NCBI RefSeq assembly: GCF_008710275.1 | Contig: NZ_VYQE01000004.1 | Location: 434,001 to 498,000 of the forward strand | Origin: Histidinibacterium aquaticum | GTDB lineage: Bacteria > Pseudomonadota > Alphaproteobacteria > Rhodobacterales > Rhodobacteraceae | DNA: 64,000 nt | Direction of reading: 5' to 3' | Part shown: positions 1 to 64,000 of the stretch, one piece after another | Layout: each line of letters opens with the position of its first letter | Numbering within the stretch: the first letter of the stretch is position 1 | Program-made: the position numbers and the translations under genes | Notes under the pieces: model-generated | Told to the model about the DNA's origin: nothing | The model's input: only the letters and a program-made list of their open reading frames with translations | Database searches by the model: none

Positions 1-24
1 GCCGGAAAGGGGCGGGGCGCTCAT
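1..24 (-). CDS. Possible start of a downstream gene, cut by the window edge
   Basis: On the minus strand an ATG at 24 opens a frame reading MSAPPLSG to the edge. A GGGAGG-like ribosome binding site lies about eight bases upstream, and the gene would follow the dihydropyrimidinase stop by about 73 bases in the same direction. In related pyrimidine loci the next gene is often an ABC transporter component, but eight codons cannot show a product. Only the start signal is seen; the function is unknown. Confidence 0.35.
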
Positions 25-97
25 CGGGAAAGCCTCCCGGGGCGACGGCCGGCCAGGGGCCGTGCCGTCTGTTGCCTGTGCGACGAGTCCTCGCGCA

Positions 98-1555
98 TCA
101 GACCCCGCTCGCCGGGATGCCGGAGCGCTGGACCGGGCGGGGGGCGGTGAGCTCCTTCCAGGTGGAGAGGGCCTTGTTCGTGGGGTTGTTCGCCTCGCGC
201 TTGACGAACTTGCCGCGGCCCTCGGCCCCGCGCATCTCGCCGTCGTAGACCGCGACGTGGCCGCGGGTCAGGGTGAAGCGCGGCAGGCCCTTCACATGCT
301 TGCCTTCGAAGACGTTGTAGTCGATCGCCGACTCCTGCTTGGCGGCCGTGATCGTCTTTTCCTTCGCCGGGTCCCAGACGAGGATGTCGGCGTCGGAGCC
401 CACGCGGATCGCCCCCTTCTTCGGGTAGCAGTTGAGGATCTTGGCGATGTTGGTCGAGGTGACCGCCACGAACTCCTCGGGCGTCAGGCGGCCGGTGCCC
501 ACGCCGTAGGTCCAGAGCATGGGGAGCCGGTCCTCGAGCCCACCCGTGCCGTTCGGGATCTTGGTGAAATCGCCGACGCCGTAGCGCTTCTGCTCGGTGG
601 TGAAGGCGCAGTGGTCGGTGGCGACCACGGAGAGAGACCCGGCCTGAAGACCGTTCCAGAGGCTGTCCTGGTGCTGCTTGTTGCGGAAGGGAGGCGACAT
701 CACCCGGCGGGCGGCGTGGTCCCAGTCCTTGTTGAAATACTCGCTCTCGTCGAGGGTCAGGTGCTGGATCAGCGGCTCGCCCCAGACCCGCTTGCCCTGC
801 TGGCGCGCGCGGCGGATCGCCTCGTGGCTCTCCTCGCAGGACGTGTGGACCACGTAGAGCGGCACGCCCGCCATGTCGGCGATCATGATGGCGCGGTTGG
901 TGGCCTCGCCCTCGACCTGCGTGGGGCGGGAATAGGCGTGGCCCTCGGGGCCGGTGTTGCCCTCGGCCAGAAGGCGCTGGGAGAGGTCCGCGACCACGTC
1001 GCCGTTCTCGGCATGGACGAGGGCGATGCCGCCGAGCTCGGCCACGCGCTGGAACGAAGCGTACATCTCGTCGTCCTGCACCATCAGCGCGCCCTTGTAG
1101 GCCATGAAGTGCTTGAAGGTGGTGATGCCGCGATCTTCGACGACGGTCTTCATCTCGTTGAAAACCTGCTCGCCCCACCAGGTGATGGCCATGTGGTAGG
1201 AGAAGTCGCAGTGCGCCTTGCCGGACTTGTTGTCCCACATCTGCAGGGCGTCGAGCAGGCCCTGGCCGTCTGGCGAGGGCAGGGCGAAGTCCACGACCAT
1301 GGTCGTGCCGCCGGCGAGCGCGGCGCGGGTGCCGCTCTCGAAGTCGTCCGAGGAATACGTGCCCATGAAGGGCATCTCGAGGTGGGTATGCGGATCGATC
1401 CCGCCGGGCATGACGTAGCAGCCCGTCGCGTCGAGTTCCTCGTCGCCGGAGAGGTTGTCTCCGATTTCGACGATCTTCTCGCCCTCGATCAGGACATCGG
1501 CCTTCCAGCTCAGATCGGCGGTGACGATCGTGCCGTTCTTGATGACGGTGCTCAT
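98..1555 (-). CDS. hydA: Dihydropyrimidinase (D-hydantoinase family)
   Basis: Hydrolyses 5,6-dihydrouracil or dihydrothymine to the N-carbamoyl-beta-amino acid, step two of reductive pyrimidine breakdown in the cytosol. The 485-residue protein is full length for the family. Seen: the metal motif GGIDPHTHLE (His56, His58), FKHFMAYK with the Lys normally carboxylated (Lys154), His181 in LVHAENGD, His237 in VVHTSC, and the late Asp in ATDHCAF. The ATG at 1555 is the first in frame. It sits downstream of a small lipoprotein gene and the ureidopropionase gene on the same strand, so one transcript is likely, controlled by the RutR-like operator near 3180. Also known as pydB. A hydantoinase acting on related rings is the main alternative. 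Confidence 0.93.
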   Translation of the reverse strand: MSTVIKNGTIVTADLSWKADVLIEGEKIVEIGDNLSGDEELDATGCYVMPGGIDPHTHLEMPFMGTYSSDDFESGTRAALAGGTTMVVDFALPSPDGQGLLDALQMWDNKSGKAHCDFSYHMAITWWGEQVFNEMKTVVEDRGITTFKHFMAYKGALMVQDDEMYASFQRVAELGGIALVHAENGDVVADLSQRLLAEGNTGPEGHAYSRPTQVEGEATNRAIMIADMAGVPLYVVHTSCEESHEAIRRARQQGKRVWGEPLIQHLTLDESEYFNKDWDHAARRVMSPPFRNKQHQDSLWNGLQAGSLSVVATDHCAFTTEQKRYGVGDFTKIPNGTGGLEDRLPMLWTYGVGTGRLTPEEFVAVTSTNIAKILNCYPKKGAIRVGSDADILVWDPAKEKTITAAKQESAIDYNVFEGKHVKGLPRFTLTRGHVAVYDGEMRGAEGRGKFVKREANNPTNKALSTWKELTAPRPVQRSGIPASGV

Positions 1556-1643
1556 GGGGTGACGGTCTCCCTGCGGTCGAGGTTTCGGCGTGTGGTCCGC
1601 TGGGGCGGACGGGGTGGTGTGCGGCGCATCCCGGCTCCTCCGG

Positions 1644-1844
1644 TCAGGCGTCGCACTCGAGCAGGACGGGATCGCCGTCCTGCATCGTGTAGGTGCAGCC
1701 CTGGCCTTCCGGGTCGCCTTCGGTGCGGAAGATCGGATCTCCCTCCTCGGTCATCGGCGGGGCCTGGACGGGTGTGCCGGGCGGCTCGGGGCGCGGGCCG
1801 CAGGCGGCCAGGGGAAGAACGAGGATGAGCAGGACGATCCGCAT
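1644..1844 (-). CDS. Small predicted lipoprotein, unknown function
   Basis: A 66-residue protein beginning MRIVLLILVLPLAACG, a short hydrophobic signal ending in the lipobox LAAC, so it is probably lipidated on the Cys and held at a membrane. The mature part is short, acidic and rich in Pro and Gly, with one further pair of Cys residues (one internal, one three residues from the end). It lies between the ureidopropionase and dihydropyrimidinase genes in the same direction. No domain is recognised, and a link with pyrimidine use rests on position only. Such small lipoproteins evolve fast, so homologues may be limited to close relatives. Confidence 0.6.
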   Translation of the reverse strand: MRIVLLILVLPLAACGPRPEPPGTPVQAPPMTEEGDPIFRTEGDPEGQGCTYTMQDGDPVLLECDA

Positions 1845-1903
1845 GGCTCAGACCGCGCAATCGGGATCGCGCGAGGTCGGAGTGCCGGTGGGCGCGGGCC
1901 GCG

Positions 1904-3154
1904 TCATTCGACGATCTCCGCGGTCTCGACGACGGCGTGAAAGAGCACGTCCGCCCCCGCGGTGGCCCAGTCCTGCGAGATCTCCTCGGCCTCGTTGTGG
2001 CTGAGGCCGTCGACGCAGGGGCACATGACCATGGCGGTGGGCGCCACGCGGTTGATCCAGCAGGCATCGTGCCCCGCGCCGGAGATGAGGTCGCGGTGGG
2101 AGTAGCCAAGCCGCTCGGCGGCGTCGCGGACCGCCTTCACGCAGTTGGCGTCGAACTCCACCGGGTCGAAGCCGCCGACCTTCTCGAATTCGACGGTCAG
2201 GCCCATCTGCTCGCAGATCTCGGTGGCCTCCTCGCGCAGGCGCCGCTCCATGTCCTCGATCACCGCAAGGTCGGGCGAGCGGAAGTCGACGGTGAAGACG
2301 GCCTTGCCCGGGATCACGTTGCGCGAGTTGGGGAAGACCTCGATATGGCCGGCGGCGCCCACGGCATCGGGCTTGTGCGACCAGGCGATGGCGTCGACGC
2401 GGTCAAGGATGCGCGCCATGCCGAGGCCCGCGTTCTTGCGCATCGGCATGGGGGTGGAGCCGGTGTGGCTCTCCTTGCCGGTCACGGTGACCTGGGTCCA
2501 GCTGAGGCCCTGGCCGTGGGTGACGACGCCGATGTCCTTGCCCTCGGCCTCGAGGATCGGGCCCTGTTCGATGTGCAGCTCGAAGAAGGCGTGCATCTTG
2601 CGCGCGCCGACCTCCTCGTCGCCCTTCCAGCCGATCCGCTCCAGTTCCTCGCCGAACCTGAGCCCCTTGGCGTCGGTCCGGTCGTAGGCCCAGCTCTGCT
2701 CGTGGATTCCGGCGAAGACGCCGGAAGAGAGCATGGCGGGCGCGAAGCGGGTGCCCTCTTCGTTCGTCCAGTTGGTAACGACGATGGGGCGGCGGGTCTT
2801 GATGCCGGTGTCGTTGAGGGTGCGGATGATTTCCAGCCCGCCCAGGACGCCGAGCACGCCGTCGTACTTGCCGCCGGTGGGCTGCGTGTCGAGATGGGAG
2901 CCCACGTAGACCGGCAGCGCCTCGGGGTCGGTCCCCTCGCGGCGCGCGAACATGTTGCCCATGGTGTCGACGCCGGTGGTGAGCCCGGCCTCGTCGCACC
3001 ATTGCTTGAAGAGATGGCGGCCCTCGCCGTCCTCGTCCGTGACGGTCTGGCGGTTGTTGCCCCCGGCGACGCCGGGCCCGATCTTGGCCATTTCCATGAG
3101 GCTGTCCCAGAGCCTGTCGCCGTTGATCTTCAGGTTCGCGGCGGGGGCTGGCAT
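1904..3154 (-). CDS. pydC: Beta-ureidopropionase / N-carbamoyl amino acid hydrolase (M20 family)
   Basis: Predicted to hydrolyse N-carbamoyl-beta-alanine (from uracil) or its methyl analogue to the beta-amino acid, CO2 and ammonia, the third step of the pathway. The 416-residue protein has the M20-type metal motif YVGSHLDTQPTGGKYDG, a downstream NWTNEEG motif with the catalytic Glu pair, and the family signature SGAGHDACWINRVAPTAM near the C terminus. An in-frame ATG nine codons earlier exists, but the start at 3154 is preferred because GAAGGAGAG lies just upstream and the upstream extension would run into the operator. It diverges from the TetR regulator gene. N-carbamoyl-L-amino acid hydrolases share these motifs, so substrate choice rests on the neighbouring dihydropyrimidinase. 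Confidence 0.88.
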   Translation of the reverse strand: MPAPAANLKINGDRLWDSLMEMAKIGPGVAGGNNRQTVTDEDGEGRHLFKQWCDEAGLTTGVDTMGNMFARREGTDPEALPVYVGSHLDTQPTGGKYDGVLGVLGGLEIIRTLNDTGIKTRRPIVVTNWTNEEGTRFAPAMLSSGVFAGIHEQSWAYDRTDAKGLRFGEELERIGWKGDEEVGARKMHAFFELHIEQGPILEAEGKDIGVVTHGQGLSWTQVTVTGKESHTGSTPMPMRKNAGLGMARILDRVDAIAWSHKPDAVGAAGHIEVFPNSRNVIPGKAVFTVDFRSPDLAVIEDMERRLREEATEICEQMGLTVEFEKVGGFDPVEFDANCVKAVRDAAERLGYSHRDLISGAGHDACWINRVAPTAMVMCPCVDGLSHNEAEEISQDWATAGADVLFHAVVETAEIVE

Positions 3155-3172
3155 GGGACGTCTCTCCTTCGA

Positions 3173-3190
3173 TTTGACCAATCGGTCAAA
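3173..3190. promoter_or_regulatory. RutR-type operator palindrome
   Basis: TTTGACC-AATC-GGTCAAA is a perfect inverted repeat with seven-base arms and a four-base centre, 18 bases upstream of the ureidopropionase start and about 115 bases from the divergent TetR gene. The known E. coli RutR consensus is TTGACCA-two bases-TGGTCAA, and this site differs from it by one base in the second half. The regulator next door is RutR-like. Repression lifted by uracil or thymine is inferred from RutR. Confidence 0.75.
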
Positions 3191-3305
3191 GGGACGCTAC
3201 CAGAGCTTGGGGGTCAGTCAAGCGCGGTGCCCGGTGCCTTTGCAGGTGCTCATATCGCAGGCAGATCCGGACCACGGATGATGCGCGAGGCGGCGGTGTG
3301 AGAAG

Positions 3306-3938
3306 ATGAAGGACGAAAAGCCCCCGACCCGCATCCAGAAGAAGAACCGCGAGGTCATCCTCGACGCGGCGCTCGAAGTCTTTTCTCAGGAGGGCTTCCG
3401 GGGGGCCACGCTGGACAGGATCGCCAAGGTCGCGGGGCTCTCGAAGCCCAACCTGCTCTACTACTTCTCCTCCAAGGACGCGATCCACGAGGCCTTGCTG
3501 AGGGGGCTGCTGTCGACCTGGCTCGATCCGCTCCGGGCCATCGATCCGAGCGGCGATCCGGTCGAGGAGATCATGGGATACGTCCGCCGGAAACTCGCGC
3601 TGGCGCGGGACTACCCGCGTGAGAGCCGTCTCTTCGCGATAGAGATCCTCCAGGGGGCGCCCCGCATCGCCCCGGTGCTTTCGGGGGAACTTCGCGAGCT
3701 GGTGGACGAGACCGCCGGGGTGATCGACGGCTGGGCCGCGGCGGGCCGCATCGCGCCCGTCGATCCGCGTCACCTGATCTTCTCGATATGGGCGCTGACG
3801 CAGCACTACTCGGACTTCGACGTCCAGATACGGGCTGTGCTGGGTGATGGGGACCCGTTCGCGGGCGCGGAAATTCACCTTGAGGCAGTTTTCCGCCGGA
3901 TTCTGGGGGGCGGCCCTTCTCTCTCCGGTGTCAACTGA
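3306..3938 (+). CDS. rutR: RutR-like TetR family transcriptional regulator
   Basis: A 210-residue TetR-family DNA-binding protein. The N-terminal helix-turn-helix (about residues 12-60, including LDRIAKVAGLSKPNLLYYF) is typical, with Leu-Tyr-Tyr-Phe before the fourth helix. The C-terminal domain resembles the YcdC/RutR type (RESRLFAIEILQGAP, then IFSIWALTQHYSDF). RutR responds to uracil and thymine and controls pyrimidine genes. Here the gene diverges from the ureidopropionase-dihydropyrimidinase operon and a RutR-like palindrome lies between them, which supports local control and probably autoregulation. It is followed after 34 bases by a sensor kinase gene in the same direction, which may be read through. 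Effector identity is inferred, not shown. Confidence 0.82.
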   Translation: MKDEKPPTRIQKKNREVILDAALEVFSQEGFRGATLDRIAKVAGLSKPNLLYYFSSKDAIHEALLRGLLSTWLDPLRAIDPSGDPVEEIMGYVRRKLALARDYPRESRLFAIEILQGAPRIAPVLSGELRELVDETAGVIDGWAAAGRIAPVDPRHLIFSIWALTQHYSDFDVQIRAVLGDGDPFAGAEIHLEAVFRRILGGGPSLSGVN

Positions 3939-3972
3939 TAAGGTCGCCCTGTATTTCTTACTGTCGCGACCA

Positions 3973-5052
3973 ATGAACATCCCTCAGTTCTCGCATGATG
4001 ACCTGCGGCTCGCAGAGCTGCGCTCCTACGGTATTCTCGATACCGATCCGGAGCGTGACTTCGACGAGATCGCCTCGCTCGCCGCGCGCATCTGCGACGC
4101 CCCGGTCGCGCTCGTCAGTTTCGTCGATGCCGACAGGCAGTGGTTCAAAGCGAAGGTCGGGCTCGAGGACTCGGAGACGGGGATCGAGCGGTCCTACTGC
4201 GCGCTCGCGATTCGCCAGGAGGGTATCTTCGAGGTCGAGAACCTGCACGAAGATCCCCGGACGAAGAACAATCCGCTCCTCAAGGACCGCCCGGAACTAC
4301 ACTTCTACGCCGGCGCTCCGCTCCGGACCGAGGCCGGGCTGGCCCTTGGATCGCTTTGCGTCCTGGATACGCGGCCGAGGGTGCTGAACGAGACCCAGCG
4401 CGAGGCGCTGCGGGTCCTCGCCAAGCAGGTCATCTGGCAGCTCGACGCCCGCCGCAATCTGACCCTGGCCGAGATCCAGCGGCAGGAGGTCGATCATCGC
4501 GTGAAGAATTCGCTGCAATCCGTCGCGTCCTACGCGCGGTTGCTGGCGCACAGCGCCGGAAGCGAAGAGACGCGAGCCGCCCTGATGACCTTGCAGGGCA
4601 GGATCGACACGGTCGCGGCTCTGCACGAGGCGCTCTATCTCACGAAGGCCGACGCGCGCGTCGACCTGGCGCGCTACCTGCTTCGCGTGGGCGAGCTGCT
4701 CAAGCCGCATTGCCCAGAGAACGTGGGGCTCTCGGTCGCCGCCGGCCCTGCGGAGGTCCCGACCCAGGTTGCCACGGCCTGCGCGAGTATCGTGAACGAA
4801 GTCGTGGCCAACGCCATCAAGCACGCCTTTCCCGACGGGCGGAGCGGGACGATCAGCCTGACCGGCGCGCAGGAGGGCGAGTGGTACATTCTCGACTGCA
4901 GCGACGATGGTGTCGGCCTCGCGGAGGACGGCGGATCCGGCCTGGGGCTCAGGATCATCGACGCGGCGGCGCAGCAGATTGGCGGCCTCGTGGAGCGGCC
5001 GGAGGCCGAAGTGGGTCACAGGTTGCGGGTTTCGGTGCCGCTCGAAAACTGA
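3973..5052 (+). CDS. GAF-domain sensor histidine kinase, HisKA_2/HWE type
   Basis: A 359-residue soluble kinase with no membrane segment. Residues about 24-155 form a GAF domain of the kind that opens such kinases (FDEIASLAARICDAPVALVSFVD, YAGAPLRTEAGLALGSLCVLD). The phosphoacceptor box is VDHRVKNSLQSV with His175, followed by an HATPase domain (NEVVANAIKHAF, then DGVGL and GSGLGL). The ATG at 3973 is chosen because the GAF fold starts right after it; the frame is open further upstream into the TetR gene. Kinases of this class often feed the PhyR general stress pathway in alphaproteobacteria, but no receiver gene adjoins it. The signal sensed is unknown. A 68-residue protein and a TPR-like protein follow in the same direction. 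Confidence 0.88.
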   Translation: MNIPQFSHDDLRLAELRSYGILDTDPERDFDEIASLAARICDAPVALVSFVDADRQWFKAKVGLEDSETGIERSYCALAIRQEGIFEVENLHEDPRTKNNPLLKDRPELHFYAGAPLRTEAGLALGSLCVLDTRPRVLNETQREALRVLAKQVIWQLDARRNLTLAEIQRQEVDHRVKNSLQSVASYARLLAHSAGSEETRAALMTLQGRIDTVAALHEALYLTKADARVDLARYLLRVGELLKPHCPENVGLSVAAGPAEVPTQVATACASIVNEVVANAIKHAFPDGRSGTISLTGAQEGEWYILDCSDDGVGLAEDGGSGLGLRIIDAAAQQIGGLVERPEAEVGHRLRVSVPLEN

Positions 5053-5116
5053 CGACTTGATTTATTGGCGGGCCTCGCGGAGTCCTGTGGATAATCAAGC
5101 GGATCGAGGACGGACC

Positions 5117-5323
5117 ATGCCTCTGAAACGAGACGGCTCCTGGGTTTTCGACATTCTCGACGACATCGAGAGTCACGTCCGCGGGACCGGACGAACGGCC
5201 CTTGCCGACGATCTCCGTCACGTCATCGACCGGCACGAGCCGGAGGGGCGGATTTCGCGGTCTGCGTCGGAGACCGAGGTGCCCGACAACACGATCAGCT
5301 TTCCCGGCCGCAACCGCGGCTGA
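5117..5323 (+). CDS. Small conserved-looking protein after the GAF kinase, unknown function
   Basis: A 68-residue soluble, charged protein starting MPLKRDGSWVFDILDDIESHV, with an AGGA-like site just before the ATG. The N-terminal half looks helical (DDIESHVRGTGRTALADDLRHVIDRH) and the C-terminal third looks disordered. It lies 64 bases after the kinase stop and 24 bases before the TPR-like gene, so all three are likely co-transcribed. It does not match the anti-sigma factor NepR or a receiver domain by eye. A partner or adaptor for the kinase is possible from position alone. Coding status is supported by the ribosome binding site and codon use matching the neighbours. Confidence 0.6.
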   Translation: MPLKRDGSWVFDILDDIESHVRGTGRTALADDLRHVIDRHEPEGRISRSASETEVPDNTISFPGRNRG

Positions 5324-5347
5324 GACCGGAACGGGACGGAGAACCGA

Positions 5348-6304
5348 ATGACGCCCGACGATCCTCTGATCGTCGACGCCGAGTTCCTGGCGCGGCAGGC
5401 TTGGAGTCTTCGGTGGAGTTCGCGCCAGCGAAGCTGCGAGATGGCCGAGGCGGCGCTCGAGGCGTCGGACCGTCAGAGCGTGACCGGCTCCGCCTATCGC
5501 ACCCTCGCCTGGCAGTCGCGCTGGCGCGGCTCTTTCCGGTGGTGCGGCATCTTCGGCCGCAAGGCACTGGAGGTGCTCGACCCGGTTCGTTCGCCGGACA
5601 TGGTCGGCGACGTCCATGCCTCCCTTGCCGTGATGCACTACTCGTCGGGGCGACGGGACCTCGGGATCGACGCCGTGGAGTCCGGCTTCAGGGCGATCGG
5701 GCCGCAGGGGCACACGGAAACGCGGGTCGATCTGATGGCGGTCAGGTCCCGGATCCTCCGCCACCGGAACCGGCCCGAAGAATGCCTGTCGATGCTGCTG
5801 CGCGCGCAGGAGCTGGTCCAAGGCGCCCCGGCGGCCCGGATCCAGATGGAGATCGCACGGCATCTCAATGCCACCGACGAGCCCGAGGAGGCCCTGCGCC
5901 ACGGGCTCGAAGCCGTGGTCAAGGCCCAGCATCACGACAACCGGCTCGTCCTGCCCTATGCCTTCGAGGTGGTGGCCGCGACGCAGATCGCGCTTGGTCA
6001 GCTGGTCCGGGCACGACGGCACCTGGAAGACGCCTGGACCTGCGCCGAGGAAACCGAGGACACGCGGGCGCGCTGCCTGGTCCGTTACCAGAGGGGCCGC
6101 CTGGCGCGCGCGGAGGGCAATCCGTACGAGGCCCTCGCGGAATTTGAGGCCGGGCTCGAGGCGGCGCGCATGATGCCCTACGCCTATGGCGAAGCCCGCC
6201 TTCACCGGGAGCTCGCCGAGTTGCACGAAGAGGCCGGGCTGGCCGACGCCGCCCTCGCGTCGTGGAAGTCCTACGCGCGGCTGAAGCGGGCCGAGTCCGA
6301 CTGA
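5348..6304 (+). CDS. TPR-like helical repeat protein
   Basis: A 318-residue soluble protein built of helix pairs. Repeated patterns of about 34-40 residues with Ala/Leu/Tyr spacing run through its length, for example CLVRYQRGRLARAEGNPYEA and HRELAELHEEAGLADAALAS near the C terminus, which read as tetratricopeptide repeats. No catalytic domain is visible. Such repeat arrays usually bind proteins. Being third in line behind a GAF histidine kinase and a 68-residue protein suggests an output scaffold or sensor partner, which is inference. The stop is only 19 bases from the 3' end of the convergent preA gene. The related N-terminal halves of some diguanylate cyclases have similar repeats, but no GGDEF domain follows here. 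Confidence 0.7.
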   Translation: MTPDDPLIVDAEFLARQAWSLRWSSRQRSCEMAEAALEASDRQSVTGSAYRTLAWQSRWRGSFRWCGIFGRKALEVLDPVRSPDMVGDVHASLAVMHYSSGRRDLGIDAVESGFRAIGPQGHTETRVDLMAVRSRILRHRNRPEECLSMLLRAQELVQGAPAARIQMEIARHLNATDEPEEALRHGLEAVVKAQHHDNRLVLPYAFEVVAATQIALGQLVRARRHLEDAWTCAEETEDTRARCLVRYQRGRLARAEGNPYEALAEFEAGLEAARMMPYAYGEARLHRELAELHEEAGLADAALASWKSYARLKRAESD

Positions 6305-6323
6305 CCCGGCCCGGGTGTGGCGG

Positions 6324-7628
6324 TCACTCCGCGGCCTTGGCCATCGGGTTGTTCGGGTGCGTCGTCCAGTTGGCGTACTCTTTCGCCACGACCTTGCCCG
6401 TGCGCGGGTCGGTGGTGCCGGGGGCGAGCTCCTCCATGGTGATGCAGTCCTCGACCGGGCAGACGTCCAGGCAGAGGTTGCAGGCCACGCACTCCTCGTC
6501 GATCACCTCGAAGACCCGGCCGGGCTTCATGGCGATGGCCTGGTGGCTGGTATCCTCGCAGGCCGCGTAGCAGCGGCCGCACTTGATGCAGAGATCCTGG
6601 TCGATCCGCGCCTTGGTGACGTAGTTGAGGTTCAGGTACTGCCAGTCGGTGACGTTCGGGACGGCCTTTCCGATGAACTCGGAGGTCGAGGCGTAGCCCT
6701 TCTCGTCCATCCACTGCGAGAGGTCGCGGGCCATCTCCTGCACGATCTTGAAGCCGTACGTCATCGCGGCGGTGCAGACCTGCACGTTGCCGCAGCCCAG
6801 GGCCATGAACTCGGCCGCGTCGCGCCAGGTGGTGATGCCGCCGATGCCGGAGATCGGCAGGCCTGCCGTCGCCGGGTCGCGCGCGATCTCGGAAACCATG
6901 GACATCGCGATCGGCTTGACCGCCGGGCCGCAGTAGCCGCCGTGGCTGCCCTTGCCGTCGATGGTGGGCATGGGCGCGAAGTTGTCGAGGTCGACGCCGG
7001 TGATCGAGTTGATGGTGTTGATGAGGCTCACCGCGTCGGCGCCGCCCCGCTTCGCCGCGGCGGCGGGCTTGCGGATGTCGGTGATGTTCGGCGTGAGCTT
7101 CACGATCACCGGGCGGTCGTAGTGCTTCTTGCACCAGCGGGTGACCATCTCGATGTACTCGGGCACCTGGCCCACGGCAGAGCCCATGCCGCGCTCGGAC
7201 ATGCCATGCGGGCAGCCGAAGTTGAGCTCGATCCCGTCTGCGCCGGTCTCGGCCACGCGCGGCAAGATGGCGGCCCAGGCCTCTTCCTCGCAGGGGACCA
7301 TGATCGAGGCGATGAGCGCGCGGTCGGGATAGTCCGCCTTGACCCGCGCCATCTCCTCGAGGTTGGTCTCGAGCGGACGGTCGGTGATCAGCTCGATGTT
7401 GTTGATCCCGAGCACCCGGCGGTCTGCGCCGTGGATGACGCCGTAGCGCGGGCCGTTGACGTTGACGACCGGCGGGCCCTCGGCGCCCAGCGTCTTCCAG
7501 ACGACGCCGCCCCAGCCGGCCTCGAAGGCGCGGCGGACGTTGTATTCCTTGTCCGTCGGAGGCGCGGAGGCCAGCCAGAAGGGGTTCGGGCTCTTGATGC
7601 CCAGAAAGTCAGTCGTGAGATCGGCCAT
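6324..7628 (-). CDS. preA: Dihydropyrimidine dehydrogenase, catalytic subunit PreA
   Basis: Reduces uracil or thymine to the 5,6-dihydro form, the first step of the reductive pathway, together with PreT. The 434-residue protein has an N-terminal FMN-binding TIM barrel like dihydroorotate dehydrogenase, with the catalytic Cys region LNFGCPHGMSERGMG and the FMN-phosphate region ISGIGGI. The C-terminal part holds two 4Fe-4S ferredoxin motifs, CIKCGRCYAAC and CVACNLCLDVCPVEDC, which take electrons from PreT. It is the last gene of the minus-strand operon preT, Fpg-like gene, preA, with a 27-base gap to the gene before. Full length for the family, no odd residues. Confidence 0.95.
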   Translation of the reverse strand: MADLTTDFLGIKSPNPFWLASAPPTDKEYNVRRAFEAGWGGVVWKTLGAEGPPVVNVNGPRYGVIHGADRRVLGINNIELITDRPLETNLEEMARVKADYPDRALIASIMVPCEEEAWAAILPRVAETGADGIELNFGCPHGMSERGMGSAVGQVPEYIEMVTRWCKKHYDRPVIVKLTPNITDIRKPAAAAKRGGADAVSLINTINSITGVDLDNFAPMPTIDGKGSHGGYCGPAVKPIAMSMVSEIARDPATAGLPISGIGGITTWRDAAEFMALGCGNVQVCTAAMTYGFKIVQEMARDLSQWMDEKGYASTSEFIGKAVPNVTDWQYLNLNYVTKARIDQDLCIKCGRCYAACEDTSHQAIAMKPGRVFEVIDEECVACNLCLDVCPVEDCITMEELAPGTTDPRTGKVVAKEYANWTTHPNNPMAKAAE

Positions 7629-7655
7629 GTCCGTCCCTCCCTGTCGGGCGCCGCC

Positions 7656-8444
7656 TCAGCCGGCGGCCTGGTGTCTGTTGCAGTAATGCGCGGTCCGCCC
7701 ACCGACGGTCATCTTCTCGATGGTCCCGCCGCAGCGCGGGCAGTCGGCGCCCGCCGTCCGGTGCGGCTTGAGCCAGTCGTCGGGAATGCGGGAGTAGTCG
7801 GTGTCGATGTCGAGGATCGTCTGCATGACGTCCTGGGCGGTTCTGGTCAGCTTGAGCCGCTGGTCGTCCGAGAGACTGCCGGTCTCGGCATCCGGGGCGA
7901 TGCCACACTGGAAAAGCGCCTCGTCCGACCAGAGATTGCCGATGCCGGCGATCTTCTTCTGCGACATGAGGGCGGACTTGATCGCGCCCTTTCCGGTGCC
8001 GAGCCGGTCGGCCAGCGTCTCGGCGCTCGCCTCCAGCGCGTCGGGGCCGAGGCCCGTCTCCTCGATGTATCGGTCCGGGTCCTCGATGACGGTGACCGAG
8101 CCCAGCTTGCGCGGGCAGCGGAATCCCAGCCGGGCGCCGCCTTCGAACTCGAATGTGATCCGCGTGTAGTCCGGCGGCCCGTCGGCCTCGTCCCAGACCC
8201 TCAGAGAGCCCGTCATCCCGAGGCTCACGGCGATCCAGGGGCCAGTGGCGGATCCCGCGAAGATCGCCTTTCCGTGGCGCCGGGCCTCGGTGAACTGGCG
8301 GCCCTCGAAGCGGCTCCGCTCCTCCGCGCCTGGGAGATCGACGCTCTTCGTGTCATTGCCGAGCCGGACCGCAGTGATCGTCCGGTTCAGTGCGCCGGCC
8401 TCGACGCGCCTCCGGTTCTGCTCGCACTCGGGCAGTTCGGGCAT
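7656..8444 (-). CDS. Fpg/Nei-family DNA glycosylase-like protein inside the pyrimidine operon
   Basis: A 262-residue protein of the formamidopyrimidine-DNA glycosylase family. Seen: the N terminus MPELPECE with the catalytic Pro2 and Glu3, a Lys at 59 in RRHGK matching the beta-hairpin Lys, the helix-two-turn-helix region SQKKIAGIGNLWSDEALF, and a C-terminal zinc finger. The finger reads Cys235, Cys238, Cys255 and then His258 where the family normally has a fourth Cys, with the usual spacing of 2-16-2. These enzymes remove oxidised bases and nick the strand. The gene is 13 bases after preT and 27 before preA, so it is co-transcribed with the dehydrogenase subunits. Why a repair glycosylase is here is unclear. 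It is probably active, since the catalytic residues are kept. Confidence 0.85.
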   Translation of the reverse strand: MPELPECEQNRRRVEAGALNRTITAVRLGNDTKSVDLPGAEERSRFEGRQFTEARRHGKAIFAGSATGPWIAVSLGMTGSLRVWDEADGPPDYTRITFEFEGGARLGFRCPRKLGSVTVIEDPDRYIEETGLGPDALEASAETLADRLGTGKGAIKSALMSQKKIAGIGNLWSDEALFQCGIAPDAETGSLSDDQRLKLTRTAQDVMQTILDIDTDYSRIPDDWLKPHRTAGADCPRCGGTIEKMTVGGRTAHYCNRHQAAG

Positions 8445-8457
8445 CAGACGGCTCCGC

Positions 8458-9786
8458 TCACTTGGCCATGAGCGCGGCGTGGATGTCTTCGGCAGCGTCC
8501 CGGCCTTCCGCCACCGCCACGACGGTCAGGTCCTCTCCCGGCGTGCAGTCGCCGCCGGCCCAGACGCCGGGAACGGAGGTCCGTCCCGCACCCGTCACGG
8601 CGATCTTGCGGCCGTCGAGTTCGACTCCCTCGTAGGGAACGAGGGTCTGGCCGATGGCGCGGAAGACCTGATCGGCGGGAAGGCGCAGGCGTTCCCCGGT
8701 GCCGGAGAGACCGTCGGGCCCCTCCTCGGTATATTCCATCTCGATCTCGACGGCGGAGCCGTTGCCGTGCACGGCGACCGGCATCACCCGGTCGATGATC
8801 CGGACGCCCTTGGAACTCGCAAGGTCCTGCTCGTACTTCGATGCGCCCATCCGGTCGCGGCCGCGCCGGTAGGCGAGGGTGACGTTCTCTGCGCCGAGAA
8901 GCTTCGACTGGACCGCCGCGTCGATGGCGGTCATGCCGCCGCCGATCACCACGACGTTCCGGCCGACGGGCAGCGTCGCAAGATCGGAGGTCTGGCGCAG
9001 CTCGGCGATGAAGGAGACGGCGTCGTCGACGCCAGCCTTGTCGGCCCCTTCCGCGTCGAGCGCATTGACGGCCGCGAGACCCACGCCAAGGAACACCGCG
9101 TCGAATTCGTCCCGAAGGGTGTCGAGCGACAGGTCCTCGCCCAGTGCACGGCCGGTTTCGATGGTTATGCCGCCGATGCCGAGAAGCCACTCGACCTCGC
9201 GGGCCGCGAAATCCTCGGTGCTCTTGTAGGCGGCGATGCCGTACTCGTTGAGGCCGCCGGCCCGCTCGCGCGCGTCGTAGACGGTGACGGCATGGCCCTT
9301 CATCGCGAGCCGATGGGCGCACGAGAGACCGGCGGGGCCGGCGCCGACGACGGCGACGCGCTTGCCGGTTTCCGCGGCGCGGACGTAGGGATGACCCTGC
9401 CGCGCCATGAGGCTGTCGGTCGCGTGCCGCTGGAGGCGGCCGATCTCGACGGGACGCCCCTCGGCCATCTCGCGCACGCAGGCCTCCTCGCAGAGCTCCT
9501 CGGTCGGGCAGACGCGGGCGCACATGCCGCCGAAGATGTTCTGGTCGAATATCGTTTTCGCCGCCGCCTCGGGCTGGCCCGTGGCGATCTGGCGAATGAA
9601 GAGCGGGATGTCGATCTCCGTCGGGCAGGCCGTCACGCAGGGCGCGTCGTAGCAGAAATAGCAGCGATCCGCGGCGACCGCGGCCTCGTGGTGGTCGAGC
9701 GGCGCATGCAGATCGTCGAAGTTCGAGGTGATCTCTTCGGCGGGCAGGCGCCCGGCGGCGATGCCGGGTGTGAGAGGGCTGGACAT
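8458..9786 (-). CDS. preT: Dihydropyrimidine dehydrogenase, NAD(P)H-oxidising subunit PreT
   Basis: Passes electrons from NAD(P)H through FAD and iron-sulfur clusters to PreA. The 442-residue protein resembles the glutamate synthase small subunit. Residues about 40-115 carry two Cys clusters (CYFCYDAPCVTACP and CARVCPTEELCEEAC), followed by an FAD-binding GAGPAGLSCAHRLA motif and a pyridine nucleotide motif VVIGGGMTAIDAA. It is the first gene of the operon that ends in preA. A palindrome resembling the RutR-like operator lies 43-64 bases upstream of the start. Full length, all expected motifs present. Confidence 0.93.
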   Translation of the reverse strand: MSSPLTPGIAAGRLPAEEITSNFDDLHAPLDHHEAAVAADRCYFCYDAPCVTACPTEIDIPLFIRQIATGQPEAAAKTIFDQNIFGGMCARVCPTEELCEEACVREMAEGRPVEIGRLQRHATDSLMARQGHPYVRAAETGKRVAVVGAGPAGLSCAHRLAMKGHAVTVYDARERAGGLNEYGIAAYKSTEDFAAREVEWLLGIGGITIETGRALGEDLSLDTLRDEFDAVFLGVGLAAVNALDAEGADKAGVDDAVSFIAELRQTSDLATLPVGRNVVVIGGGMTAIDAAVQSKLLGAENVTLAYRRGRDRMGASKYEQDLASSKGVRIIDRVMPVAVHGNGSAVEIEMEYTEEGPDGLSGTGERLRLPADQVFRAIGQTLVPYEGVELDGRKIAVTGAGRTSVPGVWAGGDCTPGEDLTVVAVAEGRDAAEDIHAALMAK

Positions 9787-9828
9787 GGACGCTCCCTGAT
9801 CTGGTCAGCGAAGCCTGCCACAGCCCGG

Positions 9829-9850
9829 AATTTTATCAAACGGTAAAATT
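9829..9850. promoter_or_regulatory. Candidate operator upstream of preT, related to the RutR-like site
   Basis: AATTTTATC-AAAC-GGTAAAATT is an inverted repeat with nine-base arms and one mismatch. Its inner 16 bases match the palindrome at 3174-3189 at 12 positions. It lies in the 88-base gap between the amidase and preT genes and is the only AT-rich block nearby, so it probably overlaps the preT promoter. Control by the same TetR protein is inferred. Confidence 0.5.
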
Positions 9851-9874
9851 TGAGCAGAGCGAGAACAGTGCCTC

Positions 9875-11296
9875 TCAGGGCTGTGCCGTCTGCGCGGGAT
9901 CGGGCACCGCGGGGAACCGCGGCGGATGGGCCTCAATGTAGGCATGGGCCGCGCGCAGGATGCGGATGTCGTCGTACTTGCCGCCTGCGAGCTGAAACCC
10001 GACGGGCAGACCGGCGTCGGTGAAGCCGCAGGGGACCGAGCAGGCGGGCTGCTGGCTCAGGTTGAACGGGTAGGTGAAGGGCGACCATTCGGTCCAGTCG
10101 GTCATGTCGCGCCCGGGGGGCGTGTCGTGGTTCACCTCGAAGGCGGGCACGGCGACGGTCGGTGTCATCAGCAGGTGATACTCCTGGTTGAAGGCCTCCA
10201 ACTCTTGCGTGAGCGAGGCGCGGGCCGCGAGCGTGCGGAACAGGTCGACGGAGGTCCAGTCGGCCGCGGTCTTTGCGTTGCTGACGAGACCGGGGTCGAG
10301 TTTCTCGCGCTCCGCCTCGGTGCAGGAGAGGTAGAGATCGCGAGAGGCGGTGAACCAGATCATCTGGAAGCAGCGGATCGGATGGCCGATCTCGGGAGCG
10401 ATCTCCACGACTTCAGCGCCCAACGCCTCGAGATTCCGGGCGGCCTCGGCGACGCGCGCGGCGATCTCCGGGTCGGCCTTCGCGCCACCCAGCTCGGGCG
10501 CGTAGGCGATACGCAACCCGGTGAGACCCTTGTCCAGGTCCTGTCCCCAGTCGTCGGGCTGGCCGCGGGTGGCGTAGGGATCGCGGTGATCGTACCGGCC
10601 GATGCAGTTCAGCATGAGCACGGCGTCCTCGACGGTTCGGGTGAGTGGGCCGATGTGACTGAGATCCGGCGCGTTCGACGGGGGCCATTGCGGTGTCCAG
10701 CCGAAGGTGGGCTTGAATCCGAAGGTCCCCGTAAACGCGGCCGGGATGCGGATCGACCCGCCGGAGTCTCCGCCCTGGTGCAGGGCGCCCATGTTGAGCG
10801 CTGCCGCCGCGGCCGCGCCGCCGGACGAGCCGCCCGGAGTGAGGGTCGTGTCCCAAGGATTCCGGGTCGGGCCGAAGAGGCGGTTGTCGGTCACACCTTT
10901 CCAGCCGAATTCCGGCGTGTTCGTCTTGCCGAGGATGACGGCGCCCGCCTCTCGCATTCGTGCCGCTGGTGGCGCGTCCTGCTCGCAGGGCTTCGCGGAG
11001 CTGAGCAGCGAACCCTCGCGGGCGGGCATACCCTTCACCTCGGTCAGGTCCTTCATCGAGACCGGCACACCATCGAGCGGTCCCAGTTGCTGGCCACGCC
11101 CCCAGCGCTGCGCGCTTTTCTTCGCCTCGGCCTCGGCACCCTCGCGATCGACATGGACGTAGGCGTTGACCGCGTCGTTGTAGCGCTCGATCCGGTCCAG
11201 GGCGGCCCGTGTCGCCTCCAGTGGCGAGGCTTCTCCGGTGGCATAGAGCCGGCTGAGTTCGGCGGCGGTGCAGGTGCCGAGGTCGGTCGTCGTCAA
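9875..11296 (-). CDS. Amidase (amidase signature family)
   Basis: A 473-residue hydrolase of the amidase signature family, which cleaves amide bonds with a Ser-cisSer-Lys triad. Seen: Lys82 in PVSMKDLT, the Gly/Ser-rich motif PGGSSGGAAAA with the cis-Ser at 157-158, and Ser181 in GDSGGSIRIPAA as nucleophile. The start is a TTG at 11296, because an in-frame stop lies 18 bases upstream and GGAG precedes the TTG. It is transcribed toward preT, 88 bases away. The substrate is not deducible; a role with carbamoyl or amide products of nitrogen catabolism is possible from the neighbours. GatA is unlikely because gatB and gatC are absent. Confidence 0.85.
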   Translation of the reverse strand: MTTTDLGTCTAAELSRLYATGEASPLEATRAALDRIERYNDAVNAYVHVDREGAEAEAKKSAQRWGRGQQLGPLDGVPVSMKDLTEVKGMPAREGSLLSSAKPCEQDAPPAARMREAGAVILGKTNTPEFGWKGVTDNRLFGPTRNPWDTTLTPGGSSGGAAAAAALNMGALHQGGDSGGSIRIPAAFTGTFGFKPTFGWTPQWPPSNAPDLSHIGPLTRTVEDAVLMLNCIGRYDHRDPYATRGQPDDWGQDLDKGLTGLRIAYAPELGGAKADPEIAARVAEAARNLEALGAEVVEIAPEIGHPIRCFQMIWFTASRDLYLSCTEAEREKLDPGLVSNAKTAADWTSVDLFRTLAARASLTQELEAFNQEYHLLMTPTVAVPAFEVNHDTPPGRDMTDWTEWSPFTYPFNLSQQPACSVPCGFTDAGLPVGFQLAGGKYDDIRILRAAHAYIEAHPPRFPAVPDPAQTAQP

Positions 11297-11459
11297 GGGT
11301 GGGCTCCGTCGTCATGTGCGCTCGCATCGTCCAACCAGCCGAAATTGCCCCGGTTCCGGTGGGTTTGGCGGACGGCGTGCAGGACCGGAGGCTTCCCGCT
11401 GGCGGGGCGTGCACGGCGGCCCGATCCGAACTAGGGTCGCGCCAAAAGGAGATCAGCTC

Positions 11460-12290
11460 ATGCAGACCCAATCCGAGAATCGCTGCTACGGCGGCACGCA
11501 GGGCGTCTATTCCCACAGCTCCGAGGCCACGGGGACCGAGATGACTTTCGGCCTCTACCTGCCGCCCGACGCGGCGGATGGCCCTGTGCCGCTGCTCTGG
11601 TTCCTGTCAGGGCTGACCTGCACCCACGAGAACGCCATGACCAAGGCAGGTGCCCAGGCCCTGGCCTCGGAGGCCGGGATCGCGGTCTGTTTTCCCGACA
11701 CCTCGCCGCGAGGGGACGACGTGGCGGATGACGACGCCTTCGACCTCGGCAAGGGGGCCGGGTTCTACGTGAACGCGACGGAGGAGCCTTGGCATCCGCA
11801 CTACCAGATGTGGGACTACGTCGCCGAAGAGCTCCCGGCACTTCTTGCGAAGGAGTTCCCGATCGACCCGGACCGGCAGGCGATCAGCGGGCATTCCATG
11901 GGCGGGCACGGGGCGCTGACCCTGGCGATGGGTCTGCCGGGGCGCTTTCGCTCCGTTTCCGCCTTCGCGCCCATCTGCAACCCGACGGAAAGCGACTGGG
12001 GCACAAAGCAGTTCGGGGCGTATCTCGGGCCGGACAGGCTGTCCTGGGCAAAGCACGACGCGACGATGATGATGCGAGAGACCGGGCTCGACGCGCCGCT
12101 CCTGATCGACACCGGCACCGACGACCAGTTCGCCGACCTGCTGAAGACGGAGGCGCTGGCCCACGCGATTGCCGAGCGCCGGCAAGAGGCGCAGATCCGG
12201 CTGCAGAAGGGCTACGACCACTCGTACTTCTTCATCTCGACCTTCATGCCGGATCACGTCGCCTTCCACGCGGAAGCGCTGTGGTCCTGA
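11460..12290 (+). CDS. fghA: S-formylglutathione hydrolase
   Basis: Hydrolyses S-formylglutathione to formate and glutathione, the second step of glutathione-dependent formaldehyde removal. The 276-residue protein belongs to the esterase D family of alpha/beta hydrolases. Seen: the opening region [18 protein letters not shown], the nucleophile Ser146 in GHSMGGHGA, the conserved SAFAPICNP and the late acid and His region ending in [11 protein letters not shown]. The ATG at 11460 is preceded by AAAGGAGAT. The formaldehyde dehydrogenase partner is not in the window. It diverges from the amidase gene across about 160 bases in which no strong regulatory motif was seen. Confidence 0.92.
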
Positions 12291-12303
12291 GCGGCGCTGC
12301 ACG

Positions 12304-12759
12304 ATGATCTACGTCGATGCAGACGCCTGCCCGGTGAAGGCCGAGGTGGAGCGCGTGGCGAGCCGGCACGGTGTCCGGGTCGCCGTCGTCTCCAACGGCG
12401 GGATTCGCCCCTCCGCCAATCCTCTGGTCGAGACGGTCATCGTTCCCGAGGGGCCCGACGTCGCGGACAAGTGGATCGCCGACCGCGCCGGGCCCGGCGA
12501 CGTGGTCGTCACGGGTGACATTCCGCTCGCCGCGCGGGCCGTCGAGGCGGGCGCGAGCGTCCTCAAGCACGACGGGGAGGCGCTCACCGCGCGCAACGTC
12601 GGACAGGCGCTGGCGACGCGTGACCTGATGGCGGACCTGCGCGCCGCCGATCCCTTCCGCCAGGGTGGCGGGCGGGGGTTTACGAAGGCCGACCGCTCGC
12701 GTTTTCTCGACGCGCTGGAGCGCACGCTCCGTTCTCTCGAAAAAGGGGCCCGCCCATGA
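12304..12759 (+). CDS. yaiI: UPF0178 (YaiI/YqxD) family protein
   Basis: A 151-residue protein of the YaiI/YqxD family (DUF188), a PIN-like fold of unknown biochemical role. Seen: the N-terminal [11 protein letters not shown] with paired Asp residues, [31 protein letters not shown] and the C-terminal [12 protein letters not shown], all typical of the family. Acidic residues are placed as in metal-dependent nucleases, but no activity is established. Its stop overlaps the start of the HAD hydrolase gene (ATGA), so the two are translationally coupled. The gene follows S-formylglutathione hydrolase by 13 bases and may share its transcript. Confidence 0.9.
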
Positions 12760-13376
12760 CCGTCTCCGCCGTCGTCTTCGATATCGGCAATGTTCTCATC
12801 GAGTGGCAGCCCGAGACCTACTACGACAGGATGATCGGCCGGTCGCGGCGCGAGCGGATGTTCGACGAACTCGACCTGCACGGGATGAACGACCGGGTCG
12901 ACCGGGGAGAGAACTTCACCGAGGTCGTGCAGGATTTCGCCGCGGAGAACCCCGACTGGGCGGACGAGATCATGATGTGGCACGACAAGTGGATCGAGCT
13001 GGCCTCTCCCGCCATCGATCACTCGGTTCGGCTCCTGCGCGCCCTGCGGCGGGAAGGCGTGCCGGTCTTCGCTCTGACGAACTTCGGGAAAGAGACCTTC
13101 GCCATCGGCGAGATGCACTACCCGTTCCTGGAGGAGTTCGACCGCCGGTACATCTCCGGCCACATGGGTGTCATCAAGCCCGATCCCCGGATCTTCGAAA
13201 TGGTCGAGGAGGATTGCGGCGTCGCGCCGGGCGAACTGCTCTTCACCGACGACCGGCCCGACAACATCGCCGCCGCCGAGGCGCGCGGCTGGCAGACCCA
13301 TCACTTCGAGGGACCGGAGGGCTGGGCCACGCGGCTCGTCGCCGAAGGCCTGCTGCACCGCGAGGCAGCGGAATGA
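12756..13376 (+). CDS. HAD superfamily hydrolase
   Basis: A 206-residue haloacid dehalogenase-like hydrolase, full length for the YihX/2-haloacid type. Motif I is [12 protein letters not shown] (first Asp the nucleophile, with the second Asp replaced by Asn), motif II is ALTNFG, motif III includes [10 protein letters not shown] with the Lys, and motif IV is LFTDDRPDN. The missing second acid of motif I (DIGNV rather than DxD) is also seen in some related phosphatases, so activity is not excluded. It overlaps its upstream neighbour and the downstream ornithine cyclodeaminase gene by four bases each. The substrate is unknown. Confidence 0.85.
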
Positions 13377-14275
13377 AGGTCGTTCCTTTCGAAGCCGACG
13401 CCCAGCTTGACTGGATCGCCCTGACCGAGGCGCTGGAGGCGGGCCACCGGCTGCCCAAGGCCCAGGTCGAGGACATCTTCATCCGGCGGGGCGGCGAGAC
13501 GTTGCTCAACCGCGCCGCCTGGATCGACGGGCTGGGGCTGGCGGTCAAGAGCGCCACCATTTTCCCGGAGAACCCGGCCTCGGGGATGCCGATGGTCAAC
13601 GGGGCGGTGACGCTCTTCGACGATCAAGACGGGACGCTCGCCGCCCTGGTCGACTTTCACCTCGTCACGAAGTGGAAGACCGCGGGGGACAGCCTTCTGG
13701 CCGGCCGCCGCCTCGCCCGGCCGGACTCCGGGACGATCCTCATCGTCGGGGCGGGCACTGTCGGGCGCTCTCTCCGCCAGGCCTACGAAGCGGCCTTCCC
13801 CAAGGCGCGGTTCCTGGTCTGGAACCGGTCGCCGGACAAGGCCGAGCAGTTCTGCGACGAGTTTCCGCGAACCGAGGCGGTGACAGACCTCGAGGCAGGC
13901 GTGGCGGAGGCGGACATCGTTACCTGCGCGACCATGTCCAGCGAGCCGGTCATCAAGGGCGAATGGCTCCGGCCGGGACAGCACCTCGATCTCATCGGCG
14001 CCTACCGGCCCGACATGCGCGAGGCCGACGACGAGGCGCTGGCCCGGTCCCGCATATTCGTAGACAGCCGCGACACGACCATGGGTCATATCGGCGAGCT
14101 GAAGATACCGCTCGAAGCCGGGACGATCTCCCCGGATGCCGTGATCGCGGACTACTACGAGGGTCCGTTCACGCGCGCGAGCGACGACGAGATCACGCTC
14201 TTCAAGAATGGCGGCGGCGCTCACCTCGACCTGATGACCGCGCGCTACATCCTTCAGGCCTGGGAGAGGGGCTGA
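13373..14275 (+). CDS. Ornithine cyclodeaminase / mu-crystallin family protein
   Basis: A 300-residue NAD(P)-binding protein of the ornithine cyclodeaminase and mu-crystallin family. Seen: the substrate-side segment AVKSATIFPENP, VDFHLVTKWKTAGDSLL, the Rossmann motif ILIVGAGTVGRSL near residue 120, and HLDLIGAYRPDMREAD. Members make proline from ornithine or act on cyclic imino acids; the exact substrate cannot be told from sequence. The ATG at 13373 overlaps the stop of the HAD gene. Its end is 13 bases from the convergent cobO stop. Confidence 0.85.
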   Translation: MKVVPFEADAQLDWIALTEALEAGHRLPKAQVEDIFIRRGGETLLNRAAWIDGLGLAVKSATIFPENPASGMPMVNGAVTLFDDQDGTLAALVDFHLVTKWKTAGDSLLAGRRLARPDSGTILIVGAGTVGRSLRQAYEAAFPKARFLVWNRSPDKAEQFCDEFPRTEAVTDLEAGVAEADIVTCATMSSEPVIKGEWLRPGQHLDLIGAYRPDMREADDEALARSRIFVDSRDTTMGHIGELKIPLEAGTISPDAVIADYYEGPFTRASDDEITLFKNGGGAHLDLMTARYILQAWERG

Positions 14276-14288
14276 CCTGAAGGCCGGC

Positions 14289-14897
14289 TCAGTACTCGAC
14301 GCCCAGCTGTGCCTTCACGCCGGACCGGAAAGGGTGCTTCACCAGCTCCATCTCGGTGACCAGGTCGGCGATTTCGATCAGGTCCTCGTGCGCATTCCGG
14401 CCGGTCAGCACGACATGGGTCGAGTCCGGTTTCTCGGTCGCCAGGAACTCGACGACCTCCGCGATGGGCAGGTAATCGTAACGGATCGCGATGTTGATCT
14501 CGTCCAGAAGGACCATCCGGATCTCGGGGTCCCGGATCAGCTCCTTGGCCTTCTCCCAGGCGGCCCGCGCCATCTCGGTGTCGCGGCTGCGATCCTGGGT
14601 CTCCCAGGTGAAGCCCTCACCCATGGTGTGGAACTGGCACAGGTCGGAGAACCGTTCGAGGATCAGGTCGCGCTCGCCGGTCGACATGCCCCCCTTGATG
14701 AACTGGACGACGGCCGAAGGCATCCCGTGGGCGATGTGGCGGAAGATCATGCCGAAGGCGGCCGTGCTCTTGCCCTTGCCCTTGCCCGTATGGACGATGA
14801 TCAGGCCCTTTTCCTCGGTCTTGGTGGCCATGATCTTGTCTCGCGCGGCCTTCTTCTTGGCCATCTTCTGCGCGTGGCGCTCGGCGTCGTCGGACAT
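14289..14897 (-). CDS. cobO: Cob(I)yrinic acid a,c-diamide adenosyltransferase
   Basis: Adds the adenosyl ligand to the reduced corrinoid using ATP, in the cytosol, between cobalt insertion and amidation. The 202-residue protein has the P-loop HTGKGKGKSTAAFG near residue 36, LIVHTGKGKGK at the start of the domain, VVQFIKGG, and MVLLDEINIAIRYDYL. All are family hallmarks, and the length fits CobO/BtuR. A GNAT gene lies 63 bases upstream in the same direction, and the cobN operon is further up. No riboswitch was recognised directly upstream. Confidence 0.95.
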   Translation of the reverse strand: MSDDAERHAQKMAKKKAARDKIMATKTEEKGLIIVHTGKGKGKSTAAFGMIFRHIAHGMPSAVVQFIKGGMSTGERDLILERFSDLCQFHTMGEGFTWETQDRSRDTEMARAAWEKAKELIRDPEIRMVLLDEINIAIRYDYLPIAEVVEFLATEKPDSTHVVLTGRNAHEDLIEIADLVTEMELVKHPFRSGVKAQLGVEY

Positions 14898-14960
14898 CTG
14901 CGCTGCTCCTTGCCTGGTGGGGCCGCCACTGTCGCGCGGGGCGGTCTCGCGGGCAAGGGC

Positions 14961-15398
14961 TCAGCCGATCCGAACCGAAGGGTGGAGCGCCTTGCCGATG
15001 TAGTAGCGAGTCAGTTGCGGATCGGGCATCTCGAGTCTGCCGAACACGGTGTAGCCGAGCTTTTCGTAGAACTTCGGCGCCTGGAAACCGTAGGAGTCGA
15101 TGAAGATGCCGAGGATCCCCTCGGCCCGCGCCTTGTCTTCCGCCGCGCGGACCAGCTTGGCGCCGTGTCCGCGGCCGCGAGCCTCCGGGGCGACGGCGAT
15201 CCACTGGACGAAGAGCCAGTCGTAGAGGCGGTAGCCCACGTATCCGGCGACAGTCTGTCCGTCCTCCGACAGCTGCAGCTGGAAGGGGCTGTTATCGAAG
15301 GGGTGACCGGCGTCGCGGGCATGTTCCGAGAGCCAGCCCGTGAGGCGCCGGCCGAAACTCTTCTCATCTTCCGTCGGCGCTCCGATCTCGATTGACAT
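14961..15398 (-). CDS. GNAT family N-acetyltransferase
   Basis: A 145-residue acetyltransferase of the GNAT fold. The acetyl-CoA binding motif is VAPEARGRGHGAKLVRAAEDKA, followed by FYEKLGYTVFGRLE, which closes the fold. The start at 15398 (MSIEIG) is chosen because the typical fold begins there; the frame is open 38 codons further upstream without a good ribosome binding site. It is between cobO and the cobN 3' region on the minus strand. The substrate is unknown and a part in B12 synthesis is not implied. Confidence 0.82.
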   Translation of the reverse strand: MSIEIGAPTEDEKSFGRRLTGWLSEHARDAGHPFDNSPFQLQLSEDGQTVAGYVGYRLYDWLFVQWIAVAPEARGRGHGAKLVRAAEDKARAEGILGIFIDSYGFQAPKFYEKLGYTVFGRLEMPDPQLTRYYIGKALHPSVRIG

Positions 15399-15615
15399 CG
15401 CGTCAAGCACTCCCTCGGCTGGTCGGCAGGTCAAACACGGTGCCGGTGGCGCTCCTGCCTCGTCCGGGACCCACGGAACAGCGATGCGCGGCTTCTGGCC
15501 GATCTGTGCCACATGTGCCCGGTATCACATTCTTGTGTGCAAGATGTGCCATCATCCTGTGGGAAACTCTTCCTGGCCCCGAAGGCCGCGAGCCGTCCGC
15601 GAAAGGAGTGCGAAG

Positions 15616-15696
15616 GTGAAACTCTCCCCCCGTTTGTCCATCGCACTCATCTGCGGTTTTCTGGCCATAGCCGGTCTTTCCGGGTTGATCGGGTGA
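15616..15696 (+). CDS. Candidate 26-residue membrane micropeptide
   Basis: A GTG at 15616 with AAAGGAG ten bases upstream opens a 26-residue frame that reads almost entirely as one membrane helix (LSIALICGFLAIAGLSGLIG) after a short Lys/Arg start. It lies in the 388-base stretch between a GNAT gene and the 3' end of cobN, where no larger gene fits. The ribosome binding site and the single hydrophobic helix are the only support. It could be a chance frame. Confidence 0.3.
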   Translation: MKLSPRLSIALICGFLAIAGLSGLIG

Positions 15697-15786
15697 AACC
15701 GGAAGGGGGTCAATCCGCTTATGCCTCCGAACGCGCACCGCGCGACACTCTTTCGGAGACCGGAAATGCAATATTTTACCCTTGGC

Positions 15787-19509
<3,723 letters not shown>

Positions 19510-19541
19510 GAGGCTCCGGTCCGGGGCAGGTCGGGTCCGCG

Positions 19542-19994
19542 TTAAGGCAGCGGTTTCTCCATGAAGATGCTCGAGGTCTCCTCCGGATACTCCCCGAAGG
19601 CGCCGCAGGAGACGAAGCCCGCCCGCGCATAGAGCCGGTGGGCGGCGTCGAGCGTGTTGCCGGTTTCGAGCCGCATGAGGGGCAGGCCGAGCGCTCGCGC
19701 CTCCTCCGCCAGCTTGACGAGGATCATCGCGCCCACGCCGCGCCCGCGAGCGGCTTCGGCGGTGAACATCGACTTCACCTCGCCGTAGCCCTCTCGGATC
19801 GCGAGCGCGCCGGTGCCGAGTACGTCGTCCCCTTCCGTCGCGGCGAAGAAGCGGATGTCGTCACTCGTCAGCTCCTCGACCGAGAGGTAGTGGTTGTGCT
19901 CCGCCGGATAGAGGCTCTGCATCAGGGCGTGGCTCGCCTCCAGCAGCGCGCGCGGGCCGGGGTCCCGCGGGTCCGACGGGCCGACGCGGATCAC
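19542..19994 (-). CDS. GNAT family N-acetyltransferase in the cobN operon
   Basis: A 150-residue GNAT acetyltransferase. The acetyl-CoA loop is AARGRGVGAMILVKLAEEARALG, then LETGNTLDAAHRLYARAGFVSCG, typical of small-molecule or amino-acid acetyltransferases. Its start overlaps the end of cobW by four bases (ATGA), and cobN follows after 32 bases, so it is translated from the riboswitch-controlled mRNA. A role in cobalt or cobalamin handling is not known for the family. It may simply be carried in the operon. Confidence 0.85.
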   Translation of the reverse strand: MIRVGPSDPRDPGPRALLEASHALMQSLYPAEHNHYLSVEELTSDDIRFFAATEGDDVLGTGALAIREGYGEVKSMFTAEAARGRGVGAMILVKLAEEARALGLPLMRLETGNTLDAAHRLYARAGFVSCGAFGEYPEETSSIFMEKPLP

Positions 19995-21034
19995 GGCGCC
20001 AGCGCCGCCGAGATGGCGTCCCGGTCGAGGCCGGCCTCGCCGATCACTACGAGACGCGTTTCCCGGGCGGTCCCGGCGCTGCGGTCGAAGTAGGTCTCGA
20101 TCCGGGGCCCGACCGCCTGGATGGTCAGGCGCATCGGCTTGCCCGCGACGGCGGCAAAGCCCTTGAGACGCAGGATGTCGTGCGTGCGGATCACCTCTGC
20201 GACCTTCTGCGCATAGGCATTGGGGTCGGCGATCTCTCCCAGCGTGACCACGAAACTCTCGAAATCGTCGTGGTCGTGATGGTGATGATCGTCATCCTCG
20301 TCGTCGTGATGATGGTGGTGCACCTCGCGCCGCGCCTCGAGGCTGGCCTCGGAGCCGACATTCTGGCCGAGCAGGATCTCGACCGGCAGGGCCCCCATGG
20401 CGGTGCGGATCACCTGGACCCCTGAACGCGCCTCGGACTTCAGCTTGCCGGTCAGGTCGTCGGCCTCCGGCTCTCCGAGCAGGTCGGACTTGTTCACGAC
20501 GATCATGTCGGCACAGGCGATCTGGTCCTCGAAGAGCTCCGACAGCGGGGTCTCGTGGTCGAGGTTGTCGTCTGCCGCGCGGAGCCGGTCGACGGCGGCC
20601 TCGTCATGGGCGAAGCGGCCCTCCGCCACGGCCTTGCCGTCGACGACGGTGACCACGCCGTCGACGGTGACCTTCGTCGACAGCCCGGGCCAGTTGAAGG
20701 CGCGCACGAGCGGCTGAGGCAGGGCCAGGCCCGAGGTCTCGATCACGATGTGATCCGGCGGCAGGTCGCGCGCCAGCAGCTTCTCCATCGTCGGCACGAA
20801 GTCTTCGGCCACGGTGCAGCAAATGCAGCCGTTCGAGAGTTCCATGATGTCGTCGTCGGTACAGGTCTCGTCGCCGCAGCCCTTGAGGATGTCGCCGTCG
20901 ACGCCGAGGTCGCCGAACTCGTTGATGATGAGCGCGATCCGCTTGCCGCCGGCGTTCTGCAGCATGTGGCGGATCAGGGTCGTCTTGCCGGCCCCGAGAA
21001 AGCCGGTGACGATGGTCGCTGGGATCTTGGCCAT
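19991..21034 (-). CDS. cobW: Cobalamin biosynthesis GTPase CobW
   Basis: A 347-residue COG0523 GTPase (SIMIBI class) thought to act as a cobalt chaperone or insertase for the CobNST chelatase. Seen: P-loop GFLGAGKTTLIRHM at residues 12-25, the metal-binding motif GCICCTVAED with the Cys pair, the NKSD base-specificity motif, and a His/Asp-rich stretch (VHHHHHDDEDDDHHHHDHDD) of about 20 residues before the C-terminal CobW_C domain. The His run suggests strong metal binding. It lies between hupE (63 bases upstream) and GNAT/cobN, downstream of a cobalamin riboswitch, which separates it from zinc-responsive COG0523 proteins. Confidence 0.95.
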   Translation of the reverse strand: MAKIPATIVTGFLGAGKTTLIRHMLQNAGGKRIALIINEFGDLGVDGDILKGCGDETCTDDDIMELSNGCICCTVAEDFVPTMEKLLARDLPPDHIVIETSGLALPQPLVRAFNWPGLSTKVTVDGVVTVVDGKAVAEGRFAHDEAAVDRLRAADDNLDHETPLSELFEDQIACADMIVVNKSDLLGEPEADDLTGKLKSEARSGVQVIRTAMGALPVEILLGQNVGSEASLEARREVHHHHHDDEDDDHHHHDHDDFESFVVTLGEIADPNAYAQKVAEVIRTHDILRLKGFAAVAGKPMRLTIQAVGPRIETYFDRSAGTARETRLVVIGEAGLDRDAISAALAP

Positions 21035-21097
21035 GAAGCCTCCTCAACGCGGGAGAGGCGACCCGAAGGCCGCCTGCCGCAAGTCATGGGTAATGGG

Positions 21098-21745
21098 TCA
21101 GGCGCCGGTGAGCGCCGCGACGATGGGACCTTCGAGCGTCTCGAGCGCGAGGAAGACCCCGACGCCTGCGACCGCCGCGCCGGCGAGGCGGGCATTCACG
21201 GAAGAGGCGTCGGTCGCGCCCAGAACCGTGCGCGCCACGAACTGCGCCCCAATGGCGATGGCGTACTGCGTGATCGCGAGGAAGATCAGGTAGCCGGCGA
21301 GGACCGAGGCCCCCGCGCCGCCTTCCTGCGCCGAGAGAGCGCCCGAGAAGGCCGCGCCGTGGAACAGTCCGAAGCCCGCGAAGAGCACAAGGGCCGGAGC
21401 CAGCGACAGCGCGCGGCCCGAGAGGATCACGCCGCCGATGGCGAGGATCGATACGACGATGACGGTTTCGACGGCGGGAAGGGCGAGGCCCGCGTAGGCC
21501 GCGGCACAGCCCAGGACCATGGCCGCCACATAGGCGAGCGGCGCCGTGAGCCGGGCGGAGGTGAAGAGGGCGGCGATGCCCATCGCGGCGATGAAGAAGA
21601 GATGGTCGAAGCCGAGGATCGGGTGGCCGACGCCCGAGAGCGCGCCATGGGCGAAGGTCTCCATCGGGAGACCGCCGAGCGGATGGTGGGCGAGGGCCGG
21701 CGTGGCGGTGAGCGTCGCGGCGGCGGCGAGAAGGTAGCGGTTCAT
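21098..21745 (-). CDS. hupE: HupE/UreJ family metal permease, probable cobalt importer
   Basis: A 215-residue membrane protein with a signal-like N terminus (MNRYLLAAAATLTATPALAHH) and about six membrane helices. The family signature HPILGFDHLFFIAAMG carries the His residues linked with metal transport, and GFGLFHGAAF follows. The start at 21745 is chosen because AAGGGGAC lies six bases upstream; an ATG seven codons earlier has no such site. Members of HupE under cobalamin riboswitches are predicted cobalt importers, and here it is the first gene after the riboswitch and leads into cobW and cobN. Nickel transport is the other possibility from the family name. Confidence 0.88.
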   Translation of the reverse strand: MNRYLLAAAATLTATPALAHHPLGGLPMETFAHGALSGVGHPILGFDHLFFIAAMGIAALFTSARLTAPLAYVAAMVLGCAAAYAGLALPAVETVIVVSILAIGGVILSGRALSLAPALVLFAGFGLFHGAAFSGALSAQEGGAGASVLAGYLIFLAITQYAIAIGAQFVARTVLGATDASSVNARLAGAAVAGVGVFLALETLEGPIVAALTGA

Positions 21746-21861
21746 GTCTGTCCCCTTCGGTTCCAAAGGGGGGTCTTACGCGGGCGGCCTCGGCGATCGG
21801 CTCTGGCAGACCCTACGGAACACCCCGTCCGTTTCTGTCTCCGGAGCTGTCCGGCTCCGGT

Positions 21862-22060
21862 GCATGGCAGGTCTCCTGGCTTGCGGGTCGTCGCGTCCTG
21901 CCGCCTTCCCGGGAGTGTCCCAGTGGCTGATTGGCAGGCCGCTCTCCGCCGACAGTCGCGGGGGCGGCTGCGGATTTGGGCCTCCGGCATGGATCGGCCC
22001 GGACCGCATTCCCTTTTGAGCCCCGACCGTATCCGGTCTTCGCGGGGCACCATGCTGAGC
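21862..22060 (-). ncRNA. Cobalamin (adenosylcobalamin) riboswitch
   Basis: Read on the minus strand, the segment has the conserved blocks in order: GGTGCC at the start, AAAAGGGAA, GCAGCCGCCCCCGCGACTGT, the second core GCCACTGGGACACTCCCGGGAAGG, and the B12 box GCCAGGAGACCTGCC. The ends GCATGG and CCATGC pair to close helix P1. A strong hairpin follows at 21841-21860 (CCGGAGC/GCTCCGG), then hupE. High B12 should switch off hupE-cobW-GNAT-cobN, at translation or by early termination. The match is strong by eye. Confidence 0.93.
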
Positions 22061-22062
22061 CA

Positions 22063-22092
22063 TTGATGCGCAGCGGGACGCGCCTGCGTCAA
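22063..22092 (-). promoter_or_regulatory. Possible promoter ahead of the cobalamin riboswitch
   Basis: On the minus strand TTGACG (22092-22087) and CATCAA (22068-22063) are 18 bases apart, directly upstream of the riboswitch. The first box matches the -35 consensus at five of six positions; the second is a weak -10. Placement fits a transcript that starts a few bases before the riboswitch. Support is positional and weak. Confidence 0.3.
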
Positions 22093-22257
22093 GCGCGATT
22101 GCGACCGGGTGTCGCTCGGCTGCGGCGAGGTTAAGCGGCAGCAAGCGCAATATCTTGGGGATAAATCCGCCTGCTCGACCGCATGTGGTGGCGTCGCCGT
22201 TGACTCCGGACCTTCGCCTTCGCCAGTCTGGATTTCGAGCAGAATCGGAGAGTGCAG

Positions 22258-25200
22258 GTGAAGTTCACGCGGCTGAGGCTCAACGGCTTCAAGTCCTTCG
22301 TCGACCCCACGGACCTCGTCATCGCGGACGGGCTCACCGGGGTCGTCGGGCCGAACGGCTGCGGCAAGTCGAACCTGCTCGAGGCGCTGCGCTGGGTGAT
22401 GGGCGAGAACCGCCCGACGGCGATGCGCGGCGGTGGGATGGAGGACGTGATCTTCGCCGGCGCCTCGTCGCGCCCGGCGCGGAACCACGCCGAGGTGTCG
22501 CTGGTGCTCGACAACACGGAGCGCACAGCGCCCGCCGGGTTCAACGACGCCGACATCCTGGAGATCACCCGCCGCATCACCCGCGACGTCGGCTCGGCCT
22601 ACAAGCTGGCGGGCAAGGACGTGCGGGCGCGGGACGTCCAGATGCTCTTCGCCGACGCGTCGACGGGCGCGCATTCGCCGGCCCTGGTGCGCCAGGGCCA
22701 GATATCGGAGCTGATCAACGCCCGCCCCAAGGCGCGCCGCAAGGTTCTCGAGGACGCCGCCGGGATCGGCGGTCTCTATCAGCGGCGGCACGAGGCGGAA
22801 CTGAAGCTCAAGTCGGCCGAGCAGAATCTCGCCCGGGTCGATGACGTGATCGAGCAACTGGCCAGCCAGCTCTCGCAGCTGGCCCGCCAGGCCAAGCAGG
22901 CGGCGCGCTACCGCGAGATCGGCACGGCGCTGCGCCAGTCCGAAGGCGCGCTGCTCTTCGTGCGCTGGCGCGAAGCCGACGAGGGCCGCGCGGCCGCCGA
23001 AAGCGCCCTGCGCGAGCTGACCACGGGCGCGGCTCAGGCGGAAAGCGATGCCCGCAAGGCGGCGACGGCCCGCGAGGCAGCCGAAGAAGCGCTGCCGCCG
23101 CTGCGCGAGGAAGAGGCCATCGCCGCCGCGGTCCTGCAGCGCCTCACAGTCGAGCGCGACGGCCTGGCCGACGAGGAGGCGCGGGCCCGCGAGACCATCG
23201 AGGCGCTCGATGCCCGCATCGCCCAGCTCAGCCGCGACATCGAGCGGGAGACGGGCCTCAACCACGACGCGGGCGAGACGATCGAGTCGCTCCGGACGGA
23301 GGCGGAGGAGCTCGAGGCGGCGGGCCAAGGCCACGCTGGCAAGCTGGAGGAGGCCGCGTCGCTCTCCGCCGAGGCGGCTGAGGTCCTTCAGGCCCGGGAA
23401 GGCGACCAGTCCCGCCTGACCGAAGACATGGCGCGCCTCTCGGCCCGTCACCAGGCGGCGCATCGGCTGGTCGAGGATCACCGCAAGACGCTCGCCCGCG
23501 CGGAGGGCGAATCGTCCAAGGCGCGGGCTGCCCGCGAATCCGCCGAACGGGCACTGGCCGAGGCCGAGAGGGCCATGGAACAGGCGACCGAGAAGGAGAG
23601 CGTCGCGCGCGGCACCGCCGAGAACGCGGAGAACACGCTGGCCGAGGCCGACGCCGCCCGCTCCGACGCGCAGGGACGCGAGGCCGAGGCGCGCGCCGCC
23701 CGCTCCGCCGCCGAGGGCGAGGCCTCGGCTCTGAGGGCCGAGGTTGCCGCGCTCGAAAAGCTGGTGAACCGCGACGGCCAAGACGGCCAGCAACTCCTGG
23801 ACCGCGTGGAGGTCCGGAGCGGGTACGAGAAGGCACTCGGTGCCGCGCTCGCCGACGATCTGCGGGCTCCGGTGGTCGCCCCCGATGCCCTGTCCGGCTG
23901 GGTCCCGCTCCCCGGCTACTCCGACGCGGCCCCCCTTCCGGAGGGCGCACAGCCCCTGTCGGAGGTCGTCACGGTGCCGGAGGTGCTGGTCCGCCGTATC
24001 GGCCAGATCGGTCTTGTCGCGCCGGAGGACGGCCCCCGGCTGCAGGCAGCCCTTCGCCCGGGCCAGCGGCTGGTCTCGGTGGAAGGGGATCTCTGGCGGT
24101 GGGACGGCTACCGGGCGGGGGCCGCCGACGCCCCGACGGCCGCCGCGCTGCGCCTGCAGCAACTCAACCGCCTGACGGAGCTCAAGCGCGATCTGGAAGA
24201 GGTCAAGGCACGCGCTGACGGCGCGACCCGGGCGCACGAACACCTCTCTGCCCGCCTCGAAGAGCTCACGCGGGCCGACAAGGCGGCCCGCGAGGCGCGC
24301 CGGGACGCCGACCGGCTCGTGGCCGAGGCGGCACGCGCCCTCAGCCGCGCCGAGGCCGACCGCAACCTCTCGGCGGGCAAGCTGGAGACCGCCGGTCTCG
24401 CGCTGGAACGCTACGAGGCCGAAGCCGAGGAGAGCCGCCGGTCGCTGGCCGAGGCGGAACGCGCCATCGGCGACCTGCCCGACCTCGAGGGCGCCCGGCG
24501 CGAGGTCGAGCAGGTCCGCACCGCCGTCGAGGCCGCGCGGATCGCCATGATGTCCCGCCGGTCCGCCCACGACGAGTTGCGTCGCGAGGGCGAGGCGCGG
24601 GCCAAGCGCCTCCGCACCCTCGAAGCCGAGATCAAGACCTGGACGACCCGCCTCGAGACGGCGGGTCAGCGGTCTGCCGAGCTGGAGGCGCGGCGCCGGG
24701 ATGCCGAAGCGGAGCTCGAAGGCGCCAAGGGCGCGCCGGAAGAGATTGCCGCGAAGCGCGAGAAACTCGCCGACTCGATCGGAGAGGCCGAGGCCCGCCG
24801 CAATACTGCGGGCGACCGGCTCGCCGCGGGCGAGACCGCCCTGCGCGAGGCCACGGTCGCAGAGCGCGAGGCAGAACGCGCGGCGTCGGAGGCGCGCGAG
24901 GCGCGGGCCCGGGGCGAAGCCCGGCTGGAGGCGGCGCGCGAGGCGGTGGCGTCGGCCGCCGCCCGCACCGCCGAGGCGCTGGAGATGCCGCCTCAGCAGC
25001 TGCCCGAGGCGCTGGGGCTCGAAACCGACAGCCTTGGAAGTCCGGATGCCATCGAGGCCGAGGTGAACCGCCTGAAACGCCAGCGCGATGCGCTGGGTGC
25101 GGTGAACCTGCGCGCCGAAGAGGACGCCCGCGAGGTTCAGCAGGAGCACGATACGCTGGTGGCGGACAAGGAGGACCTGGAAGAGGCGATCCGGACGCTT

Positions 25201-25713
25201 CGCTCGGGCATCGCCAGCCTGAACCGCGAAGGGCGCGAGCGTTTGCTGACCGCCTTCGAGGAGGTGAACCGCAACTTCGGCACGCTCTTCACCCACCTCT
25301 TCCGTGGCGGCGAGGCCAAGCTGGAACTGGTGGAAAGCGACGATCCCCTCGACGCGGGGCTGGAGATTCTCTGCCAGCCCCCGGGCAAGAAGCTCTCGAC
25401 CCTGTCGCTTCTGTCAGGCGGCGAACAGACGCTCACCGCGCTGGCGCTGATCTTCGCGGTCTTCCTCGCCAACCCGGCGCCGATCTGCGTGCTCGACGAG
25501 GTCGACGCGCCCCTTGACGATGCCAACGTCACCCGCTTCTGCGACATGCTCGACGAGATGACCCGGCGGACCGAGACGCGCTTTCTGATCATCACACACC
25601 ACGCGGTGACCATGAGCCGGATGGATCGCCTGTTCGGCGTCACGATGGGGGAGCAGGGCGTGTCCCAGCTCGTCTCGGTGGATCTCAAGAAGGCCGAGGC
25701 GATGGTGGCCTGA
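22258..25713 (+). CDS. smc: Chromosome segregation protein SMC
   Basis: A 1151-residue SMC ATPase that compacts and separates the chromosome as a dimer with ScpA and ScpB. The P-loop GPNGCGKS is at residues 31-38, the signature LSGGEQTLTAL near 1052, and the Walker B region VLDEVDAPLDD near 1079. Between them lie two long coiled coils rich in Ala, Glu and Arg, broken by a hinge at roughly residues 510-640. The GTG at 22258 is preferred over another GTG two codons earlier, because GGAG is seven bases upstream of it and family members begin right there. It diverges from the B12 operon and converges with the LOV kinase gene, with 34 bases between the ends. Confidence 0.96.
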   Translation: MKFTRLRLNGFKSFVDPTDLVIADGLTGVVGPNGCGKSNLLEALRWVMGENRPTAMRGGGMEDVIFAGASSRPARNHAEVSLVLDNTERTAPAGFNDADILEITRRITRDVGSAYKLAGKDVRARDVQMLFADASTGAHSPALVRQGQISELINARPKARRKVLEDAAGIGGLYQRRHEAELKLKSAEQNLARVDDVIEQLASQLSQLARQAKQAARYREIGTALRQSEGALLFVRWREADEGRAAAESALRELTTGAAQAESDARKAATAREAAEEALPPLREEEAIAAAVLQRLTVERDGLADEEARARETIEALDARIAQLSRDIERETGLNHDAGETIESLRTEAEELEAAGQGHAGKLEEAASLSAEAAEVLQAREGDQSRLTEDMARLSARHQAAHRLVEDHRKTLARAEGESSKARAARESAERALAEAERAMEQATEKESVARGTAENAENTLAEADAARSDAQGREAEARAARSAAEGEASALRAEVAALEKLVNRDGQDGQQLLDRVEVRSGYEKALGAALADDLRAPVVAPDALSGWVPLPGYSDAAPLPEGAQPLSEVVTVPEVLVRRIGQIGLVAPEDGPRLQAALRPGQRLVSVEGDLWRWDGYRAGAADAPTAAALRLQQLNRLTELKRDLEEVKARADGATRAHEHLSARLEELTRADKAAREARRDADRLVAEAARALSRAEADRNLSAGKLETAGLALERYEAEAEESRRSLAEAERAIGDLPDLEGARREVEQVRTAVEAARIAMMSRRSAHDELRREGEARAKRLRTLEAEIKTWTTRLETAGQRSAELEARRRDAEAELEGAKGAPEEIAAKREKLADSIGEAEARRNTAGDRLAAGETALREATVAEREAERAASEAREARARGEARLEAAREAVASAAARTAEALEMPPQQLPEALGLETDSLGSPDAIEAEVNRLKRQRDALGAVNLRAEEDAREVQQEHDTLVADKEDLEEAIRTLRSGIASLNREGRERLLTAFEEVNRNFGTLFTHLFRGGEAKLELVESDDPLDAGLEILCQPPGKKLSTLSLLSGGEQTLTALALIFAVFLANPAPICVLDEVDAPLDDANVTRFCDMLDEMTRRTETRFLIITHHAVTMSRMDRLFGVTMGEQGVSQLVSVDLKKAEAMVA

Positions 25714-25747
25714 GGCGCCGATGCGCGCCGTCAGATCTGCTGACGAG

Positions 25748-26791
25748 CTACAGGCTGTCCCGCTTGGGCATGTCGACCGTCACGATGGTCCCGGTCGCGC
25801 CGCGGGCGACGGACAGGGAGCCATTCAGCGCCTCGACAAGCTGCTGAACGATGCGACCGCCGAGGCTGCCCTCGGAGGGCCAGTCCGTTTCCTCCGGGAT
25901 GCCGATACCGTCATCGCTCACCTGGACCCGGACCGTTCCGTTGGAGAGCTCCTTCAGGCGCATCTCGACGATGCCCTGGTCGCGCCCGACGAAGGCGTGC
26001 TGCATGGCGTTGGTCATGATCTCGGAGGTGATAAGTCCCAGGCGCGTCGCATCCTCGAAGGGGATGGTGATGGCGTCCGCATCGATATTGACCCGCACGC
26101 CCCGGCGCCCGTCGAGATGGGCGATCGCGTTCGCCACCCGCGACAGGTAGGAGCCGAGCGACACCGGGTTGTCGTTCGACGCCCCGGACTTCACCGCTTC
26201 CGACATCTCCTCGTAGAGAAGCTGCAGGGCCTCGATCCGGTGGGACAGGGTCTCGAACTCCTCGCGCGCGCTCGATGTCCGTGCCTGCACGCGGATCATA
26301 CCGACGATCATCGAAAGGTGGTTCTTCACCCGGTGCTGAATCTCGGAGAGGGCCGAATCAAGCTCGCGCGAGCGGATTGCCGGCGGCTTCTCGCCCGACT
26401 CCGGCAGGGCCATCTGGACGCCGAGGAAGTAGCGGACCTTGCCCCCGTCGTCGGTCAGCGGGGCGATCATCAGGCGGTTCCAGAACGGCGTCCCGTCCGC
26501 GCGGTAGTTGCGGATATCGGTCGTGATCTGATCACCGCGCCCGACCGCGTCACGGATATCCTGCAGAGCATCTTCCTGGGTTTCGGTGCCCTGGAGGAAG
26601 CGGCAGTTGCGCCCGATGGCGGCCGCGCGGGAATAGCCCGTCACGTCGGTGAAGGCATCGTTGACGTAGACGATGGGATTGTCGTCCCGGCTGGGGTCCG
26701 TGATGACCATGGCGAAGGGCGCCTTGGTCAAAGCGCTCATAGCGATTTCGCCCGCGTCGAGCGGAAACTGAAATTCGAGCGGAGTTGTCAC
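25748..26791 (-). CDS. LOV-domain blue-light sensor histidine kinase, HisKA_2 type
   Basis: A 347-residue soluble photoreceptor kinase. Residues about 20-130 form a LOV domain with GRNCRFLQG, where Cys63 would form the flavin adduct, Asn96 and Asn105 in NYRADGTPFWN contact the flavin, and Gln126 ends the FLGVQ strand. All residues needed for photochemistry are present. The HisKA_2 box EIQHRVKNHLSMIVG has His153, and an HATPase domain follows (MTNAMQHAF, DDGIGIPEE, GGRIVQQLV). The GTG at 26791 is chosen for its upstream AGGA; an ATG at 26740 would cut into the cap before the LOV core. It is 113 bases downstream of cbiB and may also have its own promoter. Similar kinases in Caulobacter (LovK) and Brucella act on general stress signalling. 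Confidence 0.92.
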   Translation of the reverse strand: MTTPLEFQFPLDAGEIAMSALTKAPFAMVITDPSRDDNPIVYVNDAFTDVTGYSRAAAIGRNCRFLQGTETQEDALQDIRDAVGRGDQITTDIRNYRADGTPFWNRLMIAPLTDDGGKVRYFLGVQMALPESGEKPPAIRSRELDSALSEIQHRVKNHLSMIVGMIRVQARTSSAREEFETLSHRIEALQLLYEEMSEAVKSGASNDNPVSLGSYLSRVANAIAHLDGRRGVRVNIDADAITIPFEDATRLGLITSEIMTNAMQHAFVGRDQGIVEMRLKELSNGTVRVQVSDDGIGIPEETDWPSEGSLGGRIVQQLVEALNGSLSVARGATGTIVTVDMPKRDSL

Positions 26792-26849
26792 CGGAGTCCT
26801 GGCCTCGTCACTGTCCTCGTCGGGTGTCAGCCGACATTCCGGAAGGTCC

Positions 26850-26875
26850 AACGCCTCATGCCAATCCGCGGTTCC
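26850..26875 (-). promoter_or_regulatory. Candidate EcfG-type (general stress) promoter of the LOV kinase
   Basis: On the minus strand GGAAC (26875-26871), 17 bases, then CGTT (26853-26850). The published alphaproteobacterial general stress sigma consensus is GGAAC, 16-17 bases, CGTT. The -10 part lies 59 bases before the chosen kinase start. Short motifs occur by chance, so this is a hypothesis supported by the kind of gene it precedes. Confidence 0.4.
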
Positions 26876-26904
26876 GGCCGCAAGAACAAGAGTTGACCCT
26901 ACGT

Positions 26905-27807
26905 TCAGAAAACGGTGAACAGGGTGACTGCTGCGAGGCCGAGCGCCCAGGCTGACCACAACTTGCGCACCGCTGCATCGATGGTGTCCGGTCCCGGGTC
27001 GCGGTTGCCCTCGGGGTGGACGAAGGGAAAGTCGCGCCGCTCGCCGTGGTAGCTGCGCGGTCCCGACAGCGTAGTGTCGAGCGCGCGCGCCATGGCAGCT
27101 TCGGGCCAGCCCGCATTCGGCGACCGGTGCAGGCGGGCGTCTCGCGCGAGCGAGGACCAACGGGGCGCGCCGCTTGCGAGCCAGAGCAGGAGCGCCGTCA
27201 GCCGAGCCGGAACCAGGTTGACGAGGTCGTCCGTGCGCGCGGCGGCCCAACCGAAGGCTTCGTGGCGCGGGGTCCGGTAGCCGATCATGCTGTCGGCGGT
27301 GTTGATCGCCTTGTAGGCCAGCATGCCCGGCAGCCCGGCCACGAGAAACCAGAAGGCCGGCGCGATGACGCCGTCGGAGAGGTTTTCCGCCGCGCTCTCG
27401 ATCGCGGCCCGGGAGATGTCGGCTGACGTCATCCCGGTCGTGTCGCGCCCCACGATGAGCGCGACCGCGCGGCGGCCTTCGCCAACAGAGATCCGAAGAT
27501 CGCGCGCGACGGCGGAGACGTGGTCGCAGAGCGATCGCTGCGCGAGGAGGACGGCGGCAACGAGGATTTCGGCGACCCGGCCGGGCAAAAGGGTCAGCAG
27601 CGCACCAGTGCCGACCGCCCCGCCAGCCAGCACGAGAAGAGCGAGACAGCCGCGAAGGCTCCGCGCCTCTCCCCGGTTCAGGCGGTCGTCCAGAAAGGCG
27701 ACTGCCCGACCCATGAGCACCGCCGGATGCGGAAGACGGGACCAGAGCGCCCGCGGTTCTCCGAGGAGCGCGTCGAGCAGCATCGCCGCGGCGAGGGCGC
27801 CGCTCAT
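26905..27807 (-). CDS. cbiB: Adenosylcobinamide-phosphate synthase (CbiB/CobD)
   Basis: Attaches the aminopropanol or its phosphate to adenosylcobyric acid, giving adenosylcobinamide (phosphate), at the inner membrane. The 300-residue protein has four to five hydrophobic helices and the family motifs [58 protein letters not shown] and [14 protein letters not shown]. The ATG at 27807 overlaps the last bases of the CobC-like gene (ATGA), showing translational coupling. In aerobic-pathway naming this is CobD. It is third in the minus-strand set DUF1636, cobC, cbiB, followed by the LOV kinase. Confidence 0.95.
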
Positions 27808-28769
27808 GTCCGACCCGGGACGTCGGCAAGCGCCTCTTCGACGCGCGCCCATTCGGACGGGGCGGGCAGGCCGAGGCGCAGCAGTCGCCCGGACCACGGG
27901 AAGACCCGGGACCAGATGCGGTGGCGGGCAAGCGCATCCTGCCAGGCGCGGCCTTCGGCCGTCTCGATCAGGCGGAATAGCGATGTCCCGCCCATGACCG
28001 TTGCGCCGCGGTCCGCGGCCAGTTCGTCGAGCCGGCGGGCATCGTCTTCGAGCCTTTCCCGGGTCTCGTCCGCCCAACCGATATCCTCCAGCGCCCGCGC
28101 GCCGATCTCGAGCGCGGGACCGGAGACAGCCCAGGGCCCGAGGCGCTCCGCCAGGTCGGCCAGAGTCTCCGGGTGCCCGATGGCGAAACCCAGCCTGACC
28201 CCGGCGAGGCCCCAGAACTTCCCGAAGCTCTTGAGGACGATGGTGCCCGGCCGGTCGGTCAGCGCAACATGGCTCCGCGCAGGGAGCGTGTCGCAGAAAC
28301 TCTCGTCGATGATCGTCAGCCTCTGCTCTGAAACCTCATCGAGGGACCAGAGGCGCCCGTCGGGGTTGTTCGGATGTACCAGAACGGCGACCGGGGCCGA
28401 CCCCTCCTCGACCACCTCGCGCCCTTGCATGCAGAATGCCGCCGCGTGTTCGTTGTAGGTGGGCCCGGGAATAAGGACCCGCCCCGGGGGCGCAAGCTCG
28501 GGCAAACGCACGATCAGCGACGAGGCACCAGGCGCGGCCACGAGGCTCGCGGTGTCGGGAACCCCCCAGAACAGCCGCGCGGCGGCCTCAAGGCGGTGAA
28601 GCGCGGTCGCATCGGGCAACGCCGTCCAGCTCTCGGATCCGACGTGGCCGGACGGGTAGGGCACCCGGTTTATCCCGGTCGACAGGTCGATCCAGTCCGC
28701 GCGACGGCCGCCGTAGCGCGCGACCGCCGCGTCCAGCCCACCACCGTGGTCGCGGGCGGCTCCGCTCAT
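27804..28769 (-). CDS. cobC: Threonine-phosphate decarboxylase-like protein CobC
   Basis: A 321-residue PLP enzyme of the aminotransferase class I/II fold, expected to make (R)-1-amino-2-propanol phosphate from L-threonine phosphate for the nucleotide loop. Seen: [12 protein letters not shown] near the N terminus, [18 protein letters not shown] with the PLP-ring Asp, and [15 protein letters not shown] with the Schiff-base Lys184. The start overlaps the stop of cbiB's neighbour on both sides: ATGA with cbiB downstream and ATGA with the DUF1636 gene upstream. Histidinol-phosphate aminotransferase is the closest paralogue, but the context favours CobC. Confidence 0.93.
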
Positions 28770-29146
28770 CCCGGTGTCTCGTCGGGAAGCGGCGGGTGCC
28801 TGGTGACGAAGTGCCCCTTCACGGTCTGCGGCCAGGTCCGATAAGGCACCTGCCCGGTCTCGGAGGCAGCATGAAGCACCGCGTAGGAGACGATTCCGTC
28901 AGCAGAGTCCGGCGTGGGCTCGAACCGGCCGAGCGTGTAGCAGAGCTTGCCCGACGCCTGGATCGCAACGTTGCAGCCGTGGCTGCACCCCATGAGGCAG
29001 GAAACCCTCCGAACCGAGACCGTTTCCCCCTCGGCCCGCGCCTCGACGAGGGCGGCGAGCCGTTCGCCGTCGGTCTGCAGGGCGGCACCGGGCTGCCAGT
29101 CGTCGCGCTTGCATGTGTCGCAGACGGTGATCCAGGTGGTCGGCAT
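28766..29146 (-). CDS. DUF1636 family, probable iron-sulfur or metal protein of the B12 locus
   Basis: A 126-residue protein of the DUF1636 family, which has a thioredoxin-like ferredoxin look. Cys9 and Cys12 in VCDTCKRD and Cys50, Cys54 and Cys58 in VSCLMGCSHGCNV could hold a 2Fe-2S cluster, and Cys69 follows. Members are commonly found in cobalamin gene sets, and this one is the first gene of the coupled set DUF1636, cobC, cbiB. The reaction is unknown. Electron supply or cobalt handling are guesses. It diverges from the single-domain receiver gene across about 215 bases. Confidence 0.85.
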   Translation of the reverse strand: MPTTWITVCDTCKRDDWQPGAALQTDGERLAALVEARAEGETVSVRRVSCLMGCSHGCNVAIQASGKLCYTLGRFEPTPDSADGIVSYAVLHAASETGQVPYRTWPQTVKGHFVTRHPPLPDETPG

Positions 29147-29361
29147 GGGGCCTCCATTCGTTCCGCGGCTTGAAACCGCAAGCGACCGCCACTGACAAGC
29201 CCGTCAGTCGGCAGCGCGACCGGGCATAGCCAGCCCGGGAGGCCGGAGTTGGTAATCTTTCGTTAAGATTTTCGTGTCAATCGTTGAGGCGGGGCAGGAT
29301 CGGACTTCGGACGAGAGTCGGAAACCACGGCCATTTGGCCACCTGCCTTGGAATCGCCGCC

Positions 29362-29760
29362 TTGAAACAAAAACCGATCCGCCTCCTGATCGTGGAGAGC
29401 GATCCGAGCCTGGCCTCCTTCTGGGCCCGGCACCTCTCCGCGCTCGGACACTCGGTCGAGGTCTGCGCCTCGGCCTGCGACGGCATCGCCTGGCTTTCGC
29501 GCCACCCGGCCGATGTCCTCGTCCTCGATGCCGAGCTCGAAGAAGCCTCCGGCCTCGCGGTCGCCGACTATGCGGCTGTCGCTCGGCCGGAGACCAGGGT
29601 CATCGTCGTCACCTCCGCCGGCGTCCTGTCCGACGGATCGATCTTTTCCCTCAGCACCAACACATGCGCACAGGTCAGCGCCGGCGCCCGGCTCGACGAT
29701 CTCGTGGCACTGGTCGAGCACCACGGAAATCGGGCGTCGGCCTCTAGGCCGCTGCCTTGA
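29362..29760 (+). CDS. Single-domain response regulator receiver, partly degenerate
   Basis: A 132-residue receiver domain with no output domain. Seen: the first strand RLLIVESD, the phosphoacceptor Asp56 in VLVLDAELEEASGL, and the Thr/Ser position in VIVVTSAG. The second acid of the usual pair is Ser13-Asp14 rather than two acids, and the conserved Lys before the last helix appears to be missing (the region reads AQVSAGARLDD). The start is uncertain: TTG at 29362 gives a compact receiver, but the frame is open to a TTG at 29284. The 3' end overlaps the reductase gene by 17 bases. It could be a phosphate sink or stand-alone partner for a kinase such as the LOV kinase 2.6 kb away. Confidence 0.72.
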   Translation: MKQKPIRLLIVESDPSLASFWARHLSALGHSVEVCASACDGIAWLSRHPADVLVLDAELEEASGLAVADYAAVARPETRVIVVTSAGVLSDGSIFSLSTNTCAQVSAGARLDDLVALVEHHGNRASASRPLP

Positions 29761-30751
29761 GGCCCTCGCGACCGTGCGGCGTATCGTAGTCGATGTCCGG
29801 CCCCACCGGCACGACCCGATGCGGATTGATCGACTCGTGGCTGTAGTAATAGTGGTGCTTGATGTGGTCGAAGTTGACCGTGTCCGCGACGCGCCCGCCG
29901 TCCGGCGTCGGCCACTGGTACAGTTCCCGGGTATAGGCCCAGAGGTTGGGGTAATCGATCAGCCGGTGCCGGTTGCACTTGAAGTGGCCGTGGTAGACCG
30001 GATCGAACCGGACGAGCGTCGTGAACAGCCGCCAGTCGGCCTCCGTGATCCGCTCTCCCATCAGGTAGCGCCGGGTCGAAAGACGCTCCTCCAGCCAGTC
30101 CATGGTCTCGAAGAGCGGATTCACCGCCTCCTCGTAGGCCTGCTGCGTGGTGGCAAAGCCCGACTTGTAGACCCCGTTGTTCAGCGTGTCGTAGATCCGG
30201 GCGTTGACCGGCTCCATCTCCTCCCGAAGCTCTTGGGGCCAGTAGTCGTCGGTGTTGCCGGTGATCTCGTTGAAAGCTTCGTTCAGCATCCGGATCACTT
30301 CCGAGCTTTCGTTCGAGACGATGGTCTCGCGTTCCTTGTCCCAGAGGATCGGCACGGTCACGCGGCCGGTCACCTGCGGGTCGGCCTTGATGTAGAGGTC
30401 GCGCGCGAAGGGGAACCCGTAGACATCGTCGCCCGTCGCTCCGGGCCAGTCGTCACCGAAGGTCCAGCCATCGTCGAGCATCTCCGGGTGAACCACGGAA
30501 AGCCCGATATGGGGCTCGAGGTCCTTGAGCTTCCGCATCACCAGCGCCCGGTGGGCCCAGGGGCAGGCGTAGCTGACATAGAGATGGTAACGGCCGGATT
30601 CCGCCGGGAAGCCGCCCTCGCCGGAGGGTCCGGGCGACCCGTCCTTGGTGATCCAGTTGCGGAATTTCGAGGTGGCGCGCTTGAAGCTGCCGCCCTCGGC
30701 GAGCTTCTCGAGACCTTCCACCTTCCATTTGCCGTCGACGAGCTGGCCCAT
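29744..30751 (-). CDS. Glutathionyl-hydroquinone reductase (YqjG/Xi-class GST)
   Basis: A 335-residue Xi-class glutathione transferase, expected to reduce glutathionyl-hydroquinones using glutathione. The catalytic Cys63 is in SYACPWAHRALVMRKLKGL-like context (seen as SYACPWAHRALVMRKLKDLE), with VPILWDKERETIVSNESSEVIRM as the glutathione-binding segment and a helical C-terminal domain ending in KHHYYYSHESINPHRVVPVG, typical of the class. The ATG at 30751 follows AAAGGAGG. The frame is open far upstream but nothing there resembles the family. It converges with the receiver gene and overlaps its end by 17 bases. Confidence 0.92.
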   Translation of the reverse strand: MGQLVDGKWKVEGLEKLAEGGSFKRATSKFRNWITKDGSPGPSGEGGFPAESGRYHLYVSYACPWAHRALVMRKLKDLEPHIGLSVVHPEMLDDGWTFGDDWPGATGDDVYGFPFARDLYIKADPQVTGRVTVPILWDKERETIVSNESSEVIRMLNEAFNEITGNTDDYWPQELREEMEPVNARIYDTLNNGVYKSGFATTQQAYEEAVNPLFETMDWLEERLSTRRYLMGERITEADWRLFTTLVRFDPVYHGHFKCNRHRLIDYPNLWAYTRELYQWPTPDGGRVADTVNFDHIKHHYYYSHESINPHRVVPVGPDIDYDTPHGREGLKAAA

Positions 30752-30857
30752 GCCGGCCTCCTTTCCTGCGTTGACCCGAAGATAAGACGTCCGACGCTTC
30801 TGCACACCCCGGCGGCCAGGCGCAGCCGCCTCGGCAGGAATGCACAGGTCCGGCCTG

Positions 30858-30962
30858 TCGGTGCTGTCCGCCGGGGCGTCGGGAATCGGGTGGCGTCCGG
30901 CAGCGGCGCCTAGTATCGGGAAGAGGACGACGCCCCGAACCGGGCCGGACAGGAGGCGCCGC
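30858..30962 (+). ncRNA. Candidate variant cobalamin riboswitch ahead of the cbiX operon
   Basis: The segment keeps several cobalamin-riboswitch blocks in the right order: CGGTGC, GGGAATCGGGTGG, CAGCGG, CGGGAAGAGGACGACG and a B12-box-like ACAGGAGGCGCC. The end CGGTGC (30859-30864) can pair fully with GCGCCG at 30956-30961 to close a P1 helix. The GCCACTG core and the long middle part are missing, so the form is shorter than the one at 21862. It lies about 90 bases before a seven-gene B12 operon, where such control is expected. Identity is inferred. Confidence 0.4.
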
Positions 30963-31051
30963 GTCGGGTCGACCCATTCCGGGGGCCACCGCGGTGCATC
31001 GTCGAACGCGCAATGCGGGGCGGACTCCGGCCGAAGAGAGTGGAGACGCCG

Positions 31052-31264
31052 ATGCGCGCCGTAATCCTGCCCCTGCTGTTCACCGCCGGAGCCGCGGAGG
31101 CCCATCCCGGACATATCGCCGAGGTCGCGGGCCACGGTCACTGGATCGCCGCTGGGGCCATCGGCATCGCCGTGGCGGTCGGCCTCTGGACCAAGTGGCG
31201 CGACCGCGACACTGATCCGGCGGACGAGGCCGAGGACGAATCCGCCGAGGAGCAGTCCGCATGA
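31052..31264 (+). CDS. Small DUF6732-like membrane protein, first gene of the cbiX operon
   Basis: A 70-residue protein with a signal-like start (MRAVILPLLFTAGAAEAHPGH), one membrane helix (WIAAGAIGIAVAVGLWTKW) and an acidic tail. His residues at the start of the mature part (HPGHIAEVAGHGHW) could touch metal. It resembles the small DUF6732 proteins seen in Rhodobacteraceae next to cbiX. Its stop overlaps the cbiX ATG (ATGA), so the two are translated together. A part in cobalt uptake or delivery is inferred only from the partner gene and the His residues. A ribosome binding site (GTGGAGA) precedes the start. Confidence 0.75.
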   Translation: MRAVILPLLFTAGAAEAHPGHIAEVAGHGHWIAAGAIGIAVAVGLWTKWRDRDTDPADEAEDESAEEQSA

Positions 31265-32334
31265 CCACCGGTGTCCTGCTCTGCGGTCACGGCTCGCGGG
31301 CCCAGTCCGCCGTGGACGAATTCGCGACACTGGCCCGGAAGCTCCCGCCGCTGCTGCCGCCGGACTGGCTGACGGACTACGGCTACCTCGAGTTCGCCAA
31401 CCCGGTTCTGCGCGACAGCCTCGACCGGCTGCGCGAGAAGGGCTGCGACCGGATCCTCGCCGTCCCCGGCATGCTCTTCGCCGCGATGCACGCCAAGAAC
31501 GACATTCCGACGGTGCTGAATACCTACGCCGCCGAGCACGGGATCGAGGTGCAGTACGGCCGCGAGCTCGGCGTCGATCCCAAGATGATCGCCGCCGCGG
31601 CCGCCCGTATCGAGGAGGTGCTCGAGGACGACGTGCCGCGTCACGAGACCTGTCTCGTGGTGATCGGGCGAGGCGCCTCCGACCCGGACGCCAACGGCAA
31701 CGTCGCCAAGATCGCCCGGATGCTGCACGAGGGTCTGGGCTTCGGCTGGTGCGAGGTGGGCTATTCCGGCGTGACCTTCCCACTGGTCGAGCCTTGCCTC
31801 TCCCACGTGGCGAAACTGGGCTACCGGCGCGTGGTCGTCTTCCCCTATTTCCTCTTCTCCGGCATCCTCATCGACCGGATCTACGGCTTCACCGACGAGG
31901 TCGCCGCCCGGCACCCCGAGATCGAGTTCCGCAAGGCACCCTACCTCGGCGACCATCCGCAGGTGCTCGAGACCTTCGCCGAGCGCGTGACCGAGCTGGT
32001 GGGCGAAACGCCGCCCCCGAACTGCGCGATGTGCAAGTACCGCACGCAGGTCCTCGGCTTCGAGCACGAGGTCGGCGCGGTCCAGGAGAGCCATCACCAT
32101 CACGTCGAAGGCCAGGGCGCCGCGGCGCCGGGCTCGAACGTTGCGGACTGCGATCTCTGCGGCGACTTCTGCACCGGCCTCTGTCGCCTCGACCAGGCGC
32201 ATGACCACCATCACCACGGCCACGATCACCACCACGACCACGGCGACCATCACCATCACCACCATGCGCCCTATCCCCATGCCGACCATCCGCATGGACC
32301 CGAAAGCGCGCGCCGGACGGCGAAGTCGCGATGA
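31261..32334 (+). CDS. cbiX: Sirohydrochlorin cobaltochelatase CbiX, long form, with His-rich tail
   Basis: Inserts cobalt into sirohydrochlorin, the early-cobalt route to corrinoids. The 357-residue protein has two CbiX halves: LLCGHGSRAQSAVDEF with an active-site His at the N terminus, and ETCLVVIGRGASDPDANG with VFPYFLFSGILIDRI in the middle. After residue 250 come Cys255/Cys258 (NCAMCKYRT) and Cys297/300/304/308 (CDLCGDFCTGLC), which could bind an iron-sulfur cluster, and then a tail with about 20 His residues that should store or deliver cobalt. It overlaps the DUF6732-like gene and is followed by a dispersed repeat before cobH. The window also has CobN, which inserts cobalt late. Confidence 0.93.
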   Translation: MTTGVLLCGHGSRAQSAVDEFATLARKLPPLLPPDWLTDYGYLEFANPVLRDSLDRLREKGCDRILAVPGMLFAAMHAKNDIPTVLNTYAAEHGIEVQYGRELGVDPKMIAAAAARIEEVLEDDVPRHETCLVVIGRGASDPDANGNVAKIARMLHEGLGFGWCEVGYSGVTFPLVEPCLSHVAKLGYRRVVVFPYFLFSGILIDRIYGFTDEVAARHPEIEFRKAPYLGDHPQVLETFAERVTELVGETPPPNCAMCKYRTQVLGFEHEVGAVQESHHHHVEGQGAAAPGSNVADCDLCGDFCTGLCRLDQAHDHHHHGHDHHHDHGDHHHHHHAPYPHADHPHGPESARRTAKSR

Positions 32335-32399
32335 TCCCTCTTCTGGGGCGAAATATCCCGGGGGGAGTCGGCCCCTGGCCGACGGGGGGCAGGCCCCCC
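32335..32399 (+). repeat. Dispersed intergenic hairpin repeat, copy 1
   Basis: Starts right after the cbiX stop. It aligns over about 65 bases with the copy at 43871-43940 read on the minus strand: CTTCTGGGGCGAAATATCCC here against CTTCATCTAGCTCCAAATACCC there, then GGGGGGAGTC, GGCCCCT, and a terminal hairpin GGGGGG-CAGG-CCCCCC. The hairpin arms are kept in both copies though the sequences differ. Similar elements occur widely in Rhodobacterales by my recollection. It may end or stabilise transcripts. Confidence 0.65.
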
Positions 32400-32410
32400 A
32401 TTGCCCGGCC

Positions 32411-33058
32411 ATGAGGCCCTACCTTACCGATCCCGCGGCGATCTACGCCGAGAGCTTCGCGACCGTCCGTCGGGAAGCCCGGCTCGACCGCTTCCCGCCC
32501 GCGATGGAGCCCGTCGTCGTCCGCCTCATCCATGCCTGCGGCATGGTCGAGATTGCCGACCGCCTTGCCTTCTCCCCTCGCGCGGCCGAGGTCGGCCAGG
32601 CCGCCCTCGCTGCCGGGGCCCCGGTCCTCTGCGATTGCGAGATGGTGGCCTCCGGGCTCATCCGGCGGATATTGCCCGATGGCACAGAGGTCCGCGTCAC
32701 CCTCAACGACCCCTCTGTCCCCGATCTCGCCCGGCAGCTGGGCACGACCCGGTCCGCCGCGGCCGTCGAGCTCTGGCGGGAGCATCTGGCCGGGGCGGTG
32801 GTCGCGATCGGCAACGCCCCGACGGCCCTTTTCCACTTGCTCGAGAGGCTGGACGAGGGCTGGCCCAAGCCCGCCCTCATCCTCGGGTTTCCCGTCGGCT
32901 TCGTGGGCGCCGCCGAATCCAAGGCCGAGCTCGCCTCGGACCCCAGGGGCTGCGAGTTCATCGCGCTTCGCGGCCGCCGCGGCGGCTCGGCCATGGCGAG
33001 TGCAGCCGTCAACGCCCTCGCCAGCGAGGTCGCGCGCCGCGCGGACGAGCGCCCGTGA
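32411..33058 (+). CDS. cobH: Precorrin-8X methylmutase
   Basis: Moves the methyl group from C11 to C12 of precorrin-8X to give hydrogenobyrinic acid. The 215-residue protein has the catalytic-type His41 in VVRLIHACGMVEIADRL, the segment PVLCDCEMVASGLIRR and AIGNAPTALFHLLE with GFPVGFVGAAESK, all typical. The ATG at 32411 begins the conserved fold; the frame is open back into cbiX but no homology is seen there. The stop overlaps the cobL GTG (GTGA), so translation is coupled. It is the first gene after the repeat in the B12 operon. Confidence 0.95.
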   Translation: MRPYLTDPAAIYAESFATVRREARLDRFPPAMEPVVVRLIHACGMVEIADRLAFSPRAAEVGQAALAAGAPVLCDCEMVASGLIRRILPDGTEVRVTLNDPSVPDLARQLGTTRSAAAVELWREHLAGAVVAIGNAPTALFHLLERLDEGWPKPALILGFPVGFVGAAESKAELASDPRGCEFIALRGRRGGSAMASAAVNALASEVARRADERP

Positions 33059-34257
33059 CCGCGCCCTGGCTCCATATCGTGGGCATCGGCGAGGAGGGTC
33101 TCGACGGCCTGACGCCCGCCACACTCGCCGTGGTCGAAAGCGCCGAGGTCATCCTTGGCGGCGATCGACACCATGATCTCTCACGGTCGGTCAAGGCGGA
33201 GCGTATCGCCTGGCCCTCCCCCTTCGACGCGATGATCGACACGATCCGCGGGTTGAAGGGCCGCCGCGCCGTGATCCTCGTTACCGGCGACCCGCTCTGG
33301 TTCTCTGTCGGCGCGCGTATCGGCCGTGCGATCGATCCGGACGAAATCGTCTACCACCCGCAGCTTTCGGCCTTCCAGCTCGCCGCCGCGCGCATGGGAT
33401 GGAGCCTCGCCGACGTGGAGACGCTCACCGTTCACGGACGGCCGGTCGAGCAGATGATCGCCTTCATCCAGCCTGACGCGCGCCTGCTGATCCTCACGAC
33501 AGGAGAGGACACGCCCGCCCGGATCGCCCGCTTCCTCGCAGAGCGCGGTTTCGGCGCATCCCGCCTGACGGTGCTCGCGAGCATGGGCGGGGCCGAGGAA
33601 GCGCGGTTCGACGGCCGGGCAGACAGCTGGGATCACGCGGTCCCCGCCTTCAACACGCTCGCCGTCGAATGCATCGCGGCTCCCGATGCGGCGCTTGTCC
33701 CTCGTGTGCCCGGTCTCGATGACACGCTCTTCCGTTCCGACGGCACCATGACGAAGCAGGAGGTCCGCGCGGCCACGCTCGCGAAGCTGATGCCCATGCG
33801 CGGGGCCCTGCTCTGGGACATCGGCAGCGGCAGCGGCTCGGTCGGCATCGAATGGATGCGCGCCGCCCGCTACGCCCGCGCCATCGGGATCGAGCCGCGC
33901 GCGGATCGCCGCGCCATGGCGGCGGAGAATGCCCTCGCGCTTGGCACGCCGCGGCTGGAGCTGGTCGACGGCGAGGCGCCAGCCGCCCTGGAGGGGCTCG
34001 ATGCCCCCGACGCGATCTTCATCGGCGGCGGCCTCTCGCCGGAGGTCTTCGAGGCGTGCTGGTCCGCGCTCCGCCCTCTCGGTCGGCTCGTGGCCAATGC
34101 CGTGACCCTCGAATCCGAGGCCGAACTCGTCGCCCTGCACGCCCGCCACGGAGGCCAGCTCGCCCGGATCGCGGTGCACCGTGCCGAGCCCGTCGGACGG
34201 CTGACCGGCTGGCGGCCCTTCATGCCGGTCACCCAGTGGAGCCTGGTGAAGCGATGA
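33055..34257 (+). CDS. cobL: Precorrin-6Y C5,15-methyltransferase (decarboxylating)
   Basis: Methylates C5 and C15 and decarboxylates the acetate on C12, turning precorrin-6B into precorrin-8X. The 400-residue protein has two domains: an N-terminal tetrapyrrole methylase (LHIVGIGEEGLDGLTP, ILVTGDPLWFSVGARIGR) and, from about residue 225, a CbiT-like SAM methyltransferase with LLWDIGSGSGSVGIEWMR. It starts at the GTG 33055, overlapping cobH, and overlaps cobI by four bases. Full length. Confidence 0.95.
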   Translation: MTAPWLHIVGIGEEGLDGLTPATLAVVESAEVILGGDRHHDLSRSVKAERIAWPSPFDAMIDTIRGLKGRRAVILVTGDPLWFSVGARIGRAIDPDEIVYHPQLSAFQLAAARMGWSLADVETLTVHGRPVEQMIAFIQPDARLLILTTGEDTPARIARFLAERGFGASRLTVLASMGGAEEARFDGRADSWDHAVPAFNTLAVECIAAPDAALVPRVPGLDDTLFRSDGTMTKQEVRAATLAKLMPMRGALLWDIGSGSGSVGIEWMRAARYARAIGIEPRADRRAMAAENALALGTPRLELVDGEAPAALEGLDAPDAIFIGGGLSPEVFEACWSALRPLGRLVANAVTLESEAELVALHARHGGQLARIAVHRAEPVGRLTGWRPFMPVTQWSLVKR

Positions 34258-34958
34258 CCGGAACGCTCTACGGCGTCGGCCTCGGTCCCGGGGCCCCGGA
34301 CCTTCTGACCCTGCGCGCTGCGCGGCTGGTCGAGCGCGCCCGCGTCGTGGCCTATCCCACGCTGGCGGGCGCGCCGAGTTTCGCCCGCTCCATCGTCGCT
34401 GACCTCCTGCCCGGGGGCATCCCAGAGATCGTCATCGACCTGCCGATGCGGGCCGGTGACCGCGCCCCCGCGCAGGCCGCCTACGACGCGGGCGCCGACC
34501 GGATCGCGCAGGAACTCGCGGCGGGGCGCGACGTCGTCTGCCTCTGCGAAGGCGACCCGTTTCTCTACGGCTCCTTCATGTACCTTCATGCCCGTCTCGC
34601 TCCGAGGTTCCCCGTCGAGATCGTGCCGGGAATCACCTCGGTGACCGCCGCTGCGGCGTCCGCAGCCCAACCACTGGCCGCCCGGAACGAGGTCTTCACC
34701 GTTCTCCCGGCTCCCCTGCCGGAAGAGCGGCTCGCCGAAGAGATCGATGCCTCGGACGCCCTCGCCATCCTCAAGCTGGGCCGGCACATGCCCAAGATTC
34801 GCGCCCTGCTGGAGGCGCGCGGCCTGACCGCCAAGGCGACCTACGTCGAGCGCGCGACCCTGGGTGAAGAGCGCATTTGCCCCCTGGCGGATGCGCCGGA
34901 CAGCGCGCCCTACTTCTCGATGATCCTCGTTCTGAAAGGCGCCGACCCTTGGCTCTAG
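34254..34958 (+). CDS. cobI: Precorrin-2 C20-methyltransferase
   Basis: Methylates precorrin-2 at C20 with SAM, giving precorrin-3A. The 234-residue protein is a tetrapyrrole methylase with GTLYGVGLGPGAPDLLTLRAARLV at the N terminus and VCLCEGDPFLYGSFMYLH and IVPGITSVTAAAASAAQPL in the middle. It begins in an ATGA overlap with cobL, and its end overlaps the proposed start of the CbiG-CobJ gene by ten bases. With CbiX present it could accept the cobalt form (CbiL activity), which sequence alone does not settle. Confidence 0.94.
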   Translation: MTGTLYGVGLGPGAPDLLTLRAARLVERARVVAYPTLAGAPSFARSIVADLLPGGIPEIVIDLPMRAGDRAPAQAAYDAGADRIAQELAAGRDVVCLCEGDPFLYGSFMYLHARLAPRFPVEIVPGITSVTAAAASAAQPLAARNEVFTVLPAPLPEERLAEEIDASDALAILKLGRHMPKIRALLEARGLTAKATYVERATLGEERICPLADAPDSAPYFSMILVLKGADPWL

Positions 34959-36790
34959 CTCCCGTCGTCATCGCGCTCTCCGCCTCCGGAGAGGCAACCG
35001 CCCACCGGATCGCCCGGGCACTCGGGGCCGAGGTGCACGGCCGGGCCGGACGCGTCTCGGACGCCGAGGCCTGGTTCGACAATGCCCTCGACGCTATACG
35101 GGACCTCTTCCTTGCTGGAAGGCCGATCATTGGGGTCTGCGCGAGTGGTATCTTGATACGGGCCATTGGGCCGCACCTTGCCGACAAGCGTTCTGAGCCG
35201 CCGGTCCTCTCGGTCTCCGACGACGGCTCGGTCGTCGTGCCTCTGCTCGGCGGCCATCGCGGCGCGAACCGTCTGGCCCGCGAGACCGCGCTGGCGCTGG
35301 AAGGGACCGCCGCCGTCACCACCGCCGGGGACGTGGCCCTCGGGCTCGCACTCGACGAACCTCCGCCCGGCTGGCATCTCGCTACGCCGGATCTCTCGAA
35401 GGAGGCCATGGCGCGCCTGCTTTCGGGTGCGCGGGCCCGTCTCGGCGGCGAAGCGGCGGCCGAAGCAGTCTGGCTTGCCGACCTTCCGCTGGCAGATCCG
35501 GACGAGCCGGACCCGGTGGAGATCGACCTGACCATCTCTCCTCCGCGCGAAGGTGTCCTGACTTTCCATCCGCAGCACCATGTCCTCGGCGTCGGCTGCG
35601 CCCGCGACTGCGCGCCCGGCGAGTTGGAACAACTCGCCCGCGAGGCGCTCAACGCCGCCGAAATCGCCCCCGGCGCTCTCGCCGCGATTGGTACGCTCGA
35701 CCTGAAGGCCGACGAACCCGCCGTGCTCCAGCTTGCCCGGACGCTCGGTGTGCCGCTTCGGGTCTTCCCGGCTGAAGAGCTCGAGAATGAGACGCCCCGG
35801 CTCGCAACGCCCTCGGACCTCGTGTTCCAGGAGGTCGGCTGCCACGGAGTCTCCGAAGGCGCGGCGCTCGCTCTCGCTGGCCCTGACGGCACCCTCGTCC
35901 GGTCCAAGGCCAAGACGGCGAACGCCACCTGCGCCCTTGCCGCCGCGCCCACCCCCATCTCCACCCTGGCGGGCCGCGCCCGGGGCCGTCTCTCCGTCGT
36001 CGGGATCGGACCGGGCCAGTCGGCCTGGCGGACGCCCGAGGCCTCGCGCCTGATCGCCGAGGCGGACGAGCTGGTGGGCTATGGCCTCTACATCGACCTC
36101 CTGGGTCCGCTGGCGGCGGGCAAGCCGCGCACCGACTTTCCGCTCGGGGGCGAAGAGGACCGCTGCCGCCATGCCCTCGAGCGTGCCGGCGAGGGACGGA
36201 ACGTCGCGCTGGTCTGCTCCGGCGATGCCGGGATCTACGCCATGGGCGCGCTCGTCTTCGAACTGCTGGACCGCGACGGCGAGACCGGCGTCAGCGCCGC
36301 CGCCCGTCGGGCGGAGGTGATCTGCAGCCCCGGCGTCTCCGCCCTCCAGGCCGCGGCGGCGCGGGCCGGCGCCCCTCTGGGTCACGACTTCTGCGCCATT
36401 TCGCTGTCGGATCTCCTCACCCGGCGCGAGGACATCCTCCGCCGGATCAGGGCGGCGGCCGAGGGCGACTTCGTCATCGCCTTCTACAATCCCGTCTCGC
36501 GCCGCCGTCGCACTCTGCTGGCCGAGGCCCGCGACATGCTCCTGAAGCACCGACCCGCCGACACGCCGGTCCTTCTGGCCCAAAGCCTCGGCCGCCCCGA
36601 GGAGACGCTGACCTACCGCCGTCTCGACGCCCTCGACGTGGACGAGGTGGACATGCTGACCGTCGTCCTCGTCGGCGCCTCGACCACCCGGCTCGCGCGG
36701 ATGGGCGAAGGGCCCCGCATGTACACGCCTCGCGGCTACGCCCGGAAGATCGACGGCGACCTCGCCGGCACGAAGGAAACGACCGAATGA
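34949..36790 (+). CDS. cobJ: CbiG-CobJ fusion: cobalt-precorrin-5A hydrolase and precorrin-3B C17-methyltransferase
   Basis: A 613-residue two-part enzyme. Residues about 1-330 are CbiG-like: an N-terminal half (VVIALSASGEATAHRIAR, GGHRGANRLARETA) and a C-terminal CobE/CbiG domain (HHVLGVGCARDCAPGELEQL, TLDLKADEPAVLQLAR). From about residue 350 a CobJ/CbiH methylase follows (RLSVVGIGPGQSAWRTPEA, VCSGDAGIYAMGAL, FVIAFYNPVSRRR, TVVLVGAST). CobJ contracts the ring and methylates C17. CbiG belongs to the anaerobic, cobalt-first route. The start is a TTG at 34949 inside the end of cobI; this is the first codon that keeps the CbiG strand whole. It overlaps cobM by four bases. Confidence 0.9.
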   Translation: MALAPVVIALSASGEATAHRIARALGAEVHGRAGRVSDAEAWFDNALDAIRDLFLAGRPIIGVCASGILIRAIGPHLADKRSEPPVLSVSDDGSVVVPLLGGHRGANRLARETALALEGTAAVTTAGDVALGLALDEPPPGWHLATPDLSKEAMARLLSGARARLGGEAAAEAVWLADLPLADPDEPDPVEIDLTISPPREGVLTFHPQHHVLGVGCARDCAPGELEQLAREALNAAEIAPGALAAIGTLDLKADEPAVLQLARTLGVPLRVFPAEELENETPRLATPSDLVFQEVGCHGVSEGAALALAGPDGTLVRSKAKTANATCALAAAPTPISTLAGRARGRLSVVGIGPGQSAWRTPEASRLIAEADELVGYGLYIDLLGPLAAGKPRTDFPLGGEEDRCRHALERAGEGRNVALVCSGDAGIYAMGALVFELLDRDGETGVSAAARRAEVICSPGVSALQAAAARAGAPLGHDFCAISLSDLLTRREDILRRIRAAAEGDFVIAFYNPVSRRRRTLLAEARDMLLKHRPADTPVLLAQSLGRPEETLTYRRLDALDVDEVDMLTVVLVGASTTRLARMGEGPRMYTPRGYARKIDGDLAGTKETTE

Positions 36791-37563
36791 CCGTCTATTT
36801 CATCGGCGCCGGCCCCGGCGACCCGGAACTCCTGACCCTGAAGGCCGCCCGCCTGATAGAGGCCTGCCCGGTCTGCCTCTATGCCGGGTCTCTCGTGCCC
36901 GAGGCGGTGATCGCCCGTGCGCCCGGCGACGCCCTCGTGCGTGACACCGCACCGATGACGCTGGATCAGACCCATGCCGAGATTGCGGCGGCTCACGCCA
37001 AGGGGCAGGACGTCGCCCGGGTCCATTCCGGTGATCCCTCCCTCTACGGCGCGATCGCCGAGCAGATCCGGCGGCTTAAGGCGGACGACATCCCCTACGA
37101 GATCGTCCCGGGGGTGCCTGCCTATGCCGCCGCCGCCGCGGTGCTGGGGCAGGAGCTCACCGTGCCGGAGGTGGCGCAGTCCATAGTCCTGACGCGCATG
37201 TCCATGAAGTCGACGTCGATGCCCGAAGGCGAGCGGCTCGAGGTCTTCGCCCGCAGTGGCGCCACGCTGGCCATCCACCTCGGCGTGCGGGCCCTGCGGG
37301 AGATCGAACGGCAACTCGTGCCCTACTACGGGGCCGACTGCCCGGTCGCCGTGGTCTACCGAGTCGGCTGGCCTGACCAGATGATTCTCCGTGGCACCTT
37401 GTCGGATATCCGCGAGGCCGTACGGGCTGCAAAAATCACGCGCACAGCGCTGATCCTCGTCGGGCCGGCGCTGTCAAATCAGAACGGATTTCCGGACTCC
37501 GCGCTATACGATGCGGCAAAACCGCATGTCCTTCGGCCGCGCGCCTCTACCCCGAAAGCGTGA
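36787..37563 (+). CDS. cobM: Precorrin-4 C11-methyltransferase
   Basis: Methylates precorrin-4 at C11, giving precorrin-5. The 258-residue tetrapyrrole methylase shows TVYFIGAGPGDPELLTLKAARLI, ARVHSGDPSLYGAIAEQIRRL and YEIVPGVPAYAAAAAVLGQELTVP, and the family's VYRVGWPDQMILRGTL. It begins in an ATGA overlap with the CbiG-CobJ gene and is the last clear B12 gene of this operon. CobK, CobF, CobG or CobZ, and CobB are not in the window, so other parts of the pathway must lie elsewhere. Confidence 0.95.
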   Translation: MTVYFIGAGPGDPELLTLKAARLIEACPVCLYAGSLVPEAVIARAPGDALVRDTAPMTLDQTHAEIAAAHAKGQDVARVHSGDPSLYGAIAEQIRRLKADDIPYEIVPGVPAYAAAAAVLGQELTVPEVAQSIVLTRMSMKSTSMPEGERLEVFARSGATLAIHLGVRALREIERQLVPYYGADCPVAVVYRVGWPDQMILRGTLSDIREAVRAAKITRTALILVGPALSNQNGFPDSALYDAAKPHVLRPRASTPKA

Positions 37564-37655
37564 CGCCCGCGCCGCGCGCTGCGGTGCGGCGGAGCTTCGT
37601 TCTTGATTTGTGATCGCAGGCCGCCATCTTGCGTCGCAAGCGTAGGGGACACGAC

Positions 37656-38003
37656 ATGGAATACCTTCCCGAGAGCGTCCGGCTGGGGCTGGAACAGGCC
37701 CGCCGCACCAACGAAGCCCGCAAGTCCCGCCTCCAGGTGGAGGCCGGCGGCCGCCGCATCCGCGTGCTGCGCGCCTGGGACAAGGGATTCGCCGTCGAGG
37801 CGGGCGCGACGGAGATGCTGCGCGGCCTCGTCGACATCTACGAAGGCCAGCGCCACGTGTCCCGCGCCCTTATCGTCACCTCCCGCGAGGAAGAGGGCGA
37901 GCTGATCTACGAGTTCAAGCGCGAGACCCGCGCGTCGGACGCCCCGCCGGTGGACTTCGAGCGGCCCGACAACGCGCCTGCCGGGCTGCTTCCCCGCGAC
38001 TGA
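37656..38003 (+). CDS. Conserved-looking hypothetical protein
   Basis: A 115-residue soluble protein starting MEYLPESVRLGLEQARRTN. It is charged, with a helical N terminus, a beta-like core (IRVLRAWDKGFAVEAGA, RALIVTSREEEGELIYEF) and a short disordered Pro-rich end. The core has the look of a PilZ-like or small barrel domain, but no family is claimed. AGGGGAC precedes the start. It is 92 bases after cobM and its stop abuts the end of the convergent lyase gene. A 13-base palindrome lies 15 bases before the start. Function unknown. Confidence 0.65.
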   Translation: MEYLPESVRLGLEQARRTNEARKSRLQVEAGGRRIRVLRAWDKGFAVEAGATEMLRGLVDIYEGQRHVSRALIVTSREEEGELIYEFKRETRASDAPPVDFERPDNAPAGLLPRD

Positions 38004-39176
38004 TCACTGCACGTCGGCGAAGGCCGCCTGGAGCCGGGACACGGCCTCTTCCACGCGCGCCCGCTGGGTCCCGAGGTTGAAGCGCATCGCGGTCTCGCCA
38101 CCCGTCCCGAAGGCGGGCCCCGGAGAAGGGCCGAGCCGCGCCTCCTCGACCACCCGGCGGGAAACCTCCTCGGGCGACATCCCGAGCGGGGCGAAGTCCA
38201 CCCAGGCGAGGTAGGTCGCCTGCATCGGCATCGCGGAAAGGCCCGGGATCTCCGCCACGCCCTCGCTGAAGACGCGAATGTTCTCGGCTAGGTAGGCGGT
38301 GAGCGAGTCGACCCAGCCGGCACCCTGGCGGTACGCCTCCCGCGTTATCTCCACGCCGAAGATGTTGGGCTGGATGTCCGAGGCCTTGAGCGCCGTCTGT
38401 AGCTTCTCGCGCAGGGTGTCGTCCGGCACGATAAGGCAGCCCGTCCGGGCGCCCGCGACATTGAAGGTCTTGGAGGCCGCCGCCATGACGACCAGCCGGT
38501 CAGTGACCTCGGGCACGGCGACCGGCATCGGGACGTGGGTCTGTCCGGGAAGGACGAGGTCGTGATGGATCTCGTCGGAGATCAGGATCATGTCGTGCCG
38601 TTCACAGACCTGCGCCATCCGCCGCTGCTCCTCGGGCGTCCAGATGCGGCCCGCGGGATTGTGGGGCGACGAGATCAGCATGATCCGCTCGTCACCTGTC
38701 AGGCCGGCCTCCAGCGCGTCGAAGTCGATCTCGAAGCGGCCGTCGGCGCCGACCTCTAGCGGGCATTCGTGGGGGCGCCGCCCGTTGCGGCGGATCTTCG
38801 TCGTGAACTCGTGGTAGACCGGGGTGAAGATCACGACGCCGTCGCCGGGCTCGCTCAGCGTCTGCAGGCAGACGGCGATGCCGTTGCCCAGCCCGTGCGT
38901 GTAGAGGACATGCGCCGGGTCCGCGTCCCAGCCGTGACGGGTGCGCATCCAGTTGGCGACCGCCTCCGAGCAGGCGTCCAGACCAGAGAAGTAGCCGAGG
39001 ATCCCGCTCCGGGCGAGATCGACGACCGCGTCCTGCAGGAACTGTGGCGCGTCGAAATCCATGTCGGCGACCCACATCGGCAGCGGATCGTCGCCGCGCA
39101 GTCCGAGCGCCGCCTCCGCCGCCGACCACTTCACCTGGTGCGTGCCCGCCCGGACCGTGGGTCTGTCGAAATTCAT
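38004..39176 (-). CDS. patB: MalY/PatB family PLP-dependent beta C-S lyase
   Basis: A 390-residue PLP enzyme of the MalY/PatB group, which cleaves cystathionine or similar C-S bonds to pyruvate, ammonia and a thiol. Seen: LPMWVADMDFDAPQFL near the N terminus, the HNPAGRIWTPEE and ISDEIHHDLV motifs, and AASKTFNVAGARTG with the Schiff-base Lys. The start at 39176 (MNFDRP) follows AGGAGA. The frame is open much further upstream over the def gene but without homology. Natural substrate unknown; cystathionine beta-lyase activity is likely. It diverges from def. Confidence 0.88.
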   Translation of the reverse strand: MNFDRPTVRAGTHQVKWSAAEAALGLRGDDPLPMWVADMDFDAPQFLQDAVVDLARSGILGYFSGLDACSEAVANWMRTRHGWDADPAHVLYTHGLGNGIAVCLQTLSEPGDGVVIFTPVYHEFTTKIRRNGRRPHECPLEVGADGRFEIDFDALEAGLTGDERIMLISSPHNPAGRIWTPEEQRRMAQVCERHDMILISDEIHHDLVLPGQTHVPMPVAVPEVTDRLVVMAAASKTFNVAGARTGCLIVPDDTLREKLQTALKASDIQPNIFGVEITREAYRQGAGWVDSLTAYLAENIRVFSEGVAEIPGLSAMPMQATYLAWVDFAPLGMSPEEVSRRVVEEARLGPSPGPAFGTGGETAMRFNLGTQRARVEEAVSRLQAAFADVQ

Positions 39177-39275
39177 GTCGTCTCCTGTTTCGTTTCGCGG
39201 GACGCTATTCTCCCATCCGCCGAGCGCAAGGGCCCCCTTGTTGCGCGGCGGTCCGGCTTCGCCTATCTGAGCCGC

Positions 39276-39797
39276 ATGGCGAAGCGCACGATCCTCATTC
39301 ACCCCGACCCGCGGCTCAAGGCGGTGGCAGACCCCGTGGCAGAGGTCACCGACGAGGTTCGCACGCTTGCCGAGGACATGCTCGAGACCATGTACGATGC
39401 GCCCGGCATCGGCCTCGCCGCGCCGCAGGTCGGCGTGATGAAGCGGCTTCTTGTGATGGACTGCGTCAAGGACGAGACCCTGCCGCCTCGCCCCATGGTC
39501 CTGATCAATCCCGAGGTGACCTGGAGCTCCGAAGAACTCGGCACCTACGAGGAGGGCTGCCTTTCCATCCCGGAACAATATGCCGAGGTGGAACGCCCCG
39601 CGGAGGTCGAGGTTTCATGGACCGACCTTGAGGGTGCGCAACAGTCCGAGCGTTTCGACGGGCTCTGGGCGACCTGCGTGCAGCACGAGATCGACCACCT
39701 GAACGGCAAGCTCTTCATCGACTACCTCAAGCCTCTTAAGCGGCAGATGATCACCCGCAAGATGGTCAAGATGAAGCGCGAGAAGGCGCGGGCCTGA
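39276..39797 (+). CDS. def: Peptide deformylase
   Basis: Removes the formyl group from the starting Met of new proteins. The 173-residue protein has all three motifs: GIGLAAPQVGV (residues 44-54), EEGCLSIPEQ with the metal ligand Cys95, and QHEIDHLNG with ligands His137 and His141 and the catalytic Glu138. The ATG at 39276 is the natural start of the fold. It is followed after four bases by a second, degenerate deformylase and then fmt, which places the formyl group. Confidence 0.97.
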   Translation: MAKRTILIHPDPRLKAVADPVAEVTDEVRTLAEDMLETMYDAPGIGLAAPQVGVMKRLLVMDCVKDETLPPRPMVLINPEVTWSSEELGTYEEGCLSIPEQYAEVERPAEVEVSWTDLEGAQQSERFDGLWATCVQHEIDHLNGKLFIDYLKPLKRQMITRKMVKMKREKARA

Positions 39798-39801
39798 GCC
39801 C

Positions 39802-40296
39802 GTGCCCCGCTCGTTCGTCCAATGGCCCGACAGGGCGCTGCGCACGTCGGCCAAGCCCGTCGAGGAAGTGGACGACGAGATACGGGCGATCTGGGACGAG
39901 ATGGTCGAGGCCATGGAGGCGATGCCTGGCTATGGCCTGGCCGCGCCCCAGCTCGGTATCGGCCTGCGGCTCGCCGTCGTCGATGCGAGTACGGACCGCG
40001 GACAGGCGGTGCGGCTCGCGAACCCCGAGATCCTGCATGCCTCCGTCGAGTTCCGCGAGCATGAGGAGGCCTCTCCCAACCTGCCCGGCGTTTCCGCCGT
40101 CATTTCGCGGCCCCGGGCCGTCACGGTGCGCTTCCTGAACGTCGCGGGGGCGGTGGAGGAGAAGGACTTCGTCGGGCTCTGGGCGACCAGCGTGCAGCAC
40201 CAGATCGACCATCTCGACGGCCGGATGTACATCGACCGGCTCTCGCGGCTGAGGCGGGAGCGACTGCTGAAACGGGCGGCCAAGATTGGCCGCTGA
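39802..40296 (+). CDS. Peptide deformylase paralogue without catalytic residues
   Basis: A 164-residue protein that aligns with peptide deformylase along its length but has lost the active site. Motif 1 is kept ([12 protein letters not shown]). In motif 2 the EGCLS of the family is replaced by EEASPNLPG, so the Cys metal ligand is gone. In motif 3 the sequence is QHQIDHLDG, so the catalytic Glu becomes Gln134 while His133 and His137 remain. It starts with GTG four bases after def and ends 22 bases before fmt, so the three are co-transcribed. Deformylase activity is unlikely. It may bind formyl-Met ends, partner the active enzyme, or have another role. Confidence 0.85.
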
Positions 40297-40318
40297 GGCC
40301 GCAACAAGGGAGAGAGCC

Positions 40319-41221
40319 ATGCGCATCGCCTTCATGGGCACGCCCGATTTCTCGGTCCCCGCGCTGCAGGCGCTGGAGCGGGCGGGGCACGAGATCGCCT
40401 GCGTCTATACCCAGCCGCCAAGGCCCGCAGGGCGGGGCAAGGCGCCTCGTCCGACTGCCGTCCATGCGGCGGCGGAGGAATTGGGGCTGGAGGTCCGCCA
40501 CCCGGTTTCGCTCAAGGGAGCGGAGGAGCAGGCGGCCTTCGCCGCGCTCGACCTCGATGCGGCGGTGGTCGCGGCCTATGGTCTGATCCTGCCGCAGGCG
40601 GTGCTCGACGCGCCGCACTACGGCTGTCTCAACATCCACGCCTCGCTGCTGCCGCGCTGGCGGGGGGCTGCGCCGATCCACCGGGCGGTGATGGCCGGAG
40701 ACGCGGAGACCGGGGTCTGCATCATGCAGATGGAGGCGGGGCTCGACACCGGGCCGGTGCTGCTGCGCGAGGCGACGGGGATCGGGGCGGAGGACACGAC
40801 CGGGGACCTGCACGACCGGCTGGCGGAACTGGGGGCGGCGCTCATCGTGCGGGCGCTGGCGGATATCGAGGACCTGGTACCAGAGCCGCAGCCGGAGGAC
40901 GGGGTCACCTATGCGACGAAAATCGACAAGGCCGAGGCGCGGGTCGACTGGACCCGTCCGGAGGTGGAGGTCGACCGCCTGATCCGCGGGCTCTCGCCCT
41001 TCCCGGGCGCATGGTGCGAGGCGGGGGGAGAGCGGCTGAAACTGCTCCGCTCGCGGCTCGCGGAGGGGACCGGAGAGCCGGGGGAGGTCCTGGGCGGCCT
41101 CCGCATCGCCTGCGGCGAGGGCGCCGTTGAGCTGCTGGAGGGGCAACGGCCCGGAAGGCGGGCGATGGGGCAGGAGGAGCTACTGAGGGGGTGGCAGACG
41201 GCTCCGGAAAAGCTCTCCTGA
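40319..41221 (+). CDS. fmt: Methionyl-tRNA formyltransferase
   Basis: Formylates initiator Met-tRNA with 10-formyl-tetrahydrofolate. The 300-residue protein has [18 protein letters not shown] at the N terminus, the catalytic region [20 protein letters not shown] with its Asn and His, and the C-terminal tRNA-binding barrel ([20 protein letters not shown]). AAGGGAGAG precedes the ATG at 40319. It completes the def, def-like, fmt set. Full length. Confidence 0.97.
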
Positions 41222-41225
41222 GAAG

Positions 41226-41241
41226 TGTCCAAGGTTGGACA
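41226..41241. promoter_or_regulatory. Perfect 16-base palindrome after fmt
   Basis: TGTCCAA-GG-TTGGACA, seven-base arms around two bases, starting five bases after the fmt stop and about 180 bases before the DUF2189 gene. The two-base centre is too short for a hairpin, so a protein-binding site is more likely than a terminator. The regulator is not recognised. It does not match LexA or FnrL boxes. Confidence 0.45.
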
Positions 41242-41421
41242 GGGTGCTAGACCCTTGAATAGGAAAGGAAATCCGGAAACAGTCGAGTTCCGTTAACCTT
41301 TTCTCCCGCTTGCCTAAAGCCGCGCCCGGTGCGAACCTGTTGCCGCCGAAAGACGGGTTGGTTCACCGCCGGGTCCGGGGGAGCGGACCGGCACGGTGAC
41401 ATGCTTTGGGAGGAGTGTGTC

Positions 41422-42240
41422 ATGACATCCAAGAGCACGGAGTCCACGCCGCAGGAGGATCTGGCCCCGCGGCAGCCCTCGCCGCCGAGGGTCAACGCGG
41501 TGACCGCCGAGGACATCACCGCATCGCTGAAGGCGGGGTTCGCGGACTTCCTGTCCCGCCCCCTCATGAGCGGGTTTTTCGGACTGTTCTACGCGGTCTT
41601 CGGAATCCTGCTGATCTGGTGCCTTGTGTGGCTCGACATGCTCTGGATCGTCATTCCGGCGCTCGTGGCCTTTCCCCTGATCGCGCCCTTCGCCGCCGCC
41701 GGACTCTACGAGATGTCCCGCCGATTGCAGAGGAACGAGAGTTTCGGCTGGTCGGACATCCTCACGGTCATGGCCAATCAGCGGAAGCGCGAGATGGGCT
41801 GGATGGCCTTCGTCACGCTCTTCATCCTGTGGGTCTGGTTCTACCAGTTCCGAACCGTGCTGGTCATCGTCCTGCAGGATTCCTCCTTCTCCGACCTGGA
41901 CGGTTTCCTGAACACCGTCTTCTTCACGCCGGAGGGCTGGACCTTTCTCCTGATCGGCACCGGGGTCGGGGCGCTCCTCTCGGCGGTCCTGTTCTCGGCG
42001 ACGGTGGTCGCCATGCCGATGCTGCTCGACCGGGAGATGGACTTCATCACCGCAATGATCACCTCTTTCGGGGTCGTCAGGAAGAGTCCGGCCGTGATGC
42101 TCGGCTGGGCGGCGATCATCGCGGTCACGATGCTGCTGTCGATGGTCCCGGCCTTCCTCGGCCTCGTCTTCACCCTGCCGATCCTCGGCCACACGACCTG
42201 GCATCTCTACCAACGAGCGGTGGCGCCCGTGGAGGCGTAA
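41422..42240 (+). CDS. DUF2189-type integral membrane protein
   Basis: A 272-residue membrane protein with a Pro/Ser-rich cytosolic N terminus of about 45 residues and six hydrophobic segments. Pattern and motifs fit DUF2189: FLSRPLMSGFFGLFYAVFG, FPLIAPFAAAGLYEMSRRL, and VVAMPMLLDREMDFITAM near the end. GGGAGGA precedes the ATG at 41422. Function unknown; a permease-like role is often assumed. Its own promoter probably lies in the 200 bases after fmt. The stop is 30 bases from the convergent rnhA gene. Confidence 0.8.
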   Translation: MTSKSTESTPQEDLAPRQPSPPRVNAVTAEDITASLKAGFADFLSRPLMSGFFGLFYAVFGILLIWCLVWLDMLWIVIPALVAFPLIAPFAAAGLYEMSRRLQRNESFGWSDILTVMANQRKREMGWMAFVTLFILWVWFYQFRTVLVIVLQDSSFSDLDGFLNTVFFTPEGWTFLLIGTGVGALLSAVLFSATVVAMPMLLDREMDFITAMITSFGVVRKSPAVMLGWAAIIAVTMLLSMVPAFLGLVFTLPILGHTTWHLYQRAVAPVEA

Positions 42241-42270
42241 TCCGGGGGAAGCGACTCCTGGAGCGACGGA

Positions 42271-42723
42271 TCACCGCTTGAACGGCGCCATCCCCTTCCG
42301 CGCGAGTTCGTCGGCGCGTTCGTTCTCGGGGTGGCCGGCGTGGCCCTTCACCCATTCCCAGCGGACCTGGTGGCGGGCGGCGGCCTCGTCGAGGCGGCGC
42401 CAGAGGTCCTCGTTCTTCACGGGCTTCTTCGTCGAGGTCTTCCAGCCCTTGCGCTTCCAGCCGGCGAGCCACTCGGTGATGCCGCCCTTCACGTAGGCGC
42501 TGTCGGTGATGACGGTGATCTTCGAGGGGCTGGTCAGGGTCTCGAGCGCGTTGATCGCGGCCAGGAGCTCCATCCGGTTGTTTGTGGTCCGGGCCTCTCC
42601 GCCCTTGAGCTCGCGCTCCCGGAGTACGGCGTCGCCCTCCTTGGCCTGCAGGAGCGCGCCCCAGCCGCCCGGGCCGGGGTTGCCGGAGCAGGCACCGTCG
42701 GTGAAGGCGAAGAGCTCAGGCAT
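42271..42723 (-). CDS. rnhA: Ribonuclease HI
   Basis: Cuts RNA in RNA-DNA hybrids. The 150-residue protein has the catalytic acids in order: [17 protein letters not shown] (Asp), [12 protein letters not shown] (Glu), [12 protein letters not shown] (Asp) and [15 protein letters not shown] (His and Asp). Length and motifs are full. Its start overlaps the end of the methyltransferase gene upstream by eight bases, so the three minus-strand genes DUF3429, methyltransferase and rnhA form a tight operon. Confidence 0.97.
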
Positions 42724-43315
42724 CGGACTTCACCGCGAGCAGGTCGATGCAGGGGTCGTCGGTCCCCGCGCAGCCGCGCCGGGTCGTGGTGCGGGAGTCG
42801 GCGAGGGTCAGGCCGGCGGCGGCGATCCAGTCGGTCAGCTCGGGCTCGGTGACGTAGGCGTAGTGGCGGCCGAGGGAGTCGCGCGCCTCGCCCTCGCCGA
42901 GCTTGAGGCCGAGGTAGAGCGGGCCGCCCGGGCGCAGGGCGCGGGCGAGTTGCGCGATGTGGCCGGGGATGTGGGCGCGCGGAGCATGGAGCAGGCTGTA
43001 GGCCGCCCAGACGCCGTCGTAGCTCTCTTCGCCGTAGTCGTCGTCGAAGGTGCCGAGGCGGGCGGGCAGGCCGAGGGTGTCGCGGGCGATGCCGACCATC
43101 TCGGGGCTCGCGTCCACCGGGTCCGGGCGGTGCCCCGCGACGGCCATGGCCGCCGAGGCCCGGCCCGGACCGCAGCCGAGGTCGAGGACACGGGCGGCGG
43201 GCGGCAGGCGGTCCATGAAGGCCGAGAGCTCGGGGCTCGCGTCGTCGCGGCCGAACTTGTCGGCGTAGCGGGTGGCGGCGTCGGCGTAGAAGGCGAGGGT
43301 GCGCTCGTCGGTCAT
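42716..43315 (-). CDS. Class I SAM-dependent methyltransferase
   Basis: A 199-residue methyltransferase. The SAM-binding motif is [16 protein letters not shown] near residue 44, with [12 protein letters not shown] as motif II and the [15 protein letters not shown] loop. The N terminus ([14 protein letters not shown]) and the size fit small-molecule methyltransferases of the Methyltransf_25/11 type. The substrate is unknown. The ATG at 43315 shares its first base with the stop of the DUF3429 gene, and the C terminus overlaps rnhA by eight bases. Confidence 0.85.
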
Positions 43316-43773
43316 CAGAGCATCACCGGCAGGAGGCAAAGGATGACGACGGCCGACAGTCCGGTCCGCAGGGTCATCCACCAGGGCGGCGCCAGGCCCC
43401 AGCGGGCGAACTGGGCGTCGAGCAGCAGGAGCGCCGCGAAGCCGGCGGCGAGGTAGGTGGCCGCCGAGGTCGGTCCGCCACCGGTGAAGATGAAGGCCCA
43501 GAGCGCGGGCAGCACCGAGAGCGCATATCCCGCGGCGGCGCGGGCGCCCGTCGTCTTCGTGGCGAAGCCCCAGAGCACGCCGGACATGAAGGCGAGGATG
43601 ACCTGCCCGTAGGCGAGCTGGACATAGGGGCCGACGAAGCGGGCGGCGCCGGATCCGAAGCGCTCGACCGAGGCCATGCCGAGCTCGGGACGCAGCGTGG
43701 TGAGCGCGCCCCAGAGGAAGGGGATCAGCCCGGCGAGGCCGAGGAGGAGCGGGGCGAGGGGCGGTCTGGTCAT
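43315..43773 (-). CDS. DUF3429 family membrane protein
   Basis: A 152-residue protein with about five membrane helices. Typical DUF3429 features are the N-terminal PPLAPLLLGLAGLIPF, the YGQVILAFMSGVLWGFA segment and the C-terminal WWMTLRTGLSAVVILC. It looks cytoplasmic-membrane bound with no enzyme motif. It is the first gene of the minus-strand set with the methyltransferase and rnhA. About 170 bases separate it from the LysE gene, part of which is a dispersed repeat. Function unknown. Confidence 0.82.
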   Translation of the reverse strand: MTRPPLAPLLLGLAGLIPFLWGALTTLRPELGMASVERFGSGAARFVGPYVQLAYGQVILAFMSGVLWGFATKTTGARAAAGYALSVLPALWAFIFTGGGPTSAATYLAAGFAALLLLDAQFARWGLAPPWWMTLRTGLSAVVILCLLPVML

Positions 43774-43870
43774 GGTGGGGATGTGACGCGGAATGGGGGC
43801 GCGGGCAAGGGGGCCGCCGACCGGCGCTCGTCCCGGCCCGGGGCCGGGACATCGCCCCGCCCGCCGTCCC

Positions 43871-43940
43871 GCAGGGGGCTCCGCCCCCGTCCGCGGAGGG
43901 GCCGAGGACTCCCCCGAGGGTATTTGGAGCTAGATGAAGG
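43871..43940 (-). repeat. Dispersed intergenic hairpin repeat, copy 2
   Basis: Read on the minus strand it begins seven bases after the LysE stop with CTTCATCTAGCTCCAAATACCC and ends in the hairpin GGGGGC-GGA-GCCCCC. It matches the element after cbiX (32335-32399) in sequence, orientation relative to the gene, and distance from the stop codon. Compensating differences in the hairpin arms point to a structure kept at the RNA level. No T run follows, so it is not a simple terminator. Confidence 0.65.
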
Positions 43941-43946
43941 AGGGGG

Positions 43947-44561
43947 TCAGGCGCGTTCCAGGGCGAGGCGCCCCGCGAGGGCGGCGAAGGCCGCGGCGAA
44001 GGTCCGGTTGAGCCAGGTCATCGCCCGGCGGCTCGCGAGGAGGCGGTCTCGGGCGAGGGCGGCGAAGGCGCCATAGAGCAGGAAGACGGCGAAGGTGAGC
44101 GCCATGAAGACGGCTCCGAGGCCGATCATCTCGGCGGTGGCCGTGGCGGGGTCGCCGGAGAGGAACGGCGGGAGAAGGGCGAGGAAGAAGATCGAGAGCT
44201 TGGGGTTCAGCACGTTGATCAGCGTGCCGCGGCGGGCGGTGCGCCAGCCCTCCTCGGCGGTCCGGTCCTCTTCCAGCGCCAGGGCGCCCCCGGACCGCAG
44301 GGCCTGGCTCGCGAGGTAGAGCAGGTAGGCGACGCCGGCCCATTTCAGCATGGTGAAGGCGAGGGCCGAGGTGTGCAGGAGCGCCGCGAGGCCGAGGATC
44401 GCCGCGGCGAGATGCGGCAGGATTCCCAGCGTGCAGCCGAGCGCGGCCCAGGCGGCGGCGCGGCGCCCCCGCCCGAGGCCGATCGCCAACGTGTAGAGCA
44501 CCCCGGTGCCGGGAGCGAGGACGACGACGAGCGCCGTGACGAGGAACTGCGTGGAGATCAT
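43947..44561 (-). CDS. LysE/RhtB family amino acid exporter
   Basis: A 204-residue membrane protein with six hydrophobic segments and the LysE-family signature: VLAPGTGVLYTLAIGLGRGRR near the N terminus and RTARRGTLINVLNPKLSIFFLALLPPFL in the middle. These proteins export amino acids or related metabolites across the inner membrane. The substrate cannot be told. It is a lone gene between ispH and DUF3429, followed at its 3' side by a copy of the dispersed repeat. Confidence 0.9.
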   Translation of the reverse strand: MISTQFLVTALVVVLAPGTGVLYTLAIGLGRGRRAAAWAALGCTLGILPHLAAAILGLAALLHTSALAFTMLKWAGVAYLLYLASQALRSGGALALEEDRTAEEGWRTARRGTLINVLNPKLSIFFLALLPPFLSGDPATATAEMIGLGAVFMALTFAVFLLYGAFAALARDRLLASRRAMTWLNRTFAAAFAALAGRLALERA

Positions 44562-44628
44562 GGGCCGGGCCCTCGGAAAGCGACCCGGCCAGACTGCCGC
44601 CCGGGGGCGCCGCTGTCGAGAGCCGCGG

Positions 44629-45579
44629 TCAGGCGGGTTCGCGCAGGACCCGCGGCACCTTGAACTCGACGTGTTCCTCAGCGGTGGTCACCGGTTCGAC
44701 GGTCACGTCGTAGCGGGCGCGGAAGGCGTCGAGGACCTCGTCGATGAGCACCTCGGGCGCCGAGGCGCCGGCGGTGACGCCGATGGAGCGCACCCCCTCG
44801 AGGGCGCGCCAGTCGATGTCCGCCGCGCGCTGCACGAGCTGGGCGTAGGGGCAGCCGGCGCGGCGGGCGACCTCGACCAGGCGGCGCGAGTTGGAGGAGT
44901 TGGGCGCGCCGACCACCAGCAGCGCCTCGGCCTTGGGGCCGATGGCCTTCACCGCCTCCTGGCGGTTGGTGGTGGCGTAGCAGATGTCTTCCTTGTGCGG
45001 CCCGACGATGGCGGGAAAGCGGTCGCGCAGGGCGGCCACGATCTCGATGGTGTCGTCGACCGAAAGCGTCGTTTGGGTGACGAAGGCGAGCTTTTCCGGG
45101 TCGCGGACCTCCAGGGTCGCCACGTCCGCGGGCGTCTCCACCAGGAGCACGTCGCCCTCGGGCAGCTGGCCCATGGTGCCCACCGTCTCGGGGTGGCCGG
45201 CATGGCCGATCATCACGATCTGCAGCCCGTTATCGGCGTGGCGCCCGGCCTCGATATGGACCTTGGAGACCAGCGGGCAGGTGGCGTCGACGTAGATCAT
45301 CTCGCGCTTGGCGGCCTCGGCCGGGACGGCCTTGGGCACGCCATGCGCGGAGAAGATGACCGGGCGGTCGTCGGGGCACTCGTCGAGCTCCTCGACGAAG
45401 ACGGCGCCCTTCTCGCGCAGGTCGTCCACGACGTAGCGGTTGTGCACGATCTCGTGACGCACGTAGACCGGGGCGCCCCATTTCTGCAGCGCCATCTCGA
45501 CGATCTTGATCGCCCGGTCGACGCCCGCGCAGAAGCCGCGGGGGGCGGCGAGGTAGAGGGTCAGGGGAGGCTGGATCAT
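44629..45579 (-). CDS. ispH: 4-Hydroxy-3-methylbut-2-enyl diphosphate reductase
   Basis: Last enzyme of the MEP isoprenoid pathway, making IPP and DMAPP with a 4Fe-4S cluster. The 316-residue protein has cluster Cys residues in [22 protein letters not shown] and [12 protein letters not shown], the motif FSAHGVPK, the active Glu region [14 protein letters not shown] and [10 protein letters not shown]. The ATG at 45579 begins the fold; the frame is open further upstream without homology. No partner gene is linked. Confidence 0.96.
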
Positions 45580-45635
45580 GTCGGGCTCCTTCGCCCCCCG
45601 AGGTAGGGGTTTCGGGCGGCTCTGTCCATGCGGGG

Positions 45636-46070
45636 TCAGCCGACGAGGCCCGCGGTGGCGAGTGCCAGCAGGATGTAGCGACCGGTCTTGGCGATCGTCA
45701 CCAGCACAAGGAAGACGGGCCACGGGGTTCGCAGGATGCCGGCGGCCAGGGCGATGGCGTCGCCGAAGGGCGCCCAGGTGAGCAGCAGCGACCAGAGACC
45801 CCAGCGATTGTACCAGCGCTGGGCGCGTTCGATCTGGGCCGGGGTGAATGGAAACCAGCGGCGGTCGCGGAAGCGCTCGATCCAGATCCCCATCAGGTAG
45901 GTGATGACCGAGCCCAGGGTGTTGCCGACGCTCGCGACGAGGACCAGCAGCCAGACGGGATAGTCGCCGCCGAGCTGCATGGCGGTGAAGACGACCTCGG
46001 ACTGGAAAGGCAGGATCGTGGCGGCGCCGAGGGCGGCGAGAAAGAGGGTGACGAGCGCGGCGGCGGTCAT
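45636..46070 (-). CDS. YqaA/DedA-like (SNARE-associated) membrane protein
   Basis: A 144-residue membrane protein of the YqaA type within the DedA/VTT superfamily. Seen: an N-terminal hydrophobic stretch, [39 protein letters not shown], and [29 protein letters not shown], where the FGD motif is the family mark. These proteins influence membrane homeostasis, possibly as lipid scramblases or transporters. It lies between ispH and the NYN-domain gene on the same strand, 17 bases from the latter. Confidence 0.85.
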
Positions 46071-46087
46071 CGGGCGCCGTCGCCGGC

Positions 46088-46666
46088 TCAGTCGCCGGCG
46101 TACTGTTCCTCGTCGGCCGCGCGGTCGCCTCGGGGCTCGCGCGGCGGCCGGCCGACCGTTTCGCGCAGCTCGTCGAGCTCGATGAAATTGTCGGCCTGGC
46201 GGCGCAGCTCGTCGGCGATCATCGGCGGCTGGCTGCGGATCGTCGAGCAGACCGAGACGCGCACGCCGCGGCGCTGGAGCGCTTCGACCAGCGGGCGGAA
46301 GTCGCCGTCGCCGGAAAAGAGCACGATATGGTCGACGTGGCGGGCGGTCTCCATGGCATCGACGGTCAGCTCGATGTCCATGTTGCCCTTCACCTTCCGG
46401 CGGCCCTGGCTGTCGGTGTATTCCTTGGCTGGCTTGGTCACCATGGTGAAGCCGTTGTAATGCAGCCAGTCGACGAGAGGGCGAATCGGCGAATATTCGT
46501 CGTTCTCCAGGAGCGCGGTGTAGTAGAAGGCGCGGAGGAGCTTGCCGCGGCGCATGAATTCCTGACGCAGCAGCTTGTAGTCGATGTCGAATCCCAAGGC
46601 CTTGGCGGCCGCGTAGAGGTTCGAGCCGTCGATGAAGAGCGCCAGGCGCTCATCCCGGTAGAACAT
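46088..46666 (-). CDS. NYN-domain protein (LabA/DUF88 family)
   Basis: A 192-residue protein with a PIN-like NYN nuclease domain. Seen: [17 protein letters not shown] with the first Asp, [16 protein letters not shown] with two acids, and [19 protein letters not shown] with the last Asp pair, the expected acidic quartet. A Cys-Ser region and a charged C-terminal tail follow. The start at 46666 (MFYRDERL) follows AAAGGAAT. Members are likely RNases; the target is unknown. It is divergent from folK across 260 bases that hold a short hairpin at 46765-46780 and no gene. Confidence 0.88.
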
Positions 46667-46926
46667 CGAAATTCCTTTCTCGACACTGTCCCGATCCGAC
46701 TGGTGCGACGGCAGAGGAACAGCGAAGTGACTGGCATGGTAAATGGTCAAAAGACATAATCAAGGCGTCCTTCTGGACGCGAGGCGGCTGGCGGTGGCGC
46801 GGGCGTCGGCTCCTTCAACCGACTTGCGGCCTTTAAAAAAGGGTCGCGACGCTGTCACACTGGCCACACAGACCGTCGTCCGCCGTGGTATCTGCCCCGG
46901 CGGAATAGGAAAAGGACTGCCGTCAC

Positions 46927-47499
46927 GTGAGCGATGATGTGCCGCGCTTTCGCGCCCTGGTTGCGCTGGGGGCCAATTCCGGCGGACCCGGAGAGCCGGA
47001 ACGGGTCGTTCGGGCGGCTATGGAATCGATTTCCGAGCTACTGGACGCCGAGGTGGAGGCCTCGGCGCTCTATGCCTCGCCCGCCTTTCCGGTGGGGTCT
47101 GGGCCGGACTTCGTGAACGCGGCCTGTCTATGTCGGACGACATTGCCGCCCGAGGCCGTTCTCGCGGCGCTCCACGAGGCGGAGGCCGAAGCGGGGCGGG
47201 TGCGTGATGTCCGCTGGGGGCCGCGGACGCTCGACCTGGACCTGATCGCCTGGGAGGACCGGGTCCTGCCCGATCCCGAGGGGCAGCGCCGCTGGCGCGA
47301 GCTCGGCCTCGACCGGCAGATGCGCGAGGCGCCGGGGGAACTGATCCTGCCGCACCCGAGGATGCAGGACCGGGCCTTCGTGCTCGTGCCGCTCGCCGAG
47401 GTGGCGCCGGAGTGGCGGCACCCGCTGCTCGGCCGGACGGTGCGGGAGATGCGGGACGCCCTGCCCGAAGAGGCCCTGCGGGAGGTGACGCCGCTCTAG
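46927..47499 (+). CDS. folK: 6-Hydroxymethyl-7,8-dihydropterin pyrophosphokinase
   Basis: Transfers pyrophosphate from ATP to the pterin, making the substrate of dihydropteroate synthase in folate synthesis. The 190-residue protein has LVALGANSGGPGEPE, SALYASPAFPVGSGPDFVNAAC, RDVRWGPRTLDLDLIAWEDR with the key acids, and LPHPRMQDRAFVLVPLAEV. The start is GTG 46927. It opens the run folK, rpoZ, rsh, DUF2062, pdxJ. Confidence 0.95.
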   Translation: MSDDVPRFRALVALGANSGGPGEPERVVRAAMESISELLDAEVEASALYASPAFPVGSGPDFVNAACLCRTTLPPEAVLAALHEAEAEAGRVRDVRWGPRTLDLDLIAWEDRVLPDPEGQRRWRELGLDRQMREAPGELILPHPRMQDRAFVLVPLAEVAPEWRHPLLGRTVREMRDALPEEALREVTPL

Positions 47500-47523
47500 G
47501 CCGCGGAACAGAGTGGAATCGAC

Positions 47524-47552
47524 TTGTCAATCCCTTTTGGCTGCGTTAGGAG
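47524..47552 (+). promoter_or_regulatory. Possible sigma-70 promoter of rpoZ
   Basis: CTTGTCA with its TTGTCA box at 47524, 17 bases, then TAGGAG at 47547-47552, 40 bases before the rpoZ start. The -35 box is good for alphaproteobacteria (CTTG core); the -10 box matches three of six positions. Placement between folK and rpoZ makes it plausible. Low confidence. Confidence 0.35.
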
Positions 47553-47591
47553 GCGGGTTCCGGCTCCCCCCAAGAGATTCCTGGAGGCTTC

Positions 47592-47951
47592 ATGGCCCGC
47601 GTTACCGTCGAAGATTGCGTTGACAAGGTTCCGAACCGTTTCGAGCTCGTGATGCTCGCCGCCCATCGTGCGCGCGAGATCAGCTCCGGTGCTCCGCTGA
47701 CCGTCGACCGCGATAACGACAAGAACCCCGTCGTGGCGCTCCGCGAGATCGCCGAAGAGACGCAGCAGGCCGACGGTCTGCGCGAGCGGATGATCGAGGC
47801 GCAGCAGACCCAGATCGAGGTCGACGAGCCCGAGGACGACGCGATGGCGCTGCTCATGGGCCAGTCAGAGCCCACGGACGCGCCGGAAGAGGACGACATG
47901 TCCGAAGAGAAACTGCTGCGCGCGCTGATGGAGGCGCAGGGGCAGCGCTAG
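47592..47951 (+). CDS. rpoZ: RNA polymerase omega subunit
   Basis: A 119-residue omega subunit that helps assemble RNA polymerase. The N-terminal [29 protein letters not shown] and [16 protein letters not shown] are conserved; the acidic C-terminal tail is typical of alphaproteobacteria. CTGGAGG precedes the ATG. It is followed after 19 bases by the (p)ppGpp synthetase gene, the usual order in this group, and omega is a known (p)ppGpp contact in proteobacteria. Confidence 0.97.
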
Positions 47952-47970
47952 GGCCGGAAGGCACGACGCC

Positions 47971-50121
47971 ATGCTGGAAAAGACCGGGCTCACGCGAGGC
48001 TGCGCCGCGCTGATCGACCTGGTCCGGTCCTACAATCCGCATAGCGACGGCGATCTGATCGCCCGTGCCTACGCCTTCGGCGAGGACATGCACGAGGGCC
48101 AGTTCAGGCGCTCGGGCGAGCCGTATTTCACACATCCCGTCGCGGTGGCCGTCATCCTCGCAGAGATGCAGATGGATGACGCCACCATCGTCACGGCCCT
48201 CCTGCACGACACGATCGAGGACACGAAGGCGAGCTTCCAGAAGGTGGCGGAGCTCTTCGGGCGCGAGATCGCCGATCTCGTGGACGGGGTCACCAAGCTG
48301 ACGAACCTGCAGCTCTCCTCGACCGAGACGAAGCAGGCCGAGAACTTCCGCAAGCTCTTCATGGCGACCTCGCGGGACCTTCGGGTCACGCTGGTGAAGC
48401 TCGCCGACCGGCTGCACAACATGCGCACGATCCGGTCGATGCAGCCCGAGAAGCAGGCCCAGAAGGCGCGGGAGACCATGGACATCTATGCGCCGCTGGC
48501 CGGCCGGATGGGTATGCAGTGGATGCGCGAGGAACTGGAGGACCTGGCCTTCCGCGTCCTCAACCCCGCGGGCCGGGAATCGATCATCCGGCGCTTCGTC
48601 ACGCTCCAGAAGGAGACCGGCGACGTGGTCGAGAAGATCACCGCCGACATGAAGCTGGAGATGCAGAAGGCCGGCATCACCGCCGAGGTCTACGGCCGTG
48701 CCAAGAAGCCCTACTCGATCTGGCGCAAGATGCAGGCCAAGGAGCAGGGCTTCTCCCGGCTGTCGGACATCTACGGATTCCGGATCATCACCGACAGCGA
48801 AGAGGACTGCTACAAGGTCCTCGGCGCGATCCACCGGCGCTGGCGGGCGGTGCCGGGGCGGTTCAAGGACTACATCAGCCAGCCGAAGTCGAACGGCTAC
48901 CGGTCGATCCACACCACGGTTTCTGGCCGTGACGGTAAGCGGGTGGAGGTGCAGATCCGCACCCGCCAGATGCACGAGGTCGCGGAGACCGGCGTCGCGG
49001 CGCACTGGTCCTACCGGGACGGCGAGCGGGTGGAGAACCCCTTTGCCGTCGACCCGGCGCGTTGGATCACCACCATCACCCAGCAGATCGACGAGGGGCA
49101 CGGCCACGACGAGTTCCTCGATATGGTCAAGCTGGAGATGTACACCGACCAGGTGTTCTGCTTCACGCCCAAGGGGGACGTGGTGAAGCTGCCGCGCGGG
49201 GCGACGCCGATCGATTTCGCCTATGCCATCCACACCCGCATCGGACATGCGACGGTCGGCGCCAAGGTCGACGGGCTGCGCGTGCCCCTCTGGACCCGGC
49301 TGAAGAACGGCCAGTCGGTCGAGGTCATCACCGCCGAGGGCCAGTCACCGCAGGCCACCTGGGTGGATATCGCCGTCACCGGGCGGGCCAAGACCGCGAT
49401 CCGCCGCAGCCTGCGCGAAGAGGACCGCGAGCGGTTCATCAAGCTGGGCGCCGAGCTCGCCCGGGTCGCTTTCGAGAACGTCGGCAAGAAGTCGACCGAC
49501 AAGGCCCTGCGCACGGCCGCCAAGGCGCTGGCGATCGACAGCGTGGACGACCTGCTGGAGGGGCTCGGCTCGGCCGAGATCACCTCTCGCGAGGTCGTGG
49601 GCGCGCTCTACCCGGACCTGGCCCAGAAGGGCCGAGTCGAGGAGGTCGAGGAGGGCCGTGCGGTCGTCGGGCTCGAGCCGGGACGCCACTACATCCGCGC
49701 ACGGTGCTGCCAGCCCGTGCCCGGAGAGCGGATCGTCGGCATCACGTCGCGCGGCAAGGGCGTGGTCGTCCATGCCATCGATTGCGAGGTGCTGGCGAAA
49801 TACGAGGACGAGCTTGATCGCTGGGTCGACCTACACTGGCAGGAGGGCACGCACCCGCCGACCAACACTGTCACGCTCGATCTGGCGATCACGAACGATG
49901 CCGGCGTCCTGGGGCGGATTTGCACGTTGATCGGGGAGCAGTCCGCCAATATCTCCAACCTGGAGTTCATCGACCGGAAACCCGACTACTACAGGCTCCT
50001 GGTCGATGCGGATTTGCGGGACGCCGAGCACCTGCACCGGGTGATGACTGCGCTCGAGGCCGACAGCAATGTCGCCTTCATCGAGCGTCACCGCGACCCG
50101 AAGCAGGCCGAGGCGATCTAG
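47971..50121 (+). CDS. spoT: Bifunctional (p)ppGpp synthetase/hydrolase (Rel/SpoT homologue)
   Basis: A 716-residue Rel/Spo protein that makes and breaks the alarmone (p)ppGpp. The N-terminal HD hydrolase domain has its His79-Asp80 pair in TALLHDTIED, the synthetase domain shows DIYGFRIITDSEEDCYKVLG and KDYISQPKSNGYRSIHTT, then a TGS domain (VFCFTPKGDVVKLPRGATPIDF), a zinc-finger-like Cys pair (RARCCQPVPGERIVG) and a C-terminal ACT domain (ISNLEFIDRKPDYYRLLVD). Both active sites look intact. Alphaproteobacteria usually have this single enzyme. It is downstream of rpoZ in one operon. Confidence 0.96.
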   Translation: MLEKTGLTRGCAALIDLVRSYNPHSDGDLIARAYAFGEDMHEGQFRRSGEPYFTHPVAVAVILAEMQMDDATIVTALLHDTIEDTKASFQKVAELFGREIADLVDGVTKLTNLQLSSTETKQAENFRKLFMATSRDLRVTLVKLADRLHNMRTIRSMQPEKQAQKARETMDIYAPLAGRMGMQWMREELEDLAFRVLNPAGRESIIRRFVTLQKETGDVVEKITADMKLEMQKAGITAEVYGRAKKPYSIWRKMQAKEQGFSRLSDIYGFRIITDSEEDCYKVLGAIHRRWRAVPGRFKDYISQPKSNGYRSIHTTVSGRDGKRVEVQIRTRQMHEVAETGVAAHWSYRDGERVENPFAVDPARWITTITQQIDEGHGHDEFLDMVKLEMYTDQVFCFTPKGDVVKLPRGATPIDFAYAIHTRIGHATVGAKVDGLRVPLWTRLKNGQSVEVITAEGQSPQATWVDIAVTGRAKTAIRRSLREEDRERFIKLGAELARVAFENVGKKSTDKALRTAAKALAIDSVDDLLEGLGSAEITSREVVGALYPDLAQKGRVEEVEEGRAVVGLEPGRHYIRARCCQPVPGERIVGITSRGKGVVVHAIDCEVLAKYEDELDRWVDLHWQEGTHPPTNTVTLDLAITNDAGVLGRICTLIGEQSANISNLEFIDRKPDYYRLLVDADLRDAEHLHRVMTALEADSNVAFIERHRDPKQAEAI

Positions 50122-50146
50122 GCGCGCGGACGAGCGGGGTCGAAGG

Positions 50147-50773
50147 GTGGTATTCAAGCGCCGGGAAAGGCGGCCGGTCTGGAAAGTCGTGCTCCGCTCC
50201 CTCTGGCCCAAGGGCGGCTGGGGCCGGGCGGCGCAGTACGTCAAGCACCGGCTGAACCGCCTTCCCGACACGCCAGAGAAGATCTGCCGCGGCATCTGGG
50301 CCGGGGTCTTCGTGACGTGGTCGCCCTTCTACGGTCTGCACTTCCTGATGTCGGCCTTCCTGGCCTACGTTCTCCGGGGCAACATGATCGCCGCGCTGCT
50401 GGCGACCTTCTTCGGCAATCCGCTGACCTACGTCCCCATCGGGATCGTCTCGCTGAACACCGGCTACTTCCTGCTCGGCACCCGGCCGGAGCAGGGCTTC
50501 GACGAGAACATCTTCCAGAAGTTCGGCGGCGCGTCAGAGGATCTCTGGCACAATTTCATGGCGATCTTCACGCACGAGACCGCAGAATGGGCGCGGCTGG
50601 GGCGGTTCTGGGAAGAGGTCTTCTGGCCCTACACGGTCGGGGGGATCGTGCCCGGTCTCATCGCCGCGAGCCTGATCTACTACCTCGCCCTGCCAGTGGT
50701 TCGCGCCTACCAGAACCGCCGCAAGAAGATGCTGCGGGCGAAGCTCGACAAGCTGCGCGCGCCGGGCGGCTGA
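50147..50773 (+). CDS. DUF2062 family membrane protein
   Basis: A 208-residue membrane protein. A basic N terminus ([24 protein letters not shown]) is followed by the DUF2062 core: [42 protein letters not shown] and, near the end, [23 protein letters not shown]. Three to four helices are visible. The start is GTG 50147. It is commonly placed between the (p)ppGpp gene and pdxJ in this group. Function unknown. Confidence 0.87.
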
Positions 50774-50831
50774 GGCGATTGCATTCGCGGGGCGGGAGGA
50801 TATCGTCCCGCCGCAGCAGCGGGAGAGCGGT

Positions 50832-51569
50832 ATGGAGAGCCTCAGACTTGGCGTGAACATCGATCACGTCGCCACGGTACGCAACGCGCGCGGGTCGGCC
50901 TATCCGGATCCCGTCCGCGCGGCGAAGCTGGCCGAGGAGGCTGGGGCTGACGGAATCACGGCCCACCTGCGGGAAGACCGCAGGCATATCTCCGACGATG
51001 ACATCGAGCGGCTCTCGGCCGAGCTGACCCTGCCGCTCAATTTCGAGATGGCCGCGACCGAGGAGATGCAGGCCATCGCCCTGCGGCATCGGCCCCACGC
51101 GGTGTGCATCGTGCCGGAAAAGCGCGAGGAGCGGACAACCGAGGGCGGGCTCGAGGTCGCACGGGACGAGAACCGGCTCGCGCATTTCATCGCGCCCCTC
51201 GCGGAGGCGGGCTCCCGGGTGTCGATCTTCATCGCCGCCGACCGGCCCCAGATCGAGGCAGCCGCCCGGATCGGGGCGGCTGTGGTCGAGCTGCATACCG
51301 GCGCCTATTGCGACCTGCATGCCGAGGGCCGGTTCGACGAGCGGGACGCCGAGCTGGAGCGGCTGCGGGAGATGGCGCAATTCGCTCATTCCCTCGGGCT
51401 GGAGGTCCACGCGGGCCACGGGCTGACCTACGACACGGTCGGGCCCATCGCGGCACTGCCCGAGGTGCGCGAACTCAACATCGGTCATTTCCTGATCGGC
51501 GAGGCGATCTTCCTGGGCCTCGGCCCGGCCATCGCCGAGATGCGGCGGCTCATGGAGGCGGCCCGATGA
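50832..51569 (+). CDS. pdxJ: Pyridoxine 5'-phosphate synthase
   Basis: Joins 1-deoxyxylulose 5-phosphate and 3-amino-2-oxopropyl phosphate to make pyridoxine phosphate. The 245-residue TIM-barrel protein has [59 protein letters not shown] and [12 protein letters not shown], with all catalytic residues in place. GGGAGAG precedes the ATG. Its stop overlaps the next start (ATGA). Confidence 0.97.
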
Positions 51570-51997
51570 CCGGCGGCGTCAATCTCGCGCGGTACGCGGG
51601 CATCTACATCCTCGTGCTGCTCGGCGTCGTGGTCATCGACGCGCTGCTGTCCTCCTTCCTGCCATTCGCGGTGCCGGCGGGAGCTGCGGCGATCGTCCCC
51701 CCGATGATCGCAGCCCTGGCCGAGGGCGGGCGCATGACGCGCGAGACGGAGGCCCCGCTCTCCGGCTCCGCCGCCTGGCGGGCGGCCCTGCTCATGACGA
51801 TCGTGGTCGTGGCGGTGAACCTGGGCTTCGTGGCACTCGTCCTGGCGACCGGCGCCGTGGCTTTCGCCACGGAGGGCAACTTGGGGGCCATGGCGGGGCT
51901 TGCTGCGCTTCTCATCGTCGCGGTGCTCGTCGTGAACCGGTTGTTCCTCGCCATGGGCGTGCGCAATGAACTGCGGCTGATCGAGCGACGGCGCTGA
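51566..51997 (+). CDS. Small ABZJ_00895-like membrane protein
   Basis: A 143-residue protein with four hydrophobic segments ([16 protein letters not shown]-like first helix, [58 protein letters not shown]) and a basic end [11 protein letters not shown]. The layout fits the ABZJ_00895 family of small membrane proteins. It is translationally coupled to pdxJ by an ATGA overlap. Function unknown, and the family assignment is tentative. Confidence 0.68.
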
Positions 51998-52107
51998 TCC
52001 GGCCCCCTTGCTCCGGAAGCGTCGAGCGGCTTTGTTGACGGCATGATGCGCCTTGCCCGCCCCCTGCGCCGTGCCGCATGTTCCGCCTCCCCGGAGACCC
52101 GTGCGCC

Positions 52108-52506
52108 GTGATCCTCGGCATCGGCACCGACCTCGCCAACATCGACCGGATCGAACGGACCCTCGCCCGGTTCGGCGACCGGTTCCGGAACCGCGTCTTC
52201 ACCGACATCGAGCAGGCCAAGGCCGAGCGCCGGGCCGACGTCGCGGGCACCTACGCCAAGCGCTGGGCGGCGAAGGAGGCCTGCTCCAAGGCCCTCGGGA
52301 CGGGACTGCGGATGGGGATCGCCTGGAAGGACATGGCGGTGAGCAACCTGCGGACCGGTCAGCCGGTCATGGAGGTGACCGGCTGGGCGGCGGATCGGCT
52401 GGCGGAGATGACGCCGTCGGGACACCGCGCCATCATCCACGTCACGTTGACGGACGATCATCCCTGGGCACAGGCCTTCGTGGTCATCGAAGCGCTGCCG
52501 GAGTGA
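52108..52506 (+). CDS. acpS: Holo-[acyl-carrier-protein] synthase
   Basis: Attaches phosphopantetheine from CoA to acyl carrier protein. The 132-residue protein begins [14 protein letters not shown] with the metal-binding Asp8 and has the second motif [18 protein letters not shown] with its Glu. The GTG at 52108 is chosen because the family begins at that point; an ATG ten codons earlier is also in frame. It follows the pdxJ pair, and normally lepB would be next, but here an MFS gene and a ferritin-like gene come between. Confidence 0.94.
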
Positions 52507-52510
52507 TCCG

Positions 52511-53731
52511 GTGAGGCTGGAAGTGCTGCGCCGCAACCGCGGCTTCGGACGGCTGATCGCGGGCCAGATCCCGTCGGACGCGGCCGACTGGCTGGCCTAT
52601 GTCGCGATGACGACGCTGCTGGCCTTCGAGTGGCAGGCGCCCACGGTGGCCTTCGCCTGGTTCGCCGTGGCGCTCGGCGCGCCCTACCTGACCGTCGGGC
52701 TCGTGGCCGGGGCGCTGGTGGACCGGTTGCCGCTGAAGGCGGTCCTCGTCGGGAGCAACCTCGCCCGCGCTCTCGTCTTCGCGGCGATGACGCTGGCGCA
52801 GGACTGGGTGACGCTGCTCGTACTGCTGGCGGTCGGGCAATCGGTCGACAGCTTCTTCTCCCCGGCCAAGCAGGCCGCGCTCCAGGGTCTCGTCAGGCGT
52901 GAGGACCGGATGGGGGCGAACGGGATCAGCTACGCGATCAATCAGACGAGCAAGATCGCCGCCCCGGCGGCCGGCGGCGCGCTGCTGGCGGTGCTCGAGC
53001 CGGGGGCCGTGTTCTGGGTGACGGCCGCGGTGTCGCTTCTGGCCGTGCCGCCCTTGCTGGCGTTGCCGGGGCTGGAAAGGAAGGCTCCGAAGGGCGACGC
53101 TACGCTCGGCATCGCGCGCGACGTGGCGGAGGGGCTGCGGATCGTCGGGCGGTCCGTGCCGCTGCGGCTGGCGCTGGGGCTGACGGCGGCGGGATTCTTC
53201 TCGATCTTCCTCTACGACACGCTCATCGCTCCGCTCCTGAGGGACATCGGCTTCGACGAGGTCGTGATGGGCTGGACCATGGCTGCGGTGGGCGGAGGCG
53301 GCGTGCTCGGCGCGTTGCTGATGACGCGGCTGACGGCGCAGCCCTTCCGGCTCATCGCCTTCGGGGCGATCGGGTCGGGACTACTGCTGATGGCGCCGGC
53401 GCTGGCGGAACTCACGGGGCGCGGGATCGATCTCGCGGTGCTGCTGGGTGTCTTCGTTCTCGCCGGGATCACGAGTTCCGCGATGCTCGTGCCGCCGAGG
53501 GTGGTGATCCAGAACGAAACCGACGAGAGCGCCATCGCCCGCGTCAGCTCGGTCATGGAAGCGGCGAACATGCTGGCCCTGCTGACCGCGCCCTTCGTGG
53601 GCGCATGGCTGGCCGGGGCGATATCCTCCGGCGCGGCCTTCGTCGCCGGGGCGGCGCTGAAGTTGGTTCTCGGGGTGGTCGCGCTGCGCGCGGCGATGCG
53701 CCTCGGGGGCGGCCAGACGGCGGAAGGCTGA
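52511..53731 (+). CDS. MFS transporter
   Basis: A 406-residue membrane protein with about 11-12 hydrophobic helices. It resembles the MFS_3/enterobactin exporter-like group: GQIPSDAADWLAYVAMTTLL in the first helices, GALVDRLPLKAVLVGSNLARAL as the loop 2-3 motif, SFFSPAKQAALQGLV, and ANGISYAINQTSKIAAPAAGGAL. Substrate unknown; drug or siderophore efflux is typical for relatives. The start is GTG 52511, four bases after acpS. Its position splits acpS from lepB, which suggests later insertion. Confidence 0.88.
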   Translation: MRLEVLRRNRGFGRLIAGQIPSDAADWLAYVAMTTLLAFEWQAPTVAFAWFAVALGAPYLTVGLVAGALVDRLPLKAVLVGSNLARALVFAAMTLAQDWVTLLVLLAVGQSVDSFFSPAKQAALQGLVRREDRMGANGISYAINQTSKIAAPAAGGALLAVLEPGAVFWVTAAVSLLAVPPLLALPGLERKAPKGDATLGIARDVAEGLRIVGRSVPLRLALGLTAAGFFSIFLYDTLIAPLLRDIGFDEVVMGWTMAAVGGGGVLGALLMTRLTAQPFRLIAFGAIGSGLLLMAPALAELTGRGIDLAVLLGVFVLAGITSSAMLVPPRVVIQNETDESAIARVSSVMEAANMLALLTAPFVGAWLAGAISSGAAFVAGAALKLVLGVVALRAAMRLGGGQTAEG

Positions 53732-53751
53732 CCGCCTTCCGCCTGCACTCC

Positions 53752-54195
53752 TTAGTGGGAGTGCGATTCCATCCAGGCGCGGTGGCGTTCCTCGTCAGCC
53801 TGGGCCGCCTCGAAGACACGCTTCATCTCCGGGTCGGCTTCGGAGTTCGACGCGGCCTGCCGGTAGGCCTGCACCGTGTCGTCTTCGTTGGTCTTCATGG
53901 CTTTCAGCACGGACTTGTCCCCGGCGAGATTGGCCATGGCGACCTTGCCGGTGGTCAGAAGCGATTTCATGTCGCTTTCGCTGGGCACGTCGATGCCGTG
54001 GCGGGTCGCGATGGACTTCAGCTCGTCCACATGGCGGGTGTGGTCGCCGCGGAAGTCCGCGATGGCCGATTTCGCGCCGTCGTCGTCGAGCCGCTCGAGC
54101 GTGGCGTCGTAGGCGGCGATGGCATCATATTCCAGCCGGAGCAGGTTCTGGACCAGATCGGCGGTGCCGGTTTCGTTTCCTACAGTCGTAACCAT
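53752..54195 (-). CDS. DUF2383 (PA2169-type) ferritin-like four-helix protein
   Basis: A 147-residue helical protein of the DUF2383 ferritin-like family. Four helices are visible, with ENLLRLEYDAIAAYDATLERL-like spacing in the first (seen as LLRLEYDAIAAYDATLERLD), DFRGDHTRHVDELKSIA in the second, and EAAQADEERHRAWMESH at the end, where Glu/His pairs may bind metal. Members are linked with stress. TTTTGGAG precedes the ATG. A possible EcfG-type promoter lies 40 bases upstream. It runs against its neighbours between the MFS gene and lepB. Confidence 0.85.
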   Translation of the reverse strand: MVTTVGNETGTADLVQNLLRLEYDAIAAYDATLERLDDDGAKSAIADFRGDHTRHVDELKSIATRHGIDVPSESDMKSLLTTGKVAMANLAGDKSVLKAMKTNEDDTVQAYRQAASNSEADPEMKRVFEAAQADEERHRAWMESHSH

Positions 54196-54234
54196 TTCAA
54201 AGTCTCCAAAAGAGGGCCGTCCCCTCCCTGCGCC

Positions 54235-54259
54235 AACAGGACGCGCCGGATTACGTTCC
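54235..54259 (-). promoter_or_regulatory. Candidate EcfG-type (general stress) promoter of the DUF2383 gene
   Basis: On the minus strand GGAAC (54259-54255), 17 bases, then GTT (54237-54235), that is 16 bases before TGTT. The alphaproteobacterial general stress consensus is GGAAC, 16-17 bases, CGTT; one base of the -10 part differs. The -10 part ends 40 bases before the start codon. The downstream family is stress-related, which fits. Confidence 0.42.
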
Positions 54260-54358
54260 CCGGCATTTCTAGGCCGGGCGGCGGGCCGCCGGTCGGCTTG
54301 ACTTGCCTCCGGCCGACCCCCATGAAGCGCCGGACCGCGAGGAAGGGACGAATACGGA

Positions 54359-55219
54359 ATGGCCGAAAACCAAGGGGTGCTTCAGGGCATCTGGGAAACC
54401 GTCAAGACCGTTGTCTATGCGCTCCTGATCGCGGGGATCTTCCGGACCCTGTTCTTCCAGCCGTTCTGGATTCCTTCGGGCTCGATGAAAGACACGCTGC
54501 TGATCGGCGACTTCCTCTTCGTCAACAAGATGGCCTACGGGTATTCCTATGCCTCCTGTCCCTCGATCCGGATTCCCGCGCTGGGGATCGATATCGGGGC
54601 CGACGATTTCTGCGGTGTCTTCCAGGGCGACCGTGACGCGCCCGACTACGCGGGCGGCGACCGGCTTTTCGGAGGCGAGCCCGACCGGGGCGATGTCGTG
54701 GTCTTCCGCCATCCCGTTACGGGGCGCGACTTCATCAAGCGGCTGATCGGGCTTCCGGGCGACCAGATCCGGATGGAGGAAGGCCGCCTCATCATCAACG
54801 ACGAGCCGGTCGGGCTTGAGCCCGACGGGCTGTTCGTCGAGGAGTTCGAGCCCCAGGGGCCCCAGGGCCTCCGCCCGCGCTGCTCCAACGGCGCCGTGGG
54901 CTTGGGCGCCGACTGCGAGAAGCGCAAGTTCGTGGAGACGCTGCCCAACGGGGTGAGCCACTCGGTCCTCGATATCGGACGCCAGAACTTCGACACCACC
55001 GGCACCTACACCGTCCCGGAAGGCTACTACTTCTTCATGGGCGACAACCGCGACAACTCGCGGGACAGCCGCGAGAGCCAGACCACCGGCGGCGTCGGCT
55101 TCGTGCCCTACGAGGATCTCGTGGGCCGCGCCGACCGCGTGATGTTCTCCTCCGCAGGCCGCTCGATGCTCTACTTCTGGACCTGGCGGGGCGACCGGTT
55201 CTTCGAGAAGATCGACTAG
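54359..55219 (+). CDS. lepB: Signal peptidase I
   Basis: Cleaves signal peptides of exported proteins at the inner membrane. The 286-residue protein has one N-terminal membrane helix (VKTVVYALLIAGIFRTLFF), the catalytic Ser42 in IPSGSMKDTLLIGDF, the general-base Lys127 in DFIKRLIGLPGDQI, and the C-terminal box YYFFMGDNRDNSRDSR. All are intact. It is followed after four bases by a second, altered signal-peptidase-like gene. Confidence 0.97.
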   Translation: MAENQGVLQGIWETVKTVVYALLIAGIFRTLFFQPFWIPSGSMKDTLLIGDFLFVNKMAYGYSYASCPSIRIPALGIDIGADDFCGVFQGDRDAPDYAGGDRLFGGEPDRGDVVVFRHPVTGRDFIKRLIGLPGDQIRMEEGRLIINDEPVGLEPDGLFVEEFEPQGPQGLRPRCSNGAVGLGADCEKRKFVETLPNGVSHSVLDIGRQNFDTTGTYTVPEGYYFFMGDNRDNSRDSRESQTTGGVGFVPYEDLVGRADRVMFSSAGRSMLYFWTWRGDRFFEKID

Positions 55220-55223
55220 GCCG

Positions 55224-56162
55224 ATGCGCGCGCTCCGGGGGTTCTTCGTCGGAGGGTTCGACTGGGACGGCTCGGCAGGCCGCGGCCCGGTCATCGTCGC
55301 ACTCGTCACGCTGATCGCGATCGTCTTCGCCTCGCCGCTGATCTCCTCCGCCACCGGGGGGAGGCTCAGCCCCGCGCAGGTCGACTCCGTCCTCTCCGCG
55401 CTGGTGCTCGTCCAGCTCTTCGGCACCATCGTCCGGCGGCTCCATGATGCCGGCCGCAGCGGCTGGTGGCTGCTTCTGGCGATCCTTCCCTACATGCCGG
55501 CGCTCATGCTGCTGGCCCTCCTGGCCCTGCCGCGCAACACCGGCCCGGTCCGGCGCGAGACGAAGGTGGCCCGCCGGGTCGGGCTCGCGCTGACCTGCCT
55601 CCTGGCGCTGTTCCTGCTCAGCCGGTTCTTCTGGACCGACCATCTCGTGGAAGACGAGACCATGAGCCCGGCGCTGCAGAGCGGCGACTACGTCGCGGCG
55701 CTGACGCTCTTCCGCGCGCCCGAGCGCGGCGAGGTCGTGATCCACGACACGCCCGGCGCCCGCGACCAGGTGATGCGCGTGGTGGGGCTCCCGGGCGAAC
55801 GGGTGACGCAGACGGACGAGGGGCTGGCGATCAACAACACGCCCGCCGGCTACGCCTCGTCCGGCGACGCGGTGACCGAAACGCTGCCCGGCGGCGCGTC
55901 GCACCAGATCCTCCCCTTCGCGGGCGGACCGGCCTCGCTCGTGGCCGAAGTGCCCGAAGGCTACGTCCTTCTGCTCGGCGACAACCGTCCTTTCGACGCG
56001 GCCTTCGCCAGCCAGGCCCGCCTCTCGGCGCGCATCGTGCCCGCCTCCGACCTGCGGGGCCGCGTGGTGAGGATCATCGCCTCTTCCGACAGCTGGCGCG
56101 GCGGCCTCCCTGCCTGGGTCGCCGGAATGCGCTGGGACCGGGTCTGGAGCGCGCCGTGGTGA
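55224..56162 (+). CDS. DUF805-fused signal-peptidase-like protein without catalytic dyad
   Basis: A 312-residue protein. Residues about 10-110 form a DUF805 membrane domain with the signature [20 protein letters not shown]. After another helix ([17 protein letters not shown]) comes a peptidase S26 domain. The Ser box reads [16 protein letters not shown], so Thr146 stands where the catalytic Ser should be. The Lys box reads [12 protein letters not shown], with Met184 at the catalytic Lys. The last box [16 protein letters not shown] is kept. With both catalytic residues changed, peptidase activity is unlikely. It lies between lepB (4 bases) and rnc (GTGA overlap), so it is made with the true peptidase. 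Confidence 0.87.
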
Positions 56163-56845
56163 AGCTCTCGAACGACCTCCGCGCCTTCTGCGACCGGCTG
56201 GGCCACGACTTCGAGCGGCCGGAGCTGCTGATCCGCGCGCTCACGCATCCCTCGATGAGCAGCTCCACCCGTGGCGACAACCAACGGCTGGAGTTCCTGG
56301 GCGACCGGGTGCTCGGGTTGGTGATGGCCGAGGCGCTCTACGACGCCGACAGCGCCGCGACGGAGGGGCAGATGGCCCCCCGGTTCAACGCGCTTGTCCG
56401 CAAGGAGACCTGCGCCGAAGTCGCCCGGGAGGTCGACCTCGGCACCGTCCTCAAGCTCGGACGTTCCGAGATGAAGTCCGGCGGCCGCCGCAAGGAGGCG
56501 CTGCTCGCCGACGCGATGGAGGCGGTGATCGCGGCCGTCTATCGCGATGCCGGGTTCGAGGCCGCCCGCGCCCTCGTCCTGCGGCTCTGGGGCACCCGCA
56601 TCGCCATGGCCGATGCCGTGGGCCAAGACGCCAAGACCGCGCTGCAGGAATGGGCGCAGGGCCGCGGCGAACCGCCGCCGGTCTACGTCGAGCTCGCCCG
56701 CGAGGGCCCGGATCACCAGCCCGTCTTCACCATCGAGGTTCGTCTCGCGGGGAACCGCTCGGCCCGGGCGAGCGCGGGCTCGAAGCGCCAGGCGGAACAC
56801 GCCGCGGCCCAGAGCCTGCTGTCGGAGCTTCAGGGCGGGACGTAG
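56159..56845 (+). CDS. rnc: Ribonuclease III
   Basis: Cuts double-stranded RNA in rRNA and mRNA processing. The 228-residue protein has the signature [20 protein letters not shown] with the metal-binding acids, [15 protein letters not shown] with the second Asp and Glu pair, and a C-terminal dsRNA-binding domain ([26 protein letters not shown]). The start is the GTG at 56159 overlapping the stop of the gene before it; a GTG one codon earlier is also possible. The last 119 bases overlap the nuclease gene on the other strand. Confidence 0.96.
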
Positions 56846-57413
56846 GAAGGTCATTCCAGCCCGGAGCGCCCCATTGACGGGTGGATGCTCGCCAGAGTCG
56901 TTTCCGCACCCCGCCAGGCTCGAATTGTCGGTATCGCCCGCCGGAGAAGGCCGGCCAGTCGAGCGCGAGCCCCTGTTTCACCAGCTCCTCGGAAAGGTCC
57001 CGACCGTCCGGAAGCGTGCAGACCGCCACGTGCCGGTCATAGGACAGTTCGCCGGTCACGGTCGCCGTGATTTCCTGTCCACGGCAGAGGTGGATCATCG
57101 CCCATTTCGATTTCTTCCCATAGGGATGATCCAGTTCGGGTGCATCGATGCCGAATAGCCGGATACGCTCCCGCCCGATCACTATCGTATCGCCATCGAT
57201 GACGTGGCAGCGCCCTCTGATCACCTGCGGGTGCGACGTCGGTTGGACGACCTGAGGTTGCGGCGTCGGGCGCCAAGTTCTGGCCGGAGAGGGGTGGGCC
57301 GGGCGCGGACTGGCTGTAGCAAGGTTCGGCGGTGGCCTACGCCGCCGTCCCTTCGGCGGTATACGCGCGATGACGACGAGGAACAGCCCGCCGAGAATAA
57401 ACAGAATCTCCAA
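56727..57413 (-). CDS. Thermonuclease-like (SNase) protein with an antisense tail over rnc
   Basis: A 228-residue protein with an N-terminal hydrophobic helix ([18 protein letters not shown]), a Pro/Arg-rich linker to about residue 65, and an SNase domain: [58 protein letters not shown]. Catalytic acids and Arg look present. The domain ends near residue 180 and the rest is a Pro/Ser/Arg-rich tail that runs 119 bases over the end of rnc on the opposite strand. The tail may be a read-through of a lost stop. The gene separates rnc from era, which are usually adjacent in this group. Confidence 0.75.
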
Positions 57414-57670
57414 CTCGTCCTCCGCGAATAACGGTTAATGCTGAGTATACGGCAGCAGAAGAGAATTGACCGAGTCCTTTCTGATGAATGCCGAATTTGG
57501 GGCGCCGGGCCTTGGACGATTCCCCGGCTTGCTGGGCATCACAGCGGGGGCAGAAACACTGCCCGCTACGTCTCCGCTCTGGCGCCGCGCGACGACTGGC
57601 GAAGGGCGCCGGAATCTTTTAAGAGATCGTGTCCCGACGCCCTTCCGGGCGTCCTCTATTGGAACGCATG
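57414..57670. other. Intergenic stretch before era
   Basis: About 257 bases between the divergently placed nuclease and era genes. No convincing gene: a 77-codon plus-strand frame from 57438 and a minus-strand frame of 81 codons both lack a ribosome binding site and any recognisable protein pattern. A hairpin at 57636-57653 is the only clear structure. The region must hold promoters for both genes, but no strong pair of boxes was found. Confidence 0.6.
57636..57653 (+). other. Hairpin in the era leader
   Basis: GACGCCC-TTCC-GGGCGTC is a perfect seven-pair stem with a four-base loop, ending 17 bases before the era start at 57671. It would form in the mRNA leader next to the ribosome binding region, so it could modulate translation or be an RNase III target. 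No run of T follows, so it is not an intrinsic terminator. Confidence 0.5.
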
Positions 57671-58576
57671 ATGACCACACGCGCGGGCTTCGTCGCCCTG
57701 ATCGGAGAGCCGAACGCCGGCAAGTCGACGCTGACCAACCGGCTCGTCGGGGCCAAGGTCTCGATCGTCACGCACAAGGTGCAGACCACGCGGGCGCGGC
57801 TGCGGGGCGTGGCCATCGACGGCGATGCCCAGATCGTGCTGGTCGATACGCCCGGGCTCTTCAAGCCGAAGCGCGGGCTCGACCGGGCCATGGTCGCGGC
57901 GGCCTGGAGCGGGGCGGCGGATGCCGACATCGTCGTCCTGCTGATCGAGGCGCACCGGGGCATCACCGATGGTGTCGAGGAGATCCTCGAACGGCTCGCC
58001 CAGTTCCCGGCAGAGACGCCGGTCGCGCTGGCGATCAACAAGATCGACCGGGTGAAGGCCGAGAGCCTGCTCGCCCTCGCCAAGGAGATGAACGACCGCC
58101 GACCCTTCGCCGAGACCTTCATGATCTCCGCCGAGAAGGGCCGCGGGACCGACGATCTCAAGCGCTGGCTGGGCGAGAGCCTGCCCGAGGGGCCCTGGCT
58201 CTACCCCGAGGACCAGATCGCCGATCTGCCGATGCGGATGATCGCGGCCGAGGTCACGCGCGAGAAGCTGACCCTCCGGCTCCACCAAGAGCTGCCCTAC
58301 CAGCTCACCGTGGAGACCGAGTCCTGGGAAGAGCGCAAGGACGGCTCGGCCCGGATCGACCAGATCGTCTACGTCGCGCGCGAGGGACACAAGGGGATCG
58401 TCCTCGGCCACCGGGGCGAGACGGTGAAGGCCGTCTCCAAGGCCGCGCGGGAGGAGCTCGAGGAGTTTCTCGGCCGCAAGGTGCATCTCTTTCTGCAGGT
58501 GAAGGTCCGGCCTTCGTGGCTGGAAGAGGCCGAACGCTATGCCGAGATGGGACTCGACATCCGGGACGCCACGTGA
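57671..58576 (+). CDS. era: GTPase Era
   Basis: A 301-residue GTPase that helps 16S rRNA maturation and 30S assembly. G1 is GEPNAGKST, G2 includes the TTRARLRG switch, G3 is DTPGLFKPKRG, G4 is NKID and G5 is ISAEKGRG. The C-terminal KH domain ends with EEFLGRKVHLFLQVKVRPSW. The ATG at 57671 is preferred over one at 57668 because MTTRAGFVALIGEPNAGKST is the usual beginning. Its stop overlaps the DUF1491 start (GTGA). Confidence 0.97.
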   Translation: MTTRAGFVALIGEPNAGKSTLTNRLVGAKVSIVTHKVQTTRARLRGVAIDGDAQIVLVDTPGLFKPKRGLDRAMVAAAWSGAADADIVVLLIEAHRGITDGVEEILERLAQFPAETPVALAINKIDRVKAESLLALAKEMNDRRPFAETFMISAEKGRGTDDLKRWLGESLPEGPWLYPEDQIADLPMRMIAAEVTREKLTLRLHQELPYQLTVETESWEERKDGSARIDQIVYVAREGHKGIVLGHRGETVKAVSKAAREELEEFLGRKVHLFLQVKVRPSWLEEAERYAEMGLDIRDAT

Positions 58577-58908
58577 CGGCGCGGCTGGCCTCCGGTCTCT
58601 GGGTGTCGGCCTACCTTCAGCGCCTGCAGATGGAGGGCATCGCGGTCTACATCGCGGCGCGCGGCGACACCACTGCCGGGGCGGTCATGGTCAAATGCGC
58701 GACGATGGACGGGCGCGCGGCCTGCCACGAGCGGGTGCTCGATCTCTCCACCGGGGGACGCCGCTGGGAGAAGGTGGCCGAGGGATCGGAGGAGGAGATC
58801 GACGGGCTGCTGGCCCGCTCCCGCTCGCGCGATCCCGATCTCTGGGTGGTCGAGGTCGAGGATCGGATGGGCCGCCACCTGCTCGACGACCCCTCCTTGC
58901 AGGACTAG
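58573..58908 (+). CDS. DUF1491 family protein
   Basis: A 111-residue protein of the DUF1491 family of alphaproteobacteria, with the typical beginning TARLASGLWVSAYLQRLQ, a central AVMVKCATMDGRAACHER and a last segment RDPDLWVVEVEDRMGRHLLDD. Function unknown; the family is usually found between era and recO. It starts with GTG in an overlap with era, so both are translated together. Its stop overlaps the end of the convergent membrane protein gene by four bases. Confidence 0.9.
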   Translation: MTARLASGLWVSAYLQRLQMEGIAVYIAARGDTTAGAVMVKCATMDGRAACHERVLDLSTGGRRWEKVAEGSEEEIDGLLARSRSRDPDLWVVEVEDRMGRHLLDDPSLQD

Positions 58909-59510
58909 GCCCGGAGCCGCGCGATGCCGAGCAGCGCCGCACCGAGGAGCGCGAAGAGCAGGCCGATCCCGCCGATCCAGGCCAGGGTCAGGCCCCAGCC
59001 CTGCTCGGTGACGTCGAGAAACGGATAGGGATACCATCCGGTATGCGGCGCACGGATCAGCACATAGGCGGCATAGGCCATCGGATAGGCCAGCCAGGGC
59101 AGGAGCGTCCCGGCCCGCAGGCCGTCCTTGGGCGCGAAGACCAGCCAGTGGAGCGCCGCCAGCGCCGGAACAACGGTGTGCAGCAGCCAGTCCGTGACCA
59201 GGGAGAGGCCCTCGTACTCCCCGAGGTCCCGCAGCAGGACGTGGTAGACCCCGCCCGTCACGATGATCGCGACGGTGAGGCCGGCATGCACCGGCGCCGA
59301 GGCGGCCCGGCCGCGAAGCGCGGTCGTGGCGAAGAGCGCGCCGATGGCGGCATTGGTCAGGATCGTGAAGAAATAGACGAGGTCCCAGATCGCGGCCCAG
59401 AGACCGAGGTCGTCCTCGGTCATCGTCAGGGGAATCCGCAGGGCCACGGCCCCGAGCGCCAGGAGGGCGATCAGGGCGGAGAGGGCGCGGTCGGCGTCGG
59501 TCTGTCTCAT
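58905..59510 (-). CDS. Pr6Pr-like integral membrane protein
   Basis: A 201-residue membrane protein with about six helices and the pattern of the Pr6Pr/FAR-17a family: FFTILTNAAIGALFATTALRG near the N terminus, VYHVLLRDLGEYEGLSLVTDWLLHTVVPALAALHW with the family's central His, and YPMAYAAYVLIRAPHTGWYPYPFLDV. No enzymatic motif. The start at 59510 is the methionine before the first helix. It is convergent with DUF1491 and divergent from recO. Function unknown. Confidence 0.8.
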   Translation of the reverse strand: MRQTDADRALSALIALLALGAVALRIPLTMTEDDLGLWAAIWDLVYFFTILTNAAIGALFATTALRGRAASAPVHAGLTVAIIVTGGVYHVLLRDLGEYEGLSLVTDWLLHTVVPALAALHWLVFAPKDGLRAGTLLPWLAYPMAYAAYVLIRAPHTGWYPYPFLDVTEQGWGLTLAWIGGIGLLFALLGAALLGIARLRA

Positions 59511-59631
59511 GGGGCCTCGGGTCGACGGGTCGCCGGTCACCTAGCGCACCCGCGTCCCGGGGACACCTCGGTTTCAGATCCTGCTCCGGGCGTTGTGTTT
59601 GCCGGGCGACGCCCCAGCCCGGGAGGCCGTC

Positions 59632-60363
59632 ATGGAGTGGCGTGACACCGGCGTCCTGCTCCTGCGGCGGCCCCACGGCGAGACCTCCGTCATCGTCGAG
59701 GTCTTCACCGAGGCGCATGGCCGGCACGCGGGCCTTGTGCGCGGAGGGGTGTCCTCCAAGCTCTCGGCGGTCCTGCAGCCTGGTGCGCAGGTCGAGGCGA
59801 CCTGGACCGCGCGGCTCGAGGATCACCTCGGCACCTACAAGGTGGAGCCACTCCGCTCCCGCGCGGCGCTCGTCATGGGCGACCGGCTGGCGCTCGCCGG
59901 GCTCAACGCCGTCTGCGGCCTTCTGGCCTTCACCCTGCCGGAGCGGGAGGTGCATCCCTCGCTCTACCAAAGCTCCGTCACCCTGCTCGACCTTCTGGGC
60001 CGGACAGAGGCCTGGCCGCTGGCCTACCTGCGATGGGAGCTCGAGCTGCTGGAGGAACTGGGCTTCGCGCTCGACCTTTCCCGCTGCGCGGTCACCGGTG
60101 CGGAGGAGGACCTGGCCTTCGTCTCGCCCCGGACCGGACGAGCCGTCAGCCGTGCGGGCGCGGGGGAATGGGCCGACAGGCTCCTGCCCCTGCCTCCGGC
60201 TCTCCGGGGAGAAGGTCCCGCGCCGGACGAGGAGATCGTCGCGGGGCTGGCGACCACGGGGCATTTTCTCGAGAGCTGGGTCGCCCCCTCGCTGGGAGAC
60301 CGGCCCCTGCCGCCCGCCAGGGCGCGTCTCGTCGCGGCGCTCTCCCGGCGGCTGGAGACCTGA
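59632..60363 (+). CDS. recO: DNA repair protein RecO
   Basis: Recombination mediator that helps load RecA in the RecFOR pathway. The 243-residue protein has the N-terminal OB fold ([38 protein letters not shown]) and the helical C-terminal part with [25 protein letters not shown]; the single Cys fits proteobacterial forms that lost the four-Cys finger. GGGAGG precedes the ATG at 59632. It ends the era/recO part of the housekeeping block. Confidence 0.95.
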
Positions 60364-60367
60364 GGGC

Positions 60368-60386
60368 CGGCCGCTTCAGGCGGCCG
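60368..60386. terminator. Shared hairpin between convergent recO and SDR genes
   Basis: CGGCCGC-TTCAG-GCGGCCG, a perfect seven-pair stem with a five-base loop that begins four bases after the recO stop and includes the stop of the convergent reductase gene. Only a short pyrimidine stretch follows (ACTTCTGCCCTTCTT on the plus strand), so termination is plausible but not textbook. Confidence 0.45.
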
Positions 60387-61401
60387 ACTTCTGCCCTTCT
60401 TCGTCGGAGAGCCGGTCGATGAACCGCGCGCTGCGGAGAAGCGCCTCTTCCGAGCTGATGAATGGCCGGCCAAGCACCGGGATCGAGGCGGAGTTGTCGA
60501 TCGCGACGTGCCGGCCGACCTGGGGCAGGATCCCCTTCAGCGCGCCGTCCACGAGCGCGATGGCCCGAAGCAGGAACTTCGGCGCGGTCCGGGTCGCGAT
60601 CTTGCGGTCGGGGAAGTGTCGCGCGAGGAGCTCGGCGATTTGCGGCAGGCGGCGGACGTCGTCCGCCGCGATGATCCGCTGCCCCACGGTTCCTTCCTGC
60701 TCCAGCGCCGCGATGTGAAGGGCGCTCACGTCCTCAATGTCCACCACCGGCAGGGAGATGTCGGGCTGCATCGGGTCGCGTCCGGAGAGAACGCGTTCGA
60801 CCAGCTGCAGCGAGGTGCCGTAGTGGCGGTCCATCGGCTGGCCGGTCACCAGGCCCGGGTGGATCGTGGTGAGTTTGATCTCCGGATGCTCCTTCACGAA
60901 GTCCCATGCGGCCTTCTCCGCGAGCGTCTTGGACTTCACGTAGGGCGAGGCGGTCGGATGGTCGGTGTCGGTCCAGTCCTCGGGCCCGAAGTCGTGGTTC
61001 GGCGGCCGGTCGACGTGCATGATCGAGACCATGGAGGAGGTCAGCACCACGCGGTGCACCCCTGCCTCGAGGGCCGCCTTCAACGCGCGCTGGGTGCCCT
61101 CGACCGCCGGGCGGATCGTCTCCATCTCGTCCTTCGGCTGGGTCATCGGGAAGGGCGACGCAGTATGCAGCAGGGCGTCGACTCCCTCCATCGCGTCCGC
61201 CCAGCCGGCATCGCGGGTGAGGTCCAGCGTCGCGAATTCCAGCCGGTCCAGCCCGTTCGGGCCGAGCGCCTTGCGGACCTCGTCGGCCTTGCGGGCGGTG
61301 CGGATCGTGCCGCGCACGCGGTAGCCCTTGTCCAGCAGGTCGCGGGCGATGCGCTTGGCGATGAATCCGGAGATCCCGGTGAGCAGAACGGTCTGGGTCA
61401 T
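60376..61401 (-). CDS. NAD(P)-dependent aldehyde reductase-like SDR (dihydroflavonol reductase type)
   Basis: A 341-residue extended short-chain dehydrogenase. The nucleotide motif is TGISGFIAKRIARDLLDKGYRV, followed by RTARKADEVRKALG, the substrate-side VVLTSSMVSI and the catalytic Tyr and Lys in SPYVKSKTLAEKAAWDF. The set fits the dihydroflavonol-4-reductase and yeast aldehyde reductase relatives. Substrate unknown. It is convergent with recO and upstream of the META-domain gene by about 80 bases. Confidence 0.9.
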   Translation of the reverse strand: MTQTVLLTGISGFIAKRIARDLLDKGYRVRGTIRTARKADEVRKALGPNGLDRLEFATLDLTRDAGWADAMEGVDALLHTASPFPMTQPKDEMETIRPAVEGTQRALKAALEAGVHRVVLTSSMVSIMHVDRPPNHDFGPEDWTDTDHPTASPYVKSKTLAEKAAWDFVKEHPEIKLTTIHPGLVTGQPMDRHYGTSLQLVERVLSGRDPMQPDISLPVVDIEDVSALHIAALEQEGTVGQRIIAADDVRRLPQIAELLARHFPDRKIATRTAPKFLLRAIALVDGALKGILPQVGRHVAIDNSASIPVLGRPFISSEEALLRSARFIDRLSDEEGQKSAA

Positions 61402-61480
61402 GCGAAATTCTCCGCTGAAAAAGGGCCTCCGCCTGATGTGGGCGCGCCCGAGGCTCGGTCAACCCGGGATTGTGCGCTCT

Positions 61481-61873
61481 TCAGACGCCGGAGGTCAGCG
61501 GCCGGAAGCGGAGCTCGACGCCCGAACCCGTCGTCAGGATGAGCGTGCTGCCGCCCTCGGTCACGTCCTGGGCACGGACGTCCGTGAGGTAGGCGAGGTA
61601 GGTGCGTTCCGCGGCAAGTGCCGGGCAGGCGGCCTCTCCGGTTTCCGGGACCCCGAAGGCGAGACGCGCGACCTCCCGCGCGAGCTGCCCAGAGTAGGCG
61701 TTGCAGGGCCCGCGCCCGGCATAGCGGTCGGTTCCGAGACCCAGCGTCGCGGGGGCGGGGTAGGGCACGCCGCCGATGCTGACCAGCGCCCAACTCTCCC
61801 TTGGCGGGACGGGGCCGCCCCGGCCGCAGGCAGACAGAAGGAGGAGGACGATCAGAGGAAGCAGCCGGGTCAT
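61481..61873 (-). CDS. META-domain lipoprotein
   Basis: A 130-residue protein with a lipoprotein signal (MTRLLPLIVLLLLSACG, Cys16) and a META/HslJ-like domain: ESWALVSIGGVPYP, RYAGRGPCNAYSGQL, EAACPALAAERTYLAYL and a closing LRFRPL. Lipidation to the periplasmic face of a membrane is predicted. HslJ relatives are tied to heat or drug resistance, but the role here is unknown. The ATG at 61873 puts the signal at the N terminus; an earlier in-frame ATG would bury it. Confidence 0.8.
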   Translation of the reverse strand: MTRLLPLIVLLLLSACGRGGPVPPRESWALVSIGGVPYPAPATLGLGTDRYAGRGPCNAYSGQLAREVARLAFGVPETGEAACPALAAERTYLAYLTDVRAQDVTEGGSTLILTTGSGVELRFRPLTSGV

Positions 61874-61928
61874 GCGCCGACGATGACAGGGGGAGCCGCC
61901 CCCCGCCACTGTCTTTCGACGGGATCGC

Positions 61929-63596
61929 CTAGTCCAGAAGCCGCCGCGCGATCACCTGTGCCTGAATTTCCGCCGCTCCCTCGAAGATGTTGAGAATCCG
62001 GGCATCGCAGAGCAGACGGCTCGCCCGGTACTCCAGGGCGAAGCCGTTGCCGCCGTGGATCTGCAAGCCGTTGTCCGCCGCCGCCCAGGCCACGCGCGCG
62101 CCCAGCAGCTTGGCCATGCCGGCCTCCAGGTCGCAGCGGTCGCCGGCGTCCTTGCGACGGGCGGAGTGGTAGGTGAGCTGGCGGGCGACCATGATCTCCA
62201 CCGCCATCATGGCGAGCTTCCCGGCGACGCGCGGGAAGGCGATCAGCGGCTTCCCGAACTGGCGCCGGTCCTCTGCATAGCTCATTGCGGTGTCGAGCGC
62301 CGACTGAGCGACACCGATGGCCCGGGCGGCGGTCTGGATGCGGGCGCTCTCGAAGGTCCGCATGAGCTGCTTGAAGCCTTGCCCCTCGGCCTCGCCGAGG
62401 AGGTTTTCGCCCGAGACGCGGAAGTCGTCGAAGCCGAGCGTGTATTCCTTCATGCCGCGATAGCCGAGCACCTCGATCTCGCCGCCAGAGAGACCCTCGT
62501 CGGGAAAGGGCGTCTCGTCGGTGCCGGGGGTCTTCTCCGCGAGGAACATCGAGAGGCCGCGATAGTCGTCGGTCCCCTCCACGCTGCGGGCGAGCACCGT
62601 CATGAGACCGGCCCGTGCGGCGTGTGTGATCCAGGTCTTGGCGCCGGTGATGCGCCAGTCGTCGCCGTCGCGCCGGGCGCGTGTCCGCAGCGCGCCGAGG
62701 TCCGATCCGGTGTCGGGCTCGGTGAAGACCGCCGTGGGCAGGACCTCTCCGCTCGCGATGGCGGGCAGCCAGCGGGCCTTCTGCGCCTCAGTCCCGCCGC
62801 CGAGGATCAGCTCCGCCGCGATCTCGGACCGGGTGCCGAGGGAGCCCACGCCGATGTAGCCGCGCGAGAGTTCCTCCGAGACGACGCACATCGAGGCCTT
62901 CGAGAGCCCGAGACCGCCGTGCTCCTCGGGGATCGTGAGGCCGAAGACCCCGAGGTCGGCAAGTTCGGCGACGGTCTCCATCGGGATCAGCTCGTCCTTC
63001 AGGTGCCAGTCGTGGGCGCGGGTCTCGATCCTTTCTACGGCGTAGCGGCGGAATTGCTCCCGGATCATCTCGAGCTCGTCGTCGAGCCCGGTGCGGCCGA
63101 CGGTGATCTCCGCCCGGCGTTCGCGCATCAGCTCGACGAGACGTGCGCGGGCGGCGGGCGTGTTGCCCTCGCGGATCAGGCGGTCCGCGGCGGCAGAGGG
63201 TGAGGCGTCGAGCCGGAGGTCCGCGGGCCGCGCGATCTCCCCCTGGCTCATGGGGATACCGCCGTACACCTGGGCGAGATACTCTCCGAAGGCGATCTGG
63301 TGCAGCAGCGCCTCGACCTCGCCGAAGGTCCCTTCCTGCTCCATCCGTTCGGCCCAGGCCTGCATCCGGCGCAGCGCCTCGGTGTAGGTGGCGAGCCAGG
63401 CGAGGGCATGGGCGGCATCCTGATGCAGCTCCAGCCGCTCCGGCGCGATGCGGCCTTCGGAGACGACCTTGCCTCGGACCGATTGGATCGCCTCGGCGAG
63501 CAGTGCCTCTACCGATGGAAGCGCCTCCGCCGTCAGGGCGGTCAGGCTGTCGAGGAGCGCGGCGTCGGGCGGTTGCGAGGCACCGTCATGGGGCAT
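61929..63596 (-). CDS. mcd: (2S)-Methylsuccinyl-CoA dehydrogenase (ethylmalonyl-CoA pathway)
   Basis: A 555-residue FAD enzyme that oxidises methylsuccinyl-CoA to mesaconyl-CoA, a step of acetyl-CoA assimilation without isocitrate lyase. The N-terminal 160 residues are an extension absent from ordinary acyl-CoA dehydrogenases, ending in GEYLAQVYGGIPMSQGEIARPADL, which I recognise as the Mcd type. The dehydrogenase core follows: TIPEEHGGLGLSKASM, FTEPDTGSDLGALRTRA, RITGAKTWITHA, ERA-like RTFESARIQTAARAIG and QIHGGNGFALEY. GGGAGA precedes the ATG at 63596. No other gene of the pathway is nearby. Another long acyl-CoA dehydrogenase is the alternative. Confidence 0.85.
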   Translation of the reverse strand: MPHDGASQPPDAALLDSLTALTAEALPSVEALLAEAIQSVRGKVVSEGRIAPERLELHQDAAHALAWLATYTEALRRMQAWAERMEQEGTFGEVEALLHQIAFGEYLAQVYGGIPMSQGEIARPADLRLDASPSAAADRLIREGNTPAARARLVELMRERRAEITVGRTGLDDELEMIREQFRRYAVERIETRAHDWHLKDELIPMETVAELADLGVFGLTIPEEHGGLGLSKASMCVVSEELSRGYIGVGSLGTRSEIAAELILGGGTEAQKARWLPAIASGEVLPTAVFTEPDTGSDLGALRTRARRDGDDWRITGAKTWITHAARAGLMTVLARSVEGTDDYRGLSMFLAEKTPGTDETPFPDEGLSGGEIEVLGYRGMKEYTLGFDDFRVSGENLLGEAEGQGFKQLMRTFESARIQTAARAIGVAQSALDTAMSYAEDRRQFGKPLIAFPRVAGKLAMMAVEIMVARQLTYHSARRKDAGDRCDLEAGMAKLLGARVAWAAADNGLQIHGGNGFALEYRASRLLCDARILNIFEGAAEIQAQVIARRLLD

Positions 63597-63739
63597 GGAG
63601 GTCTCCCTTGATCCTGCCGAGGAGATAGGACCTTTGCAGTCGCAGCGCAATAATAATTCACGGAGATGCGTTGAAAGGACCTAAAGTGACCCTCGCGATT
63701 TCCGATGCGGCCAGTCACGCCGCGGGGTAAAGGGCGGGA

Positions 63740-64000
63740 ATGAACGCTCTAACCTCGCTGCTCTCACCCGACCTCCTCCTCTTCGCCTGCGCGGTGACCC
63801 TCGTCTCCGGGATCGTGAAGGGTGCGGTCGGCTTCGCCATGCCGCTCATCATGATCTCCGGCATGGGCATCCTGCTCGATCCGAAGCTCGTCGTGGCCGG
63901 GATCATCCTGCCCATCGTCCTGTCGAACCTGCTGCAGGTGCTGAGGGCGGGGCTGGGGGACGCCTGGACGGCGATCAAGGACTTCGCGGTCTACATCGTG
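63740..64000 (+). CDS. TauE/SafE-type sulfite exporter family protein, 3' part outside the window
   Basis: The first 87 codons of a membrane protein, cut by the window edge. The sequence has two to three hydrophobic helices and the TauE/SafE opening pattern: CAVTLVSGIVKGAVGFAMPLIMISGMG, then KLVVAGIILPIVLSNLLQVLR. AAGGGCGGGA precedes the ATG at 63740. The family moves sulfonates, sulfite or similar anions. It is divergent from mcd across about 140 bases with no clear regulatory motif. Confidence 0.8.
   Translation, partial: MNALTSLLSPDLLLFACAVTLVSGIVKGAVGFAMPLIMISGMGILLDPKLVVAGIILPIVLSNLLQVLRAGLGDAWTAIKDFAVYIV

Follow-up and report, generated by a model that had tools for sequence, protein, structure and literature searches.

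Sequence features, relatives and placement of a predicted blue-light LOV histidine kinase encoded beside cobalamin genes in Histidinibacterium aquaticum

The window, a stretch of 64,000 nucleotides of the Histidinibacterium aquaticum genome, encodes a LOV-HisKA_2 histidine kinase between cobD and smc. The best explanation, and one we consider likely, is that this is a blue-light kinase of the EL346 type that feeds the PhyR-NepR-EcfG general stress switch, and that it is a copy which moved to the site between these two genes. The observations behind this explanation, all made directly, are the domain make-up and residues of the kinase, its homology to a kinase of known structure, a stress locus elsewhere in the source genome, the joint occurrence of LOV kinases and the switch in a survey of genomes, and an unusual placement. 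The features of the region are listed in Table 1.

Table 1. Positions in the window of the kinase gene, its domains and the surrounding features.
Feature	Position	Strand	Remarks
LOV-HisKA_2 histidine kinase gene	25748..26791	-	347 aa, GTG start; Pfam PAS_9, HisKA_2, HATPase_c
LOV (PAS) domain	26408..26737	-	aa ~19-128; adduct Cys63 in GRNCRFLQG, Gln126 in FLGVQ; aligned with EL346 LOV
HisKA_2 phosphoacceptor domain	26117..26344	-	His153 in QHRVKNH
HATPase_c domain	25763..26053	-	N-box Asn261, DDGIG box
EcfG-type promoter-like motif GGAAC-N17-CGTT	26850..26875	-	-84 to -59 from the GTG, in the 113 nt that separate the kinase from cobD
cobD/cbiB, adenosylcobinamide-phosphate synthase	26905..27807	-	
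cobC-type threonine-phosphate decarboxylase	27804..28769	-	TIGR01140, just under the cut-off
DUF1636 protein gene	28766..29146	-	first of the overlapping DUF1636-cobC-cobD run
Atypical single-domain receiver	29362..29760	+	has the Asp and Thr but not the invariant Lys; outside the kinase system on present evidence
smc	22252..25713	+	convergent with the kinase

Domain structure and relatives of the kinase

Profile searches with the window kinase gave matches to PAS_9 (the LOV domain), HisKA_2 (40.8 bits) and HATPase_c (47.3 bits), each above the Pfam cut-off and all in an intact minus-strand frame ending at 25748, in agreement with the fully equipped LOV HisKA_2 kinase described in an earlier note on this DNA. 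Every flavin and catalytic residue checked was kept in the sequence: the adduct cysteine of the NCRFLQ motif, Cys63 (GRNCRFLQG), Gln126, the phosphoacceptor His153 in HRVKNH, Asn261 of the N-box, and the DDGIG box. The reading frame stays open far 5' of the GTG at 26791, and this GTG is the sole start common to the window kinase and its ortholog in H. lentulum, which is 79% identical; the length of 347 aa was chosen because the start is conserved in this way. A longer frame of 385 aa (P0001) was dropped, as H. lentulum shares the GTG start alone and the 5' extension is not conserved. The earlier note had given the span 25748-26875, of which 25748 is indeed the 3' end of the kinase gene, but the gene starts at 26791 and 26875 is the edge of the promoter-like motif.

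The closest homolog of known structure is EL346, the blue-light-activated histidine kinase 2 of Erythrobacter litoralis HTCC2594 (PDB 4r3a), with which full-length alignment gave 161 identities in 321 positions (residues 19-343, E 3e-105). The two proteins share the LOV-HisKA_2 build end to end at 50% identity, and all of the motifs align without large gaps, although the host of EL346 belongs to another order and that of the window kinase to the Rhodobacterales. The window protein is a further example of the already known EL346-type LOV kinase, and, judged from its sequence, it is a soluble, intact LOV-HisKA_2 histidine kinase and a predicted blue-light sensor.

Several relatives of this kinase act on PhyR. 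EL346 phosphorylates PhyR in vitro, as does Brucella LOVHK (PMC4438053), and RT-HK from Rubellimicrobium thermophilum, a member of the Rhodobacteraceae, phosphorylates one of the two PhyRs of its own genome, RT-PhyR (PMC12148442). RT-HK / RT349 resembles the window kinase in its Rhodobacteraceae host, in its LOV-HWE/HisKA2 build, and in a host genome with PhyR, NepR and EcfG. RT-HK is active in the dark and switched off by light (PMC10359499, PMC12148442), and for no other natural LOV kinase has dark activity been shown (PMC12148442). Its residues His152 and Asn256, which were mutated in that work (PMC12148442), are the probable counterparts of His153 and Asn261 in the window kinase. RT-HK is no guide to the polarity of the window kinase, and since a kinase from the same bacterial family is dark-active, no light polarity is predicted here. 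The window kinase is a testable LOV kinase from the family of the dark-active RT-HK. The LovK-LovR pair of Caulobacter and the LOVHK-LovR pair of Brucella also include LOV-HisKA_2/HWE kinases on the PhyR pathway (PMC4438053, PMC5964349), but the window kinase differs from LovK and LOVHK in having no adjoining LovR gene and in scoring 187 against NCBIfam NF052306 (BluLightHisKinLov), for which the cut-off is 450.

The general stress switch and a candidate promoter

A locus on another contig of the same genome (L002) encodes PhyR, NepR, an EcfG-type sigma factor and a HisKA_2 kinase. In profile searches this PhyR matched PhyR_sigma2, a receiver domain and NF006623, and the NepR scored above its cut-off. 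The PhyR keeps its receiver residues and has a FITAF stretch resembling the FATGUY motif found in receivers on which HWE/HisKA2 kinases act (PMC5964349). PhyR is present in each of the five Histidinibacterium genomes, two of which contain a second one; in the source genome, one PhyR and two LOV kinases were detected. There is no response regulator gene beside the window kinase, and the genome encodes several further HisKA_2/HWE kinases that could share the same PhyR.

Co-occurrence was examined in 394 Rhodobacteraceae genomes, about one per genus, with a LOV histidine kinase (LOV-HK) scored at E<=1e-50. LOV-HK was found in 40 of these genomes and NepR in 188. NepR was present in 35 of the 40 genomes with LOV-HK versus 153 of the 354 others, an odds ratio of 9.2 (P 5e-8) that is uncorrected for phylogeny. 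BLUF, used as a control, gave an odds ratio of 2.3 with NepR, and the association of LOV-HK with NepR persisted both in genomes with BLUF and in those without it. A link to the stress response is supported because the PhyR-NepR-EcfG locus is present in the source genome and because LOV-HK and NepR co-occur. Five of the 40 genomes had neither NepR nor PhyR, one of them merely 77% complete, so the LOV-HK family is not always tied to the stress switch.

The earlier note had placed this kinase on the PhyR-NepR-EcfG pathway, a reading that depends on PhyR and EcfG being encoded in the genome. Both are present at L002, and together with NepR, the homology to EL346 and the co-occurrence with NepR they favor it. 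By sequence and by analogy the window kinase probably feeds this switch, with phosphotransfer to PhyR expected from the behavior of EL346, Brucella LOVHK and RT-HK (PMC4438053, PMC12148442). Blue light would link Cys63 of the LOV domain to the flavin, and the adduct would change autophosphorylation of His153, which light might raise or lower. The phosphoryl group would then pass to the FATGUY-like receiver of the PhyR encoded elsewhere in the genome, and phosphorylated PhyR would bind NepR, releasing EcfG. Transcription of the kinase gene may come from read-through from cobD, from a promoter of its own, or from both.

A candidate for such a promoter is the literal motif GGAAC-N17-CGTT, which the earlier note had pointed out and which was found 5' of the kinase. 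The window as a whole contained two GGAAC/CGTT motifs with spacers of 16-19 where 1.42 were expected. Genome-wide, there were 48 copies with a spacer of 16-17 versus 21 for a reversed control, and a hand estimate put the expected number of motifs at about 0.001 in this gap but about 0.05 over all of the gene-upstream gaps of the window. An EcfG promoter here would give the kinase positive feedback like that of Caulobacter lovK and phyK, whose expression is raised by SigT (PMC5964349); this would concern transcription only and is compatible with the best explanation. We regard it as possible, with the balance somewhat against it. The motif matches the R. thermophilum consensus, GGAAC-N16-17-C/GGTT (PMC12148442), and phyR of the source genome carries GGAAC-N16-GGTT 60 nt 5' of its start. 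Against this, the motif count in the window is at chance level. The motif was absent within 400 nt 5' of 31 other Rhodobacteraceae LOV-HKs and was not found 5' of scoA in any of the 21 scoA-kinase-scoB units searched, and the H. lentulum kinase has only the weaker GGAAC-N16-CATT, at a different position in its upstream region. Scans for sigma-70 promoters and for terminators around the kinase gave nothing useful.

Two further observations concern related elements. At 4483-5040 of the window (plus strand) there is a second HisKA_2-type kinase stretch, in an open frame of 417 aa, 29% identical to the kinase part of the LOV-HK. Near the PhyR locus, at L002 13157 (minus strand), GGAAC-N16-GGTT precedes the gene for a small protein ending in ELIKALRSH, a plausible EcfG target.

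Usual and present sites of the kinase gene

The survey placed the usual site of this kinase family inside the scoAB operon. In 22 of the 32 Rhodobacteraceae LOV-HK loci examined, the LOV-HK was encoded between scoA and scoB on one strand (L099, L005, L029-L032, L035-L046, L048-L050 and L052; in L030 only scoA is visible, at a contig end). The scoA and scoB genes encode the subunits of 3-oxoacid CoA-transferase. No description of LOV kinases in scoAB was found in the open-access papers searched. The second LOV-HK of the source genome is at such a site (L099 6869-7933, on G000:C1), where scoA occupies 6108-6803 and scoB 8044-8673. Three further Rhodobacteraceae LOV-HK loci were near topA, a gene named by sequence reading. 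In the phylogenetic tree the two copies at the cobD site grouped together with support of 100/99. This pair fell among the Rhodobacteraceae sequences, close to members of the scoAB type and others, and the deeper branches were weak. The cobD-site kinase is best read as a copy that would have derived from a Rhodobacteraceae LOV-HK family normally encoded between scoA and scoB, and would have come to lie between cobD and smc in an ancestor of two Histidinibacterium species.

A broader scheme is conceivable but doubtful, in which the Rhodobacteraceae stress kinase would ordinarily reside in the scoAB operon and couple light to acetoacetate/ketone or PHB metabolism, while the second copy in Histidinibacterium would have moved to the cob region under EcfG feedback. 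We consider it unlikely that the window kinase acts outside the stress switch altogether, tied through a further regulator to CoA-transferase or acetoacetate metabolism, as its scoAB relatives may be. Beyond its overall frequency, the scoA-kinase-scoB arrangement is seen in at least four (L040, L042, L043 and L052) of the five genomes that have LOV-HK but neither PhyR nor NepR. The window copy, however, is no longer in scoAB, and co-occurrence with NepR holds for the LOV-HK family overall.

The present site of the kinase agrees with the gene order given in the earlier note, 3' of DUF1636, cobC and cobD/cbiB on one strand. The DUF1636, cobC and cobD genes overlap by four bases at each junction on the minus strand, and are followed by the gap of about 113 nt and then the kinase. 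The order cobD-kinase-smc was found in two of the five Histidinibacterium genomes, those of the window and of H. lentulum. The other three contain DUF1636-cobC-cobD and a convergent smc, but the gap is filled differently. G001 (by Pfam) and G002 (by sequence reading) have a lytic transglycosylase there, to which G001 adds a transporter, and G004 has a transglutaminase-like gene among others, these last products also being named by sequence reading.

The earlier note had joined the kinase to the B12 genes and to B12-linked light sensing. If the kinase were a working part of the B12 set, co-expression would coordinate light signaling and cobalamin supply; its position on the same strand as cobD, across a gap with no terminator-like site, and the retention of the cobD-kinase order in two species whose proteins here are about 70-79% identical, would fit such an arrangement. 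We consider it quite improbable, as the cob genes and smc occur with no kinase between them in three of the five Histidinibacterium genomes, and of the other LOV-HK loci examined, not one of the 28 from Rhodobacteraceae or of the eight from other alphaproteobacterial families was near cobD. Neither conserved cob linkage, riboswitch control nor CarH was found to mark the kinase as belonging to B12-linked light sensing: the cobD placement is confined to the two Histidinibacterium species, a scan of the window gave no cobalamin riboswitch on the DUF1636-cobC-cobD-kinase unit, and no CarH was found in the genome, in which the sole PF02607 protein is a 235-aa corrinoid protein of the MtbC/MtgC type. 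Placement by the B12 genes looks like the outcome of a gene move, not a working link.

The window contains a single cobalamin riboswitch, on the minus strand at 21849-22069 (114 bits), 5' of a hupE-cobW pair.

Signaling to the single-domain receiver at 29362 instead of PhyR, a partnership raised in the earlier note, is very improbable: kinase and receiver share a neighborhood both here and in H. lentulum, but all four Histidinibacterium copies of the receiver keep Asp and Thr without the invariant Lys that PhyR has, none of the four has a FATGUY stretch, and the receiver is retained in G001 and G004, genomes without LOV-HK at E<=1e-30. Orthologs of this receiver are encoded at L007, L096 and L098, and it lies beside DUF1636 in four of the five Histidinibacterium genomes.

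Other candidates for light signaling were seen elsewhere in the source genome. At L100 5637-10037 (G000:C1:78.6-83.0 kb), the gene for a short LOV protein of 182 aa with the sequence GRNCRLLQG overlaps that of a 1160-aa CheB-CheR-PAS-HWE kinase, which is followed by a single-domain receiver; this unit is a second candidate for blue-light signaling. At L102 5632-8280 (G000:C5) an 882-aa multi-PAS hybrid histidine kinase is encoded, a PAS stretch of which is 36% identical to the LOV region of the window kinase.

Follow-up and report, generated by a model that had tools for sequence, protein, structure and literature searches.

A peptide deformylase paralogue with an invariantly substituted active site lies between def and fmt in Rhodobacteraceae

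The gene between def and fmt in Histidinibacterium aquaticum encodes a peptide deformylase (PDF) paralogue, here called Def3, whose active site was found altered in the same way in all 128 distinct orthologues that were read from its family, the Rhodobacteraceae. It was examined within a window of 64,000 nucleotides (contig NZ_VYQE01000004.1, positions 434,001 to 498,000 of the forward strand), the relevant features of which are listed in Table 1. Judging from its residues, Def3 probably acts at the ribosome in a way that does not involve cutting.

Table 1. Coordinates of the deformylase and formyltransferase genes in the window and of the motifs within Def3
Feature	Position in window	Strand	Description
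def1	39276..39797	+	canonical peptide deformylase, 173 aa, GIGLAAPQ / EEGCLS / QHEIDH
def3	39802..40296	+	deformylase paralogue of 164 aa with altered active site, GTG start, TGA stop
Def3 motif I GYGLAAPQ, residues 43-50	39928..39951	+	kept intact
Def3 motif II region, residues 87-96	40060..40089	+	Ser91 for metal-ligand Cys, Pro92 for Leu
Def3 motif III region, residues 132-140	40195..40221	+	Gln134 for catalytic Glu
Def3 C-terminal basic helix, model residues 149-163	40246..40290	+	counterpart of E. coli PDF ribosome-docking helix
fmt, methionyl-tRNA formyltransferase	40319..41221	+

Def3 of the window matched Pfam PF01327 over the full domain (1.8e-37, 128.8 bits, cut-off 22.8) and was 42% identical to Def1 over 146 aa. 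Three motifs were used as criteria for an active PDF. Motif I (G-hydrophobic-G-hydrophobic-A-A-X-Q) is present in Def3. The second, EGCLS with the metal-ligand Cys, is replaced by EASPN (EEASPN for the canonical EEGCLS), and the third, HExxH with the catalytic Glu, by HQxDH (QHQIDH for QHEIDH, both metal His retained). Gln50 of motif I and Glu89 are also retained. Window residues Glu89, Ser91, Pro92 and Gln134 correspond to E. coli positions 88, 90, 91 and 133, and E. coli numbering is used below unless stated. The altered motifs notwithstanding, Def3 exceeded the score cut-off of the NCBIfam equivalog TIGR00079 (127.8 vs 103.95 bits), and automatic annotation would therefore probably label it peptide deformylase. 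An initial annotation of this DNA had described Glu replaced by Gln at residue 134, loss of the metal-binding Cys, and retention of the fold and of two His, all of which was borne out, with the numbering right. The change of Leu to Pro92 and the change of Cys to Ser at the position of E. coli Cys129 had been overlooked in it.

The genes are arranged on the plus strand as def1, 4 bp, def3, 22 bp, fmt. A whole-genome search returned these two tandem genes as the only PDF matches in the genome, with intact motifs only in def1. The placement of def3 between def and fmt given in the initial annotation is correct, and the co-transcription that it assumed is likely because the genes are spaced so closely. 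Divergent to def1 is a reading frame that we take, from its sequence, to be aminotransferase-like (38004-39578, minus strand), and upstream are presumably cobalamin-biosynthesis-like reading frames (34877-37563, plus strand).

In order to read the site in relatives, the best 80 of 454 matching loci were taken from a scan of GTDB genomes. Ser-Pro and His-Gln were present in 81/81 Def3 sequences (these 80 and the window), and the metal ligands and catalytic Glu were intact in 80/80 Def1 sequences and in 38/38 sequences of Def2, a further paralogue encoded between def1 and def3 in part of the loci. Because these first 80 loci had been chosen by similarity to the query, 60 more stretches were added from family genomes, hand-picked for weak Def3 matches and for genomes lacking def3, together with five further family loci from the class-sample search described below. 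Once repeats were removed (L164 and L170, repeats of G055 and G076, and L083, a repeat of the window), the joint set held 128 Def3, 143 Def1 (excluding the partial def1 of L027), 60 Def2 and 24 outgroup PDFs, the last being the best-scoring ones from other families of the class. Residues were read in these 128 Def3 sequences, compared with 342 family genomes counted as Def3-bearing by score.

At positions 50, 88, 90, 91, 132, 133 and 136, every one of the 128 Def3 sequences reads Gln, Glu, Ser, Pro, His, Gln and His, against Gln, Glu, Cys, Leu, His, Glu and His in 143/143 Def1, 60/60 Def2 and 24/24 outgroup PDFs. The Gln134 named in the initial annotation is therefore shared by all orthologues read. 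Position 129 is Ser in 127/128 Def3 (Cys in 143/143 Def1), and position 41, before motif I, is Met in 128/128 (Ala in 143/143 Def1). Gly43, Gly45, Gln50 and, in window numbering, Asp136 are likewise found in 128/128, Arg102 is retained in 100%, and 24 residues in total are invariant among all 128. Six positions are fixed at ≥ 95% but differently in Def3 and Def1, five of them in or beside the pocket (41, 90, 91, 129 and 133) and one in the tail (154); this enrichment gave a hypergeometric p of 3e-4 for a pocket set that was chosen afterwards. No intermediate with an intact site was found among the lowest-scoring Def3 sequences read (L113-L118, 204-243 bits), in which all of the changes were present. 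Since the same substitutions occur in 128/128 distinct orthologues, they are far beyond chance, and a sequencing error or a change confined to the genome of the window was rejected on the same ground. Cys is scarce in Def3 overall (mean 0.93; none in 39/128, including the window), against a mean of 3.6 both in Def2 and in the pool of Def1 and the 24 outgroup PDFs.

An AlphaFold2 model, for which 99 window and locus sequences were the input, predicted a full PDF fold with a helix at residues 149-163 (pLDDT 95.7, pTM 0.91). The ten best Foldseek matches in the PDB were PDFs of E. coli and other bacteria (TM 0.88-0.95, rmsd 1.2-1.6); E. coli PDF came first, and its entries among the 50 matches listed had a query-normalised TM of 0.86-0.94. 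E. coli PDF is described as contacting uL22 through L149, K150, R153 and K157 and 23S rRNA through K160 and R163 (PMC12690207), and docking by the C-terminal helix, with PDF and MetAP competing at the ribosomal exit, is also described in PMC8712518. Positions 150, 157 and 160 are basic in 128, 128 and 128 of 128 Def3 and in 142, 142 and 143 of 143 Def1, and in 2, 5 and 4 of 60 Def2 (a gap was scored as non-basic). At residue 163, just 54/128 Def3 are basic; residue 153 is Met in 102/128, and mostly Met in Def1 and the outgroup PDFs too. The tail carries a net charge of +7.3 in Def3, +8.0 in Def1 and -1.1 in Def2, and is about five residues shorter in Def3 than in Def1. The C-terminal domain of a type 1B PDF, taken as a helix with uL22/23S docking residues, is thus present in Def3, with the qualification that 163 is basic in 54/128.

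The initial annotation had proposed three roles for the protein, namely binding of formylated ends, ribosome contact and tuning of the active enzyme. Ribosome contact is the one with specific support, because Def3 is basic at all three of the docking positions 150, 157 and 160 in 128/128 sequences, and we infer from them that Def3 binds the ribosome. The pocket, being retained, would be consistent with the binding of formylated ends. The tail could also have been inherited without use, and basic C-termini are no proof of ribosome binding.

A Def3 profile of 30 rows was searched against genome samples of increasing breadth. In the family sample, 346/395 genomes matched at E <= 1e-48. Four of these (G083, G109, G208 and G374; 2.6e-52 to 4.1e-49) scored like Def1 and were removed; 342/395 (87%) were counted as Def3-bearing by score instead of 346, because the loci of G083 and G109, the two of the four that were checked, hold def1 only, and G208 and G374 score likewise. 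In the order sample, 146/149 genomes matched and 3/149 did not, a frequency nearer to the published one than that of the family sample, in which more genera were represented: PDF genes are reported to be clustered in 98.1% of Rhodobacterales reference species, with three copies in 62.5% of these genomes (PMC12690207, 2025). The class sample (387 genomes) held the source genome and five same-family genomes at 265-310 bits. The best other genome there reached 165.7 bits, all 24 of the 24 other matches that were read were canonical, and 291 genomes had no match at 1e-42. In the phylum sample, 36/397 genomes matched, every one the source genome or of the same family. A Def3-level match outside the family was found in neither the class (387) nor the phylum (397) sample.

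Gene order was constant wherever Def3 occurred (128 def3-bearing loci). The 144 family loci sampled comprised def1-def3-fmt (68), def1-def2-def3-fmt (56), def1-def2-def3 (4, with fmt absent from the stretch fetched) and loci without def3 (16), tallies that are not frequencies, as def3-less loci were chosen on purpose. From the stop of the preceding PDF gene to the start of Def3 homology, the median distance was -7.5 bp for def1 and -10 bp for def2, as measured from the homology envelope and not from annotated starts. In four loci (L026 and L037 of Loktanella, L167 of G064 and L129 of G054), PDF genes were present and fmt was not detected in the fetched flank, unlike in most loci. In a further one (L126, G030:C55), fmt is apparently split over two reading frames, by a frameshift or an assembly error, and def3 is also absent.

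Def3 was missing by score in 53/395 family genomes. A def1 plus fmt tree was built from 119 def3-bearing and 14 def3-less loci with usable fmt, and 8 losses were counted on it under Dollo parsimony; support at some of the nodes concerned was as low as 0.49 and 0.59, and the count was given no weight. Because some of the non-bearers (6 of the 14 placed) are nested among bearers, Def3 appears dispensable in some lineages. When the 16 def3-less loci were searched for remnants with seven Def3 queries (tblastn, 6.6-9.5 kb around def1), none was found; nothing except def1 itself fell below E 0.05, the best hit outside it being at E 0.053.

Where Def3 is present, it appears to be under purifying selection much like Def1. 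All 128 sequences are uninterrupted reading frames with a stop, and mean pairwise identity across the 128 def3-bearing loci was 0.68 for Def3 and 0.70 for Def1 (0.50 for Def2, 60 loci). Median NG86 omega for within-group pairs was 0.12 for Def3 (47 pairs), 0.15 for Def1 (47) and 0.25 for Def2 (17), in ten groups that were picked from organism names and whose pairs share species; for each gene, one Roseovarius pair was left out because its dS was saturated. Omega was higher in Def3 than in Def1 in four groups (Marinosulfonomonas, Lutimaribacter, Loktanella and Roseovarius) and in the pair from the genus of the window (0.27 vs 0.16), equal in Limimaricola and lower in the other four groups. A relic or pseudogene was rejected given the 128/128 intact reading frames, the median omega of 0.12 and the invariant residues. 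These counts begin from reading frames, so broken copies could escape them; few such copies are expected, because the tblastn search of the 16 loci was empty and the listed Def3 matches of the family, phylum and order samples contain no internal stops. No trace of the decay in close relatives that would have spoken against the initial annotation was seen in the 16 def3-less loci, and its proposal of a working role without deformylase activity is well supported by the invariant site, the intact frames, the selection close to that on Def1 and the constant order; the inactivity itself is suggested by the residues.

When PDFs of the family and the class were placed in one tree, Def2 and Def3 were each monophyletic (FastTree support 0.997 and 1.0), and both clades fell inside the family PDFs after outgroup rooting. 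We infer that Def3 arose once, by duplication within the Rhodobacteraceae-lineage PDFs, and has mostly been kept since.

Glu133 is presumably the catalytic residue of PDFs, and we take the backbone NH of Leu91 to help bind the formyl oxygen. A docking study describes an inhibitor hydrogen-bonded to the side chain of Gln50 and the backbone of Leu91 (PMC4964514). With three residues replaced together in Def3 (Cys by Ser, Leu by Pro, Glu by Gln), hydrolysis by it is very unlikely, and the protein probably lacks deformylase activity. The best explanation, which we rate somewhat above an even chance, is that Def3 is a ribosome-docked, non-hydrolytic pseudo-deformylase that holds formyl-Met ends or competes for the tunnel-exit site and so times deformylation by Def1. 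It is favoured because the retained His, Gln50, Glu88 and much of the pocket fit the holding of an N-terminus and the tail fits docking at the exit. Like E. coli PDF, Def3 would dock at the tunnel exit via its basic C-terminal helix. Unlike that enzyme, it would be unable to hydrolyse for want of the third metal ligand, the catalytic Glu and the backbone NH beside the metal ligand. It would then either hold formyl-Met N-termini uncut or occupy the site used by PDF and MetAP, and either way would control when the neighbouring Def1 deformylates.

A more specific version, which we regard as tentative and rather unlikely, is that Def3, once a deformylase and now a binding protein, reads N-formylmethionine on the ribosome without hydrolysis: docked at the tunnel exit, it would capture formylated nascent N-termini and delay or direct their processing, and would also serve as the ribosome anchor for the tail-less Def2 where that is present. 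Catalysis and docking would in that case be divided between Def2 and Def3. Def2 reading frames were found among loci L003-L172 (for example L060:3495-3992), with catalytic residues kept in 60/60 and Arg at position 44 in 60/60 (Ile in 120/143 Def1). On the residues read, Def2 is a paralogue with its active site kept and its tail lost, and Def3 one with its active site lost and most of its tail kept. Def2 was present in 60/128 def3-bearing loci and in 0/16 def3-less loci, and never without Def3 there (Fisher p 2e-4, uncorrected for phylogeny and with the 16 def3-less loci picked for a single PDF). In an evenly drawn sample, which was free of that choice, all 17 def3-less genomes had one PDF (16) or none (1).

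The co-occurrence of the two paralogues, these 17 genomes, the constant gene order and the docking residues lost in Def2 and kept in Def3 would also fit a protein that works only as a subunit, either as the partner of Def1 or as the ribosome anchor of an active, tail-less Def2. We consider this improbable, as 68/128 Def3 loci are without Def2 and most PDFs are described as monomers (PMC3344269).

No better placed is the idea that Def3 is an enzyme with new chemistry, in which the two His, Ser91 and Gln134 (window numbering) make up a remodelled site, metal or hydrolytic, for some other N-terminal or formyl substrate. His132, His136, Gln50, Glu88 and Arg102 are kept in 100% and are joined by the new invariant residues Met41, Ser90, Pro91 and Gln133, which seems more than a passive scaffold needs, and the invariant metal His could mean that some metal-dependent chemistry remains. 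Against this, three groups of the PDF chemistry are gone at once and no new catalytic group was identified in Def3. As a third Fe2+ ligand Ser is poor, and Gln is unable to serve as a base, which also counts against it.

There is little to recommend a weak residual deformylase activity that depends on particular metal or redox conditions, along the lines of the eco-paralogues suggested for type 3 PDFs in a paper that also argues that motif loss is not always inactivity (PMC12690207). The low number of Cys residues (mean 0.93 vs 3.6) would suit oxidative conditions. With the ligand Cys, the catalytic Glu and the neighbouring backbone NH all lost, the known reaction would not be expected to take place.

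Actinonin-class inhibitors chelate metal, and Def3 is short of one metal ligand. This, together with a docking tail that such a role would hardly need, makes it very improbable that Def3 serves to soak up natural deformylase inhibitors, actinonin among them, and so spares Def1, even though much of its pocket is kept, PDF inhibitors are natural and accessory PDFs can give resistance (PMC12690207). Chance retention of a decaying duplicate, to which the absence from 53/395 family genomes, some nested among bearers, might point, is already contradicted by the 128/128 intact frames, the omega of 0.12, the invariant site and the lack of remnants in 16 loci, and is scarcely credible.

The pseudo-deformylase favoured here resembles type 1B PDFs such as E. 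coli Def in its fold, motif I, both metal His, Glu88 and Arg102, and E. coli Def also in its basic C-terminal helix with three uL22/23S contact positions basic; it differs from E. coli Def in the changes Cys90 to Ser, Leu91 to Pro and Glu133 to Gln (128/128 each) and Cys129 to Ser (127/128). Type 3 PDFs occur in archaea and trypanosomatids, and inactive accessory PDFs are described from S. aureus and S. pneumoniae (PMC5591237, PMC12690207). Like type 3 PDFs, Def3 is an accessory PDF with crucial motif residues substituted (motifs II and III) and is expected to be weakly active or inactive. It is set apart from them on the published descriptions of type 3, in which the substitutions lie in motifs I and II (PMC12690207) and the C-termini are not conserved in length (PMC5591237), whereas Def3 keeps motif I, is changed in II and III, and retains a basic helical tail. 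Def3 shares with the Def2 proteins of Vibrio and Rhodobacteraceae its place as an accessory PDF beside a canonical Def1; those proteins keep the catalytic motifs and have an altered docking tail (PMC12690207 and the residues read here), and Def3 is the reverse.

The def1-def3-fmt cluster is of the same kind as the clustered Rhodobacterales PDF genes of PMC12690207, a paper in which the rationale for the clustering is called elusive. A statement that one clustered Rhodobacterales copy is uniformly dead or altered was found neither in the available passages of that paper nor in the searchable literature. The same literature yielded no paper on peptide deformylase as a pseudoenzyme and nothing usable on PDF essentiality or activity in Rhodobacterales, which is weak evidence of absence. 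Inactive accessory PDFs are already known from a few species; a family-wide PDF with the same dead-site signature appears unreported in the literature that can be searched.

One clustered gene that passes as "peptide deformylase" is probably no enzyme, a point that bears on PDF copy counts and on arguments about resistance. That Def3 has been kept across a large family with its dead-site signature, its docking residues and its place in the def/fmt cluster points to a non-enzymatic step in the handling of formylated nascent proteins, and would go part of the way towards explaining the clustering of PDF genes in Rhodobacterales, a puzzle already raised in print.
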